This document shows, piece by piece, positions 1 through 64,000 of a DNA stretch of 64,000 bases (its first letter is position 1; each line of letters starts with the position of its first letter). The notes beneath the pieces are model-generated. The model made no database searches, was not told the origin of the DNA, and saw nothing but the letters and a program-made list of their open reading frames with translations. The stretch covers positions 1-64,000 of the forward strand of contig JAOOLD010000003.1 of assembly GCA_028408365.1 (NCBI GenBank). The letters are read 5' to 3'. The DNA is from Bacteroidota bacterium (lineage in GTDB: Bacteria; Bacteroidota; Bacteroidia; Flavobacteriales; BACL11). A program made the position numbers and the translations under genes.

Positions 1-1
1 T

Positions 2-937
2 ATTTTTTCTATGTACATACTTATTTTAATGAGTTGTGTAGATGTTAACAAAAAAAAAATATCTAATAATATAAATGAAAAGTACTATAAAATTGAAAGT
101 ATCAAAGAAGTTGATATAGTTTCTGAAAAAATTGAATCATATGATACAAGTAAAATGATATTCATCATAGGCGGTAAGTTTATTTTTGGAAATGATAATG
201 GATTAGAGAGAGAAAAACCTGAACAAGAGGTTATAATTCAAAGTTTTTTAATTGATAAAACTCTTGTTACTGTTAATGACTTTAGAAATTTTGTTATTAC
301 AACTGATTACAAAACAGAAGCAGAAAAGTTTGGAAATGCAATAGTATTTGTCGATTCAATTAATAATTGGCAGTTAATTGATGGTGCAAGTTGGGAATAT
401 CCTTTGGGTGACTCAAATCCAATTGCTTTAAATAATCACCCTGTTACTCAAGTTAGCTGGAACGATGCTTTAGCTTATTGTGAATTTTGTGACAAAACTT
501 TACCAACTGAGCTTCAGTGGGAGTACGCAGCAAGTGAAAGAGGTAAAAAGAAAAATCAATTGTTTTATTGGGGTAATGATCTTATGATAAATAATAAATA
601 TATGTGTAACACATGGGCTTCAGGCTATCCAAATTCAATTGGATTTAAAGATGGATTTAAATATACATCTCCTGTTAGATATTATGGAGCAAATTCATTA
701 GGAATTTTTGATATGGCAGGTAATGTTTGGGAATGGTGCTATAACTGGCATTTACCCTATACAGGCAGTAAACAGATATTTCCAACTGAACTTCAAGGAA
801 AGGCACAAAGAGGCGGTTCTTTTTTATGTAATCCAAATTATTGTCACGGATTTAGGCTTTCTGCAAGATCTGCAACTTCACCTGAAAGTTCTTTGTTTCA
901 TGTTGGATTTAGATGTGTAAAAAATATAGCCAATTGA
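2..937 (+). CDS. Formylglycine-generating enzyme (SUMF1/FGE) family lipoprotein, probably 5'-truncated by the window edge
   Basis: ORF track 11..937; frame is open to the window edge; lipobox-like ILMSC; SUMF1 motifs (WEYAA, MAGNVWEW, GGSFLCNPNYCHGFRLSARS, GFRC). Confidence 0.85.
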   Translation: MFSMYILILMSCVDVNKKKISNNINEKYYKIESIKEVDIVSEKIESYDTSKMIFIIGGKFIFGNDNGLEREKPEQEVIIQSFLIDKTLVTVNDFRNFVITTDYKTEAEKFGNAIVFVDSINNWQLIDGASWEYPLGDSNPIALNNHPVTQVSWNDALAYCEFCDKTLPTELQWEYAASERGKKKNQLFYWGNDLMINNKYMCNTWASGYPNSIGFKDGFKYTSPVRYYGANSLGIFDMAGNVWEWCYNWHLPYTGSKQIFPTELQGKAQRGGSFLCNPNYCHGFRLSARSATSPESSLFHVGFRCVKNIAN

Positions 938-996
938 AATATTAATAATTTTATTTTTTTAATAAGTAATTAATGTATGTTTGAAAAATTAAATTA

Positions 997-1512
997 ATGA
1001 TTATGAAAAAAACTATTTACTTTTTGTCTATTATATTATTTGTTTCTTCTTGTAGTTCTGATGTTTCCTTAGTTGCAAAAGATGAAAATATATACAAAAT
1101 ATTTAAAGAGAATTGTGAGACTGTAATAGCTTATGAGACTGCTTTCTGTGAAGAAAGTATTGATTATGAAATTTTCTACTCTGAAAATGCAATAATAAAG
1201 GGCACAATGTTGGGTGACAAAGATTCAATGTATGTTGCTGATCGTATGATTGCGCATCAAGAACTTTGGCAGAAATATGATTTTAGTATGTCTCCTTTAA
1301 ATCCGTTACCTGGTGTTAATTCTGAAACAAAAAAAATGGATGGCTCTGTTAGAATGTATTTTGATATTACAATAACGCTAACAGAGAATGGAAACTCTAT
1401 CACAATGCCAATGTATAACTCATTTGATTTTGATGATGAAGGAAAAATACTTTATCTGCAATATTATGGAGATTTTACAGCTGCATTTCTTTCTCTTGAA
1501 GAGCAGATATGA
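997..1512 (+). CDS. Small lipoprotein, possibly SnoaL/NTF2-like fold
   Basis: ORF with lipoprotein signal (IILFVSSCSS); fold guess from the overall pattern only. Confidence 0.5.
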   Translation: MIMKKTIYFLSIILFVSSCSSDVSLVAKDENIYKIFKENCETVIAYETAFCEESIDYEIFYSENAIIKGTMLGDKDSMYVADRMIAHQELWQKYDFSMSPLNPLPGVNSETKKMDGSVRMYFDITITLTENGNSITMPMYNSFDFDDEGKILYLQYYGDFTAAFLSLEEQI

Positions 1513-1543
1513 ATTCTACATTTATTAGAAATTTAATAAATGT

Positions 1544-1603
1544 AAAAATTAATAAACCCACTCATTTGAGTGGTTTATTTTTGGTGGACCTCTTGGTCCT
1601 TAT
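1544..1603. repeat. Terminator hairpin plus tRNA-3'-end-like segment, copy 1 of a direct repeat flanking grpB
   Basis: aaaaattaataaacccactcatttgagtggtttatttttggtgg followed by hairpin ggacc-tctt-ggtcc and ttcgaac; compare 2126..2174. Confidence 0.6.
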
Positions 1604-1613
1604 TTCGAACTTT

Positions 1614-2120
1614 TTAATCAAATTTTAGCATCTTCTCAACAGATCTTACAAATGTAGTTTTTGCATCGGCATATTCATTTCCATCTTTCCATTCTTTTTC
1701 TGACAGTGAATACTTTAACCTTTGATATTTTTTTCTAGTAACCTCATTTGATCTTAATTCATTTCTAAATGCTATATGTCTTTTAAACCATCGACTATCA
1801 TGTTTTACTAAATGAATATGAGCTATTCTTTTTTTGCTTTCTTCAAAAATGAAGAATCTTCTATTAGGTATTTCTATCTCATATTCTTTAATGTGTTTAT
1901 ACCCTAAATTTTTGATAGGGTCAATATATTTATCTAATTCATTAGAACTAACTCCTATTAAAATATCAATAATTGGTTTTGAATCAAGATTTTTTACAGA
2001 AGTACTACCAATATGCTCAATTATAACATCATTGTCAACAATAATGTTTTGTATTTCTTTTTTTATCGTTTCAAAAAGTAAAGGCCATTCATCATTATAA
2101 GGGACTATGTTGATTTTCAT
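1614..2120 (-). CDS. GrpB family protein (UPF0157 nucleotidyltransferase-like)
   Basis: MKINIVPYNDEWPLLFETIKKEI...IEHIGSTSVKNLDSKPIIDILIGV is GrpB-like; start placed at the internal ATG because the upstream extension reads through the terminator. Confidence 0.85.
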   Translation of the reverse strand: MKINIVPYNDEWPLLFETIKKEIQNIIVDNDVIIEHIGSTSVKNLDSKPIIDILIGVSSNELDKYIDPIKNLGYKHIKEYEIEIPNRRFFIFEESKKRIAHIHLVKHDSRWFKRHIAFRNELRSNEVTRKKYQRLKYSLSEKEWKDGNEYADAKTTFVRSVEKMLKFD

Positions 2121-2136
2121 TATTTCAAAAATTAAT

Positions 2137-2168
2137 AAAAAACCCACTCAAATGAGTGGGTTTTTTAT
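2137..2168 (-). terminator. Rho-independent terminator downstream of tRNA-Val (near-palindromic, could work in both directions)
   Basis: aaaaaacccactcaaatgagtgggtttttt. Confidence 0.75.
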
Positions 2169-2246
2169 TGGTGGGCGATACTGGATTCGAACCAGTGACC
2201 CCCTGCGTGTAAAGCAGGTGCTCTAAACCAACTGAGCTAATCGCCC
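2169..2246 (-). tRNA. tRNA-Val(TAC), CCA encoded
   Basis: GGGCGATTAGCTCAGTTGGTTTAGAGCACCTGCTTTACACGCAGGGGGTCACTGGTTCGAATCCAGTATCGCCCACCA forms a full cloverleaf; anticodon TAC. Confidence 0.95.
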
Positions 2247-2257
2247 TGTAGAGAGTG

Positions 2258-2286
2258 CAAATATAAATTTTTTGTTTGAACTACAA
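2258..2286 (-). promoter_or_regulatory. Bacteroidota-type promoter for tRNA-Val (TTG-N18-TATATTTG)
   Basis: Reverse complement of caaatata (2258-2265) with caa at 2284-2286. Confidence 0.55.
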
Positions 2287-2289
2287 TCA

Positions 2290-3504
2290 TTAAATTAACT
2301 CACCAACTAAAAATGTACTTCCACCCACAAAAATTATATCATTTTCATTTGCTTTTTCATTTGCTTTTTCAAACGCAATAAAAGAACTACTAAAGCAATT
2401 ACCACTTAAATTAAATTTTTGTGACATCTTTAGTAATTCTCTTTCGCAAAAACCTCTTGGAATATTAGGTTTGCAAAAATAGTAAAAGGCATTCTTGGGT
2501 AACAAATTAAAAATTTTCTTTAAATTTTTATCATTTACAAATCCGATTACCATATGAATATTTTCATAAGATAGTTCATTAATTTCATTTATGCTTTTAT
2601 TAATTGCATCAATGTTATGACCAATATCAAAAATTGTTTTTGGTTTTAAGGATGTTATTTCCCATCTACCTCTTAATCCAGTATTTTTTATAACTCTATT
2701 CAATCCCTTTGATATTTCTATTTCTGAAATGTTTAGTATTTTTTCTTCATTTAAAATCTGAAAAGTTTTTTCAGCTGTATTAATATTTTCTATTTGAAAA
2801 TCTCCATTTAAGTCCGTAGTGTAGTTATTCTTTTTGTTTGAAAAGAAAATTTTTGATTTTTTTTCTGATGCAATTTTATAAAAAATAGAATCACTAATTT
2901 TATTTTTTCTTCCAATAATAATTGGAGTATTTCTTTTAATAATTCCCCCTTTCTCTTGTGCAATCTTCTCTATACTATTACCTAATAGGTTTGTATGATC
3001 AAGACTTATATTTGTAATAACTGAAAGAATAGGGTTTATAATATTTGTACTATCAAGTCTTCCCCCAAGTCCAACCTCTATAACAGCTATATCAACTTTT
3101 TCACTGCTAAAATGAAGAAAAGATAAAAGCACTGTCATTTCAAAAAATGAAAGTTTATTCTTCTTAAAAAAATCAAAATTGTTTTTTACAAATTCAACTA
3201 CTTTTTCTTTTGATATGGGCTTTCCATTGATTTTAATTCTTTCTCTGAAATCTTTTAAATGAGGGGAGGTATAAAGTCCAACTTTTAATTTTTTTTCTTG
3301 TAAAACAGATGCTAACATATGTGAAACAGAACCTTTGCCATTTGTTCCACCAACATGAATACTTTTAAAGTTTTTTTGGGGGTGATTAAATTCTTCGCAT
3401 GCAATTTTTATATTTCCAATATCTTTCTTGTAAGCAATTTTGCCAATTCTTTGATACATTGGAAGCGAATTAAAGAGAAATTCTGTTGCCTCTTTATAGT
3501 CCAT
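2290..3504 (-). CDS. folC: Bifunctional folylpolyglutamate/dihydrofolate synthase
   Basis: HVGGTNGKGSVSHMLASVLQ, TSPHLKDFRERIKING, EVGLGGRLDSTN. Confidence 0.93.
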   Translation of the reverse strand: MDYKEATEFLFNSLPMYQRIGKIAYKKDIGNIKIACEEFNHPQKNFKSIHVGGTNGKGSVSHMLASVLQEKKLKVGLYTSPHLKDFRERIKINGKPISKEKVVEFVKNNFDFFKKNKLSFFEMTVLLSFLHFSSEKVDIAVIEVGLGGRLDSTNIINPILSVITNISLDHTNLLGNSIEKIAQEKGGIIKRNTPIIIGRKNKISDSIFYKIASEKKSKIFFSNKKNNYTTDLNGDFQIENINTAEKTFQILNEEKILNISEIEISKGLNRVIKNTGLRGRWEITSLKPKTIFDIGHNIDAINKSINEINELSYENIHMVIGFVNDKNLKKIFNLLPKNAFYYFCKPNIPRGFCERELLKMSQKFNLSGNCFSSSFIAFEKANEKANENDIIFVGGSTFLVGELI

Positions 3505-4346
3505 TAATTGAGTTTAAAGTTGTAAATAATTTTTCCCTGTTGACTGATAGGTGCATTATTATTAACTGAAAATCTTGTTTTTAAAGCTGCTTGCTTAGCT
3601 CTTAATAGTAAATTTTTATTGAAAGTTGTAGTTCCTTTAGATCCCGTTATAGCATTAGTTACAATACCATTTCTGTTTACAGTTATTAGAACAACAACAA
3701 TACCTTCATCTTGAACATCATAGTCAGGTAATATTCTTAAAGAAACGTTTCTACCTTCTAAGCTGAATGAAATACCATCAGTGCCTGCTTCATAACCATC
3801 AACATTTTCATTTTTAACATTACTTTCGCCACCAAGGTCTATTTTACTTTCGTCAAATGAATTTTCGTTTTTATTTTTTTTTGAAAAAATAGCTTTTGGA
3901 TCTACAACTTGTTGTTCCTCTTCAATAACTTCATTTTTTATTTCTGATTCAACAGTTTCTTCGCTCTCTTTTTCTTCATCATTTTCATTTACTGCTTCAA
4001 CTTCTTCTTCAATAATTTCTGGCTCAGTAATAGGTTTTTTAATTTTTTCCTCAATTTCATTTACGCTTATTGTTTCTTCAACAGATTGATCGATTATAGT
4101 ATTATTTGGAGGCGTAATTAAATTTGAATTATTGACCTTTTTTATTTCTGGTGGAGTCTCAACTTCTTCGATATTGATATTGTTAGAACTATTATTGAAC
4201 CCAAAGTTTATTGCAATACCCTTTTCCTCTGGAGGAGGTGTTTGATAAGATAAACCAAAATAGAAAAAGCAAGCTATGGCTATGAGATGAAAAATTAAGC
4301 TGAACATAATTCCTTTTAGCTTGTGTGTAGAATTGGATTTATTCAT
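3504..4346 (-). CDS. TonB-like energy transducer protein
   Basis: N-terminal TM, acidic/Pro linker, C-terminal TonB-like domain; follows exbB-exbD with overlapping ends. Confidence 0.75.
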   Translation of the reverse strand: MNKSNSTHKLKGIMFSLIFHLIAIACFFYFGLSYQTPPPEEKGIAINFGFNNSSNNINIEEVETPPEIKKVNNSNLITPPNNTIIDQSVEETISVNEIEEKIKKPITEPEIIEEEVEAVNENDEEKESEETVESEIKNEVIEEEQQVVDPKAIFSKKNKNENSFDESKIDLGGESNVKNENVDGYEAGTDGISFSLEGRNVSLRILPDYDVQDEGIVVVLITVNRNGIVTNAITGSKGTTTFNKNLLLRAKQAALKTRFSVNNNAPISQQGKIIYNFKLN

Positions 4347-4738
4347 TAACTAGGATCTGTTGCAAGAACTATTTTATAGTTGTTACGATATGCTATGTCC
4401 ATGACTTTTACAACATGCTCAATATCTACAGATTTGTCTGAATGTAAAATTATTGCCGGTTCTAGTTCAGAGCTTAAAATATTAATTAACCTAGTTTCAA
4501 GTTCAGTAATATCAACTTGATTCTCATCAATATAAAAATTGATGTCTTTGTCAATTGAAATTGAAATAGTTTGTTTCTCTAGAGTCTTTGATTTGCTGTT
4601 TGGTAGAAGAAGTTTTAGAGCATTAGGACTAACTAAAGTTGAAGTTAGCATAAAAAAGATCAAAAGCAAAAAGACAATGTCTGTCATTGAAGACATGTTA
4701 AAATTTGGTGATACTTTATTTCTACTCCTTAATGCCAT
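4346..4738 (-). CDS. exbD: ExbD/TolR family biopolymer transport protein
   Basis: FNMSSMTDIVFLLLIFFMLTSTL. Confidence 0.9.
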   Translation of the reverse strand: MALRSRNKVSPNFNMSSMTDIVFLLLIFFMLTSTLVSPNALKLLLPNSKSKTLEKQTISISIDKDINFYIDENQVDITELETRLINILSSELEPAIILHSDKSVDIEHVVKVMDIAYRNNYKIVLATDPS

Positions 4739-4741
4739 TTT

Positions 4742-5419
4742 CTACTCATTGTGATGTAGATGATCTAAAAATTCAGTTGTTCTTGCTTCTAATTGAAATA
4801 CAACTTTTTCAACTTTGCTTACAAGAAAATTATATGAAATGTAAGCTATTATTCCAACTATCAGACCAGCAACAGTTGTAACCATTGCAGTGTATATTCC
4901 CTGAGATAACATCTCGACATCAATATTACCGCCAGAGCTTGCCATTTGATGAAATGCCAATATCATTCCTATGACAGTACCTAAAAAACCTATCATCGGG
5001 GCAGCTCCAGAAATAGTTGCAAGATTTGAAAGATTATTTTCCATTTTGTAGATCTCAAGTTTACCTTGATTTTCAATTGCTGCAGAAATATCAGTCATAG
5101 GCTTATCAATTCTGTCAATTCCTTTTTCAATCATTCTGGAAATTGGATTATTAGTATTTTGACATAGTGTTTTGGCCGCCGAATAATCTTTATTTTCAAC
5201 AAAGTTTTTTATTGTATTAAAAAAATTTTCATCTTCTTTACTAGCATCTTTTATTGCAGAGTATCTTTCAAAAAGTATGAAAATTGCATAAAATGAGAGG
5301 ATACCTAAAGTAACCATTATAATATTTCCACCAGTTCCCCCACTTGTGATTAGGTCAATAATTGATAAAGTTTCTGTTTCAATATTACTTAAACTATCTG
5401 TTTGGATTTTATTTTCCAT
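4742..5419 (-). CDS. exbB: MotA/TolQ/ExbB proton channel family protein
   Basis: GAAPMIGFLGTVIGMILAF...MVTTVAGLIVGIIAYI. Confidence 0.9.
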   Translation of the reverse strand: MENKIQTDSLSNIETETLSIIDLITSGGTGGNIIMVTLGILSFYAIFILFERYSAIKDASKEDENFFNTIKNFVENKDYSAAKTLCQNTNNPISRMIEKGIDRIDKPMTDISAAIENQGKLEIYKMENNLSNLATISGAAPMIGFLGTVIGMILAFHQMASSGGNIDVEMLSQGIYTAMVTTVAGLIVGIIAYISYNFLVSKVEKVVFQLEARTTEFLDHLHHNE

Positions 5420-5446
5420 ATTTTTCTAACGATATATTTTATAAAT

Positions 5447-6853
5447 TTATTGCATTATTATGTATGTTATTGCTCCTGCAACATATCCTATTAGGGCTAA
5501 AAAAGAAATGCGTTTTAGATACCACATAAAATCTATTTTAAGTATTCCCATTACAGCTACTCCAGCGGCTGAACCAATGATTAGAACTGATCCCCCTGTT
5601 CCAGCACAATAAGCTAAAAATTGCCAAAACTTATGGTCTTGAGGATATGCTAAAATACCATCTTGAATAGGCCCTATTTCATACATACCCATAGCTCCAG
5701 CAACTAATGGTACATTATCAACCAATGCTGACATCAAACCAATCAGTACGTTAATTATGTATATTTTATTCTCACCAGAGAAAGTATTTTCTAAATATTT
5801 AGCCACTATATCCAATTGACCAGCTGACTGTAGTCCAGCAACAGCTAATAAAATTCCTAAGAAGAAAAATATAGTTGGTGTATCTACTTTTTTTAATACG
5901 CCGATAACTGATAAATGACGTCTTTGTTCATAATTCTTGTCACTGTGTAGGATTTCTGTGGTAACCCACAAGATACCAAGTGAAAGTAGCATTCCTAAAT
6001 AGGGTGGTAGTCCCGTAGTTATTTTGAAAATAGGAACGAACAATAAGCCTATTACTCCCATGTAAAAAATTAAGTTTCTTTCATAAGTATTAACAGAACT
6101 TATTTCAGAATTTAGGTTTGATAGGTCAGGGTTTTCGATACTCCCTTTCAATTTGAAAGAAATGTATATTAGAGGAACAATCATACAAACTAATGACGGG
6201 ATGAAGATTGAATAAATAATATTCCAAGCAGTAACTTGTCCACCTACCCAAAGCATTATTGTTGTAACATCACCCATTGGAGACCAGGCTCCACCAGCAT
6301 TAGCTGAGATAATAATCATTCCTGCAAACATCCACAAGTCTTTTTTGTCTTTTATCATTTTAGATATTAAAGCAGCCATAACAATTGAGGTAGTTAAGTT
6401 GTCAAGAACTGCAGAAAAGAAAAAAGAAATAACACATAAAATCCACATCAATGGTACTTTTCTTTTAGTGGTTATTTTATCTGTAATAATTGAAAAACCT
6501 TGGTGGCTATCAACTAACTCAACTATTGTCATTGCAGCTAAAAGGAAAAACAAGATTTCACCTATGTCTACGAGATGATGAGACAGCTCATATTTTAAAA
6601 ACTTAATTGGTTTAGCATATTCATCGCTAGAATAAAATCCTAGTTCTTTAAGAGAATTAAATTTCGTTTTGAATTTTTCGTAAAATTCTGTAAGAAATTC
6701 TTTAGTTACTAGTTCATCTATTCCTAAAGCTAAAGCTCCCCAAATTACACCTCCCATTACTAATGCTGAGGCTGCTTTATCAATTTTAATTGGGTGTTCA
6801 AGTGCAATGGCTAAATACCCTATGACAAAAATAATTATTAAAAATATCTCCAT
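5447..6853 (-). CDS. nhaD: Na+/H+ antiporter NhaD-type
   Basis: Multi-TM; ISANAGGAWSPMGDVTTIMLW, SALVDNVPLVAGAMGMY. Confidence 0.88.
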   Translation of the reverse strand: MEIFLIIIFVIGYLAIALEHPIKIDKAASALVMGGVIWGALALGIDELVTKEFLTEFYEKFKTKFNSLKELGFYSSDEYAKPIKFLKYELSHHLVDIGEILFFLLAAMTIVELVDSHQGFSIITDKITTKRKVPLMWILCVISFFFSAVLDNLTTSIVMAALISKMIKDKKDLWMFAGMIIISANAGGAWSPMGDVTTIMLWVGGQVTAWNIIYSIFIPSLVCMIVPLIYISFKLKGSIENPDLSNLNSEISSVNTYERNLIFYMGVIGLLFVPIFKITTGLPPYLGMLLSLGILWVTTEILHSDKNYEQRRHLSVIGVLKKVDTPTIFFFLGILLAVAGLQSAGQLDIVAKYLENTFSGENKIYIINVLIGLMSALVDNVPLVAGAMGMYEIGPIQDGILAYPQDHKFWQFLAYCAGTGGSVLIIGSAAGVAVMGILKIDFMWYLKRISFLALIGYVAGAITYIIMQ

Positions 6854-6857
6854 TTTT

Positions 6858-7955
6858 TTATTTTTCTAAGTAAACAGTTGTTGAAGGAAAAGCAAAATCA
6901 GAATTATTGCTTTTAACTATATTCATGATTTCAAAATTAATTTCTTGCTTGACATTGGTTAAGTCTTCCCAGTTAGGGCTATTCACAAAATATACAATTA
7001 GTATATCTAATGAACTAGCTCCAAATTCTTGAAACTTCACCATACAGTTATCAGTTGTTAGTTTATGACTTTTTATTAAAATTTCAATTTCTGAAACAAT
7101 TTTTTTTATTTGATCAATTTGTGTGTCATAAGTAAGACCAAGGTAAAACTTTACTCTTCTTACATTTCTTTTTCCCAAATTGTCTAGCTCAGCATCAACC
7201 ATTTTTTTATTGGGGACACTAACTAAACTCTTATCAAAAGTTCGAATTCTTGTGCTTCTAAATCCAACTTTTTCAACTGAACCAGTGATATTACCTACAG
7301 TAACTATATCTCCTACTGTGAAGGGTTGATCAAAGAAAATTGTAAATGAACCAAGTAAATTTTCAAGACTTTCCTTAGATGCCATAGCAATCGCAATCCC
7401 ACCAATTCCTAAGCCTGTTGCTAATGCTGTTATATTTACATTAAAGACATTAGAAAGAACTATAAAAAGACCAAAAATAATAGCTAAGATCTTTATAATT
7501 TCAACAGCAAATGGAATTAACTGATCATCCATTTTATTTTCAGTCTTACTTGCTTTTTTTAGCAGTAGACTACCAACATAACTTATAATTTTAAGTATGA
7601 CTTTTAATATTGAGAAAATATATATTAATGAAAAAGCTTTGTCAATAAACAATTTTAATCCAAATTTATTTTTTTCAGCTAACTCCCAGCTTGAAGGAAA
7701 ATTAATTTGCGAAAAAGCGAGAAAGAGAACTGATAAGTTAAAAAACAGGTTTAACGGTTTTATGGTATCATTTTTAAAATCACTAAAATTCTCATCATTA
7801 CTATCTTTAGTTAAGTAATTAAAAATTGATTTACTGATGTAATTGATAAATAGCCTTTTTAATAATAATCCAATAATTAAGATCAACACAAAATATGTAA
7901 AATCTAATAGGCTATTTTCAAAAAAAGTTGTGTTTTTAAGGTAATCTATATTCAT
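6858..7955 (-). CDS. Mechanosensitive ion channel (MscS) family protein
   Basis: GLGIGGIAIAMASKESLENLLGSFTIFFDQPFTVGDIV...VEKVGFRSTRIRTFD. Confidence 0.92.
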   Translation of the reverse strand: MNIDYLKNTTFFENSLLDFTYFVLILIIGLLLKRLFINYISKSIFNYLTKDSNDENFSDFKNDTIKPLNLFFNLSVLFLAFSQINFPSSWELAEKNKFGLKLFIDKAFSLIYIFSILKVILKIISYVGSLLLKKASKTENKMDDQLIPFAVEIIKILAIIFGLFIVLSNVFNVNITALATGLGIGGIAIAMASKESLENLLGSFTIFFDQPFTVGDIVTVGNITGSVEKVGFRSTRIRTFDKSLVSVPNKKMVDAELDNLGKRNVRRVKFYLGLTYDTQIDQIKKIVSEIEILIKSHKLTTDNCMVKFQEFGASSLDILIVYFVNSPNWEDLTNVKQEINFEIMNIVKSNNSDFAFPSTTVYLEK

Positions 7956-9178
7956 TTTAATAGTTTTTTTAATGCAATTTCAAGAGCAGTCTTGTAAATA
8001 TTATTTTTTTCGTTACTTTCTTGATAGCTTTCAATTAAAGCATCTTTGATTGTCTCTGAAACTGATTGGAAAACAGACTTAGGTTGCATATCAATATTTT
8101 CTTGCATGAAATATGAAAATGCTCTGGCCATTCCGCAATTTGATATAAAATCTGGAATAACACTTACCATCTCATCAGCTCTTTGACATATTGGACCATA
8201 AAAAATTTCATTTTCATCAAAGGGAACATTAGCGCCTGAGGAAATTACCTCTAAGTCGTTTGCAATCATTAGGTTAAGATGTTCTAATGTAACTAACCTT
8301 GATGCTGCGCAAGGAACAAAAATTTCAGCTCCGATTGACCAGATTTTTTGATTAATTAGTTCAAATGGCATGATATCTTTATCAATTAAAAAATTTGATG
8401 TTCTTGAACTTAGCAATTCAATTATTTTGTTGTGAGAGAGACCTTTCTCATCTAGTATTCCACCATTTTTATCAATAATTCCAACAATTTTTCCACCCAT
8501 TTTACTTAAGTAAAATGCAGTTGCACCCGCAACATTCCCCCATCCTTGCACAATAATTCTTTTTTCATGTAATTTACCACCGTATATATTGTAATAATGT
8601 ATTATAGATTCAGCTACTCCATAGCCAGTAATCAAATCTCCAATTGAGTATTTTGAGTTTATGTTGGGAGATAAATCTGTGGAATTTACAATCGAGGGCA
8701 CTCCTTTACTTAATTGATCTAGTAATAGTTTTTTGTTAGTATTTTTATTACTGAAGTGTCCACTTATGATACCTTCTAATGGAAATTCAATATTAATTTC
8801 ATTACAATATGGAATTACCTCCTCAACTTCATCAACGTTCATATCTCCGCCTGTACCATAGTAAGATTTTAATAAGGGTTTGACAGCTTTGAACCATCTT
8901 TTTAAGACATCAGTTTTTCGCTCGTCTCTAGGGTCAAAATTGATTCCTGACTTTCCTCCTCCAATGTTAGGACCTGAAACAGAAAATTTAATTTCCATTG
9001 TTTTTGCTAAGGCGAGAACTTCTTCTTTAGTAACACCTAATCTCATTCTTGTTCCTCCTGCAGCAGCTCCACCTCTTAATGAATTAATAACTAGCCATCC
9101 TTTAGCATTTGTATATTCATCTTGCCATTCAAAAACAATTTCAGGTTTTTTATTTTCAAACTCTTTTAAAAGCTTCAT
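7952..9178 (-). CDS. Glu/Leu/Phe/Val dehydrogenase
   Basis: GGTRMRLGVTKEEVLALAKTMEIKFS, GGGKSGINFDP, GWGNVAGATAFYL. Confidence 0.9.
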   Translation of the reverse strand: MKLLKEFENKKPEIVFEWQDEYTNAKGWLVINSLRGGAAAGGTRMRLGVTKEEVLALAKTMEIKFSVSGPNIGGGKSGINFDPRDERKTDVLKRWFKAVKPLLKSYYGTGGDMNVDEVEEVIPYCNEINIEFPLEGIISGHFSNKNTNKKLLLDQLSKGVPSIVNSTDLSPNINSKYSIGDLITGYGVAESIIHYYNIYGGKLHEKRIIVQGWGNVAGATAFYLSKMGGKIVGIIDKNGGILDEKGLSHNKIIELLSSRTSNFLIDKDIMPFELINQKIWSIGAEIFVPCAASRLVTLEHLNLMIANDLEVISSGANVPFDENEIFYGPICQRADEMVSVIPDFISNCGMARAFSYFMQENIDMQPKSVFQSVSETIKDALIESYQESNEKNNIYKTALEIALKKLLK

Positions 9179-9253
9179 AAATTTATTTCGATGCTAATTT
9201 AATAATAACTAATTTTTTATGTGTACTGAATGCTTAATGACATTTAAAACATT

Positions 9254-10300
9254 TCAACATAGTTTATAAACATCTCCAACTATAGAGTCTTTTACTGCGC
9301 CAGTAACACTTTTTAGACAATTAATTTCATTATTTAGTTTTAGGACTGCTAAAAAACCAAATATCATAGCTTCTTTAAAGTCAATTAATTCGTTAGATGG
9401 AATAATTATTTCTGAAGAAGAAAAATCACAAATTCTATCCATAAGAAATTTATTTTTAGCTCCCCCTCCTGTGACGAGTGTTTTTTGAGATTTTAGATTA
9501 GTACCTATTTGAAAGGCTATATGTTCAACAATTGTTCTTAAAATATCTATGACTTTAAATGAATTACTAATTCTTGTTAAGAAATTCTGCTCTAACCACT
9601 CTCTTGAAAGAGATTTAGGACTTTTTGAAGAATAAAATTGAATTTTATTTAATTCATTATATAAGCACTTAATCATATTTCCGCTTCTAGAAATTTCACC
9701 ACCACTGTCAAATTCTTTCCCCAACTTTCTACAGTAGAAGTTAAGTGCAATATTTGCGGGACAAATATCAAATGCCTTAATTGAATTATTTGATTTGACA
9801 GATAAATTTGCAAATCCTCCAATGTTTAAGCAATACTTATATTGTTGAAATAATAATTTATCCCCAATTGGTACTAGAGGAGCTCCTTGACCTCCAAAGT
9901 CAATATCTTTTTTTCTAAAGTTGTTTATAGTTGTTATCCTACATAGCTCATTAATTACCTTTCCTGAGCCAATTTGTAATGTAATTTTTTTTGAAGGATC
10001 ATGAAAAACTGTATGTCCATGGCTCGAAATAACATCAGCTTTAATTTTATTTTTCTCTATAAAATGATTTATTTTATCACTTATATGCTTTGCAAATTCA
10101 ATGTCAATCTCTTTAATTTTTTTTTCATTCTCTAAATGAAGATTAATTAAGGTTTTTTTCCAAAAATTACAATAGTGGTAAGTTTTAGAGTTCAAGATTT
10201 CATATTTCCATTTTTTGTTTTTAATAAATCTGCAAAATGAAATGTCAAGTCCATCAACTGAAGTACCTGACATAACACCTATTACATTGTATTTTTTCAT
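9254..10300 (-). CDS. anmK: Anhydro-N-acetylmuramic acid kinase
   Basis: GVMSGTSVDGLDISF, SSHGHTVFHDP, GGQGAPLVPIGD, VTGGGAKN. Confidence 0.92.
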   Translation of the reverse strand: MKKYNVIGVMSGTSVDGLDISFCRFIKNKKWKYEILNSKTYHYCNFWKKTLINLHLENEKKIKEIDIEFAKHISDKINHFIEKNKIKADVISSHGHTVFHDPSKKITLQIGSGKVINELCRITTINNFRKKDIDFGGQGAPLVPIGDKLLFQQYKYCLNIGGFANLSVKSNNSIKAFDICPANIALNFYCRKLGKEFDSGGEISRSGNMIKCLYNELNKIQFYSSKSPKSLSREWLEQNFLTRISNSFKVIDILRTIVEHIAFQIGTNLKSQKTLVTGGGAKNKFLMDRICDFSSSEIIIPSNELIDFKEAMIFGFLAVLKLNNEINCLKSVTGAVKDSIVGDVYKLC

Positions 10301-10333
10301 TTAATTACTGCTTATTAAGTTTATTAAAAAGTG

Positions 10334-10341
10334 TAATTTTG
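10334..10341 (+). promoter_or_regulatory. -7 box TAATTTTG upstream of acyl-CoA dehydrogenase
   Basis: Matches TAnnTTTG, 14 nt before the ATG. Confidence 0.4.
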
Positions 10342-10355
10342 TTCAAAATACAAAA

Positions 10356-11495
10356 ATGAATTTTGAATTAACAGAAGAACAGATTTTAATCCGTGAAACA
10401 GCAAAAGAATTCACTAACAATCATTTACTTCCAGGTGTAATTGAGAGAGACGAAAATCAGCAATTTCCGAAAGATCAAATAAAAAAATTAGGTGAATTAG
10501 GATTTATGGGAATGATGGTAGATCCCAAATATGGTGGAGGTGGAATGGACACAGTTTCATATGTATTAGCAATGGAAGAATTTTCAAAAGTAGATGCCTC
10601 AACATCTGTTATTGTATCAGTTAATAATTCGTTAGTATGTTGGGGTATAGAAACATATGGAAACGATTTTCAAAAAGAAAAATATTTGAGCTTGTTAGCT
10701 ACTGGTGAAAAAATAGGCGCTTTTTGCCTTTCTGAACCTGAAGCAGGAAGTGATGCGACTTCACAAAGAACTACGGCTATTGAAAAAGAGAATCATTATC
10801 TGCTTAATGGCACAAAAAACTGGATAACCAATGGAAATTCAGCATCCATTTATTTAGTTATTGCTCAAACCCATCCTGAAAAAGGACATAAAGGAATTAA
10901 TGTTTTTATAGTCGAGAAAGATTTTGAAGGTTTTGTTGTTGGTCCAAAAGAAAACAAGCTTGGAATTAGAGGGTCTGACACACACTCAATTATGTTTACT
11001 GATGTTAAGGTCCCGAAAGAAAACAGAATAGGAGAGGATGGTTTTGGATTTAAATTTGCGATGAAGACTCTTTCAGGAGGTAGGATTGGTATTGCAGCTC
11101 AAGCTTTAGGAATTGCATCTGGATCTTTAGAGTTTTCACTAAAATACTCTAAGGAAAGAAAAGCTTTTGGTAAGGAAATTAATAAACACCAAGCAATTGC
11201 TTTCAAGCTTGCTGAAATGGCCACAGAAGTTGAAGCTGCAAGACTTCTATGTATAAAAGCTGCATGGCTTAAAGATAATGGTATGAATTATGATGAGGCT
11301 AGTGCTGTTGCAAAATTATATTCCTCTGATTTAGCAATGAAAGCTTCTGTTGAGGCTGTACAAATACATGGTGGTTACGGGTTTGTAAAAGAGTATCATG
11401 TTGAAAGACTAATGAGAGATGCAAAAATCACTCAAATTTATGAAGGAACATCCGAAATTCAGAAAATAGTAATATCTAGATCAATTTTAAGTTAG
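10356..11495 (+). CDS. Acyl-CoA dehydrogenase (short-chain/butyryl-CoA dehydrogenase-like)
   Basis: GAFCLSEPEAGSDA, KNWITNG, GTSEIQKIVISR. Confidence 0.93.
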   Translation: MNFELTEEQILIRETAKEFTNNHLLPGVIERDENQQFPKDQIKKLGELGFMGMMVDPKYGGGGMDTVSYVLAMEEFSKVDASTSVIVSVNNSLVCWGIETYGNDFQKEKYLSLLATGEKIGAFCLSEPEAGSDATSQRTTAIEKENHYLLNGTKNWITNGNSASIYLVIAQTHPEKGHKGINVFIVEKDFEGFVVGPKENKLGIRGSDTHSIMFTDVKVPKENRIGEDGFGFKFAMKTLSGGRIGIAAQALGIASGSLEFSLKYSKERKAFGKEINKHQAIAFKLAEMATEVEAARLLCIKAAWLKDNGMNYDEASAVAKLYSSDLAMKASVEAVQIHGGYGFVKEYHVERLMRDAKITQIYEGTSEIQKIVISRSILS

Positions 11496-12752
11496 TTACA
11501 AGTAATTTAGAATTTTTTCCAAAGTAATTGATCTAGACCCTTTAACCAGTATAAAATACTTTTCTAATTCTAATAAATTTTTCTTAGGAACTGAATCCAC
11601 ATTTTTGAATGAATTTTCCTTTTTTATTGAACTAAATATATCACCAACTAATATAAATTCATATTCTTTTTCTGTAATTAAATTAATTATTTCTTGGTGT
11701 TCTATTTCTGATTTATCTCCCAACTCTAGCATATCTCCCAATATTAAAAATTTCTTTTCATATTTTATATAATCAAAATAATTTATAGTTTCTCTCATGC
11801 TGTTTGGATTTGCGTTGTATGCGTCCATGAAAACTTTGTTTCTTTTTGTTTTTATTATTTGTGATCTATTATTTTTTGGAATGTAGTTCTGAACAGCTTC
11901 TTGAATTAAAAACTTATCAATTTTGAAGTAATCTCCAATGCAAATCGCTAAAGCCAGATTAAATTTTTGATATTTGCCAATTAAATTTGATTTAAAAGTT
12001 TTTCCAAGACAAAAAACATTTACGTATATATCATCGATAGTGATTTGTGGTGCATATATTGATTCAGATCCATAGCTAATCGAATTTAATCCATAAGTTC
12101 TTTTTGACAATTTTTTATCGTCACTGTTTACAAATATAGTACCATTATTCTTGTCTAGATATCTGTAAAGTTCAGTTTTTCCTATTAAAATATTGTCAAT
12201 AGAACCAAATCCCTCAAGATGCGCCTTTCCTATATTTGTGATTATTCCAAAATTAGGTTTTGCAATTTCACATAATAATTCAATCTCTTTTAAATGATTT
12301 GCGCCCATCTCTATTACGGCGAACTGATGACTTTTATTAAGTTTTAATAATGTGAGAGGAACTCCAATGTGATTATTCAGATTCCCTTCTGTTGATAAAA
12401 CATTATACTTTTTTCTTAAAACGGAGCTGATGAGTTCTTTTGATGTTGTTTTGCCATTGGATCCAGTTATTGCTATTAAACTGCACGCTAACTTAGATCT
12501 GTGAAGGCTTGCAAGTTCTTGAAGACAAATCAAAACATCGTCGACAAGAATGTACTTTTCACTTTTTTTATATTTTTTATCATCTATTACACAAAATGAA
12601 CATCCTTGTGATAAGGCTTGATCTGCAAAAAGATTTCCATTAAAGTTTTTGCCTTTTAGGCTGAAAAAAATAGTATTTTTCTTTGTTTGTCTGCTATCAG
12701 TACATACTCCTTCAGATTCAAGAAATAATTTATATATATCTTCTATTAGCAT
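11496..12752 (-). CDS. murF: UDP-N-acetylmuramoyl-tripeptide--D-alanyl-D-alanine ligase
   Basis: IAITGSNGKTTSKELI, VIEMGANHLKEI, DAYNANPNSM. Confidence 0.93.
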   Translation of the reverse strand: MLIEDIYKLFLESEGVCTDSRQTKKNTIFFSLKGKNFNGNLFADQALSQGCSFCVIDDKKYKKSEKYILVDDVLICLQELASLHRSKLACSLIAITGSNGKTTSKELISSVLRKKYNVLSTEGNLNNHIGVPLTLLKLNKSHQFAVIEMGANHLKEIELLCEIAKPNFGIITNIGKAHLEGFGSIDNILIGKTELYRYLDKNNGTIFVNSDDKKLSKRTYGLNSISYGSESIYAPQITIDDIYVNVFCLGKTFKSNLIGKYQKFNLALAICIGDYFKIDKFLIQEAVQNYIPKNNRSQIIKTKRNKVFMDAYNANPNSMRETINYFDYIKYEKKFLILGDMLELGDKSEIEHQEIINLITEKEYEFILVGDIFSSIKKENSFKNVDSVPKKNLLELEKYFILVKGSRSITLEKILNYL

Positions 12753-12786
12753 AAAAAAACCCCAGTTAAGGGGTTTCTATTTTTTT
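12753..12786 (-). terminator. Rho-independent terminator downstream of gldJ, abutting the murF start codon
   Basis: Minus strand: AAACCCCTTAACTGGGGTTTTTTTATG (ATG = murF). Confidence 0.75.
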
Positions 12787-12797
12787 AAGTCATTGAA

Positions 12798-14399
12798 TTA
12801 TTGTCTTCTTTTTTCATAATTGACACCTCTTCTTTGATTTTCAGCAAGATTGCTTTTTGGAGCTCCAACTCTGTCCATTGCACATCTAAATCCAATATGG
12901 TCAGAGGATTGATCTTGATCAAGAAATCTTCTGGTACCTGGGTTAAGCCAGTAAGCTCTGTCCTTCCAAGATCCCCCTTTGTACACTCTTGTTCTATCTG
13001 TGATCATTGAAGAATTTCCGTAGTCATACATTTCAGTACTATTTCCGGTTCTCGTATTGTTTTCATATTTATCAGCACGTTGGTTCCACTTGTCAATTTT
13101 CACTTTTGAAGTGTCTTTATCTGATGTCTCATCCAGAAAAGTGTTCCAATCAATTCCCATTTGCGACTCTATGTCTCCATCTAAATAATTGATGTTATCA
13201 GATTTTTTATAGTTTCTTCTATAGACATTGTCGGCATCATCAACAGGAACCATTGTTATTCTGCCGAGACTATCTTTTTCCGCAATGAATCCATCTTCAT
13301 CTTTTTTCTGTGTCTGATATACATTTCCTCTAAATGGCCTATGATCTGTTGTAAAAGTTTGCTCGATTACAGGACGATAAACATCAAGTACCCATTCGGA
13401 AACGTTACCGGCCATATTGTATAAACCGTAATCATTAGGCCAATAAGATCTCACTGGTCCAGTGATATCAGCATTGTCATTAAGGTTTCCTGAAACACCC
13501 ATGTTATCACCTCTTCCTCTTTTAAAGTTTGCCATTATTTCTCCTTGATTTTTGTTTGAGCTATTTCTTAAAGATGCTCCGTTCCAAGGATATATTTTTC
13601 TTTCGGAAATATTTTCATCATTTGTGTTACCAACATATCCAAGTGCAGCAAATTCCCACTCAGCCTCGGTTGGTAGTCTATATTTAGGCAATAAAAGTCC
13701 ATCTCTCATTTTTATTCTTCTAGACTTTTCACCAGTTGATGGGTCATAGTTTCTCGGATTCTTTTTGACAATTCCTTCGTATTGACCTGCTAGATAAGCT
13801 TCGGTATTAAATGTATTGTCATCAACCTGTTCAATATCTTCTTTTAGAATTCCTTCATTAATAAGAATTCTTTCATTAACACGATCAGTTCTCCAATTAC
13901 AATAATTATTTGCTTGTGACCAACTAACACCAACAACAGGATAATTTCTGTAAGCGGGATGTCTTAGGTATTGGGTAACATATGGCTCATTATATCCTAA
14001 TTTATCTCTCCAAACTAAAGTATCAGGAAGAGCTTTTGTGTAAACTTCAGGATATGATTGACCATATACTCTTTTTAACCAGTATAAATACTCTAAATAA
14101 TCTGTGTTACTAACTTCAGTTTCATCTAAATAAAAGGATGAAACAGTTACTCTTCTAGGAACATTATTCCATTCATACATTACATCTTGCTCAACTCTGC
14201 CCATTGAAAAAGTTCCTCCTTCAATGAACATTAGTCCAGGGCCTGTCATTTGTTCAGTAAATTTTGTATTTACTTCAAACCCACCTGATTTGGTTTCGTT
14301 GTAGTTCCATCCAGTAGTTGGGGATGTACTTTTCTTAGAACATGAGCTTAGAGCTAAGCTAATTGTTATTATTGTTAAAATTTTAAATGATATTTTCAT
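12798..14399 (-). CDS. gldJ: Gliding motility/T9SS lipoprotein GldJ (SUMF1-like domain without catalytic Cys)
   Basis: Lipobox ALSSCSKKSTSPTTGWNYN; FIEGGTFSMGRVEQDVMYEWNN; murF/porU/porV neighbourhood. Confidence 0.9.
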   Translation of the reverse strand: MKISFKILTIITISLALSSCSKKSTSPTTGWNYNETKSGGFEVNTKFTEQMTGPGLMFIEGGTFSMGRVEQDVMYEWNNVPRRVTVSSFYLDETEVSNTDYLEYLYWLKRVYGQSYPEVYTKALPDTLVWRDKLGYNEPYVTQYLRHPAYRNYPVVGVSWSQANNYCNWRTDRVNERILINEGILKEDIEQVDDNTFNTEAYLAGQYEGIVKKNPRNYDPSTGEKSRRIKMRDGLLLPKYRLPTEAEWEFAALGYVGNTNDENISERKIYPWNGASLRNSSNKNQGEIMANFKRGRGDNMGVSGNLNDNADITGPVRSYWPNDYGLYNMAGNVSEWVLDVYRPVIEQTFTTDHRPFRGNVYQTQKKDEDGFIAEKDSLGRITMVPVDDADNVYRRNYKKSDNINYLDGDIESQMGIDWNTFLDETSDKDTSKVKIDKWNQRADKYENNTRTGNSTEMYDYGNSSMITDRTRVYKGGSWKDRAYWLNPGTRRFLDQDQSSDHIGFRCAMDRVGAPKSNLAENQRRGVNYEKRRQ

Positions 14400-14414
14400 A
14401 ATTATTGTTTTAAT

Positions 14415-15404
14415 CTAAAATTGTGGGCAACTGATTGTGTTAAATGATTTACTTCTAGTTTTATTAGGCAAATAAATTGTAAATGATAGTTCGTGAGCTC
14501 CAAGAGTATTACTATTCTTAAGATTACTCACTGTTATATCATAACTATATCCAAATTTGAAGTTATCTTGTAATAGACCGATTAGCAAGATAAAGGAATC
14601 AAAGTTTTCAATACTATGTCTGGCCCATAATCCTCCTACAAATGGTCCTCTATACACATACATACCATAATTAAACTGTTGAAAATCTTGTTGTTTCTGA
14701 TACAAAAAGTTTGGAGAAATCATAGTTACATTGTTACTGTATCTATTTATTGGAAAATTCCCACCAAAATGTGTAGTTATTTTTGTGGGTAATGAACTTT
14801 CACTAATAAAACCTTGATTAGGTTGGGTTAAGTGGTGAGCAGCAAAACCAAAATAGAAATTTTCGGTGTATCCTACAAAACCAGTGGAAAAGTCAGGAAA
14901 CTGTTTGTAGCTGGGATTGTTGGCTATGTTCTCTTGAGTATTGTAAATAAAACCATATTTTGGATCAATCATGTCTCCAAATGTTAGGTTGTCCCAGTTA
15001 AGATCCATTCTTCTGTAAGTTGCTTCAAAGCCAGCGTTTATCCGAAATTTCCTACTTACCTCAAGGTGATAAGCGTAAATTATTGATGCAGTATTTACTT
15101 GCAAATTTCCATCACCGCTCCTGTCATTAACAAACATGACTCCTAATCCACCACCAATTTTGTCAACATATTGGTCGTATGAAACTGCTGTTGTGACATA
15201 AGTTCGGCCAATACCTGGCCATTGATCTCTATAATTCAAGTTACCTCTAGGGGCACCCTTAGGTGCTGAACCTGAAAAGGCAGGGTTGAGATATAATGGG
15301 TTAGCATAAAACTGACTAAAGGCAGGGTCTTGAGCTTTTGATTCTTTCTGAGATGAGAAAAAACAAACAACTGCAAAAATCATTACTAGATTTATCTTCT
15401 TCAA
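14415..15404 (-). CDS. PorP/SprF family type IX secretion membrane protein (start uncertain)
   Basis: QDPAFSQFYANPLYLNPAFSGSA...; track start 15434 lies inside a -7 box, so a downstream TTG near 15404 is preferred. Confidence 0.88.
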   Translation of the reverse strand: MKKINLVMIFAVVCFFSSQKESKAQDPAFSQFYANPLYLNPAFSGSAPKGAPRGNLNYRDQWPGIGRTYVTTAVSYDQYVDKIGGGLGVMFVNDRSGDGNLQVNTASIIYAYHLEVSRKFRINAGFEATYRRMDLNWDNLTFGDMIDPKYGFIYNTQENIANNPSYKQFPDFSTGFVGYTENFYFGFAAHHLTQPNQGFISESSLPTKITTHFGGNFPINRYSNNVTMISPNFLYQKQQDFQQFNYGMYVYRGPFVGGLWARHSIENFDSFILLIGLLQDNFKFGYSYDITVSNLKNSNTLGAHELSFTIYLPNKTRSKSFNTISCPQF

Positions 15405-15431
15405 TTTCTTATAGATTATTTGTGTCAAACA

Positions 15432-15439
15432 CAAAAATA
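15432..15439 (-). promoter_or_regulatory. -7 box TATTTTTG for the PorP/SprF-like gene
   Basis: Reverse complement of caaaaata. Confidence 0.4.
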
Positions 15440-15510
15440 AACAATTTATTTGTTTTCAACTTTTTTTATGTGAAATAAACAAGAATTAGTTTCGTTTAGA
15501 AAAGGTTAAT

Positions 15511-15518
15511 TAACTTTG
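15511..15518 (+). promoter_or_regulatory. -7 box TAACTTTG, 4 nt before porU ATG (predicted leaderless)
   Basis: taactttg-taat-atg. Confidence 0.55.
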
Positions 15519-15522
15519 TAAT

Positions 15523-18500
15523 ATGAGATTAATATCTGTGTTTCTTATTTTTAGTTTATCTTCTTTTTCACAAGAAAATTCTCAAAATAGTTCGATTTTC
15601 TCATCAGGAAACTGGTTCAAGATTTGTGTTGAAAATGATGGAGTATATAAATTAAGCAAGGAAGATCTCAATAATATGGGAATAGATAACCCAATTTATT
15701 GTGATCAAATTTCAATTTTCGGCAACTCATTTGGCATGCTTCCAAATAAAAATTCAGATTATAGGCCGCTAGAAATCACTGAAAATAGCATAAAATTAAT
15801 TGACTTGAATCAAAACAATATTTTAGAGAGTGAGGATATAATTTTATTTTATGGAAAATCACCAAACGAATGGGTTTTTAACTCAAGTTCTAAAAATTTT
15901 GAGTACGAGCAACATTTATATGATGACAAAAATTGTTATTTCATAAATGTTGAAGGAATTGGTCAATCAAAGAGAATAATGCTTGATAATGTTTCTACAA
16001 CATCTCCAACAATCGTTAATACCTTTAATGATATGGCTGTTGTTGAAAATGAAACAGAAAATCTTATAGAGTCAGGTAGTCAATGGTTTGGACAAAGATT
16101 CGATTTTCAAGTCCAAAAATCTTACAGTTTTAATTTTCCAAATCTAAGTAATGATTCAATTTATTTAAAAATTTCAGCTGTTTCTCGTTCTACATCAAGC
16201 TCCAGATTTGATATTCGAGCTCAAGGCAATATTATTGGTAATATAAACATATCTCCAATTTCAGGAAATTATGCTTCAGACTATGCAAAAGATGAAGTTT
16301 TTAACAACTATTTTTTGTCTAACTCTGACAATTTGCAAGTTGAGTTAACTTATGTACCTCAAATTTCCAATTCTACAGGCTGGCTCGATTACATTGAGAT
16401 TAATGCAGAAAGAGAACTAAATTTTGTCGGTACTCAAATGTTATTTACAAATTGTAAATCTATTACATCAGAAGATAGAAAATACCTCATCAACAACGTT
16501 AGCACAAATCAATCAATTTGGGATATAACCAAGAAAAATGATGTTGTTCAAAAAGAAATTACGTTTTCAAATAATCAGGCTCAGATTTTTTCGAAAGATG
16601 ATTTGTGTAATGAATTCATTATATTCACCAATTCTAACTATCTCACCCCTAGCTTTTATGGGAAAATAGAGAATCAAAATTTAAAAGAAATATCTAATGA
16701 GACTGAATACATAATTATAACTTCCAAAGATTTTGAATCTCAAGCGTATCAAATCTCAGATCTTCATTCCTCTTATGATAATTTAGTTTGTGAAGTTGTT
16801 GTAATAGATCTTATTTACAATGAATTTTCTTCAGGTGTAAAAGATATCACTGCTTTAAGAGATTTTATAAGATTTCAATACCTCAAAGAAAATTCTCAAC
16901 TCTCATACATTCTTCTACTTGGTGATGGTTCATATGATATGAAAAATAGAGTTCAAAACAACACTGATTTTATACCAACTTATCAAGCTAAAAACTCATT
17001 TCATCCAGTCAATTCTTATGTTTCCGATGATTACTTTGTAATGCTAGACGAAGATGATGGTGATTTTTTAAATGATATAATTGATTTACCAATTGGCAGA
17101 ATACCAATTTCAAATCAACAACAAGCAAATGACTTCGTTGAAAAATTATATAGTTATTATTCAAATTATTCACTGGGTTCATGGAGAAATAATTTCACTT
17201 TTATTGCTGACGATTGTGATAATGAATTTTTAGGATCTAATACACATATGTGGCAAGCTGATAGTTTGGCTAACATAATTGACGATAATGTTCAAAATTT
17301 TAATATAAATAAAATTTTTCTAGATAATTACAATCAAATTTCAACTGCTGGCGGTCCTAGAAGTCCTGATGCCCAAAATGCAATAAATGAAGCCATAAGT
17401 AAGGGTTCTCTATTTGTTAATTATACTGGACACGGTGGTGAACTAGGATGGACACAAGAAAGAATACTTGAGCTTTCTCAAATAAATCAATGGTCTAATA
17501 TTTATAGAATGCCGATTTTTATGACTGCAACTTGTAAATTTAGCAGATTCGACTCACCAACTGTCAGTTCTGCTGGAGAACAACTCTTATTAAATCCAAA
17601 AGGTGGTGCAATTGCATTGCTCAGTACTACAAGATTAGTTTATTCTAATCCAAACTATAACCTTAATAAAAAGTTTATTAATTCTATTGTTAATAATACT
17701 AATCTTAACGATCAAAAAATTAAACTTGGAGATATTTTTCTGGAGACCAAAGTTAACAGTGGTTCTAGCTTAAATAACAGAAATTTTACTCTTTTGGGAG
17801 ATCCTGCATTGACAATTAATTTCGCTGAAAACTTAATTGAAATAACTGAAAGTTCTGTCGATACTATGAAGGCGTTTTCAGAGGTTTCAGTAACAGGAAT
17901 AGTAAAAAATAATTCAGGTTCAAAAATTGAGAACTTTAATGGGTTTTTAAATGCCAAAGTTTATGAATATGAAAGAAATTTGTCTACGCTAGGGCAACAG
18001 AATTGTACACCAATGCCATATAGAGATCAAAGCTCTTTGATATTTAATGGAAACTGCACGGTTGTAAACGGAGATTTTAATTTTAAATTCACTGTTCCAG
18101 GTGATATCTCATACTTGTTTGGAAATGCCAAGATAAGTATGTATGCATTTGATACAACTAATACATTAACTGATGCTAAGGGCTATGATGAAAGTTTTGT
18201 AATAGGTGGTATTGAAAATAACTTTGTTGAAGATAATCAAGGTCCTCAAATTGATTTATATATCGACAATAGAAATTTTATTGATGGAGGAATCAGCAGT
18301 GAAAATCCTGTGCTAATTGTTGATTTATTTGACGAGAGTGGTATTAATACAACTCTTAATGGAATTGGACATCAAATTACTGCCACTTTGAATGGTGGAC
18401 CACCAGTAATATTAAATGATTTTTATACATCAGCATTAGATAACTATAGATCTGGAACAATAGAATATCAATTTTTCTCACTTGAAGATGGTGAGTACAT

Positions 18501-18888
18501 AGTTAATGTCAAAGCATGGGACTCTTTTAACAATTCCAGCGAGAAAAGTATAACTTTCTACATTAGAGACGGAAATGTTCTCTCCATTAAAAATTTTCAA
18601 TGCTTGCCAAATCCAGTTGTAAGTAACTGTAATTTCTATTTTGAGCATAATCAATCATCAACTTCTCTAAAAATCAATATAATTATCTATGATATGCTTG
18701 GAAATAAAATCAAAAAAATTAAGAGAACATTTGATGGTCAGAGTAGCAGAATAGGTCCTATACTATGGAATTTACGAGATGAAACCAATGTAATTGATGG
18801 GGGTATATATATTGCTAAGTTATTTGTTGAGAACGAAATTGGCTCGACTAAGACTAAATCAAATAGAATTATAATAATTAATGAATAA
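15523..18888 (+). CDS. porU: Type IX secretion system sortase PorU (peptidase C25 family)
   Basis: NYTGHGGELGW (His) and MTATCKFSRFD (Cys) of the gingipain/C25 fold; followed by porV. Confidence 0.93.
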   Translation: MRLISVFLIFSLSSFSQENSQNSSIFSSGNWFKICVENDGVYKLSKEDLNNMGIDNPIYCDQISIFGNSFGMLPNKNSDYRPLEITENSIKLIDLNQNNILESEDIILFYGKSPNEWVFNSSSKNFEYEQHLYDDKNCYFINVEGIGQSKRIMLDNVSTTSPTIVNTFNDMAVVENETENLIESGSQWFGQRFDFQVQKSYSFNFPNLSNDSIYLKISAVSRSTSSSRFDIRAQGNIIGNINISPISGNYASDYAKDEVFNNYFLSNSDNLQVELTYVPQISNSTGWLDYIEINAERELNFVGTQMLFTNCKSITSEDRKYLINNVSTNQSIWDITKKNDVVQKEITFSNNQAQIFSKDDLCNEFIIFTNSNYLTPSFYGKIENQNLKEISNETEYIIITSKDFESQAYQISDLHSSYDNLVCEVVVIDLIYNEFSSGVKDITALRDFIRFQYLKENSQLSYILLLGDGSYDMKNRVQNNTDFIPTYQAKNSFHPVNSYVSDDYFVMLDEDDGDFLNDIIDLPIGRIPISNQQQANDFVEKLYSYYSNYSLGSWRNNFTFIADDCDNEFLGSNTHMWQADSLANIIDDNVQNFNINKIFLDNYNQISTAGGPRSPDAQNAINEAISKGSLFVNYTGHGGELGWTQERILELSQINQWSNIYRMPIFMTATCKFSRFDSPTVSSAGEQLLLNPKGGAIALLSTTRLVYSNPNYNLNKKFINSIVNNTNLNDQKIKLGDIFLETKVNSGSSLNNRNFTLLGDPALTINFAENLIEITESSVDTMKAFSEVSVTGIVKNNSGSKIENFNGFLNAKVYEYERNLSTLGQQNCTPMPYRDQSSLIFNGNCTVVNGDFNFKFTVPGDISYLFGNAKISMYAFDTTNTLTDAKGYDESFVIGGIENNFVEDNQGPQIDLYIDNRNFIDGGISSENPVLIVDLFDESGINTTLNGIGHQITATLNGGPPVILNDFYTSALDNYRSGTIEYQFFSLEDGEYIVNVKAWDSFNNSSEKSITFYIRDGNVLSIKNFQCLPNPVVSNCNFYFEHNQSSTSLKINIIIYDMLGNKIKKIKRTFDGQSSRIGPILWNLRDETNVIDGGIYIAKLFVENEIGSTKTKSNRIIIINE

Positions 18889-18903
18889 TAACGTTAATTG
18901 CAA

Positions 18904-18911
18904 TATATTTG
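18904..18911 (+). promoter_or_regulatory. -7 box TATATTTG, 4 nt before porV ATG
   Basis: tatatttg-aaaa-atg. Confidence 0.5.
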
Positions 18912-18915
18912 AAAA

Positions 18916-20097
18916 ATGAGATTTATTAGCATTTTTGTTTTGATAATTCTAGCTAACCAGCTAGCATATACTCAAAATCAGTTAGAAATTGATGACCTGA
19001 CAGGGGGTCTTAACACAATTACAACAGCAGTACCTTTTCTAATGATAACTCCAGATTCAAGATCTGGCGCAATGGGAGATGTAGGAGTGGCAACTTCCCC
19101 TGATGCTAGCTCACTAAGTTCAAACCCAGCTAAGTATAGCTTTATAGAGGATGATATAGGTTTTTCCATTTCATATGTTCCTTGGCTCAGAGCACTAGTA
19201 CCTGATATCAATCTTTCCTACTTAAGCGGATATGGAAAACTAAATGAGAACGATGCACTTGGATTTGAGTTGAGATACTTTTCACTCGGGGATATTACAT
19301 TTACTGATATTTTAGGAAACACTTTAGGTCAATTTAATCCAAACGAACTAGCACTTGCTATGTCATATTCAAGAAAGCTAACTGATTTATTTTCACTGTC
19401 TATTGCTCCAAGATTTATTTATTCCAATCTAACAGGAGGACAAATGGCTGGAAATCTTCAAACAAGAGCAGGAAGATCACTAGCAGCTGATATTTCAGGC
19501 TATTACACTAATAATATTCGATTTTTAAAAAGGGATTCCGACTTATCATTTGGATTTAATATTTCTAACATTGGAAACAAAATTTCATATACAAATGTCG
19601 GTGAGAGAGATTTTATACCCATCAATTTAAAACTTGGTTCTTCGTTAAACATTAATTTTGATGATTATAATAGTATGTCTTATTCATTTGACATTAACAA
19701 GCTTCTTGTTCCAACTCCACCACTTTATAATTCTGAAAATGAAATTATTGCAGGAAAAGATCCAAATGTGTCAGTTGTAAGCGGTATTTTTCAATCTTTC
19801 TCTGATGCGCCAGATGGATTTTCAGAAGAGCTTCGTGAAATTAATTTATCTTTTGGAACAGAATACTGGTATGCTCAACAGTTCGCTCTTAGAGGAGGAT
19901 ATTTTTACGAACATGACACAAAAGGAGGTAGAAAATTTTTCACTTTTGGTGCAGGAGTTAAATACAACGTTTTTGCTTTGGATTTTTCATATTTAATAAA
20001 TGCAAGTAGAACAATAAATGGTACTAATCCATTAGCAAATACTATGAGATTCACAATGATTTTTGATATTGGGGCATTACAACAAGAGGGAATATAA
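18916..20097 (+). CDS. porV: Type IX secretion outer membrane channel protein PorV (LptO)
   Basis: PFLMITPDSRSGAMGDVGVATSPDASSLSSNPAKYSF. Confidence 0.94.
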   Translation: MRFISIFVLIILANQLAYTQNQLEIDDLTGGLNTITTAVPFLMITPDSRSGAMGDVGVATSPDASSLSSNPAKYSFIEDDIGFSISYVPWLRALVPDINLSYLSGYGKLNENDALGFELRYFSLGDITFTDILGNTLGQFNPNELALAMSYSRKLTDLFSLSIAPRFIYSNLTGGQMAGNLQTRAGRSLAADISGYYTNNIRFLKRDSDLSFGFNISNIGNKISYTNVGERDFIPINLKLGSSLNINFDDYNSMSYSFDINKLLVPTPPLYNSENEIIAGKDPNVSVVSGIFQSFSDAPDGFSEELREINLSFGTEYWYAQQFALRGGYFYEHDTKGGRKFFTFGAGVKYNVFALDFSYLINASRTINGTNPLANTMRFTMIFDIGALQQEGI

Positions 20098-20579
20098 TGT
20101 ATAAAGTAGGAATAGGATATGATGTTCATTCTCTTGAAATAGGTAAACCGTTCATACTTGGTGGTCTAAAATTGAATCATAGTAAGGGGTCGGTTGGCCA
20201 CTCAGATGCCGATGTATTAATACATGCAATATGTGATGCATTACTTGGAGCATTAAACTTGAGAGATATTGGTTTCCATTTTCCTGATAATGAAAAAAAA
20301 TATGAAGGCATTGATAGTAAGAAACTATTAAAAAAGGTTATTGCAATGATGTTTGAAAATAAATTTGAAATCTCAAATATAGATTCAACGGTGTGTCTTC
20401 AATCTCCAAAATTAAAAGACCATATAGAAGATATGAAGCTTGTACTCGCTAAATGTATGCAAATAGATTTATCTCAAATATCAATCAAAGCGACCACCAC
20501 TGAAAAGTTAGGTTTCGTTGGCAGGGAAGAAGGTGTCTCTTGCTATGTTGTCGTTATGTTAAAAAAGTTAGTTAGCTAA
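20097..20579 (+). CDS. ispF: 2-C-methyl-D-erythritol 2,4-cyclodiphosphate synthase
   Basis: GIGYDVHSLE, GHSDADVLIHAICDALLGAL, KATTTEKLGFVGREEG. Confidence 0.96.
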   Translation: MYKVGIGYDVHSLEIGKPFILGGLKLNHSKGSVGHSDADVLIHAICDALLGALNLRDIGFHFPDNEKKYEGIDSKKLLKKVIAMMFENKFEISNIDSTVCLQSPKLKDHIEDMKLVLAKCMQIDLSQISIKATTTEKLGFVGREEGVSCYVVVMLKKLVS

Positions 20580-21134
20580 ACAACTTTCTCCTTTTTCTTC
20601 AAAATAAATTAGTGAATCAATCATTCTAATTACTTCTGAAACATTTCTTTGAAGTGTAAAGAAGTTGACAGTTTGATATTGCACTACACCACTCTTATCA
20701 ATCAAAAAAGTACCTCTTAAAGGAATCATTGGTCCATCACAAGTGAGTTGATCGTCCTCGTTCAATGAATAATCTCCATACAGAACTCCATAATTAGATG
20801 AAATTGTCTTGGTCATATCTGAAATTAATGGAAATGTTACACCTTTGATTCCACCATTTTCTTTTGAAGTATTTAGAAATGCTTTGTGCGACTCTTCAGA
20901 ATCTGCAGAGCAAGCTATAACTTCAACATTTCTATTTGTAAACTCATCGAGTCTTTTCTGAAATGCATAAAGTTCATTTGGACATATTGAAGAGAAATTT
21001 TTTGTGTAGAAGATTAATAAGACATATTTTTTGTTTAAAAATTGTTCAATTGAAAAATTATCTACGATTTCGCAACCATTAACTATGGCTTTTGCATTAA
21101 ATGAAGGGGCTTTTTTTCCTGTTAGTACAGACAT
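20568..21134 (-). CDS. Peroxiredoxin (AhpC/Prx family) with divergent active-site loop
   Basis: GKKAPSFNAKAI..., NFSSICPNELYAFQKR, RGTFLIDKSGVVQYQTVN, C-terminal GESCLAN. Confidence 0.85.
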   Translation of the reverse strand: MSVLTGKKAPSFNAKAIVNGCEIVDNFSIEQFLNKKYVLLIFYTKNFSSICPNELYAFQKRLDEFTNRNVEVIACSADSEESHKAFLNTSKENGGIKGVTFPLISDMTKTISSNYGVLYGDYSLNEDDQLTCDGPMIPLRGTFLIDKSGVVQYQTVNFFTLQRNVSEVIRMIDSLIYFEEKGESCLAN

Positions 21135-21169
21135 ATTTTTTTTACAAAAATAATAATATGATTTCTAAG

Positions 21170-21778
21170 TCAAAAGAAACTGTAAACTTTTGTTGCAATA
21201 TAGCTTCCTATAAAAGGGCCTAATAAATAATAAAAAAGATTAATAATAATATCTTGACCCTCAATAAAATTACTAATTAATAAAGGACCAATCGCAACAG
21301 CTGGATTTAATACAGCTCCTGAAATATTACCTACAGCTAGAATTGATATAACCACGCTCAAGGCAATTAAGAAACCGTAGATGTAATTTCCTCTTGTTTT
21401 GTTGCTCACAGCAAATAATAAAATTGTTGAAATGAGAAAAAAAGTGAATAATATTTCACATGCTATAATTTCAAAAAAATTGTAATCAACATTATCAAAT
21501 CTATTAATTAATATGCCACTAATTAAGAACTTTAAATATGAAGCTGTCAAGGAACCAAATAATTGAGAACACATATAAAAAAAAGATTCTTTAAGAGTTA
21601 TTTTTTTCATTAGGTAAATGCAAAATGTAACTGCAGGATTATAATGTGCCCCTGAAATATGATAACCAATATAAATTATTATCGCTAGAGTAATACCAAT
21701 AAACATAGGATTTCTAAAGGTAAGTATCGTAAAAACAAGGATAAAAGTACCGAAAAATTCAGTCAAATATTTTTTCAT
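21170..21778 (-). CDS. MIP/aquaporin family channel
   Basis: Two NPA motifs (SGAHYNPAVTF, SGAVLNPAVAI), six TM-like segments. Confidence 0.88.
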   Translation of the reverse strand: MKKYLTEFFGTFILVFTILTFRNPMFIGITLAIIIYIGYHISGAHYNPAVTFCIYLMKKITLKESFFYMCSQLFGSLTASYLKFLISGILINRFDNVDYNFFEIIACEILFTFFLISTILLFAVSNKTRGNYIYGFLIALSVVISILAVGNISGAVLNPAVAIGPLLISNFIEGQDIIINLFYYLLGPFIGSYIATKVYSFF

Positions 21779-22299
21779 ATGTTTTCAATAACAAATTGAG
21801 CTCTTTTCTTTACTGAGGTTTTAGGAATCATTATCACATTGTATTTACATTCCTTGTATGTATTTAATAAAATTTTACCAATTAGTTCTGCTGTTTTATA
21901 ATCTTCATTTCTTTTGTTATCATTTTTATAGATATCTTTCCATGCTGGTGCAAAAAAAATATTTTCATTGTATTTGTATTTTAATAAAAAGCTATGCCAA
22001 AGCTCATTGTCAATATCAAGATTTTTGAATTTTAAATATGCTAAAGAATCAAAAACGCCTCTGTCAAAAAAATACAGTCCTTTTTTACAACTATTGTATT
22101 GATTAATTCTTTCATTTAATATAATCTTTTCGCTATCGTTATCAATAGAATTGATTTTTTGATTTGTTTCTTTGGCAAAATCTCTCGCTACCTCTTCTAT
22201 GCAATTATATTTTAGTTTTTTAAGCTGTGATATAATTGAAGTTTTTCCACTGCCTGGAGGTCCAGTAATTATTACTTTTTTAGAAAGAATATTATTCAA
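21775..22299 (-). CDS. P-loop ATPase (AAA/NadR-kinase-like)
   Basis: VIITGPPGSGKTSIISQL Walker A. Confidence 0.7.
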   Translation of the reverse strand: MNNILSKKVIITGPPGSGKTSIISQLKKLKYNCIEEVARDFAKETNQKINSIDNDSEKIILNERINQYNSCKKGLYFFDRGVFDSLAYLKFKNLDIDNELWHSFLLKYKYNENIFFAPAWKDIYKNDNKRNEDYKTAELIGKILLNTYKECKYNVIMIPKTSVKKRAQFVIENI

Positions 22300-22305
22300 T
22301 TTTCA

Positions 22306-23037
22306 TTATAATTTTTTACCAAATAAAATTAATCTATCGGAGTTTTTTTGATATTCATCAAAGCTGTAGTTTCCAAATAAGCCAACAAGCTCTATTCCTA
22401 ATTTGTCAAATACATTCTTGAAATAATCAAGCTCAAGTAAGCTGACTTTTTCGTAATAACTGAATTCTAAATCATTATCTATAATTCTTATTTCTTTTAT
22501 GATTTTATTGTCTTCTACATACCTTTTTATCAAAAAAATAACATCATCAATTTGCTTTTTTTCGTTGCTAACTAAGTTTTTAATTACATTTTGAACATTA
22601 AAAAAGTCAATTACAATATGATAATTTTTTTTTATGCTATCAGCCATTGATTTAATTACACTAAAATTGTCTTTTTCATCATTAAAGTATCCAATTGAGG
22701 TGAATATATTAAGACATAATTTGAAATAGTCCTCTTTAAAACAATTTCTCATATCAAACTTGTGAAAACTAAGGCAATCGTTTTCGAATTTTTTACAAAA
22801 ATTAATACTTTCACTAGAAAGGTCTATTCCGGTTACTTGAAACCCTAAAGAGTTTAAAAAAATTGAGTGTCTTCCTTTGCCACATGCAACATCTAAAATT
22901 CTATCGTTTTTTTCAAGATTTAGTTTGTTAATTAAATTCTTGATGAATTGGTTAGCTTCGCTAGTGTCTCTGTTTTTGTATAAAATATGATAATATTTGG
23001 AATCAAACCAATTCTCGTACCAGTAAGCTTTATTCAT
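22306..23037 (-). CDS. Class I SAM-dependent methyltransferase
   Basis: RILDVACGKGRHSIFLNSLGFQVTGIDLS; start trimmed to MNKAYWYENWF. Confidence 0.85.
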   Translation of the reverse strand: MNKAYWYENWFDSKYYHILYKNRDTSEANQFIKNLINKLNLEKNDRILDVACGKGRHSIFLNSLGFQVTGIDLSSESINFCKKFENDCLSFHKFDMRNCFKEDYFKLCLNIFTSIGYFNDEKDNFSVIKSMADSIKKNYHIVIDFFNVQNVIKNLVSNEKKQIDDVIFLIKRYVEDNKIIKEIRIIDNDLEFSYYEKVSLLELDYFKNVFDKLGIELVGLFGNYSFDEYQKNSDRLILFGKKL

Positions 23038-23770
23038 CTCTTTGGCTTTGAATTTCGTATAAAAAAATTGCTGTAGCAACAGAAACATTTAAAGAGTTAA
23101 TTGTTCCAAACAAATCTATTCTTAAAGAAGTATCGCACATTTTTAAAATATTTTTACTAATGCCTAAATTCTCAGATCCCATTACAACTGCAACAGGATG
23201 TTTGAAATCAAAATCACTAATTTTTTTATTTCCTCTTTCGCTACAAGCAACAATTTTTAAGCCAGATTCTTTTAAAAATTGTATACTTTCTTGAAGATTC
23301 CAAGACCTACATACTTTAATTTTTGTTAATGCTCCTGCCGATGTCTTGACTGCGTCTGAATTTATCGAAGCAAAGTTTTTTTCAGGTACTAAAATAGCAT
23401 CTACTTGTAGGCATTCAGCACTTCTTGCAATAGCTCCAAAATTTCTTACATCAGTAATATTGTCAAGTATTACTACTAATGGTGTCTTACCTCTTTCATA
23501 AGTTTCTGGCACAACATTTTCAAGTTTGTGAAAATCAATTGGTGATAGAAATGCAACTACTCCTTGATGGTTTTTTTTAGTTATTCGGTTAATTTTTTCA
23601 GCTGGTACATGCTTGTAATTTATTCTTTTTGTCCTGACTAACTTCCATAGCTCAGCAAACAAATCGTTTTTCAACCCTCTTTGAATGAATAATTTATCAA
23701 TTGTTTTGCCTGAGCTTATTGTTTCAATGATAGGTCTTATACCATATATAAGTTCTTTATTTTTCATCAT
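23030..23770 (-). CDS. rlmB: 23S rRNA (guanosine(2251)-2'-O)-methyltransferase (SpoU/TrmH family)
   Basis: YGIRPIIETI, LDNITDVRNFGAIARSAECLQVDAI, VMGSENLGIS, LNVSVATAIFLYE. Confidence 0.93.
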   Translation of the reverse strand: MMKNKELIYGIRPIIETISSGKTIDKLFIQRGLKNDLFAELWKLVRTKRINYKHVPAEKINRITKKNHQGVVAFLSPIDFHKLENVVPETYERGKTPLVVILDNITDVRNFGAIARSAECLQVDAILVPEKNFASINSDAVKTSAGALTKIKVCRSWNLQESIQFLKESGLKIVACSERGNKKISDFDFKHPVAVVMGSENLGISKNILKMCDTSLRIDLFGTINSLNVSVATAIFLYEIQSQRDE

Positions 23771-24923
23771 TTTTAAATTCGATATTTGCTTCGATATCAG
23801 GTATTTGTCTTAATTCAATTTCTTTTTTAATTTTTTCAGATTGACTTTTTAGTTCCTTTGTTAGTATTTGTTTTTTTCTTTTTTCCATTGGAGGGTTTAA
23901 TTTTTCAGCATTCTCAAACTGAATGACGCTTTCTAATATTTCTCTTGGAAGTAAAGAACCAGTTTTACTGAGTGTTTCTAAAAATTCACTTGCAAAAAAT
24001 TGATCAATTTGGATTCTTCGTTTTGTTGTATGTGCAAATTTACCAATTACTCTACAGATGTTATCTCTTTCCTCTGGGCTAAGTTTATCTGCAAATTCAT
24101 ATTCTTCTATTTTTTTTAAACTTAGAATTATTGGCTCTAAGGAATCTTTAGTTATTATACTAACATTATAATCACCAATATTATAAGTAAATTTATCAAT
24201 TACAGAAAGTGTATTTGATGGTATGACTAAAAAAAGATCTTTTTTGACATTTTCATGTTTAGCATATTTTTTTAAATTTTCTGTTTGGTCTTTAATGTAT
24301 TTTGGAAAATTGCTTAAGTCATCACTTCCTGGACTTTTCGCATCAAAAATTATCAACTGGTCCATAATTTCAATGCAATTATCAGGCTTATTCCTTGGAT
24401 AGGGAAAATCTTCTTGACCTATATATTTAATTACATGATTGTTACAAATTAATTGAATATAACTTTGTACGTCTTTCTCGTGTTCGCTCCAAATTTTTTT
24501 CATTTTATCGATATTTTCTTTTTCTTCACGAACTCTTTCATCATTTACTCTAGCAATTTCTGTCTGTAGATTTTGTTGAATTGTATTTATTGATTCAATG
24601 CCTTTCCTCTGTGTTTCATTTCTACTTTCTTCATTATATTTTAGCTTGACAACCTCGCTTTTCAAAGAACTTTTTTCTTGCTCTGCTATTTTTAATCTTT
24701 CGTCAAGCTGAATTTTTTCGGCTTTAATTTCCTCAAAAGATAATAGTCTGGCCTCGGCTATCTTTACACCCTCTTCTAATCTTTTTATTTTTTCTTCTTT
24801 CTGAATAATATTTTTTTGCAGTTCACGATTCTCATCTAAAGATTCAACATTATTTTTTGATTTTAAGATTAGTGCTGATATTATTATTAGAACTATTAAG
24901 AGAGATAAAATGATAATTTCCAT
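23757..24923 (-). CDS. rmuC: DNA recombination protein RmuC
   Basis: N-terminal TM, long coiled coil, IIFDAKSPGSDDLSNFPKYIKDQTENLKKYA. Confidence 0.8.
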   Translation of the reverse strand: MEIIILSLLIVLIIISALILKSKNNVESLDENRELQKNIIQKEEKIKRLEEGVKIAEARLLSFEEIKAEKIQLDERLKIAEQEKSSLKSEVVKLKYNEESRNETQRKGIESINTIQQNLQTEIARVNDERVREEKENIDKMKKIWSEHEKDVQSYIQLICNNHVIKYIGQEDFPYPRNKPDNCIEIMDQLIIFDAKSPGSDDLSNFPKYIKDQTENLKKYAKHENVKKDLFLVIPSNTLSVIDKFTYNIGDYNVSIITKDSLEPIILSLKKIEEYEFADKLSPEERDNICRVIGKFAHTTKRRIQIDQFFASEFLETLSKTGSLLPREILESVIQFENAEKLNPPMEKRKKQILTKELKSQSEKIKKEIELRQIPDIEANIEFKNDEK

Positions 24924-24936
24924 AACTTTAATTTGA

Positions 24937-25524
24937 TTATTTAATCAGCACCAATGTACCAACTTCTACTTTTCTGTACAAATCTATTACGTCTTTATTT
25001 TTCATTCTAACACATCCATGAGAAGAGGGTATCCCTATTCTTCCTTCCTCGTTGGTCCCATGTATGTAAATATAACGTTCGTAAGAATCTATTCCATTTC
25101 CTTTGTTTATCCCGTATTCTTCCCCACTCAACCACATAATCCTAGTTGATATTATGTCAAGATCACCTTTGCTTGTGTCAGAAATTATGTCTACAATTTC
25201 TCCTGTTAACTTTCTTCCGATAAATCTTGAATTAATTGAAACATTATCACCAATTTTTGATTTTATGCGATGTATTCCTATTGGAGTTTTGTTGCTTCCA
25301 GCTTTATTTCCTACACCTTTTTCAGAGCTAGATATTGAATAAATATCTGTAATTTTTTTTTCGTTTACTAAATAAAGCTTTTGATTTTTAATTTCAATAC
25401 AAATAAAACTTGATGGTAAATTTCTATCTTTTTGAGTAAAATAATTTTCACATTCCTTAACTATTAAATCATCGCTTATGAATAAGTTTGAAAATAAAAA
25501 TATTAAATATAGATTTATCACCAT
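24937..25524 (-). CDS. L,D-transpeptidase (YkuD) family protein
   Basis: IHGTNEEGRIGIPSSHGCVRMKNKDVIDLY. Confidence 0.9.
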   Translation of the reverse strand: MVINLYLIFLFSNLFISDDLIVKECENYFTQKDRNLPSSFICIEIKNQKLYLVNEKKITDIYSISSSEKGVGNKAGSNKTPIGIHRIKSKIGDNVSINSRFIGRKLTGEIVDIISDTSKGDLDIISTRIMWLSGEEYGINKGNGIDSYERYIYIHGTNEEGRIGIPSSHGCVRMKNKDVIDLYRKVEVGTLVLIK

Positions 25525-26180
25525 TTAATCTGTTGTTTTCCAAGTTGATATAAAATTTGATTTGTTTTAGAAAAATGTTTGCATCCAAAAAAGCCACTAT
25601 GAGCTGAAAAAGGTGAGGGATGTGCTGCAGCTAAAATGTGATGTCTCGAGCTATCAATTATCGATAATTTACTTTGCGCAAACTTTCCCCATAAAAGAAA
25701 AATAATATTCTCTTTTTTGTTAGATATAATTTGTATGACTTTGTCAGTAAATTTTTCCCAACCAAAATTTTTATGCGAACCTGCTTGGTTCTTACTAACA
25801 GTTAAAATTGAATTCAAAAGTAAAACTCCTTGATTTGCCCATCTTTCTAAATTTCCAGAAATTGGTAATTCAATTTTTAAATCATTTTTTATTTCTTTAA
25901 AAATATTTTTTAATGATGGTGGTTGAGATATATTTTCATTCACAGAAAAGCATAATCCATTTGCTTGTCCCTCATTATGATAAGGGTCTTGCCCCAATAT
26001 GACAACTTTTACATTACTTAGCGGAGTTAGCTCAAAAGCTTTAAAAATATTTGTCCCTTTTGGATAAACAGCAGTTTTTGCTTTTTCTTGTAAAATTTTT
26101 TTCTTTAGAATTTTAAAGTAATCTTTTTGGAATTCTTGTAACAATTCCGTCTTCCATGATTTTTCTAAGCTTGGATTCAA
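25518..26180 (-). CDS. ung: Uracil-DNA glycosylase
   Basis: VVILGQDPYHNEGQANGLCFSV, AAHPSPFSAHSGFFGCKHFSKTN. Confidence 0.95.
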   Translation of the reverse strand: MNPSLEKSWKTELLQEFQKDYFKILKKKILQEKAKTAVYPKGTNIFKAFELTPLSNVKVVILGQDPYHNEGQANGLCFSVNENISQPPSLKNIFKEIKNDLKIELPISGNLERWANQGVLLLNSILTVSKNQAGSHKNFGWEKFTDKVIQIISNKKENIIFLLWGKFAQSKLSIIDSSRHHILAAAHPSPFSAHSGFFGCKHFSKTNQILYQLGKQQIKW

Positions 26181-26267
26181 TTGTTTAAAATGTTAATAAA
26201 GATAAAAATAAATTGATTTTTTTTTTTTTTAAACATAATTTAATATATGTATTTTTGTAAAAAAAAA

Positions 26268-26396
26268 ATGAGAATATTTTTAGGACTAATACTTTTATTT
26301 GCTTCCTCTTGCAGTGTTTACAAAGAAAAATGCGATGGTGTTTCTGAAAACAGTTCAAAACACATGACTAGCATAAATAAGATAGACAACTCATAA
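26268..26396 (+). CDS. Small (42 aa) predicted lipoprotein, missing from ORF track
   Basis: MRIFLGLILLFASSCSVYKEKCDGVSENSSKHMTSINKIDNS*; lipobox FASSC; -7 box TATTTTTG at 26250-26257. Confidence 0.6.
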   Translation: MRIFLGLILLFASSCSVYKEKCDGVSENSSKHMTSINKIDNS

Positions 26397-26435
26397 TTGA
26401 ATAAAATAAATACTTATTAAAAACAAAAATTAAAT

Positions 26436-27375
26436 ATGAGTGTCAGCGTTGAAATAAAAGATAGAGTAGAAAAGACAAAAAAACCTTGGGTAAGTTTAGA
26501 TTTAAAAAAAAGCAAATCAGACTTTATCAAAAATAGAAAAAGAAAACCTTCATGGCTAAAAGTTAAATTACCAACAGGTGATGCTTACAAAAAGGTTAGA
26601 ACCATTACTTCTGAAAATAATTTGCATACAATTTGTGAAAGCGGCAATTGCCCTAACATGGGAGAATGTTGGGGTGAAGGAACTGCTACTTTCATGATAC
26701 TTGGAAATATTTGTACCCGATCATGTGGTTTTTGCAATGTTAAAACTGGCAAGCCATTACCTGTAGATTGGAGCGAGCCTCTAAAGGTTGCGAATTCTAT
26801 TAAGCTTATGGGCGTTAAACATGCTGTAATAACTTCTGTTGACAGAGATGAGCTAGATGATGGTGGAGCAAGTTTTTGGGTAGAGACAATCAATCAAATT
26901 AGAAAAATATCACCTGAAACAACAATGGAAACACTTATTCCAGATTTTAAAGGAGTTGATAGACACATAAAAATGATTGTCGATGTTGCGCCAGAGGTTG
27001 TATCACACAACCTAGAAACAGTCAGGAGTCTAACTAAGAAAGTCAGAATTCAAGCCAAATATGATAGAAGTTTACATACTTTAAAAGTATTACATGAGGG
27101 GGGGGGTGAAGACAAAATCTGGTGTCATGCTAGGTCTAGGAGAAACCGAAGATGAAATTATTGAAACCATGAAAGATTTAAGGAAAGTAGGTGTATCAAT
27201 TCTTACTTTAGGTCAATATTTACAACCAACTTTTAGACATTTGCCAGTTAGTGAGTTTGTTAAACCTGAAAAATTTTCAAGATTAAAGGAAATTGGTTTG
27301 AAGTTAGGGTTTAGGCATGTTGAAAGTGGCCCTCTTGTAAGGTCCTCATATCATGCAGCAAGGCATATTCATTAG
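26436..27375 (+). pseudogene. lipA: Lipoyl synthase, reading frame interrupted in a 9-G tract (27098-27106); either assembly error or real frameshift
   Basis: 26436..27155 carries CESGNCPNMGECWG, CTRSCGFCNV; 27094..27375 carries [29 protein letters not shown]; removing one G gives [17 protein letters not shown]. Confidence 0.92.
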
Positions 27376-27409
27376 TTCATAAATTTTTTTAAAGTTTAAT
27401 CAGAATCAT

Positions 27410-27417
27410 TATATTTG
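27410..27417 (+). promoter_or_regulatory. -7 box TATATTTG upstream of the M43-like protease
   Basis: Matches TAnnTTTG. Confidence 0.4.
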
Positions 27418-27440
27418 TTATCTAACATTAGAGCAAGAAC

Positions 27441-32779
<5,339 letters not shown>

Positions 32780-32799
<20 letters not shown>

Positions 32800-34234
32800 G
32801 TTCCTTTTTTAGTTCATTATTAATTTTTTTTGGATCAATTTTACCTTTTGTTATTTTCATAATTTCACCCATAAAAAGACCAATGAGTCCAATTTTTCCT
32901 TCATTATATTCAATTACTTTTTGCGGATACTTTCCTAAAACTTTAGAAATTATCTCTTGAAGGTCAATGGAGTCATTTTCAAAAAAAAGATTATTTTTTT
33001 CTATGATTTCAATAACTTCTAGATCTGAGTTTAAAAGCTTAGGGAAAATTATTTGTTGAGCAGATGATATTGAGACTTTTTTCTTAGCGACAAAAGATAA
33101 TAATGTAATAATTTTTTTTCTGTCAATAGGCAATTTATCAATTGGTACTGAATTCGTATTTAGAAATGATTTTATTGGTCCATTAACAAAATTAGCAACT
33201 AACTTATAGTTTTTTATGATTTTACAAATTTTTTGAAAATAATCAGAAATTTCTTTATCTTCTATTAATAGCTTTATATCATAACTACTTAAATCATATT
33301 CTTTTTTAAACTTTTTCTCTAGTTCATTTGGTAATAAAGGTAAATCATTAGCAATAGATTGAATATATTCTTCATCTAATATTACAGGCTGTAAGTCAGG
33401 TTCTGTAAAGTATCTATAGTCATCTGCTTTTTCCTTTGTTCTCATTGAACTTGTTGCATTAGTTAGTGCATTGAAGCCTCTTGTCTCTTGTACAACAGAT
33501 TTACCTTGTTCAATAAGTTTTATTTGTCTATCTATTTCAAAGTCTATGGCTTTTTTTATATTTCTTGTAGAGTTCATATTTTTAATCTCTACTTTTGTGC
33601 CAAAGTCTTTATCATTTTCTTTCATCACTGATACGTTGGCATCGCACCTTAAACTTCCTTCTTCCATGTTGCCGTTACAGATGTTCAAGTACTTTACAAT
33701 TTTTCTGATCTCATTAACAAAGCTTTGTGCTTCATAGCTAGAACGAATTTCTGGTTCAGATACTATTTCAAGAAGAGGTACTCCAGCTCTATTGAGGTCA
33801 ATTAATGAATTATATGGATCAATGTCATGGATACTCTTTCCAGCATCTTCTTCCATATGAATTCGCGTCAGATTTATTGTTTTCTTTGAACCGTCCTCTA
33901 AATCAATTAACAAATGACCTCCTTTGCAAATTGGATTCTTGTCCTGAGTTATTTGATAGCCCTTTGGAAGGTCAGCATAAAAATAGTTCTTTCTTGAGAA
34001 AATATTTTTTTTATTTATGTCACATTCTAAAGAAATCCCAAGCTTTAGAGCATATTCTATTAGCTTAGTATTAACAGAAGGTAAAGTACCTGGATATCCA
34101 AGTGAAATAGGTGAGATTTTTGTGTTGGGATCAGCTCCATAAATATTTTCGTCAGATGAGTAGGCTTTACTCTTTGTACTTAACTGTATATGAATCTCAA
34201 GACCAATTACTGATATATAGTTATTCTTAATCAT
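32780..34234 (-). CDS. gatB: Asp-tRNA(Asn)/Glu-tRNA(Gln) amidotransferase subunit B
   Basis: VIGLEIHIQLSTKSKAYSSD, YFYADLPKGYQITQ, LDLNRAGVPLLEIVSEPEI. Confidence 0.96.
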
Positions 34235-35564
34235 TTTTTACAATAAATTTATCAGCTTTTGTAGTTAATTTTTGATTTTTAATCTTGTAAATATAAAGAC
34301 CATCATTTAACGAAATATTAAAAATTTGGTCTTTAATAATATCAGCTTGAAATAATATTTTTCCGTTTAAATCATAAATGGTTAATATTCCATCGCTTTC
34401 ACCTGATAGTGAAAAGTAGTTTTTAACGGGATTTGGAAAGATTATTTCATTAATTTTTTCAGTTTCTAAATTAGAAGTTGCATCACATTTAAACAAATAC
34501 AATCCAGTCTGCATATCAGAAACGAGGATGTTCCCTGAGCTTAAATATGGATAAACGCCCCATGCGCCCCTGTAAGAAATATGATTATTTGGACCGTAGG
34601 TATCGTAATAACATACTTCAATTGGAGCATTTGGATTTGAGATATCGTAAACTCTTAAACCATCGTGATAATAAGCAACATAAAGTAAGTTGTCTTTAAT
34701 AATAGCATTATGAGCTATTGAATTTGCATCAACTCCAGAGTTTAATACTGAAATTACAGAGATATTAGAAAAATCAGACAAATCAAGAATTTTAATATCG
34801 TAGCCATGATTTTCATCTTGCATTGCATAGATATCCCCAGACTTATTTAACCAACCTGAATGATTATATCCAGCGTCAGGGTATGAAGTTAGAGATGCTA
34901 GTAAATTGGGCTGATTTGAAATAGAATTAACATTTGAATAATCAAAGACTCTGAAACCATCGTTTCCACAATTTAAATATGCAGTATCATTTCTAACATA
35001 CACATCATGTACATGCCCTATTGTAGGATCATTAAGCTCGTTTATCAAAACAGGTAAAACTGGATTTGCAAGTGAATAAACATCCATTGCATTGTTTGAG
35101 GCACAAGCATATAATTTGGCTGTACTTGTATCGATAAAAATATTATGTGCTTTGTTGAATAAAGCATTATCATCGTATACAACATTAAATGAGTATGGCA
35201 AATTACTAATATTAATGATTTGTAAAGTACTAGAGCTACCTTCATCGCATACTGCATATAAATAGCCATCAAAATCATGATAGTCTCTGTGAATAACACC
35301 TCCACCGGTGTAAGCTCCAGCGATAAATGCTGTTTCGTAAATATTTTGAACATTAGAAACATCAAAAATATGTGTACCAGCAGTTGAACCGATTACTGCA
35401 AATTCATGATTATTTATTTCAAAGCCCCAAATTTCATTGTAAGTATTGTTATATGCCCAAGAACCAACCAAGGAAGTGTCATTCCAATTATAAATTAAAT
35501 TAGCTTCTTGAGAATTACAAAAAAATGAGAAAAGAAGTATAAAAATTGTTATTATGTTTTTCAT
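34227..35564 (-). CDS. Choice-of-anchor B / LVIVD-repeat secreted protein with T9SS C-terminal sorting domain
   Basis: Signal peptide, repeated VFDVSN/VYDISNPNAP units, C-terminal IIFPNPVKNYFSLSGESDGILTIYDLNGKILF... Confidence 0.8.
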   Translation of the reverse strand: MKNIITIFILLFSFFCNSQEANLIYNWNDTSLVGSWAYNNTYNEIWGFEINNHEFAVIGSTAGTHIFDVSNVQNIYETAFIAGAYTGGGVIHRDYHDFDGYLYAVCDEGSSSTLQIINISNLPYSFNVVYDDNALFNKAHNIFIDTSTAKLYACASNNAMDVYSLANPVLPVLINELNDPTIGHVHDVYVRNDTAYLNCGNDGFRVFDYSNVNSISNQPNLLASLTSYPDAGYNHSGWLNKSGDIYAMQDENHGYDIKILDLSDFSNISVISVLNSGVDANSIAHNAIIKDNLLYVAYYHDGLRVYDISNPNAPIEVCYYDTYGPNNHISYRGAWGVYPYLSSGNILVSDMQTGLYLFKCDATSNLETEKINEIIFPNPVKNYFSLSGESDGILTIYDLNGKILFQADIIKDQIFNISLNDGLYIYKIKNQKLTTKADKFIVKND

Positions 35565-36364
35565 TTTATAATCTTTTTAATTAATGTTATGAGATTAGGT
35601 TGAGCTTTTTTAGCAGCTTGTTGTATCTCCTCGTGAGTAACTTTTTCAATTTTTCCCTCAATACCTAGATCGGTAATTACTGAAACCGCGAAACATTGCA
35701 TATTCATATGCCTTGCTACAATTACTTCAGGAACAGTAGACATTCCAACAGCATCACCACCAATTATTTTTAAGAATTTATATTCAGCAGGTGTTTCAAG
35801 ATTAGGTCCGGTAACACAAACATAGGTTCCTTTATGAAAACAAATTTCACTTTCATTAAATATTCTTTCAGCAGACTCAATCATTTCTTTATTGTAAGGC
35901 TCACTCATGTCAGGAAATCTTGTTCCTAGTTCTGAAATATTTTTACCAATAAGAGGTGAGGGGGCTAAGTTAATATGGTCATTTATTATCATTACATCTC
36001 CAATTTCAAAGTTAGAGTTCATTCCACCAGCTGCGTTACTTAAAATAACTTTTCGAATATTAAGTATTTTCATTAATCTTATTGGTAGAGTAACCTCCTC
36101 CATAGAATAGCCCTCATAGAAATGGAATCTTCCTTGCATAATCATTACATCTATGTTGTTGATTTTGGCAAAGATTAGGTTTCCTTCATGTCCTTCAACA
36201 GTAGATTTAGGGAACTCAGGAATATTTTCATAGCTTATGGATTTTATTATTTCAAGACTATCAACTAAATTGTTTAGACCAGTGCCTAAAATAATACCAT
36301 ATTTGGGCTTTATTTCTATTAAATTTTTAAGATAGTTCTTTATTCTTTGAAGTTTCTCTAACAT
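35561..36364 (-). CDS. punA: Purine-nucleoside phosphorylase
   Basis: GIILGTGL, GRFHFYEGYSMEEVTLPIR, NAAGGMN, GPNLETPAEYKFL, GMSTVPEVIVARHM. Confidence 0.93.
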   Translation of the reverse strand: MLEKLQRIKNYLKNLIEIKPKYGIILGTGLNNLVDSLEIIKSISYENIPEFPKSTVEGHEGNLIFAKINNIDVMIMQGRFHFYEGYSMEEVTLPIRLMKILNIRKVILSNAAGGMNSNFEIGDVMIINDHINLAPSPLIGKNISELGTRFPDMSEPYNKEMIESAERIFNESEICFHKGTYVCVTGPNLETPAEYKFLKIIGGDAVGMSTVPEVIVARHMNMQCFAVSVITDLGIEGKIEKVTHEEIQQAAKKAQPNLITLIKKIIK

Positions 36365-37355
36365 GTTCTAGAATATTTTTTTCAAAATTATCATTTTCGT
36401 GAAAATCAAGAGCTATCTTTTGTACATAAAAAGGATACTTACCAATAAATCTAATGAAATTCATCAATTTTACACTATCTTTTTCTGTAGTTACTATAAT
36501 TTTATCATTTGTATCTATTTTATTAAATGTTTTTATGATTTCATGGACGTCAGTCTTTGTAAAGCTATAATGGTCAGGTTTAGAGAAAGTATGCACTTTT
36601 CTACTAATCTTTGCTAAATAGTTAAATAATTCAGTGTTGTCAGCGATAGCTGTTACTAGAAGAATTTCAGTTCTGGAGCAGATATTAAATTTTTTTTTAG
36701 TTCTAATATGAGTTAAATCTAAATATTTTGTTTGACAGAAATAAGTAGGTTTATTGCACAAATGATTTAAAAAGCACTTCCTTTTTTTATTATCCAATGA
36801 TAAATCACACTTTGTAATTATGATGTAATCAGATCTTTTAAAGTTTTTCTTTTTTTCTCTTAATCTGCCAAAAGGTAGCAAATAATCATTAAAAAATGGA
36901 TTTTTAAATGTTGTCAAAATAAATTGTATGTCAGGTTTAACCCATCTGTTTTGAAATCCATCGTCCATAATTATTAGTTCAACACTCTTATCAATCAATT
37001 TGTTGATTCCTCTTTGTCTGTTAATGTCAACTGCTATTATTAAAAATGGATACTTGCTTTTAAGCATACAAACCTCATCACCATATTTGTTAGTATCAAT
37101 ATCATTAACAAAATGAAATCCTTTACTCTTTCTCTTATAACCTCTTGAGATAATTCCTATTTTATAGTCTTTTGAAAGCATATTAATAAGGTGATCTACA
37201 AACGAAGTTTTTCCTGTTCCACCAGTAGACAAGTTGCCGACACAAATTAAAGTCTTGTTGAAGTTTTTAGACTTTAGAATATTGTAGTTGAATAGAATGT
37301 TTTTAAACTCGGTAAAAAGTCCATAAATGAATGAAAAAAATCTTAATAGTAACAT
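36327..37355 (-). CDS. lpxK: Tetraacyldisaccharide 4'-kinase
   Basis: VGNLSTGGTGKTSFVDHL, GIISRGYKRKSKG, IIMDDGFQ. Confidence 0.92.
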   Translation of the reverse strand: MLLLRFFSFIYGLFTEFKNILFNYNILKSKNFNKTLICVGNLSTGGTGKTSFVDHLINMLSKDYKIGIISRGYKRKSKGFHFVNDIDTNKYGDEVCMLKSKYPFLIIAVDINRQRGINKLIDKSVELIIMDDGFQNRWVKPDIQFILTTFKNPFFNDYLLPFGRLREKKKNFKRSDYIIITKCDLSLDNKKRKCFLNHLCNKPTYFCQTKYLDLTHIRTKKKFNICSRTEILLVTAIADNTELFNYLAKISRKVHTFSKPDHYSFTKTDVHEIIKTFNKIDTNDKIIVTTEKDSVKLMNFIRFIGKYPFYVQKIALDFHENDNFEKNILEHVRETSKNKELS

Positions 37356-37363
37356 TAGTCAAG

Positions 37364-37371
37364 CAAAGATA
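37364..37371 (-). promoter_or_regulatory. -7 box TATCTTTG, 8 nt before lpxK ATG
   Basis: Reverse complement of caaagata. Confidence 0.5.
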
Positions 37372-37390
37372 TACAATAAGATATTTATAT

Positions 37391-37398
37391 TATTTTTG
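37391..37398 (+). promoter_or_regulatory. -7 box TATTTTTG, 4 nt before Nif3-like ATG
   Basis: tatttttg-aaaa-atg. Confidence 0.5.
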
Positions 37399-37402
37399 AA
37401 AA

Positions 37403-38497
37403 ATGAAGATTAAAGATGTAATTGATTATTTGGAGGATTTTGCACCAATTTCTCTACAAGAGGACTATGACAATAGCGGTCTTAATATTGGGAATGTAAA
37501 TAATGAATTAACTAATATTTTAGTTTCTTTAGATTGTAATCTTGAAGTAATTAAAGAAGCCATAAGTAAAAATTGTAATCTTTTAATAACACATCATCCG
37601 ATAATATTTAAAAATTTAAGATCAATTACAGGCTCGAATAATTCTGAAAATTGCATAGTAGAAGCAATCAAAAATAACATATCAATTTATTGTATTCACA
37701 CCAACCTTGATAATACTTTTTATGGTGTCAATTATAAAATAGCAGAAAGGTTAAAGATTAATGATTATAAGATTTTAAAACCAATATCAAATATTTTTAA
37801 ATTAGAAGTTTACTGTCCTGATAATCATTGTGATGAGCTGAGAAATGCCATTTTTGAATCAGGAGCTGGAAAAATGGGCAATTATGATTCTTGTAGCTTT
37901 AATGTTAATGGTAAAGGTACTTTTAAACCGCTTTCTGGATCAAAACCTTCGATTGGTAAAAAAAATAAGCTTGAAGTTGTAAGCGAGCAAAAATTAGAGT
38001 TTATATTTTATGAAAATCAAATGAATAATGTACTTCAAGCGATGATCAAATCTCACCCATATGAAAAAATTGCTCATCAAATTATCAAATTGAATAATAA
38101 AAATCTTTATGCTGGCTCTGGTGGATATGGTTTTCTTGCCAAATCAACCCGAACAGTTGATTTTTTTAAACTTCTTAAAAGTGTTTTTAAAGCAGAGGGC
38201 ATAAGGCACACCAAGGTATTAAATGAAAAAGTTCATAAGATTGCTTTTTGTGGAGGAAGCGGTAGTTTTCTAATTGAAAGTGCGATTAAAAATAAATGTG
38301 ATGTATTTATTACTAGCGATTTGAAATATCATGATTTCTTTGATTTTCAAGATCAGATATGTATTGTAGATATTGGACACTTTGAAAGTGAACAGTTTAC
38401 TATGGATTTAATAAAAGAAAAAATTTCTCAAAATTTTAGTACATTTGCCATCCACTTATCTAATGTTAAAACAAACCCAATAAAATATTTAAATTAA
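37403..38497 (+). CDS. Nif3-like dinuclear metal center hexameric protein
   Basis: EDYDNSGLNIG, LLITHHPIIFK, YCIHTNLDN, DIGHFESEQFTMDLI. Confidence 0.92.
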   Translation: MKIKDVIDYLEDFAPISLQEDYDNSGLNIGNVNNELTNILVSLDCNLEVIKEAISKNCNLLITHHPIIFKNLRSITGSNNSENCIVEAIKNNISIYCIHTNLDNTFYGVNYKIAERLKINDYKILKPISNIFKLEVYCPDNHCDELRNAIFESGAGKMGNYDSCSFNVNGKGTFKPLSGSKPSIGKKNKLEVVSEQKLEFIFYENQMNNVLQAMIKSHPYEKIAHQIIKLNNKNLYAGSGGYGFLAKSTRTVDFFKLLKSVFKAEGIRHTKVLNEKVHKIAFCGGSGSFLIESAIKNKCDVFITSDLKYHDFFDFQDQICIVDIGHFESEQFTMDLIKEKISQNFSTFAIHLSNVKTNPIKYLN

Positions 38498-39261
38498 TGG
38501 CAAAAAAGCAAGAAACAAAGACAGCGAGTTTAAAATCAGTTGAGGAAAAGCTAAAAGCATTATACCAGCTTCAGTTAATAGATTCAGAAGTTGACAGAAT
38601 ACGAACTGTGAGGGGCGAGCTTCCATTAGAAATTGAGGATTTGCAAGACTCCATAGAAGCCTATTCTAAAAGAAAGGAAAAAGTAGTTCATGAAATTGAT
38701 TCAGAAAATGAAGTAAAAACGAAAAATACTAATCAAATAGCAGAATCAAATGAGCTAATTAAAAAGTATAAAAAACAACTTGAGAATATCAAGAATAATA
38801 GAGAATTTGTGTCACTCACTAAGGAGATTGAATTCCAAACTTTAGAAATTGAACTGTCAGAAAAGAAAATCAAAAACTCGGAAGCAAATTTACTTCATCA
38901 TACAGAAAAACTTAACAATTTAAATGATGATCTAAATGTTAGAAAAGATGAGCTTGATAAAAAATCAGGAGAATTAGATGAGATTGTTAAAGAGACTGAA
39001 AAAGAAGAAGAGGCACTATTGAAAAAATCACAAAAAGCAAAAAAGGTCATTGATGATAGATTGCTATCAGCATATGAAAAGATTAGAGCTAATGTAAAAA
39101 ATGGTTTAGCAGTGGTTTCAGTCAAAAGAGATGCATGCGGTGGCTGCTTCAACAAAATACCACCTCAAAGACAATTAGATATTAAGCTTCACAAAAAAAT
39201 TATTATTTGCGAGCACTGTGGAAGAATATTAGTCGATGAAGAGGAGCTTCAGAAAAGTTAA
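38497..39261 (+). CDS. Coiled-coil zinc-ribbon protein (C4-type, CT398-like)
   Basis: Long coiled coil plus CGGCFNKIPPQ...ICEHCGRILV. Confidence 0.88.
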   Translation: MAKKQETKTASLKSVEEKLKALYQLQLIDSEVDRIRTVRGELPLEIEDLQDSIEAYSKRKEKVVHEIDSENEVKTKNTNQIAESNELIKKYKKQLENIKNNREFVSLTKEIEFQTLEIELSEKKIKNSEANLLHHTEKLNNLNDDLNVRKDELDKKSGELDEIVKETEKEEEALLKKSQKAKKVIDDRLLSAYEKIRANVKNGLAVVSVKRDACGGCFNKIPPQRQLDIKLHKKIIICEHCGRILVDEEELQKS

Positions 39262-40728
39262 TTAGAATTTCAGTCCAATACCCAGTACAATCCTGTGCCT
39301 ATCTTTTTCAAGCTCTGCAGTTTCAGAAACTCCGTTAACTGCATATAAGTTGTAGTTTTGCTTTCCTTTGGAATTAATATAGCTTGCATCTATGAAATAA
39401 TTACCAATACTATATCCAATTCCTATTGAATTAGTAACCAAATTAAAATCTTCGTTGTCCTTGATAGGACTTCCATGCTCTGAATAACCAAATCGGAGTG
39501 ATAAATTGTTTGATTTATATTCACCACCAATTTTAATATTATTAGTTCTCACATAATTTGTTGACATAAAATCATTCTCTTCACTAAATCTTTCAATGTC
39601 TGATTGAAGGCTTATGAAGCTATAGTCAATTGTTTCATAATCAATGCTTAAAAGTAAGTTGTTAAGAGTAGAGGATGCACCTAATATAATTTTCCAGGGC
39701 GTTATTATGTCGTACTCAAAGAAACCATAAGGAGAAGACTCAGAACTACTCTCACCATTACTAAAGCTTGTTCTCATTGATGAATTAAATTCTTCTTGCA
39801 TAGATATAAATGAGGGTGAATGTGCAGAAAGACCAACTCTAAAATTATTGTTGAGTCTGTAAATTGCTCCAGCTTTGATATTTATACCACTTCCAGAAAC
39901 TATCAATGACCTATTTAAATCAAAAGCAGTTAAATCAGAAATTGTATCTGAAAAATTACTTTCACTATATAATGTTCTCTCGCTATATTCTATTATGGGT
40001 ATTCCCATGGTAACACCTAAATATAATTTGTCATCAATTGAAGTTGCAAGTGAGATAGGAACTTCTCCTGTGTAGCCAGAGGATTCTTTTTGGAGATACT
40101 GAAATTTTTCGGAAACACTATTTACATGAGATATATAGTTTCCGTTGTCATAGAAATAATAATTAGTTGATGTGTCAATCGAATTATCAGCTAAATCTAT
40201 TACATCAGTCCAGAAAGCTAAATATTCGAGAAAAGGGTCTAGGTCATTTATCAAATATCCGTTTGCTCTTGACAAAAAGACATCAGCAAGTGAATTCTCG
40301 TTATTAGAGCTTGCAATATAAATCCTCTCATCAAAGCTAGCTGTTTGGTTCCAGCCAACACCAAAATTTATCCTTTTAACATTCAAATCACTTCTGGGAT
40401 TTGATAAAACTATTCCAATATTTTCTGTTTGTGAATTTATTTGCCAATCTCTTTCCTTAATATCTCTAAAATCAGATGTTACAATATTTCTTCCAAATGA
40501 ATTAGTATATGTAAACTCACTAAACTGGTACATTCCCAAACCAGCTGGATTATGACTTAGATTAGAAAAATCACCACCTAAAGATCCAAAGGCCCCACTC
40601 ATTGAATTAAACTTTGATGTTCCAAAAGTGTTTTGACTTGAAAATTTGAGAGCATCATTTATATATTGTGAATATGAGAATGTAGCTGATAATATTAAAA
40701 GTATTGTAAAGATTAATTTTTTAAACAT
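39262..40728 (-). CDS. Outer membrane protein transport protein (OmpP1/FadL/TodX-like)
   Basis: Signal peptide; MSGAFGSLGGDFSNLSHNPAGLGMYQFSEF; beta-rich. Confidence 0.8.
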   Translation of the reverse strand: MFKKLIFTILLILSATFSYSQYINDALKFSSQNTFGTSKFNSMSGAFGSLGGDFSNLSHNPAGLGMYQFSEFTYTNSFGRNIVTSDFRDIKERDWQINSQTENIGIVLSNPRSDLNVKRINFGVGWNQTASFDERIYIASSNNENSLADVFLSRANGYLINDLDPFLEYLAFWTDVIDLADNSIDTSTNYYFYDNGNYISHVNSVSEKFQYLQKESSGYTGEVPISLATSIDDKLYLGVTMGIPIIEYSERTLYSESNFSDTISDLTAFDLNRSLIVSGSGINIKAGAIYRLNNNFRVGLSAHSPSFISMQEEFNSSMRTSFSNGESSSESSPYGFFEYDIITPWKIILGASSTLNNLLLSIDYETIDYSFISLQSDIERFSEENDFMSTNYVRTNNIKIGGEYKSNNLSLRFGYSEHGSPIKDNEDFNLVTNSIGIGYSIGNYFIDASYINSKGKQNYNLYAVNGVSETAELEKDRHRIVLGIGLKF

Positions 40729-40730
40729 GT

Positions 40731-41561
40731 TTAAGGCTTTCTTTTTATTGTATTTCTGTTATAACTTTTGGTATTTGAACGATTAAAGTTATTATTGGTC
40801 TTCGTTCTGAATGAGTTTTTATTGTTACTAGTTTTTTTGTTGTAATAATTGCTTTTTCTATTGGTAGATTTTTTTATTTCAGTTTTGTATTCCCTTTTGT
40901 CAAAATTTTTCGTTTTCGCTTGCTTAATAGTCCTTGTGTCAAAATTTTTGTTCTTTAAATTAACAGAATTGTATTTACTTGTTTTTGTTACGCTAGAGTT
41001 ATTGTAAGTTCCGCTTAGTGAGTTTCTTTTGCCATAATAAAATCTTTTCCCACTTGAATTTGAAATAACAATATTTGGGTTGTGGTAACTGTGATTATAG
41101 TTCCAATATGAGCTGTAAAATGGGTCATAATAACCGTAATGAAAGGGATTATAGTATGAGTAATTATGATATGGAGAGTAATAGCCATAGCCATATCCGA
41201 TAGACATACCAAAATTATAAGAATAGGGATCATAAAATGTATTCCATCTGTCATAGTAGAATGGATTAGAAGAAAAATATCTGTCATATAGATAGGGTCT
41301 ATAAAGCCCTCTACTAGAACGGTAATAATTATCAAAGTAATAATTGTTTATTGATACTTGAGAGGTGTCTTCATTGTAAATACTGTCAGCACTGATGTAA
41401 TTTTTGTCTTTTTCAACGCTTTTATAATTTGAAATAATTTCATCATGTGAGCTAAATTCATCTGCATTAAGATAGTTAGGGTCATCAAAATGAGACATGT
41501 ATAATGTGGAGCTACATGAAAAAAGAAGTGAAAGTGAAATTAGTGTAATAAATTTTGACAT
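40731..41561 (-). CDS. Tyr/Asn/Ser-rich low-complexity lipoprotein
   Basis: Lipobox LLFSCSS; Tyr-rich centre; Lys/Asn/Arg-rich C-terminus. Confidence 0.7.
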   Translation of the reverse strand: MSKFITLISLSLLFSCSSTLYMSHFDDPNYLNADEFSSHDEIISNYKSVEKDKNYISADSIYNEDTSQVSINNYYFDNYYRSSRGLYRPYLYDRYFSSNPFYYDRWNTFYDPYSYNFGMSIGYGYGYYSPYHNYSYYNPFHYGYYDPFYSSYWNYNHSYHNPNIVISNSSGKRFYYGKRNSLSGTYNNSSVTKTSKYNSVNLKNKNFDTRTIKQAKTKNFDKREYKTEIKKSTNRKSNYYNKKTSNNKNSFRTKTNNNFNRSNTKSYNRNTIKRKP

Positions 41562-41654
41562 AGCTTAAATATTTATTGCTTACCTACAAAGATAGTTTAA
41601 TTTGTTAATTTTGCTTCAACATGAAAACGCGATAGTTAAACAAAAATTGTTAAT

Positions 41655-43121
41655 ATGTCAAAGAAAATTACACCAAGAAATAAAGATTATTCTCAGTGGT
41701 ATAATGACATAGTACAGCACGCTGAGCTCGCTGAAAGCTCAGCAGTTCGAGGATGTATGGTTATTAAACCATACGGATTTGCAATATGGGAAAAAATGCA
41801 GCAAGCACTTGATGTAATGTTTAAAGAAACAGGACACTCAAACGCATATTTCCCTTTGTTTATTCCAAAATCTTATTTCAATAAAGAGGCAGCACATGTT
41901 GAGGGCTTTGCTAAAGAATGTGCTGTTGTTACTCATTACAGACTCAAAAATGATAATGGGAATATTATAGTTGATTCTAATGCCAAGCTAGAAGAGGAAC
42001 TCATTGTTAGACCAACCTCAGAAACAATAATTTGGGATACTTACAGAAAATGGATTCAATCTTATAGAGACTTACCTATTTTACTAAACCAATGGGCCAA
42101 TGTTGTTAGATGGGAAATGAGAACAAGGTTATTTCTCAGAACTGCAGAATTTCTATGGCAAGAAGGACACACCGCTCATGAAACCAAAGATGAAGCAATA
42201 GAAGAGTCCAAGTTAATGATTAATGTGTATGCTAAATTTGCAAAAGAATTCATGTCAATGCCTGTTATCATTGGAACTAAAACAGAAAATGAGAGATTCG
42301 CTGGTGCAATTGAAACATATTGCATCGAAGCTATGATGCAAGATGGTAAAGCATTACAAGCAGGTACATCACACTTTCTGGGACAAAACTTTTCAAAAGC
42401 GTTTGATGTTAAATTTGCTAACAAACAAGGAAAGTTAGATTATGTTTGGGCAACCTCTTGGGGAGTATCAACAAGGCTAATGGGTGCATTAATAATGTCG
42501 CACTCTGATGATAAAGGTTTGGTTTTACCTCCCAAGTTGGCTCCATTTCAAGTTGTAATCATTCCAATTTATAAAGGAAAAGAAGAACTGGTTTTAATTG
42601 ATGAGAAAGTCAATGATTTAATTCAAGAGCTAAAATCAAAAGGAATATCATATAAATATGACAATAGAGACACTCACAAACCGGGTTGGAAATTTGCAGA
42701 GTACGAGCTGAAAGGTGTGCCAATTAGATTGTCAATTGGCAATAGGGATATAGATAATGATACAATTGAATTAGCAAGAAGAGATACATTAGAAAAAAAA
42801 ATATACAAGTTTGACAGCATTTCTAATAAGATCACAAGATTATTAGATGAAATTCAAGATAATCTATATAACATTAATCTTAAAAGAATGAAAGACAATA
42901 CTGTTGAGTGTGTAGATTTCGATGATTTCAGTTCAAAGATAAGTTCTGGCTTTTTTGTTAAAGCTTACTGGGACGGTACAACAGAAACTGAAAATAAGAT
43001 TAAAGAAAAAACTAAAGCAACAATAAGATGTATTCCATTAGAAAAATCAAAAGTTATGGGTAAATGTATAATAACTGGCAAGCAATCTAAAGATAAAGTC
43101 ATATTTGCAAAATCATATTAA
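41655..43121 (+). CDS. proS: Prolyl-tRNA synthetase (archaeal/eukaryote-like type)
   Basis: [57 protein letters not shown]. Confidence 0.95.
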
Positions 43122-43784
43122 ATGAAGAGCGAGATAATTAATATTTTAAAAACAAAATCAAAAAATAAGCAGCTTGTTTATTCAAACACAAAAACTTTCT
43201 TTGAAAATCTTAAAGAAAAATTAATTCAAACGGAGAAATACTTAATAGATAGAGTATCAAGTTCAAATAAAGAAATCGAAATTAAATATTTAAGTAGTGG
43301 AAATTTTGAAGCTATGTTGCAATTGTCAGGAGAGACTCTTTTGTTCAATATGCATTCAAATGTATTTGATTTGCCTAAAAATCATGCTTTTAAAAATTCT
43401 GATTATTTAAAAAATGACTTAGAGAAATCTTTTTGTGGAATAATTAATATATATAATTTTCTTTCTGATTCATATAAATATAAAAGATTAAATGATGAGG
43501 TTTATTTGATTGGCAGAATTTTTATTAATAAGGATAATAATTTTTTTGTTGAGGGCGAAAAACCAATTGGGTTTTTGTTTAGAGATTTTCCTAACCAAAA
43601 TGTTACATCTGATTTGATTGAAAAAATTCTTTCTACATGCATACTTTATTGTTTAAATGATGATTTAATTGTTCCAGACTTTAATGATTATAAAATAATT
43701 AATGTTCATCATATCATGCAAATGAGCAATAATCAAAAATTAAAAACTGCAAAAAAACTAGGTTACAGATTGTCAGATGAATAA
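43122..43784 (+). CDS. Hypothetical protein
   Basis: Intact 220-aa ORF starting immediately after the proS stop. Confidence 0.6.
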   Translation: MKSEIINILKTKSKNKQLVYSNTKTFFENLKEKLIQTEKYLIDRVSSSNKEIEIKYLSSGNFEAMLQLSGETLLFNMHSNVFDLPKNHAFKNSDYLKNDLEKSFCGIINIYNFLSDSYKYKRLNDEVYLIGRIFINKDNNFFVEGEKPIGFLFRDFPNQNVTSDLIEKILSTCILYCLNDDLIVPDFNDYKIINVHHIMQMSNNQKLKTAKKLGYRLSDE

Positions 43785-43797
43785 ATTTGTTTTTTTA

Positions 43798-43827
43798 TTG
43801 TCTTGTAATTAAAAAATCATAGTTTTG
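43798..43827 (+). promoter_or_regulatory. Bacteroidota-type promoter for tRNA-Glu/rpsT (TTG-N19-TAGTTTTG)
   Basis: TTG 43798-43800, TAGTTTTG 43820-43827. Confidence 0.6.
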
Positions 43828-43849
43828 CAATCTGTTTGATAAAAGATTC

Positions 43850-43921
43850 GGCCCGGTCGTCTAGTGGTTAGGACGCCAGGTTTTCATCCTGGTAACCGGG
43901 GTTCGATTCCCCGTCGGGCTA
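43850..43921 (+). tRNA. tRNA-Glu(TTC)
   Basis: GGCCCGGTCGTCTAGTGGTTAGGACGCCAGGTTTTCATCCTGGTAACCGGGGTTCGATTCCCCGTCGGGCTA; anticodon TTC. Confidence 0.95.
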
Positions 43922-43935
43922 CAAAATAAAAAATT

Positions 43936-44196
43936 ATGGCTAATCATAAATCAGCAATAAAGAGAATTCGTCAAAACGAAAAAAGAAAAGTTAGCAACAA
44001 GTATCAGCATAAAACTGCAAGAAATGCTATCAAGAAGCTTCAAAATGATACTGATAAAAAATCTGTAAAAAAACTCTTCCCAAAAGTTGTTTCAATGATT
44101 GATAAGCTAACTAAAAATAACATTATACATAAAAATAAGGCCTCAAACCTTAAATCTAAGCTAAACAAACACTTTAACGTAGTCACAAAAAAATAG
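43936..44196 (+). CDS. rpsT: 30S ribosomal protein S20
   Basis: MANHKSAIKRIRQNEKRKVSNKYQHKTARNAIKKL. Confidence 0.96.
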   Translation: MANHKSAIKRIRQNEKRKVSNKYQHKTARNAIKKLQNDTDKKSVKKLFPKVVSMIDKLTKNNIIHKNKASNLKSKLNKHFNVVTKK

Positions 44197-44204
44197 CATT
44201 TTAG

Positions 44205-44894
44205 GTGATTAAAAATATTTTTTTTGATCTTGACAGAACTTTATGGGATTTTGAAAAAAACTCCGAATTAGTTCTAGATGAAATCTTTTTTGAATTTAAT
44301 CTCAAGGAAAAAATTGGTGCTCAAAAAGAAATATTCATAAATGAATATAAAAAAATCAATGAAACTTTATGGAATCAATATCGAATTGGAAAAATTAAAA
44401 AAGAGTTTTTGAGGTATAGTAGATTTAAGCAGACACTAGAGCTATTTAATTATTATAATAAAAATTTGTCAACAGAAATTTCTGATTATTATGTTAAAGA
44501 GTGTCCAAAGAAAAAAAATCTTTTTCCCAATACAATTAAAATTTTAGATTATCTAAAAAATAAATACAATTTACATATCATAACAAATGGATTTGAAGAA
44601 GTACAAATTATAAAATTAAAATCCTCAGGCTTATCAGATTATTTCGATCAGATTATTACATCAGAAAAAATTGGAGTAAAGAAACCTGATCCCAAAATTT
44701 TTAGTTTTGCGTTAACATCTGCAAAAGCAAATAAAGAAAACTCTATTATGATAGGTGATGATTTAAAAGTGGATATCTTGGGAGCAGAAAATTTTGGAAT
44801 CAGAGCAGTTTATTTTAATCCAAATATGAACATTCATAATGAAAAAATTAGTTTTGAGATAAAAAATCTTGATGAGTTAATTTCATTATTTTAA
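44205..44894 (+). CDS. YjjG-family HAD hydrolase (noncanonical pyrimidine nucleotidase-like)
   Basis: FFDLDRTLWDFEKNS, ITNGFEEVQIIKLKSSGL, GVKKPDPKIF, IGDDLKVDILGA; GTG start. Confidence 0.88.
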   Translation: MIKNIFFDLDRTLWDFEKNSELVLDEIFFEFNLKEKIGAQKEIFINEYKKINETLWNQYRIGKIKKEFLRYSRFKQTLELFNYYNKNLSTEISDYYVKECPKKKNLFPNTIKILDYLKNKYNLHIITNGFEEVQIIKLKSSGLSDYFDQIITSEKIGVKKPDPKIFSFALTSAKANKENSIMIGDDLKVDILGAENFGIRAVYFNPNMNIHNEKISFEIKNLDELISLF

Positions 44895-46044
44895 AATCGG
44901 CTTTTTTCAAATCTTTCCAAAAATTTACATAAGATTTTTTGACAACATCTGGATTTTCGATTAGAACAAAGTCATTATTAATGGCTAATGCAGCAAAGCT
45001 CATTGCAACCCTGTGGTCATAAAAGGTAGAAATAATTTTTTTTTGTTTTATGTTTTTATATCCTATCTGAAAACTTAAAACTCGATCACTTTCTTTAAAT
45101 TTTTGAGTTTCTATTCCATAAACTTTTGTCTTTAGATTGTGTTCTTCAATGAGAATCGATATTGGTAAAAAAATATCAGGAAAATCTTTGATGTCTAAGC
45201 TATTCAATTCATTAAAATTCTTAATTTTTTTCATTAATATATCATTTCCTTTTTTAATCATTTTAACACCAAAATGTTCAGCAATTCTAAAAACTATACT
45301 ATCTCCTTGGAGTTCAGAGTAAGTTAATTTTTTAAGAAGAATTTCTGAATCTATCGCTAGTGAGCAAATAAGCATCCAAAAAGAAGAAGCAGACCAATCT
45401 TTTTCAACTACAATGTCATAAGGAACAATTTTTTGTTTTTTGATGATTATTTTATCACTATCCCATTTGTACTTTAACCCAAATTTGGTCATTAACTTTA
45501 GTGTCATCAAAATGTAAGATTTCGAAAAATGATTATTTCTTAAAGAAATTGAAAGTCCATTTTCCAATTTTGGCGCAATCATAATTAAAGAGGAAACATA
45601 TTGAGAAGTCTTTGATAAATCAATTGTAATTTCATTTCCTATTAACTTTTTGCCAATGATTTGAACAGGAGCATACCCATATCTTTTCAGAAACTTAATG
45701 TCAGCCCCAATATCTAATAGAGCATTAACAAGTTCAAGTATAGGTCTTTTTCTGATTCTTTCATTTCCATCTAATATTACCGTTCTACCAACTTGAATAG
45801 AAAAGTATGATATTAAAAATCTTAAAGAAGCGCCAGAGTCCTCAACATCTAATTTTTTTTCTTGCGATTTTATTAAATTATTTAATCTAATACTATCATT
45901 TGAGTCAGCTATTTGATCAATTATATATTTATGTTTATACAGGTTATATAAAATTATTAATCTGTTAGAAATACTTTTGGACATTGGAAGCTCAACTTCA
46001 CAATTTACTGTTTTATTTCTTTGTGATATTTTATAAATCATCAA
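44848..46044 (-). CDS. aroA: 3-phosphoshikimate 1-carboxyvinyltransferase
   Basis: PMSKSISNRLIILYNL, DSGASLRFL, TSQYVSSLIM, KFKESDRV, DHRVAMSFAALAI. Confidence 0.92.
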   Translation of the reverse strand: MMIYKISQRNKTVNCEVELPMSKSISNRLIILYNLYKHKYIIDQIADSNDSIRLNNLIKSQEKKLDVEDSGASLRFLISYFSIQVGRTVILDGNERIRKRPILELVNALLDIGADIKFLKRYGYAPVQIIGKKLIGNEITIDLSKTSQYVSSLIMIAPKLENGLSISLRNNHFSKSYILMTLKLMTKFGLKYKWDSDKIIIKKQKIVPYDIVVEKDWSASSFWMLICSLAIDSEILLKKLTYSELQGDSIVFRIAEHFGVKMIKKGNDILMKKIKNFNELNSLDIKDFPDIFLPISILIEEHNLKTKVYGIETQKFKESDRVLSFQIGYKNIKQKKIISTFYDHRVAMSFAALAINNDFVLIENPDVVKKSYVNFWKDLKKADFKIMKLTHQDFLSQN

Positions 46045-47020
46045 TGTTTATATAATTATTGAAATCGCACTTGCCAATTTCCTTTAAAATAGAAAAGTTA
46101 ATAAGACTATTTTCATTTTTCTTATCATGCTTTAAATATTTAATTAAATGATTAATATCAACCTCCTCAATTTCGTTATAAATTGATTTCATGTACTTAA
46201 TTATTTCAATCTTTTTTCTTGTTCTAGAATATTTAAGCTCCATAATTATACCCATTGCAATTGCTTTTCCATGAGTAATTTTCTTTTTTTTGTTTAAGTA
46301 AAAACTTTCAATGGCATGACCAATTGTATGTCCAAAATTTAAGATTTTTCTTTGGCCCTTGTCAAATGGATCCTTTTCCACAATTTCCTTTTTAATGTTT
46401 AATGATTTAAATATTAGCTCATTAATATTATGATCTTTATAAAATTTGGAGCTCAGTATGGTCCAAAAATCAGAATCGTATATAAGCGCACTTTTAATAA
46501 TTTCAACATAACCTGATAACCATTGATTTGTTTCTAATGTATTTAAAAAATTTGTGTCAATGTAAACAGAAATTGGATTTTTAAATGTGCCTATTTGATT
46601 CTTAAAACCAAGAAAATTGATTCCATTTTTACCTCCAACAGATGCATCAACCATTGACAGTAACGTTGTTGGTATATTTAAAAAATCAATCCCTCTTTTG
46701 AAAGTAGAAGCGCAAAATCCTCCTACATCACAGATAACACCTCCGCCTAAATTGATTATTAGTGAATTTTTATTGTAATTATTTTGAGATAGAAAATTCC
46801 AAATATTTAGTACTGATGAAATATTTTTACTGATTTCAGAGGATTCAATTTCAATTATATCAAATTCACTTTTAATTTCTTTAAGAAAATAGTCTAAAAT
46901 GTTATTTTTTTGGTTTTTATCTGTTAATAAACATATCTTTTTGTAAGAATCAAGTTGAACGTTTCTTAAGATATTTTCTCCAATAAAAATTTTATAATTT
47001 TCACAAATTATACTTTTCAT
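46031..47020 (-). CDS. aroB: 3-dehydroquinate synthase
   Basis: LGGGVICDVGGFCASTFKRGIDFLNIPTTLLSMVDASVGGKNGIN. Confidence 0.94.
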   Translation of the reverse strand: MKSIICENYKIFIGENILRNVQLDSYKKICLLTDKNQKNNILDYFLKEIKSEFDIIEIESSEISKNISSVLNIWNFLSQNNYNKNSLIINLGGGVICDVGGFCASTFKRGIDFLNIPTTLLSMVDASVGGKNGINFLGFKNQIGTFKNPISVYIDTNFLNTLETNQWLSGYVEIIKSALIYDSDFWTILSSKFYKDHNINELIFKSLNIKKEIVEKDPFDKGQRKILNFGHTIGHAIESFYLNKKKKITHGKAIAMGIIMELKYSRTRKKIEIIKYMKSIYNEIEEVDINHLIKYLKHDKKNENSLINFSILKEIGKCDFNNYINIDDL

Positions 47021-48609
47021 TCTGTTATTTCATATAAAGGATTACCAGTTGATCCGTTTGGGTGTGAAATTTTTAATATTTGAGCAATAGTTGGTGCAAT
47101 ATCTTTAACATTGGTTCTTCGGTCAGTGTGACCTTTTTCAATCTTACCCCCCCAAAAAAGTAATGGAACATGAGTGTCGTAGCTAAAGCATGAACCGTGA
47201 GTAGTACCTCCTTTTTTCCAACTAAAGTTAATCCAGCCTGGCTCAAGTGTATAAATTATATCACCAGATCTTTTACTATTAAATCCTTTTTGAATTAGAG
47301 AATTTGGGGCATCTAAATATTCATTCTCTTCAAGTTGCTTATAATAATATGTTTTTTTTATCGCTGGATGATAATCTATCAAATAGTCAACAGATATTTT
47401 TCTTATTTTTTCAACGACTTCATATCCCAAATTTTGCATAATAAAATCTCTGTTTAAAAAAATTTGATCATTTGATACATTAAGAATGAGTTCGTTGTCG
47501 CTGATATCTTTTGATTGTAGGTTTAATCTGTCTCTGAAATGTTCAGCTAAGTCTGACTTCAAGTTACGTGTTGAGAAGTAGCCCGATGGTATTTTTTTAG
47601 ATGCCAAAACATTTGGTTCAGAAACTACTCCATGGTCAGCTGTTAAAAAAATAAGTGAATTTTCTTTACCAATATACTTTTCAATGTAGTTGATAATTTT
47701 TGCTATCTCCTTATCTAATTTATTGTATGTATCTTCAATTTCTGGTGAATGAGGTCCATATTTATGACCTATATAGTCTGTAGATGAAAAACTTAATATT
47801 AAAAAGTCAGTTGATTCATTTTTACCTAATTCCTCTTGTTTCATTAATTCGATTGCTAAATCAGCCAAAATAGAATTTCCGTGAGGAGTTGACTTTATAA
47901 TTCCATTTCCATCAAAATTTGATAATGAATCTAAGTTATAATTAAATTTGTTGTCAAAACTCCAGTTCTTTGCTAAATATGATTTTGCAGAGTTCTTTGT
48001 TTGAAAATCAACAATCCATTTCGGTAGCTCACTCATGTAATAACTGCTTGATATCCATTCACCCTCTTTATTCATCCAATAGCAAGCATCAGCTGAGTGA
48101 CCTGCAGAGAGAATGGCTCCTCTGTCTTTCAACGAAATACCAAAAACTTTTGAACTATCATCAAATAATTTTATTTGATCTCCAATAGTAGAAGTAAGTA
48201 AATGTTTAGGAGACATTTGTCCGTCTCTTGAAATTATGTCAAATTTATAGTCACAATTACAGATTGTATGCATTTCTCCATCTCCAGCGCAGTATATATT
48301 TTCTTTGCTGTATCTGTCAAACCAATTATTTGCTATTATTCCATGATTTGAAGGTGTTGTGCCAGTGGCAATAGTTGCATGTCCAGGGCCAGTATATGTA
48401 GGCATAAATGAAAAGTGAGTATTTCTAAAAAAATACCCTTCGTTTACTAAAGTTTTAAATCCGTTATTATTAAAGTTTCCCCAAAATCTGAATACATAGT
48501 CATATCTCATTTGATCGACAACTATACCGACAACCAGATTTTTTTTCTCTTGAGAAAATGAATAAAAAAACTGTAGGTTTATTATAATGATTAATAAAGT
48601 TTTTTTCAT
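47017..48609 (-). CDS. Alkaline phosphatase superfamily protein (PafA-like)
   Basis: VVGIVVDQMRYDY, FMPTYTGPGHATIATGTTPSNHGIIANNWFDR, LTADHGVV. Confidence 0.88.
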   Translation of the reverse strand: MKKTLLIIIINLQFFYSFSQEKKNLVVGIVVDQMRYDYVFRFWGNFNNNGFKTLVNEGYFFRNTHFSFMPTYTGPGHATIATGTTPSNHGIIANNWFDRYSKENIYCAGDGEMHTICNCDYKFDIISRDGQMSPKHLLTSTIGDQIKLFDDSSKVFGISLKDRGAILSAGHSADACYWMNKEGEWISSSYYMSELPKWIVDFQTKNSAKSYLAKNWSFDNKFNYNLDSLSNFDGNGIIKSTPHGNSILADLAIELMKQEELGKNESTDFLILSFSSTDYIGHKYGPHSPEIEDTYNKLDKEIAKIINYIEKYIGKENSLIFLTADHGVVSEPNVLASKKIPSGYFSTRNLKSDLAEHFRDRLNLQSKDISDNELILNVSNDQIFLNRDFIMQNLGYEVVEKIRKISVDYLIDYHPAIKKTYYYKQLEENEYLDAPNSLIQKGFNSKRSGDIIYTLEPGWINFSWKKGGTTHGSCFSYDTHVPLLFWGGKIEKGHTDRRTNVKDIAPTIAQILKISHPNGSTGNPLYEITE

Positions 48610-48752
48610 TTTTTAAATTTAATTTTAAAAATTATAATAGATAAAGCAACTGCAACTAATACGTCATATTGAGCCAAAGCATTAGGCCATCCAAAGTTCC
48701 AAATGCAAATTAAAGTAAGCCAAAGAACCCAAAATTTGTCAAATAGCTTCAT
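48606..48752 (-). CDS. Small (48 aa) membrane protein, missing from ORF track
   Basis: MKLFDKFWVLWLTLICIWNFGWPNALAQYDVLVAVALSIIIFKIKFKK*; two hydrophobic segments; ATGA overlap with downstream phosphatase gene. Confidence 0.65.
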   Translation of the reverse strand: MKLFDKFWVLWLTLICIWNFGWPNALAQYDVLVAVALSIIIFKIKFKK

Positions 48753-48753
48753 A

Positions 48754-49308
48754 CTAATCAATTTTTGCAAATTTTTTCAATAATTCATAACTAATTAATG
48801 AGGCTATAAGTCCCCACAACATACCAAAAATAACATCAAGTGGAAAATGAACACCGAGATATATTCTAGAGTATGATATAAGTATTGCCCAGCTTGTGAT
48901 AGATATAAAAAATATCTTATTTTTTAAAGTCATACTTGTGAAAAATGCAACTGCAAAAGAATTTGCTGCATGCGAGGAAATAAATGAATATAAGCCACCA
49001 CAATCAACAACATGTCTCATTGATTGTGAAATAAATGAATCATGACAAGGTCTCAAAATCTTAAATTGATTTTTAAATAAATGTACACTTCCAAAATCAG
49101 AGATAAAAATTAATATACCTACTGTAATAATTAATTTAAAAAAAATAAATTTCTTTTTTCTATAAATTAAATATAGTAAGGATAGATAAAGTGGAATCCA
49201 AATAAATTTATTACTAATCAGTATAAAAAAGGGATCAATTGTTTCGAAGCCTGATTGGTTAATCATAAAAAAAACCTTTTCATTAAAATTTGATAAGTAA
49301 TTACGCAT
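48754..49308 (-). CDS. PAP2-family phosphatase
   Basis: [45 protein letters not shown]. Confidence 0.9.
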
Positions 49309-50305
49309 TATTAAGCTTTTGCCATAAGTTATTTTTTAAGTCACTGAGTCCAAAATTTGATAAAGATGATATAAAAATTATATCAGCTAGTTCTTTACTT
49401 ATTTCTTCTTTTATTTCATGTTTAAGTTCATCATCTAATAAATCACATTTTGTCAGTGCTATAACTCTTTCTTTATCTAATAAGTCAGGGTTATATTTTT
49501 TAAGTTCATTATTTAATGTTTTGTACTCTTGTGTTATATCATTACTATCAGCAGGAATCATAAAAAGAAGTACGGAATTTCTTTCAATATGTCTTAAAAA
49601 TCTTAGACCCAAGCCTTTCCCATCAGCTGCTCCCTCAATTATTCCAGGAATATCCGCCATTATAAATGATTGATCATTGTAATATGAGACAATTCCAAGA
49701 TTAGGAGTAAGTGTTGTAAATGGGTAATCTGCAATCTCAGGTTTTGCTGCAGATAGAACAGATAATAGTGTAGATTTTCCTGCATTTGGAAACCCAACTA
49801 AGCCTATATCAGCGAGAACTTTAAGCTCAAGAACAAACCAATCTTCTTCATAATCAGTTCCAGGTTGAGCATATCTTGGGGCTTGATTTGTTGAAGTTTT
49901 AAAATGAGAATTTCCTCTACCACCCATTCCTCCATTAACCAAAGTTTTCTCTTCTTCATTTTCTGTTATTTCGAAAATAATTTGATCGCTTTCTGCATGT
50001 TTAGCAACAGTACCTAAGGGTACATTAATTATGGTGTCTTTTCCATCTTTACCATGCTTGTGATTACCACTTCCAGAAGAACCATGCTCAGCAAATAAAT
50101 GTTTTTTAAACTTTAAGTGTAATAAAGTCCACATTTGACTATTACCTCTGAGAATGATATTACCTCCATTTCCTCCGTCACCTCCATCTGGACCTCCTTT
50201 AGAAGTTATTTTGCTTCTATGAAAATGAGTGCTACCGGCACCTCCTTTGCCAGAACGACAGAATATTTTTACATAGTCTATGAAGTTTGTGTTCTTTGCC
50301 TTCAT
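49301..50305 (-). CDS. obgE: GTPase Obg/CgtA
   Basis: [18 protein letters not shown]..., [34 protein letters not shown]. Confidence 0.96.
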
Positions 50306-50311
50306 GATAGA

Positions 50312-50884
50312 TTAAATCTTATCTAAAGCGGAGTGTATTTTTTTTGAAATTTCTTCAATACTTCCCATTCCAGGTATTTCCTCTAATTTTTCTTGTAATT
50401 TGAAATAGTCTTTTAAAGGGGAAGTCTTTTTATTATACTCGTTGATTCTGTTCTCAATTATTTTCTGATTTTGGTCATCGGCTCTTCCAGATTCAAGACC
50501 TCTTTTGATTAATCTTTTTATTAGTTCTTCATCATCTACTGTTAATGAGAGCATGATTTTGATGGGAATACACTTCTCATCAAGCAATTTATCCAACGCC
50601 TCAGCTTGAGTTGTTGTTCTTGGAAATCCATCAAAAATAAATCCCTTAACATCCACGCTATTATCAATTATTTTTGAAATCATACCTATGACAACTCTAT
50701 CAGGGACTAGGTTGCCGGCATCCATGTAAGATTGAGCTTTTAGCCCTAGCTCAGATTTATTCTTTATTTCATTACGAAGTATATCACCAGTTGAAAGGTG
50801 TTTGAGTCCATATTTCTGAACTAATAAATCCGCCTGAGTACCTTTTCCTGCTCCAGGGGGTCCAAATAAAACTACATTAAGCAT
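50312..50884 (-). CDS. adk: Adenylate kinase
   Basis: LFGPPGAGKGTQADLL, HLSTGDILRNEI, FIFDGFPRTTTQAEAL. Confidence 0.95.
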   Translation of the reverse strand: MLNVVLFGPPGAGKGTQADLLVQKYGLKHLSTGDILRNEIKNKSELGLKAQSYMDAGNLVPDRVVIGMISKIIDNSVDVKGFIFDGFPRTTTQAEALDKLLDEKCIPIKIMLSLTVDDEELIKRLIKRGLESGRADDQNQKIIENRINEYNKKTSPLKDYFKLQEKLEEIPGMGSIEEISKKIHSALDKI

Positions 50885-50888
50885 ATAA

Positions 50889-51416
50889 TTAGTGTTTTAA
50901 TTTATAAATGTGTGGCAAATTACGACCAATTTCATCATAATCCAAACCATATCCAATAACAAATCTACTAGGGATAGAAAAACCAATAAAATCTATTGGA
51001 ATTTTTCCATGATAGGAATCTGGTTTATAAAGTAAGGTAGCTGTTCTAATGCTTTTTACTTCAAGTTTTTTAAGAATCTTAAATAATTCAGATAAAGTGG
51101 TTCCAGTGTCAACAATATCTTCAACAATAATAATATTTCTTTTTTTTACATCATTTTTTAGTCCTATTAGTTCTTTTACAGATCCTGATGATTCTGAACC
51201 TATATATGATGAAATTTTGATAAAAGATACTTCAATATTTTGATTAATTTTTCTAACTAAATCAGAAGCAAAAATGAATGAGCCATTTAATATGCATAAA
51301 AAAATAGGATTTTCAATTTTTAATGAACTTATTTCATGAGCTATTCTAGAAATAGAATTTTCTATCTCAATATCTGAAATAATCTTCTCAAAAATCTTGT
51401 TATTTATTTTAATCAT
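50889..51416 (-). CDS. hpt: Hypoxanthine phosphoribosyltransferase
   Basis: IIIVEDIVDTGTTLSEL, FVIGYGLDYDEIGRNLPHIY. Confidence 0.93.
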   Translation of the reverse strand: MIKINNKIFEKIISDIEIENSISRIAHEISSLKIENPIFLCILNGSFIFASDLVRKINQNIEVSFIKISSYIGSESSGSVKELIGLKNDVKKRNIIIVEDIVDTGTTLSELFKILKKLEVKSIRTATLLYKPDSYHGKIPIDFIGFSIPSRFVIGYGLDYDEIGRNLPHIYKLKH

Positions 51417-51434
51417 ATATTCGTAATTATTTAT

Positions 51435-53138
51435 TCAACTAAGCCATTTTTTTTGGCATTTGGACTGATTATTAGAAATGTTGTGTTCTTTTTCAAATTC
51501 TAAAAGTTTAAAGTAATTGCCTTTTTCTAATTCAACATTCTTTAAAGCAAGTTTTTTTTCAATTTTCATTGAAACTAAATTATCAGACTCAGCTAATATT
51601 TCCTTGTAGTCTTTTACATTTTTATTATTGTTAATTTCAAGTATAATATCCTCGGGTCCAATGCCGTTTTGATCAGCTGTGGAGTTTGGCTCAACTTTTT
51701 TAATAATTAACTTATTATTAGAAATTTCTGAGACGATACCAAAATATCTACAAAGCAATTCAGGATTCTTTTTTTCAACAAGCTTTAAGCCAACAATTTC
51801 AATTGATTTCTTTAAACTTGGTACGTAATCACTGGTTCCATATATATGATTTTGAAAAATATTTGATACCTCATTTCCACCATATTTTATACATAAAGAC
51901 TTAAAATCATCTTCACTGTATCCAATTTCTTTTTTTGCATATTTTGTGTAAAGATCTTTCATCACGCAGTGGAGAGAATGTTTTGTGTCACTATTTTTTA
52001 TAATGTTTAAGTCAATCATTAGCATACATAATGCTCCATCAGGATAAATCGAGACTTTTCTGTAAGGTGTTCCCATTTTGTAACCGTCAAGCCAACTATC
52101 AAAACCACTATCAGCAACAGACAAATTGAAACGTCCGTAGTTCATTAAATGCCTATATAAATTTTGATTTTGTGTTTTAATAAAATCATCCCATGAAAAA
52201 ACTTTACTGTTGATAAGAAATAAATCACCCATATATGTAGTTACGCCCTCAGCAACATAGCCTGTTCTAAAGTAATTTTCCTTTGAATAATCATAAGGTA
52301 ACATTTCAATAGGTCTAATAGATTTAATGTTCCATGTGTGGTAGAGTTCATGGGAACATACACCTAATAAATCGTCATACCTTTCTGTCATTAAATCATC
52401 ACTTGGGCCAAGCAAAATAACGGTGTTTTTTGTATGTTCAACTCCGTGATAGGAACGGTAAGGCGTTATCTGAAATAAAAAATGATACTCATCCACTGGA
52501 AAGTCTCCAAAATGATTAATTTGACTTTGAGTAAATTTTTTGAAATCTGAAATTAATTTTTTCCAATTAGGCTTACAACTTCCTTCAAACCAAAGATGAA
52601 ATAAAATATTATCAACTTCGTAAGAATTATGTTGTAACTTTTTTGAGCAGATAATAGGTGATTCAGCTAATGAGTCAAAATTTTCAGAATGTAATGTATT
52701 ACCTTTTTTTGATAAAGAAGTTGCAATTTTATAATCTGAGGGAATATCTAATGTTAGTTTATATTTTTCATCAATTCTATTATCAAGGTAGAAAATACAA
52801 TTGACTGGATTTATATATAATTGGTTTTCATCAAGAAATGAACTACCAGCATTAAGTAGGTTTGCATAAAAATTATATTTTACTTTTACTTTTTCTAATC
52901 CGTTGCACTCAATTAACCAAGAATCTTTATCATTTTTTTTGAATTTTAATTTTTCCCCATTAATGCTAAACGCAGACCATTTTTGGATATATTGTGCGTA
53001 ATTAGCTAGTTCATATCTTCCTGGGCGCCAACTTGCTAGCTTTAAAATAATTTTTTCACTACCGTTAGTTTCAAATTTCAGCTCAAAATCAATAAAATGT
53101 CTCCAAGGTTTTTTATAGCTAATGTTATATTCAATCAT
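51435..53138 (-). CDS. M61-family peptidase with PDZ-like domain
   Basis: YHGVEHTKNTVILLG, GVCSHELYHTWNIKSIRP, YVAEGVTTYMGDL. Confidence 0.93.
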   Translation of the reverse strand: MIEYNISYKKPWRHFIDFELKFETNGSEKIILKLASWRPGRYELANYAQYIQKWSAFSINGEKLKFKKNDKDSWLIECNGLEKVKVKYNFYANLLNAGSSFLDENQLYINPVNCIFYLDNRIDEKYKLTLDIPSDYKIATSLSKKGNTLHSENFDSLAESPIICSKKLQHNSYEVDNILFHLWFEGSCKPNWKKLISDFKKFTQSQINHFGDFPVDEYHFLFQITPYRSYHGVEHTKNTVILLGPSDDLMTERYDDLLGVCSHELYHTWNIKSIRPIEMLPYDYSKENYFRTGYVAEGVTTYMGDLFLINSKVFSWDDFIKTQNQNLYRHLMNYGRFNLSVADSGFDSWLDGYKMGTPYRKVSIYPDGALCMLMIDLNIIKNSDTKHSLHCVMKDLYTKYAKKEIGYSEDDFKSLCIKYGGNEVSNIFQNHIYGTSDYVPSLKKSIEIVGLKLVEKKNPELLCRYFGIVSEISNNKLIIKKVEPNSTADQNGIGPEDIILEINNNKNVKDYKEILAESDNLVSMKIEKKLALKNVELEKGNYFKLLEFEKEHNISNNQSKCQKKWLS

Positions 53139-53142
53139 CATT

Positions 53143-53150
53143 CAAATCTA
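53143..53150 (-). promoter_or_regulatory. -7 box TAGATTTG, 4 nt before the second in-frame ATG of the M61 peptidase
   Basis: TAGATTTG-AATG-ATGATTGAATAT on the minus strand. Confidence 0.5.
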
Positions 53151-53235
53151 CAAATTTGGTATAATTAAATTTTAAATCATTTCAATTAATTTAATCAGAA
53201 TAAAACATTACTTTTTATTAGATTTGAAGAAAAAA

Positions 53236-53634
53236 ATGAAAAAATATTTACCAACCCTTTCTGAGCTCATAGACAGACTTTCAATAGTTCAATTAAAAGA
53301 AGTTTTTATTCCAGAGCACAAAGAAGAATACGCAAAAGAAATTCAAGAAATTTTGCATGATATAAATTTAGAGGGCCAGGATGCTGAACTGATTAGAGCT
53401 GTCATTGTACTATCTCAAATGAACTTACACATATGGCATAATGAATCAAATTACAGAAAAGGGATTAAAGATGGTAATAATTTAGAGCTAACTCATGGGC
53501 TAAATGGAATAAGAAATACTGCAAAGAATATAATTCAAGAAAAAGTTGGCGGTAGAAAAGATTATAAGATTGATTGTTTAGCTGCAGAATTTAAAGATTG
53601 GGAAATATCTTGGTCAAAAAAGAATAATAACTAA
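53236..53634 (+). CDS. Hypothetical protein (start corrected to ATG)
   Basis: MKKYLPTLSELIDRLSIVQLKEVFIPEHKEEYAKE...; the track's TTG start lies inside -7 box TAGATTTG (53219-53226). Confidence 0.65.
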   Translation: MKKYLPTLSELIDRLSIVQLKEVFIPEHKEEYAKEIQEILHDINLEGQDAELIRAVIVLSQMNLHIWHNESNYRKGIKDGNNLELTHGLNGIRNTAKNIIQEKVGGRKDYKIDCLAAEFKDWEISWSKKNNN

Positions 53635-53644
53635 AACTTACAAA

Positions 53645-55027
53645 ATGAATTACGACTTAATAGTAATTGGAAGTGGTCCTGGCGGTTATGTTACTGCAAT
53701 TAGAGCGTCTCAACTAGGGCTTAAAACAGCAATAGTAGAAAAGGAGAGTTTGGGTGGAATATGCTTGAATTGGGGGTGTATTCCTACAAAGGCGCTTTTA
53801 AAAAGTGCTCAAGTCTTTGAATACATAAATAAGGCCTCTACATATGGTATTCAAGTAAATGGCTCAAATTTAGATTTTGTTGAGGTTATCAAAAGGTCTA
53901 GGGACATAGCAAATGGCATGAGCAAAGGAATTGAGTATTTGATGAAAAAAAATAAAATTGATGTGATTTTTGGACATGGAAAAATTACTGAAACAGGTAA
54001 AGTTGAAGTGACAAGTTCTGGAAAAAAGGAAACTTATAAATCTACTCATATTATTTTAGCTACAGGTGCAAGATCTAGAGTCCTACCAAATATCCCTCAA
54101 GATGGATCCAAAGTTATTGGGTACAGAGAAGCAATGACTTTAAAAGAAATTCCAAAGAAGCTGGTAATTATTGGTTCAGGTGCAATTGGCGTTGAATTCG
54201 CATATTTTTATGCTACAATGGGGTCAGAGGTGACAATTGTTGAATATCAAAAAAATATCGTTCCTATTGAAGATAATGATATTTCAAAGCAATTACAGAG
54301 ATCTTTTAAAAAGCTTGGAATTAAAATATTAACTCAAACTTCTGTGGAAAAGGTTGATGTCAAAGACAAATGTATTGTACACGCAAAAACAAAAGATTCT
54401 GAACAAACTATTGATTGTGATGTTGTTTTATCAGCAGTTGGAATTGAAGCTAATATTGAAGGAATTGGGCTTGAGGAACTAGGGGTAAGTATTGAAAATG
54501 GCAGAGTAATTGTTGATAAGTTTTACAGAACAAACGTTCCAGGAATATACGCAATTGGTGACATGTTACCAACTCAAGCATTGGCCCATGTAGCATCTGC
54601 TGAGGGAATTTTGTGTGTGGAAAAAATTACTGGTCATGATGTTGAACCTTTAAACTATTCCAATATTCCGGGATGCACTTATTGCTCACCAGAAATTGCA
54701 TCAGTTGGACTTACTGAAGAAAAAGCTAAAGAACTAGGATATGAAGTAAAAGTTGGAAAATTTCCTTTTTCAGCCTCAGGTAAAGCATCTGCTGCAGGAC
54801 ACAAGGATGGTTTTGTAAAGGTTGTATTTGATGCAAAATATGGAGAATGGTTAGGCTGTCACATGATTGGTTATAATGTCACAGAAATGATAGCTGAAGC
54901 TGTAGTTGCAAGGAGATTAGAGACAACAGGAATGGAAATACTAAAGTCAGTTCACCCACATCCAACAATGAGTGAGGCTGTAATGGAAGCTGTTGCAGAC
55001 GCATATGATGAAGTAATTCATATTTAG
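53645..55027 (+). CDS. lpd: Dihydrolipoyl dehydrogenase
   Basis: GSGPGGYVTAIRASQLG, GGICLNWGCIPTKALLKSA, AIGDMLPTQALAHVASAEG, HPHPTMSEAV. Confidence 0.96.
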   Translation: MNYDLIVIGSGPGGYVTAIRASQLGLKTAIVEKESLGGICLNWGCIPTKALLKSAQVFEYINKASTYGIQVNGSNLDFVEVIKRSRDIANGMSKGIEYLMKKNKIDVIFGHGKITETGKVEVTSSGKKETYKSTHIILATGARSRVLPNIPQDGSKVIGYREAMTLKEIPKKLVIIGSGAIGVEFAYFYATMGSEVTIVEYQKNIVPIEDNDISKQLQRSFKKLGIKILTQTSVEKVDVKDKCIVHAKTKDSEQTIDCDVVLSAVGIEANIEGIGLEELGVSIENGRVIVDKFYRTNVPGIYAIGDMLPTQALAHVASAEGILCVEKITGHDVEPLNYSNIPGCTYCSPEIASVGLTEEKAKELGYEVKVGKFPFSASGKASAAGHKDGFVKVVFDAKYGEWLGCHMIGYNVTEMIAEAVVARRLETTGMEILKSVHPHPTMSEAVMEAVADAYDEVIHI

Positions 55028-55161
55028 AGATTTACTAATTTGAATTTTCTTAATTTATCGTTAATCTCAAAAATTATCAGATAGTTACCTTTTTTGTGTG
55101 CTGTCAGTTCAACTTTGGTACTTCTGCTTAAATTCTGCTTTGAAAATATTCTTTTACCAAA
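55024..55161 (-). pseudogene. Orphan T9SS C-terminal sorting-domain-like fragment, no start codon
   Basis: Minus-strand frame FGKRIFSKQNLSRSTKVELTAHKKGNYLIIFEINDKLRKFKLVNL* bounded upstream by TAA. Confidence 0.55.
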
Positions 55162-55172
55162 TTAAGCTGTAT

Positions 55173-56435
55173 TTACTGTATGCCAAAAGTTGCTTTTACT
55201 TCATCTACGCAATCAAGCTTTTCCCACGTAAATGTTTCAACTTGTATTTTTTTTGATTTGCCTTGTACAATAAATGTCTTTTCGATTAACTCTGATTCTC
55301 TTCCCATGTGTCCGTATGCAGCAGTCTCAAAGTAAATGGGGTTTTTGAGTTTGAGTCTGGATATTATTGATGCAGGCTTAAGGTTAAAGCAATCCATTTT
55401 TGAAATTAAAATTGCAATTTCTCCGTCATTGTGATTTGTATTACATGTACCAAAAGTATCAATAAAAATTCCCATAGGTTCAGAAACTCCAATTGCATAA
55501 GAAACTTGTACAAGTGCTTTATCACAAAGTTTAGCAGCTACAATATTTTTTGCAATATGTCGGGTAGCATAAGCAGCTGAACGATCAACTTTTGATGGAT
55601 CTTTACCTGAGAATGCACCACCACCATGAGCTCCTCTGCCACCATAGGTATCAACAATTATTTTTCTTCCAGTAAGTCCAGTATCGCCATGTGGACCACC
55701 AATAACAAATTTTCCTGTGGGATTTATATGATATTTTTCCTTTCCGAAAAGTTTCTTGTTAGTATCAGACTGTTTTTCGATAACTCTAGGCATCAAAATA
55801 TTCAAAATATCATCTTTAATTCTCTTTAGCATATTTTCTTCTGTATCAAAATCATCATGCTGAGTAGAAATAACAATTGAACTGATTTTTATCGGTACAT
55901 GATCATCATTATATTCAATTGTGACTTGAGATTTTGAATCAGGCCTTAGATAAAACATTTCTTTATTTGCTTTTCTAATCTGAGATAGCTCTACTAAAAT
56001 TTGGTGTGATAAGTCAAGTTCCAGAGGAATATAATTTGTAGTTTCATTTGATGCATACCCAAACATCATACCTTGGTCTCCAGCACCTTGTTCTTTGTGG
56101 AGTCCTTCGCCTTCAACTACTCCTTGTCTTATATCAGATGATTGTTCATGTATTGCAGAAATAACTCCACAACTATCAGCGTCAAATTTGTATTCAGATT
56201 TGGTATATCCAATTCTTCTAATTGTTTCTCTTGCAACTTCTTGAACATCTACATATGAATTTGTTTTTACCTCTCCGCTTAGAACAGTCAGTCCAGTAGT
56301 TACTAATGTCTCACAAGCCACCTTTGATTCACAATCTTGGACTAAAAAATTATCAAGCAGTGAGTCTGATATCTGATCAGCTACTTTGTCAGGGTGTCCC
56401 TCAGAGACTGATTCAGATGTAAAGAAATATGACAT
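55173..56435 (-). CDS. metK: S-adenosylmethionine synthase
   Basis: FTSESVSEGHPDKVADQISD, GAGDQGMMFGYA, GGRGAHGGGAFSGKDPSKVDRSAAY. Confidence 0.97.
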   Translation of the reverse strand: MSYFFTSESVSEGHPDKVADQISDSLLDNFLVQDCESKVACETLVTTGLTVLSGEVKTNSYVDVQEVARETIRRIGYTKSEYKFDADSCGVISAIHEQSSDIRQGVVEGEGLHKEQGAGDQGMMFGYASNETTNYIPLELDLSHQILVELSQIRKANKEMFYLRPDSKSQVTIEYNDDHVPIKISSIVISTQHDDFDTEENMLKRIKDDILNILMPRVIEKQSDTNKKLFGKEKYHINPTGKFVIGGPHGDTGLTGRKIIVDTYGGRGAHGGGAFSGKDPSKVDRSAAYATRHIAKNIVAAKLCDKALVQVSYAIGVSEPMGIFIDTFGTCNTNHNDGEIAILISKMDCFNLKPASIISRLKLKNPIYFETAAYGHMGRESELIEKTFIVQGKSKKIQVETFTWEKLDCVDEVKATFGIQ

Positions 56436-56522
56436 AATATCAATTTTTGTTTTGGGTTAAATAACTTTTAATTTAAGAAAGATATTGTTTAAACAAAGAT
56501 AATATTATTCGTGAATTATTTT

Positions 56523-56530
56523 TAAATTTG
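56523..56530 (+). promoter_or_regulatory. -7 box TAAATTTG just upstream of the SAM riboswitch
   Basis: Matches TAnnTTTG; ends 6 nt before P1. Confidence 0.5.
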
Positions 56531-56536
56531 CATTGA

Positions 56537-56631
56537 CTTATCAAGAAAGACGGAGGGATGGGCCCGACGATGTCTTGGCAACCTTTAAAGATGGTGCCAA
56601 TTCCCACTTCAAAAGACTGAAGGAAGATGAG
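56537..56631 (+). promoter_or_regulatory. SAM-I (S-box) riboswitch controlling metH
   Basis: GGAGGGATGGGCCCGACGATGTCTTGGCAACC...ATGGTGCCAATTCC...GAAGATGAG; P1 cttatc/gatgag and P2 aagac/gtctt pair. Confidence 0.93.
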
Positions 56632-56681
56632 AATTACTGATTTAATTTTCCGACTTTTTTGATTTGCTCAAATTAACTAAA

Positions 56682-59600
56682 ATGATTAAAGATATTTTAA
56701 GAAATAGGGTTTTAGTTCTTGACGGAGCGATGGGAACAATGATTCAAAAGTATTCTCTTTCTGAAGAAGATTTTAGAGGAGAGAGATTCATTAATCATAA
56801 TTGTGATTTAAAAGGTAATAATGATTTGTTATCAATTACACAGCCTCAAATAATTAAGCAAATACATGAAGAATTTTTAGAGGCTGGAGCTGATATAGTT
56901 GAAACTAATACATTCAGTAGCAACAAAATAGCTCAGGATGATTATAATTTAGGAACAATCATATATGATTTAAACTTCATGTCTGCAAAAATTGCAAAAG
57001 AGGCTGCAAAGAAGTTTTCAAGTAAGGTAAAACCTAGATTTGTTGCAGGTGCAATAGGTCCAACAAACAGGACAGCATCAATCTCCCCAGATGTAGAAGA
57101 CCCCTCTTTTCGTTCAATTACATTTGATCAACTTAGGATATCATATAAAGAACAAATATTAGCTTTGATTGAAGGGGGGATTGACTTAATATTGATTGAA
57201 ACAGTTTTTGATACTCTTAATTGCAAAGCTGCGTTGTATGCTGCCGAAGAAGCTTTTGAACTTCTAAAAATAAGACTTCCAATTATGGTTTCGGGAACAA
57301 TAACTGATGAAAGTGGCAGGACATTGTCTGGGCAAGTAACAGAAGCTTTTTTAAACTCTATTTCTCATATTCCTTTGCTAAGTGTTGGATTTAATTGCGC
57401 TTTGGGAGCTAAGGCAATGATTCCGTATATAAAAGAATTGTCTGATAAAGCGCCTTTTTTTGTGAGCGCCTATCCTAATGCAGGCTTACCAAATGAAATG
57501 GGAGAGTATGATGAGGGTCCATCTCAGATGGCTTCTTATCTTGATGATTTTCTCAGCAGAAAAATTGTAAATATTATTGGAGGTTGTTGCGGCACAGGGC
57601 CAGAGCATATTAAAATTTTCTCAAAAGTTGCGGAGGCTCATAATCCAAGATTAGTACCGAGTATAAAAAATGAGATGAGATTAAGTGGACTAGAGCCATT
57701 AACGATAAATAATTCACTCAACTTTGTAAATATTGGAGAGAGAACTAATGTAACAGGATCTTTAAAATTCAGAAAATTAATAAAAGAAAATAAGTTTGAA
57801 GATGCTCTAGAAGTTGCTCTTAATCAAGTTGAAGGTGGTGCTCAAATTATTGATATAAACATGGATGATGGAATGATTGATGGTAAAGAATCAATTTCTA
57901 AATTTTTAAATTTAGTTGCTTCAGATCCAGATATTTCTCGAGTACCAATTATGATTGATTCTTCCAAGTGGGAGATAATTGAAGAAGGATTAAAGCATGT
58001 TCAGGGTAAAGGCATTGTTAACTCGATTTCACTAAAAGAGGGTGAAGAGGTTTTCATTAAACTAGCTAAAAAAGTAATGCGTTATGGTGCAGCTGTAGTT
58101 GTAATGGCATTTGATGAAAATGGACAAGCTGTTAACTATGAGGATAAAATTAGAATTTGTAAAAGAGCATATGAAATACTAACACAAAAAGTTGGTTTTC
58201 CATCTCAAGATATAATATTTGACCCCAACATATTAACAGTTGCAACCGGAATTGAAGAACATAACAATTATGCATTAGATTTTTTTGAGGCAACAAGATG
58301 GATTAAAGAAAATTTACCAAACGCAAAAGTTAGTGGAGGTGTCAGCAATGTCTCTTTTTCATTTAGAGGAAATAATATAATAAGAGAGGCAATGCATTCT
58401 GCTTTTCTATTTCATGCCATAAAAAATGGTCTAGACATGGGCATTGTTAATGCAGGTATGATAGAGGTATATGAAGAAATACCAAAAAATATTTTAAAAG
58501 CTGTAGAGGATGTTTTGTTAAACCGAGATTCAAACGCAACAGAAAGACTTTTATCTATAGCTGAGAAGGTATCGGGAAAGAGTAAAGAAAGAAAAGAGGA
58601 CTTAGATTGGAGAAAAAGAAATACAGATGAAAGATTATCATATTCGTTAGTAAAAGGAGTTATTTCTTACTTAGAGCAGGATGTAGAGGAGGCAAGGAAA
58701 AAGTTTAAAAAACCAATTGAGGTAATAGAGGGGCCGTTGATGGATGGTATGAACATTGTTGGAGATTTATTCGGATCTGGTAAAATGTTTCTTCCTCAAG
58801 TTGTCAAGAGTGCAAGAGTCATGAAAAAGGCGGTTTCAATTTTAACACCATACATTGAAAAAAGCAAGGGAAAGAAATCGACAGCAGGAAAAGTGTTACT
58901 CGCTACTGTAAAAGGAGATGTTCATGACATTGGAAAAAATATAGTCAGTGTTGTTTTGGGATGCAATAATTATGAAATTATTGACCTAGGTGTTATGGTT
59001 CCATGCGATAAGATTTTAGATGAGGCAATCAAAAACAAAGTTGATGTCATTGGACTTAGTGGATTAATTACTCCTTCTTTAGATGAAATGGTATATGTTG
59101 CAAAAGAAATGCAAAATAGAAACATGAAGATTCCTTTAATTATCGGTGGCGCGACTACTTCCAAAGTACATACAGCAGTAAAATTAAATCATCATTACGA
59201 AAGTCCAGTGATTCATATACTTGATGCATCAAAATCTGTTGGTGTAATAAGTAGTTTATTTTCAAAAGATAAAGTAGAATTTTGTAATGAACTGGACTTA
59301 GATTATCAAAAAATTAAAAAAAATTACTTTAAGAGAAAAACTCAAAAGAAATTTATTTCGCTGGAGGAAGCTAGAACCAATAAATTAAAAACAAATTGGA
59401 AAGAGTATAATATTCCTATTCCTAATTTCACTGGTGTCAAAGTCTTTAAAACAAAAATTGAAGATATAATTAATTATATTGATTGGACTCCATTCTTCTA
59501 CACTTGGGAAATGAAGCAAAAATACCCTCAGATTTTCGAGGATGAAAAGTATGGTGTTCAGGCTCAAAAGTTATTTAATGATGCTAATGAAATGCTTAAG

Positions 59601-60305
59601 AAAATTATTGAAAATGATTGGATAGAGCTCAAATCTGTAATTGGAATTTGGTCTGCATGCTCAGATGGAGATGATATTTTATTAAAAAATTCTGATAATT
59701 CACATTTGGAAACTTTTTGTATGTTGAGACAACAAACTTTAAAAGGCAAAAATAATCTGTCTCTTTCAGATTATATTGCACCAAAAGAGTCTGGAAAAAA
59801 TGATTATGTCGGCGCATTTGTTTGCACTGCAGACTTATATAAAGGAACTCCATTAGTGAATTTTGAATTAGATCAAGACGATTACAGCACAATAATGTTT
59901 AAATCTATTTCTGACAGATTAGCAGAAGCACTTACTGAACATATGCATGAAAAAGTCAGAAAAGAACTTTGGGCATATTCAAGTGATGAAAATTATTCTA
60001 ATATTGATTTAATTGATGAAGTTTATACTGGAATTAGACCAGCACCGGGCTATACAGCTTGCCCTGATCATACTGAAAAATTAAAAATTTTTAAAATTTT
60101 AAACGCAAAGAAAAATATTGGAGTTTCACTTACTGAAAGTATGGCTATGTCTCCAAGCTCAACAGTTAGTGGGTATTATTTTTCACATCCAAACTCAAAG
60201 TACTTCCCTGTTGGAAAGATACAGGATGACCAAATTGAGGATTACGCAAAGAGAAAAAATATGACAATCAATGAAGTTAGGAAATGGCTTCTATCAAACA
60301 TTTAA
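56682..60305 (+). CDS. metH: Methionine synthase (cobalamin-dependent, full-length)
   Basis: [77 protein letters not shown]. Confidence 0.97.
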
Positions 60306-60308
60306 ATT

Positions 60309-61262
60309 ATGAAAGTTACAGAACATTTTAAACAAGCCAAAGAAACGTTATTTTCATTCGAAATCTTACCACCTTTAAAAGGCAAAAGTATTAATTCATT
60401 GTACGAAAATCTAAAACCATTAATGGAGTTTAATCCACCATTTATTGATGTCACCTATCACCGAGAGGAATACATATATAAAAAACAAAATAATGGATTG
60501 CTTGATAGAAAAGCAGTAAGAAAAAGACCTGGAACTGTTGGTATTTGTTCTGCAATTATGAATAAATTTCAAATTGATACAGTTCCTCATATAATTTGTG
60601 GTGGGTTCAACAAAGAGGAAACTGAGAATGCATTAATAGATTTAGATTTCTTAGGAATTGATAATGTCTTGGTACTGAGAGGTGACCCTATCAAATCTGA
60701 AACTTATTTTTCACCTGAAAATGACGGGCACAAATATGCCAGTGATCTCATTAATCAAGTTTGCTCTATGAATAATGGAAAATATTTAGATGAAGACATA
60801 AAAAATACACATTCAACAAATTTTTGTGTCGGAGTAGCAGGTTACCCAGAGAAACATTTTGAATCCCCAAATATGAATTCCGATATTTACTTTTTAAAGA
60901 AAAAAGTTGAATTAGGAGCTGAGTATATCGTAACACAAATGTTTTTTGATAATCAAAAATATTTTGATTTTGTAAAATTATGTAGGGACAATGATATTAA
61001 TGTACCGATTGTTCCAGGCCTAAAGCCAATATCTATAAAGAAACATTTAAATTTATTACCACACAGATTTCATCTAAATTTACCCGATGAGCTAGTAAAA
61101 AATATCTTAAAATGTAAAAATAATGATGATATTAGAAAAGTTGGAGTTGAGTGGGCTATAAACCAAACTAAGGAGCTAATCGATTACGGAGTTCCATGTG
61201 TTCATTATTACACCATGGGAAATTCATCAAACATAATTGAAATAGTTTCAAAATTTAATTAG
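60309..61262 (+). CDS. metF: Methylenetetrahydrofolate reductase
   Basis: FSFEILPPLKG, DVTYHREE, VLRGDP, AGYPEKH, GVPCVHYYTM. Confidence 0.94.
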   Translation: MKVTEHFKQAKETLFSFEILPPLKGKSINSLYENLKPLMEFNPPFIDVTYHREEYIYKKQNNGLLDRKAVRKRPGTVGICSAIMNKFQIDTVPHIICGGFNKEETENALIDLDFLGIDNVLVLRGDPIKSETYFSPENDGHKYASDLINQVCSMNNGKYLDEDIKNTHSTNFCVGVAGYPEKHFESPNMNSDIYFLKKKVELGAEYIVTQMFFDNQKYFDFVKLCRDNDINVPIVPGLKPISIKKHLNLLPHRFHLNLPDELVKNILKCKNNDDIRKVGVEWAINQTKELIDYGVPCVHYYTMGNSSNIIEIVSKFN

Positions 61263-61951
61263 CTTTCAATTGTTGATTCGAATATTTTCTCAATATTATC
61301 TGATTCATTAATGCTTACATCTTTTTTCACGATACCATTTTTTAGAATTACAATTCTATTGCAGACTTTACTCACTTCGTTGATAATATGTGTGGAAAAA
61401 ATTATAATTTTATTTTTTGAGATTTTTTTTATTAAATCTCTAAAATGAATTAGTTGCTTAGGATCTAGTCCTGTTGTTGGTTCATCTAAAATTAAAATTT
61501 TTGGTTCATGTAACAAGCATGAGCATAATCCAACTCTTTGCTTTTGTCCTTTTGAAAGCTCACTAATTTTTCTAAATGATAAATCAGTTATTTCTGTGAG
61601 TTTTTGATATTCATTTATTTGTTTTTTAAAGCTTTTTAAACCATATAATTTTGATGTGAAAATCAAATATTCTTTAACTTTCATCTCCTCATATAATGGA
61701 TTGTCTTCAGCCAAATATCCAATTTTAGATTTAATATTATACTCATCAAATTCTGTATCCAATTTGTCTATAAAAACTTTACCATCAGACTGTCTTAATA
61801 GACAAGATATAATTTTTAAGAGTGTTGTTTTACCAGCACCATTTTCACCAATAAGTCCAATTATTTCACCTTTATTAAATTCAAGTGAAATATTAAAAAG
61901 TGCATTTATATTGTCATAACTTTTAGATATATTTTTTATAGAAATTTTCAT
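61259..61951 (-). CDS. ABC transporter ATP-binding protein (GldA-like)
   Basis: GLIGENGAGKTTLLKIISCLL, LSKGQKQRVGLC, ILDEPTTGLDP; start trimmed to MKISIKNISKSYD. Confidence 0.88.
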   Translation of the reverse strand: MKISIKNISKSYDNINALFNISLEFNKGEIIGLIGENGAGKTTLLKIISCLLRQSDGKVFIDKLDTEFDEYNIKSKIGYLAEDNPLYEEMKVKEYLIFTSKLYGLKSFKKQINEYQKLTEITDLSFRKISELSKGQKQRVGLCSCLLHEPKILILDEPTTGLDPKQLIHFRDLIKKISKNKIIIFSTHIINEVSKVCNRIVILKNGIVKKDVSINESDNIEKIFESTIES

Positions 61952-61955
61952 AATG

Positions 61956-61963
61956 CAAAGATA
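61956..61963 (-). promoter_or_regulatory. -7 box TATCTTTG, 4 nt before ABC ATPase ATG
   Basis: Reverse complement of caaagata; gap CATT. Confidence 0.55.
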
Positions 61964-61975
61964 GAAAATACTGAT

Positions 61976-61983
61976 TATATTTG
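61976..61983 (+). promoter_or_regulatory. -7 box TATATTTG, 4 nt before rsgA ATG
   Basis: tatatttg-tttt-atg. Confidence 0.55.
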
Positions 61984-61987
61984 TTTT

Positions 61988-62899
61988 ATGGAAGCTGTTG
62001 TGCAAAAGTCACTTGGAAAATATTTTTCAGTCAAAAAAAGTAATGGAGAAATAGTAACTGCAACATTAGCAGGAAAACTAAGAAATTTAGATGCTGACTC
62101 TACAAGTCCTATAGTAATTGGAGACAAAGTAGAAATCATAAATCAAAATGATGATTGGTCTATTGTCCAACTTTTTGAAAGAAAAAATTTTATTGCAAGG
62201 AAATCTGTTAAGCTAAGTAAAAGAAGGCATATAATAGCGGCGAATGTTGATCAGTGTTTATTAATTGTTACAAAAAAATCACCTAAAACATCTACAAGTT
62301 TTATTGATAGATTTTTAGTTGCTTGTGAGCATAATAATGTTCCAGTGTCAATAATTTTTAACAAAACAGATTTGTTAAATAAAGATGAATTACAAAGTTT
62401 AAACTCTTTATTGAATTACTATAATAAAATTGGATATAATTGTTTGAAAACATCATTTGAGCACGATAGTCTCGAAAGTATTAAGAGGCTTATCAAAGGA
62501 AAATTTAGCCTAATTTCAGGACATTCTGGTGTTGGAAAATCGACATTAATAAATAAGCTTAATTCAAATTTTAATATTAGAGTTTCTGAAATTTCAGATT
62601 ATCATGAGCAAGGTAAACATACTACGACTTTTTCTGAAATATATGACATAGATAATGAAACCTCATTAATTGACACCCCGGGTATAAGAGGATTTGGATT
62701 AATTAAAATTGATAGGAAAGATATTAGTAAATATTTTCCTGAGTTTGTGCAAAATCAACACAAATGTAAGTATTCAAATTGTGTGCATATTAATGAGCCT
62801 AGCTGTGAAATTAAAAAACTAAAAAGTTCAGGACTTATTTTATTATCAAGATATGATAATTATTGTTCAATGTTTAGATCTGAAGACATATACAGATGA
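61988..62899 (+). CDS. rsgA: Ribosome small subunit-dependent GTPase A
   Basis: Circularly permuted GTPase: NKTD before SGHSGVGKSTLINKL; DTPGIRGFGL; Zn motif CKYSNCVHINEPSC. Confidence 0.95.
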   Translation: MEAVVQKSLGKYFSVKKSNGEIVTATLAGKLRNLDADSTSPIVIGDKVEIINQNDDWSIVQLFERKNFIARKSVKLSKRRHIIAANVDQCLLIVTKKSPKTSTSFIDRFLVACEHNNVPVSIIFNKTDLLNKDELQSLNSLLNYYNKIGYNCLKTSFEHDSLESIKRLIKGKFSLISGHSGVGKSTLINKLNSNFNIRVSEISDYHEQGKHTTTFSEIYDIDNETSLIDTPGIRGFGLIKIDRKDISKYFPEFVQNQHKCKYSNCVHINEPSCEIKKLKSSGLILLSRYDNYCSMFRSEDIYR

Positions 62900-63348
62900 G
62901 AGTTGTTATTCAAAAAGTTTTTAATGCATCTGTTCATGTGAATAAAAAAAAAGTAAGTTCAATAAAAAAGGGGCTATTGGTTTTTGTAGGCTTTGAGATT
63001 AATGACAATATTATAGATTGTGAGTGGATTGCAAATAAAATCTTAAACTTGAGAATATTTTCTAGTAAAGAAAATAACATGGAATTAAGCGTGAAAGATG
63101 TAAAAGGAGATGTTTTAATAGTAAGTCAGTTTACTTTGCATGCCAAAACAAAAAAAGGAAATAGACCCTCATTTATTAAATCTGAAAAATCAGAAATTTC
63201 AAAGATTCTCTATGATAAGTTTATATTAACTATCAGTGAACTTTATAAAAACAAAATCAGCCAGGGTATCTTTGGTGCTGATATGAAAATTAGACTAGAA
63301 AACGATGGCCCGGTTACAATAATTATTGACTCAAAAAACAAAGAATAA
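62896..63348 (+). CDS. dtd: D-aminoacyl-tRNA deacylase
   Basis: MRVVIQKVFNASVHV, LIVSQFTLHAKTKKGNRPSF, NDGPVTIIID. Confidence 0.95.
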   Translation: MRVVIQKVFNASVHVNKKKVSSIKKGLLVFVGFEINDNIIDCEWIANKILNLRIFSSKENNMELSVKDVKGDVLIVSQFTLHAKTKKGNRPSFIKSEKSEISKILYDKFILTISELYKNKISQGIFGADMKIRLENDGPVTIIIDSKNKE

Positions 63349-63671
63349 TGAATATGAAAGATTTACAAATTCAAGTTGATGATTGGATAAATCAATACGG
63401 CGTTAGATATTTTAATGAACTTACAAATATGGCAATTTTAACGGAGGAAGTTGGAGAGTTAGCTAGAGTGATGAGTCGTATTTATGGAGAACAGTCATTT
63501 AAAGAAAACGATAAGAATAACATAGGTGAGGAGCTTGCAGACATTTTATTTGTTGTTTTGTGTATAGCTAATCAAACAAATACTGATTTAAATTTAGAAT
63601 TTCAAAAAAAAATGAAACTTAAATCAATCCGAGATAAGAAAAGGCATAAAAACAACCCAAAAATTAATTAG
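63348..63671 (+). CDS. MazG-like nucleotide pyrophosphohydrolase
   Basis: NMAILTEEVGELARVMSRIYGEQSFK...GEELADILFVVLCIANQTN. Confidence 0.9.
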   Translation: MNMKDLQIQVDDWINQYGVRYFNELTNMAILTEEVGELARVMSRIYGEQSFKENDKNNIGEELADILFVVLCIANQTNTDLNLEFQKKMKLKSIRDKKRHKNNPKIN

Positions 63672-64000
63672 ATTTTTTACTCACTTCTCCAAAAATTTGA
63701 ACAATTTCAATTTTTTCTGAGATAGACATTATGCCAGGATTAATGCCTAATTTTCCCTGAGGAATTTCAGAGTCAAGTTTTTTAAAGTGGTCTATCCATT
63801 GTTTTTGAAATTCATTAGAATTTTGGTATTTGTAATTCATTGGTCGAAGTTCAAAAATGGAATCTTTTAAAAAAGCATCATAAAGTAACTCAGAGCAATA
63901 GAATTGATTGTTTTCGTACAAAAAAAACTCGTCATATTTAGTGCCAACTTTATTTTCTATAAAACTGATAGCGCTTTCAATCGATTTGCGATATTCTTTT
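63664..64000 (-). CDS. YiiX/NlpC-P60-like cysteine hydrolase, truncated at the window edge
   Basis: Frame stays open to the edge: ...EYRKSIESAISFIENKVGTKYDEFFLYENNQFYCSELLYDAFLKDS; YCSEL motif. Confidence 0.65.
   Translation of the reverse strand, partial: KEYRKSIESAISFIENKVGTKYDEFFLYENNQFYCSELLYDAFLKDSIFELRPMNYKYQNSNEFQKQWIDHFKKLDSEIPQGKLGINPGIMSISEKIEIVQIFGEVSKKSN

Follow-up and report, generated by a model that had tools for sequence, protein, structure and literature searches.

Leaderless mRNAs and the σABfr promoter of Bacteroidota are both already known. In Flavobacterium johnsoniae, transcription starts 4 or 5 nt past the -7 box, whose consensus TAnnTTTG was revised to TAHHTTTG (PMC6847099). 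Start sites measured in two further members of the phylum, which use the same kind of promoter, assign short or absent leaders to a small minority: 5.5% of mRNAs are leaderless in Flavobacterium psychrophilum (PMC9723704), and 3.7% of 5' untranslated regions are under 10 nt in Bacteroides thetaiotaomicron (PMC7366714). Predicted leaderless genes average 19% and 39% in Actinobacteria and Deinococcus-Thermus, respectively (PMC3160421), where the distance between promoter box and start codon is also fixed but the box is a different one. The same survey reported leaderless genes in 1 of 37 Bacteroidetes/Chlorobi genomes; its authors state that only Pribnow-like boxes were detectable, and most Bacteroidota were missed for this reason. 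In the flavobacteria studied, leaderless mRNAs were considered too infrequent to account for the translation of their genes.

The genome described here belongs to the family BACL11 of the Flavobacteriales. Its promoters resemble the known σABfr type in the box itself, in the avoidance of G at the free positions and in the spacing expected for a start 4 to 5 nt downstream. In F. johnsoniae, however, 87% of predicted leaders are >10 nt, whereas an estimated 14 to 37% of box promoters in three BACL11-family genera lie at leaderless spacing. This share is larger than those measured in F. psychrophilum and B. thetaiotaomicron, but it is predicted, and certain genes keep the arrangement between genera. 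The box arrangement is real, occurs far above chance, is unusually common in the BACL11 family and is conserved between genera in a few genes.

The host (a Bacteroidota bacterium, assembly GCA_028408365.1; 1.47 Mb, 86% complete) has a small genome of 30% GC. The window is the whole stretch of 64,000 nt analyzed (JAOOLD010000003.1, positions 1 to 64,000, forward strand), for which the initial annotation had listed six genes with TAnnTTTG exactly 4 nt before ATG. All six sites were read from the sequence with the claimed spacing, strand, and open reading frame. On the plus strand, box TAACTTTG (15511-15518) is followed by 4 nt and the ATG of porU (15523-15525; whole site, 15511-15525), TATATTTG stands 4 nt before the ATG of porV (18904-18918), TATTTTTG does so at the DUF34/NIF3 gene nif3 (37391-37405; Pfam PF01784), and TATATTTG recurs at rsgA (61976-61990; box, 61976-61983; ATG, 61988-61990). 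On the minus strand, TATCTTTG (61963-61956) lies 4 nt from the ATG (61951-61949) of an ABC ATPase (61949-61963), and TAGATTTG (53150-53143) precedes an M61 peptidase gene (53136-53150). The M61 gene begins with tandem codons, ATGATG, and the 4-nt spacing holds for the second ATG (53138-53136) but not for the first, which lies 1 nt from the box. This start is ambiguous; the start of the sole orthologue found corresponds to the second ATG, and its box lies at 17 nt. The box of lpxK (37364-37371, minus strand; Pfam PF02606), divergent from nif3, lies 8 nt before the ATG at 37355, as originally noted, making lpxK a predicted short-leader gene and not a leaderless one. Pfam matches back the gene names (Peptidase_C25 for porU, PorV, DUF34_NIF3, Peptidase_M61, ABC_tran, RsgA_GTPase, and LpxK).

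The pattern TANNTTTGN4ATG occurs 8 times in the window versus 2.28 ± 1.66 times in dinucleotide shuffles, 1 of 100 of which reached ≥8. The two further matches (32158, plus strand; 55444, minus strand) are not gene starts and lie antisense to or within predicted genes. Under a per-position background, spacing 4 in 5 or more of the 55 window genes has a p of about 2e-8. The ABC ATPase gene and rsgA, both predicted to be leaderless, are divergent, with 36 bp separating their coding regions (61951-61988) and outward-facing boxes 12 bp apart; both boxes are conserved within the genus. At this distance two polymerases could hardly bind together, and the two promoters should exclude each other. A like pair of divergent, putatively leaderless genes, 53 bp apart, is found on another contig (C11, 12532-14627).

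A histogram of box-to-ATG spacing had been proposed as a check; it peaks sharply at exactly 4 nt. The host sample comprised the window and an extra 658 kb (722 kb in total, about half of the genome), in which a simple hexamer-based caller, taking the 5'-most ATG as the start, identified 587 gene starts. Spacing (d) is the number of nucleotides between TANNTTTG and that ATG, and the background, taken from distances of 60 to 110, is 0.84 per position. Counts at d = 0 to 8 are 0, 1, 0, 4, 32, 5, 1, 3, and 5; thus, 32 of 587 starts have spacing 4, against about 0.8 expected (p about 3e-39). Spacing 4 had been fixed in advance by the initial annotation, so no search across spacings was involved. 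When the letters of the motif were permuted, only the true motif gave a peak (mean at d = 4, 1.6 over all 30 permutations, the true one included). Over the whole host genome there are 97 matches at spacing 4 versus 31 at spacing 7, the control with the same codon phase, and 18 for the reversed pattern. In the sample, 32 of 52 spacing-4 sites are gene starts, compared with only 0 to 7 at spacings of 1, 2, 7, 10, 13, and 16. The promoter distance that would put +1 on the start codon is therefore commoner than chance in the host. No excess was detected in a search for leaderless GTG or TTG starts.

Three neighboring positions left free by the pattern provide an independent test of whether the boxes are promoters. 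G occupies either inner free position in 1 of 32 leaderless boxes, 12 of 79 leadered boxes, and 232 of 948 matches inside genes (leaderless versus inside genes, p = 0.003), in agreement with the TAHHTTTG consensus, and a pyrimidine lies directly 3' of the box in 26 of 32, 63 of 79, and 379 of 948, respectively. In their free positions, the leaderless boxes thus look like leadered promoters and unlike chance matches. Neither leaderless nor leadered boxes show a clear -33 element (TTTG) in the base composition of their upstream sequence; this element is also weak in F. johnsoniae. A GC content of 30%, and the one shuffle in 100 that equaled the window's eight matches, might suggest chance in an AT-rich genome, but the significance of the peak over 587 starts, its restriction to the true motif, and the conservation of nif3 and rsgA make this the least credible explanation, to be all but dismissed. 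TTTG-N4-ATG could instead be a translation signal rather than a promoter, since mRNA structure and several nucleotide identities near the start matter for translation in F. johnsoniae (PMC6847099). This is highly improbable, as the box is also enriched 8 to 30 nt ahead of other genes, where its flanking preferences are unchanged, and d = 4 boxes are rare at genes that follow a co-directional neighbor at ≤20 nt (4 of 265) but common at divergent genes (19 of 172), which is what a promoter predicts. Divergent gaps in the host are shorter at leaderless starts (median, 53 versus 102 nt; p = 0.014), and this preference has no significance in two other genera of the family (G002 and G028).

The called ATGs could also be wrong, with real starts at downstream ATGs and normal leaders, because the 5'-most-ATG rule can lengthen genes upstream and miscalled porU and rsgA of relatives in this way. 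Such miscalls would not pile up at one spacing, and the genes themselves make the explanation very hard to sustain. The spacing-4 list includes glmS, recR, ssb, purQ, pheT, and fmt, named by recognized N-terminal sequences and not by search. The catalytic cysteine of the glmS product must be residue 2, so this gene must begin at MCGIV, as it does in the list. Orthologue alignments run from residue 1 for nif3, rsgA, recR, purQ, pheT, and others, and many spacing-4 genes contain no further in-frame ATG in their first 60 codons. A closer competitor, although still unlikely, is that the genes are near-leaderless, with start choice sliding by a few bases, leaders of 1 to 5 nt, and spacing 4 as the middle of a short-leader group. 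Spacings of 4, 5, or 6 for rsgA and of 4 or 5 for porU among relatives agree with this, as do F. johnsoniae start sites at both 4 and 5 nt, but the host peak is one base wide (4, 32, 5, and 1 at d = 3, 4, 5, and 6), and nif3 keeps exactly 4 nt in nearly all relatives.

The reading favored here, held with considerable confidence, is that σABfr promoters are set so that transcription would begin at the A of the start codon, or at most one base away from it, and that the mRNAs would be leaderless. The claim that this A is about +1 is supported by the F. johnsoniae start sites 4 to 5 nt past the box (PMC6847099), which would place +1 on or beside it. A housekeeping promoter of the σABfr type, sited 4 nt before ATG, would have RNA polymerase begin on the A or within one base, and the resulting mRNA would be translated through recognition of its 5'-terminal AUG, without an upstream leader. 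For the host we infer both a start 4 to 5 nt past the box, as in F. johnsoniae, and leaderless translation of the mRNAs. Recognition of leaderless mRNAs involves the 5'-terminal AUG, initiator tRNA, and IF2 (review, PMC10783764). Set against the few short leaders of F. johnsoniae (13% at ≤10 nt) and the 5.5% of F. psychrophilum, the high share in the BACL11 family is an extrapolation from sequence.

The leaderless share, computed with one pipeline for all genomes, was taken as the background-subtracted count at d = 3 to 5 relative to starts preceded by an exact box at up to 60 nt; it does not refer to all genes. It amounts to 0.37 in the host (bootstrap, 0.27 to 0.49), 0.36 in G028 (0.22 to 0.58), and 0.14 in G002 (0.08 to 0.20), compared with 0 of 75 box promoters in a genome from another Flavobacteriales family (G100). 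Two other genera have separate peaks of their own at d = 4, with 18 of 710 and 18 of 322 starts against backgrounds of 0.8 and 0.6, respectively. All 30 BACL11-family genomes searched have more matches at spacing 4 than at spacing 7 (totals, 2875 versus 1069). Among 59 Flavobacteriales genomes, excess spacing-4 sites per Mb number 42 in the BACL11 family versus 2 to 18 in 14 other families. Small genome size was rejected as the whole cause: excess density does not follow it across the 59 genomes (Spearman, -0.01) and is low in other families with small genomes. Outside the class Bacteroidia, the ratio of spacing 4 to spacing 7 is near 1 in the sampled genomes (2011 versus 1810). A 2.2-Mb genome assigned to a different order within this class (G084) is likewise strongly enriched (128 matches at spacing 4 versus 40 at spacing 7); the trait may therefore have had more than one origin.

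The initial annotation regarded the repeated spacing as a deliberate class of leaderless genes. This is only partly supported: the arrangement is strongly conserved in nif3 and rsgA, and probably in porU, but between genera the majority of leaderless starts give way to leadered ones. Among 20 G002 orthologues of leaderless or near-leaderless genes, 2 are leaderless, 11 have a box at 6 to 40 nt, and 7 have no box, although this tally undercounts near-leaderless cases such as porU and rsgA, which calling of 5'-most starts missed and direct inspection recovered. A general conserved set of leaderless genes is not supported, orthologue overlap being nonsignificant (p = 0.09 for G002 and 0.52 for G028).

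Conservation is strongest in nif3, where 28 of 30 family loci, spread over 12 of the 13 genera examined, have a spacing of exactly 4 nt, although the upstream sequence has otherwise diverged. An extension of leaderless nif3 to the whole order or phylum was rejected: the spacing is 5 in a related family (f30) and in one genome of another (f29), and a box close to the start is absent from nearly all loci examined beyond these and BACL11. In the host, the Nif3-like protein has 364 amino acids (37403-38497); in several relatives (e.g., G001, G025, G026, and G034) it has about 263 and no middle domain. In rsgA, the spacing is 4, 5, or 6 in 28 of 28 scorable family loci, and porU has its box at 4 nt in two genomes of the same genus but at 5 nt in three from outside that genus. 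The box of porV begins 15 nt past the porU stop codon, and the proposal that porV has its own promoter is upheld across the family, in which 28 of 30 loci retain a box no more than 22 nt from this gene. Spacing 4 is found only in its own genus and is replaced by 15 to 22 nt in most other genera; the porV promoter is conserved, but its predicted leaderless state would be either recent in the host genus or lost elsewhere. The ABC ATPase gene has spacing 4 in the genus and several other genera, and its box lies at 29 to 44 nt or is absent in others.

Most cases are best read as a probable outcome of neutral sliding of start points over evolutionary time, whereas the leaderless state of nif3 and rsgA looks selectively maintained. 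Translation in Bacteroidota does not rely on Shine-Dalgarno pairing, and Shine-Dalgarno sequences are largely absent; loss of a leader may therefore be tolerated. The 16S rRNA gene of G100, a genome without a leaderless peak, ends in GGCTGGAACACCTCCTTTCT (L270, around position 2415, plus strand) and retains the anti-Shine-Dalgarno core CCTCC; the 3' end of the host's own 16S rRNA gene was looked for in the sampled stretches and was not found. Leaderless initiation might conceivably be a regulated mode of expression, in which selection keeps rsgA and nif3 leaderless and their translation tracks the ribosome pool or initiation factor levels, as would occur, e.g., in feedback control of 30S assembly, but this is doubtful. 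The rsgA product is a 30S ribosome assembly GTPase, and a link between this function and leaderless translation is equally speculative and improbable.

As far as literature searches show, the strong leaderless enrichment in the BACL11 family and its gene-specific conservation are new; no report of such enrichment for this family was found. With an estimated seventh to third of box promoters leaderless and two or three genes kept so between genera, the question of whether leaderless initiation is regulated or merely tolerated in Bacteroidota can be asked of a defined gene set. The spacing rule can also correct start codon annotation in BACL11-family genomes. Elsewhere in the window, a SAM riboswitch (56535-56633, plus strand; Rfam RF00162, 78.8 bits) lies just 5' of an open reading frame of 1213 amino acids.
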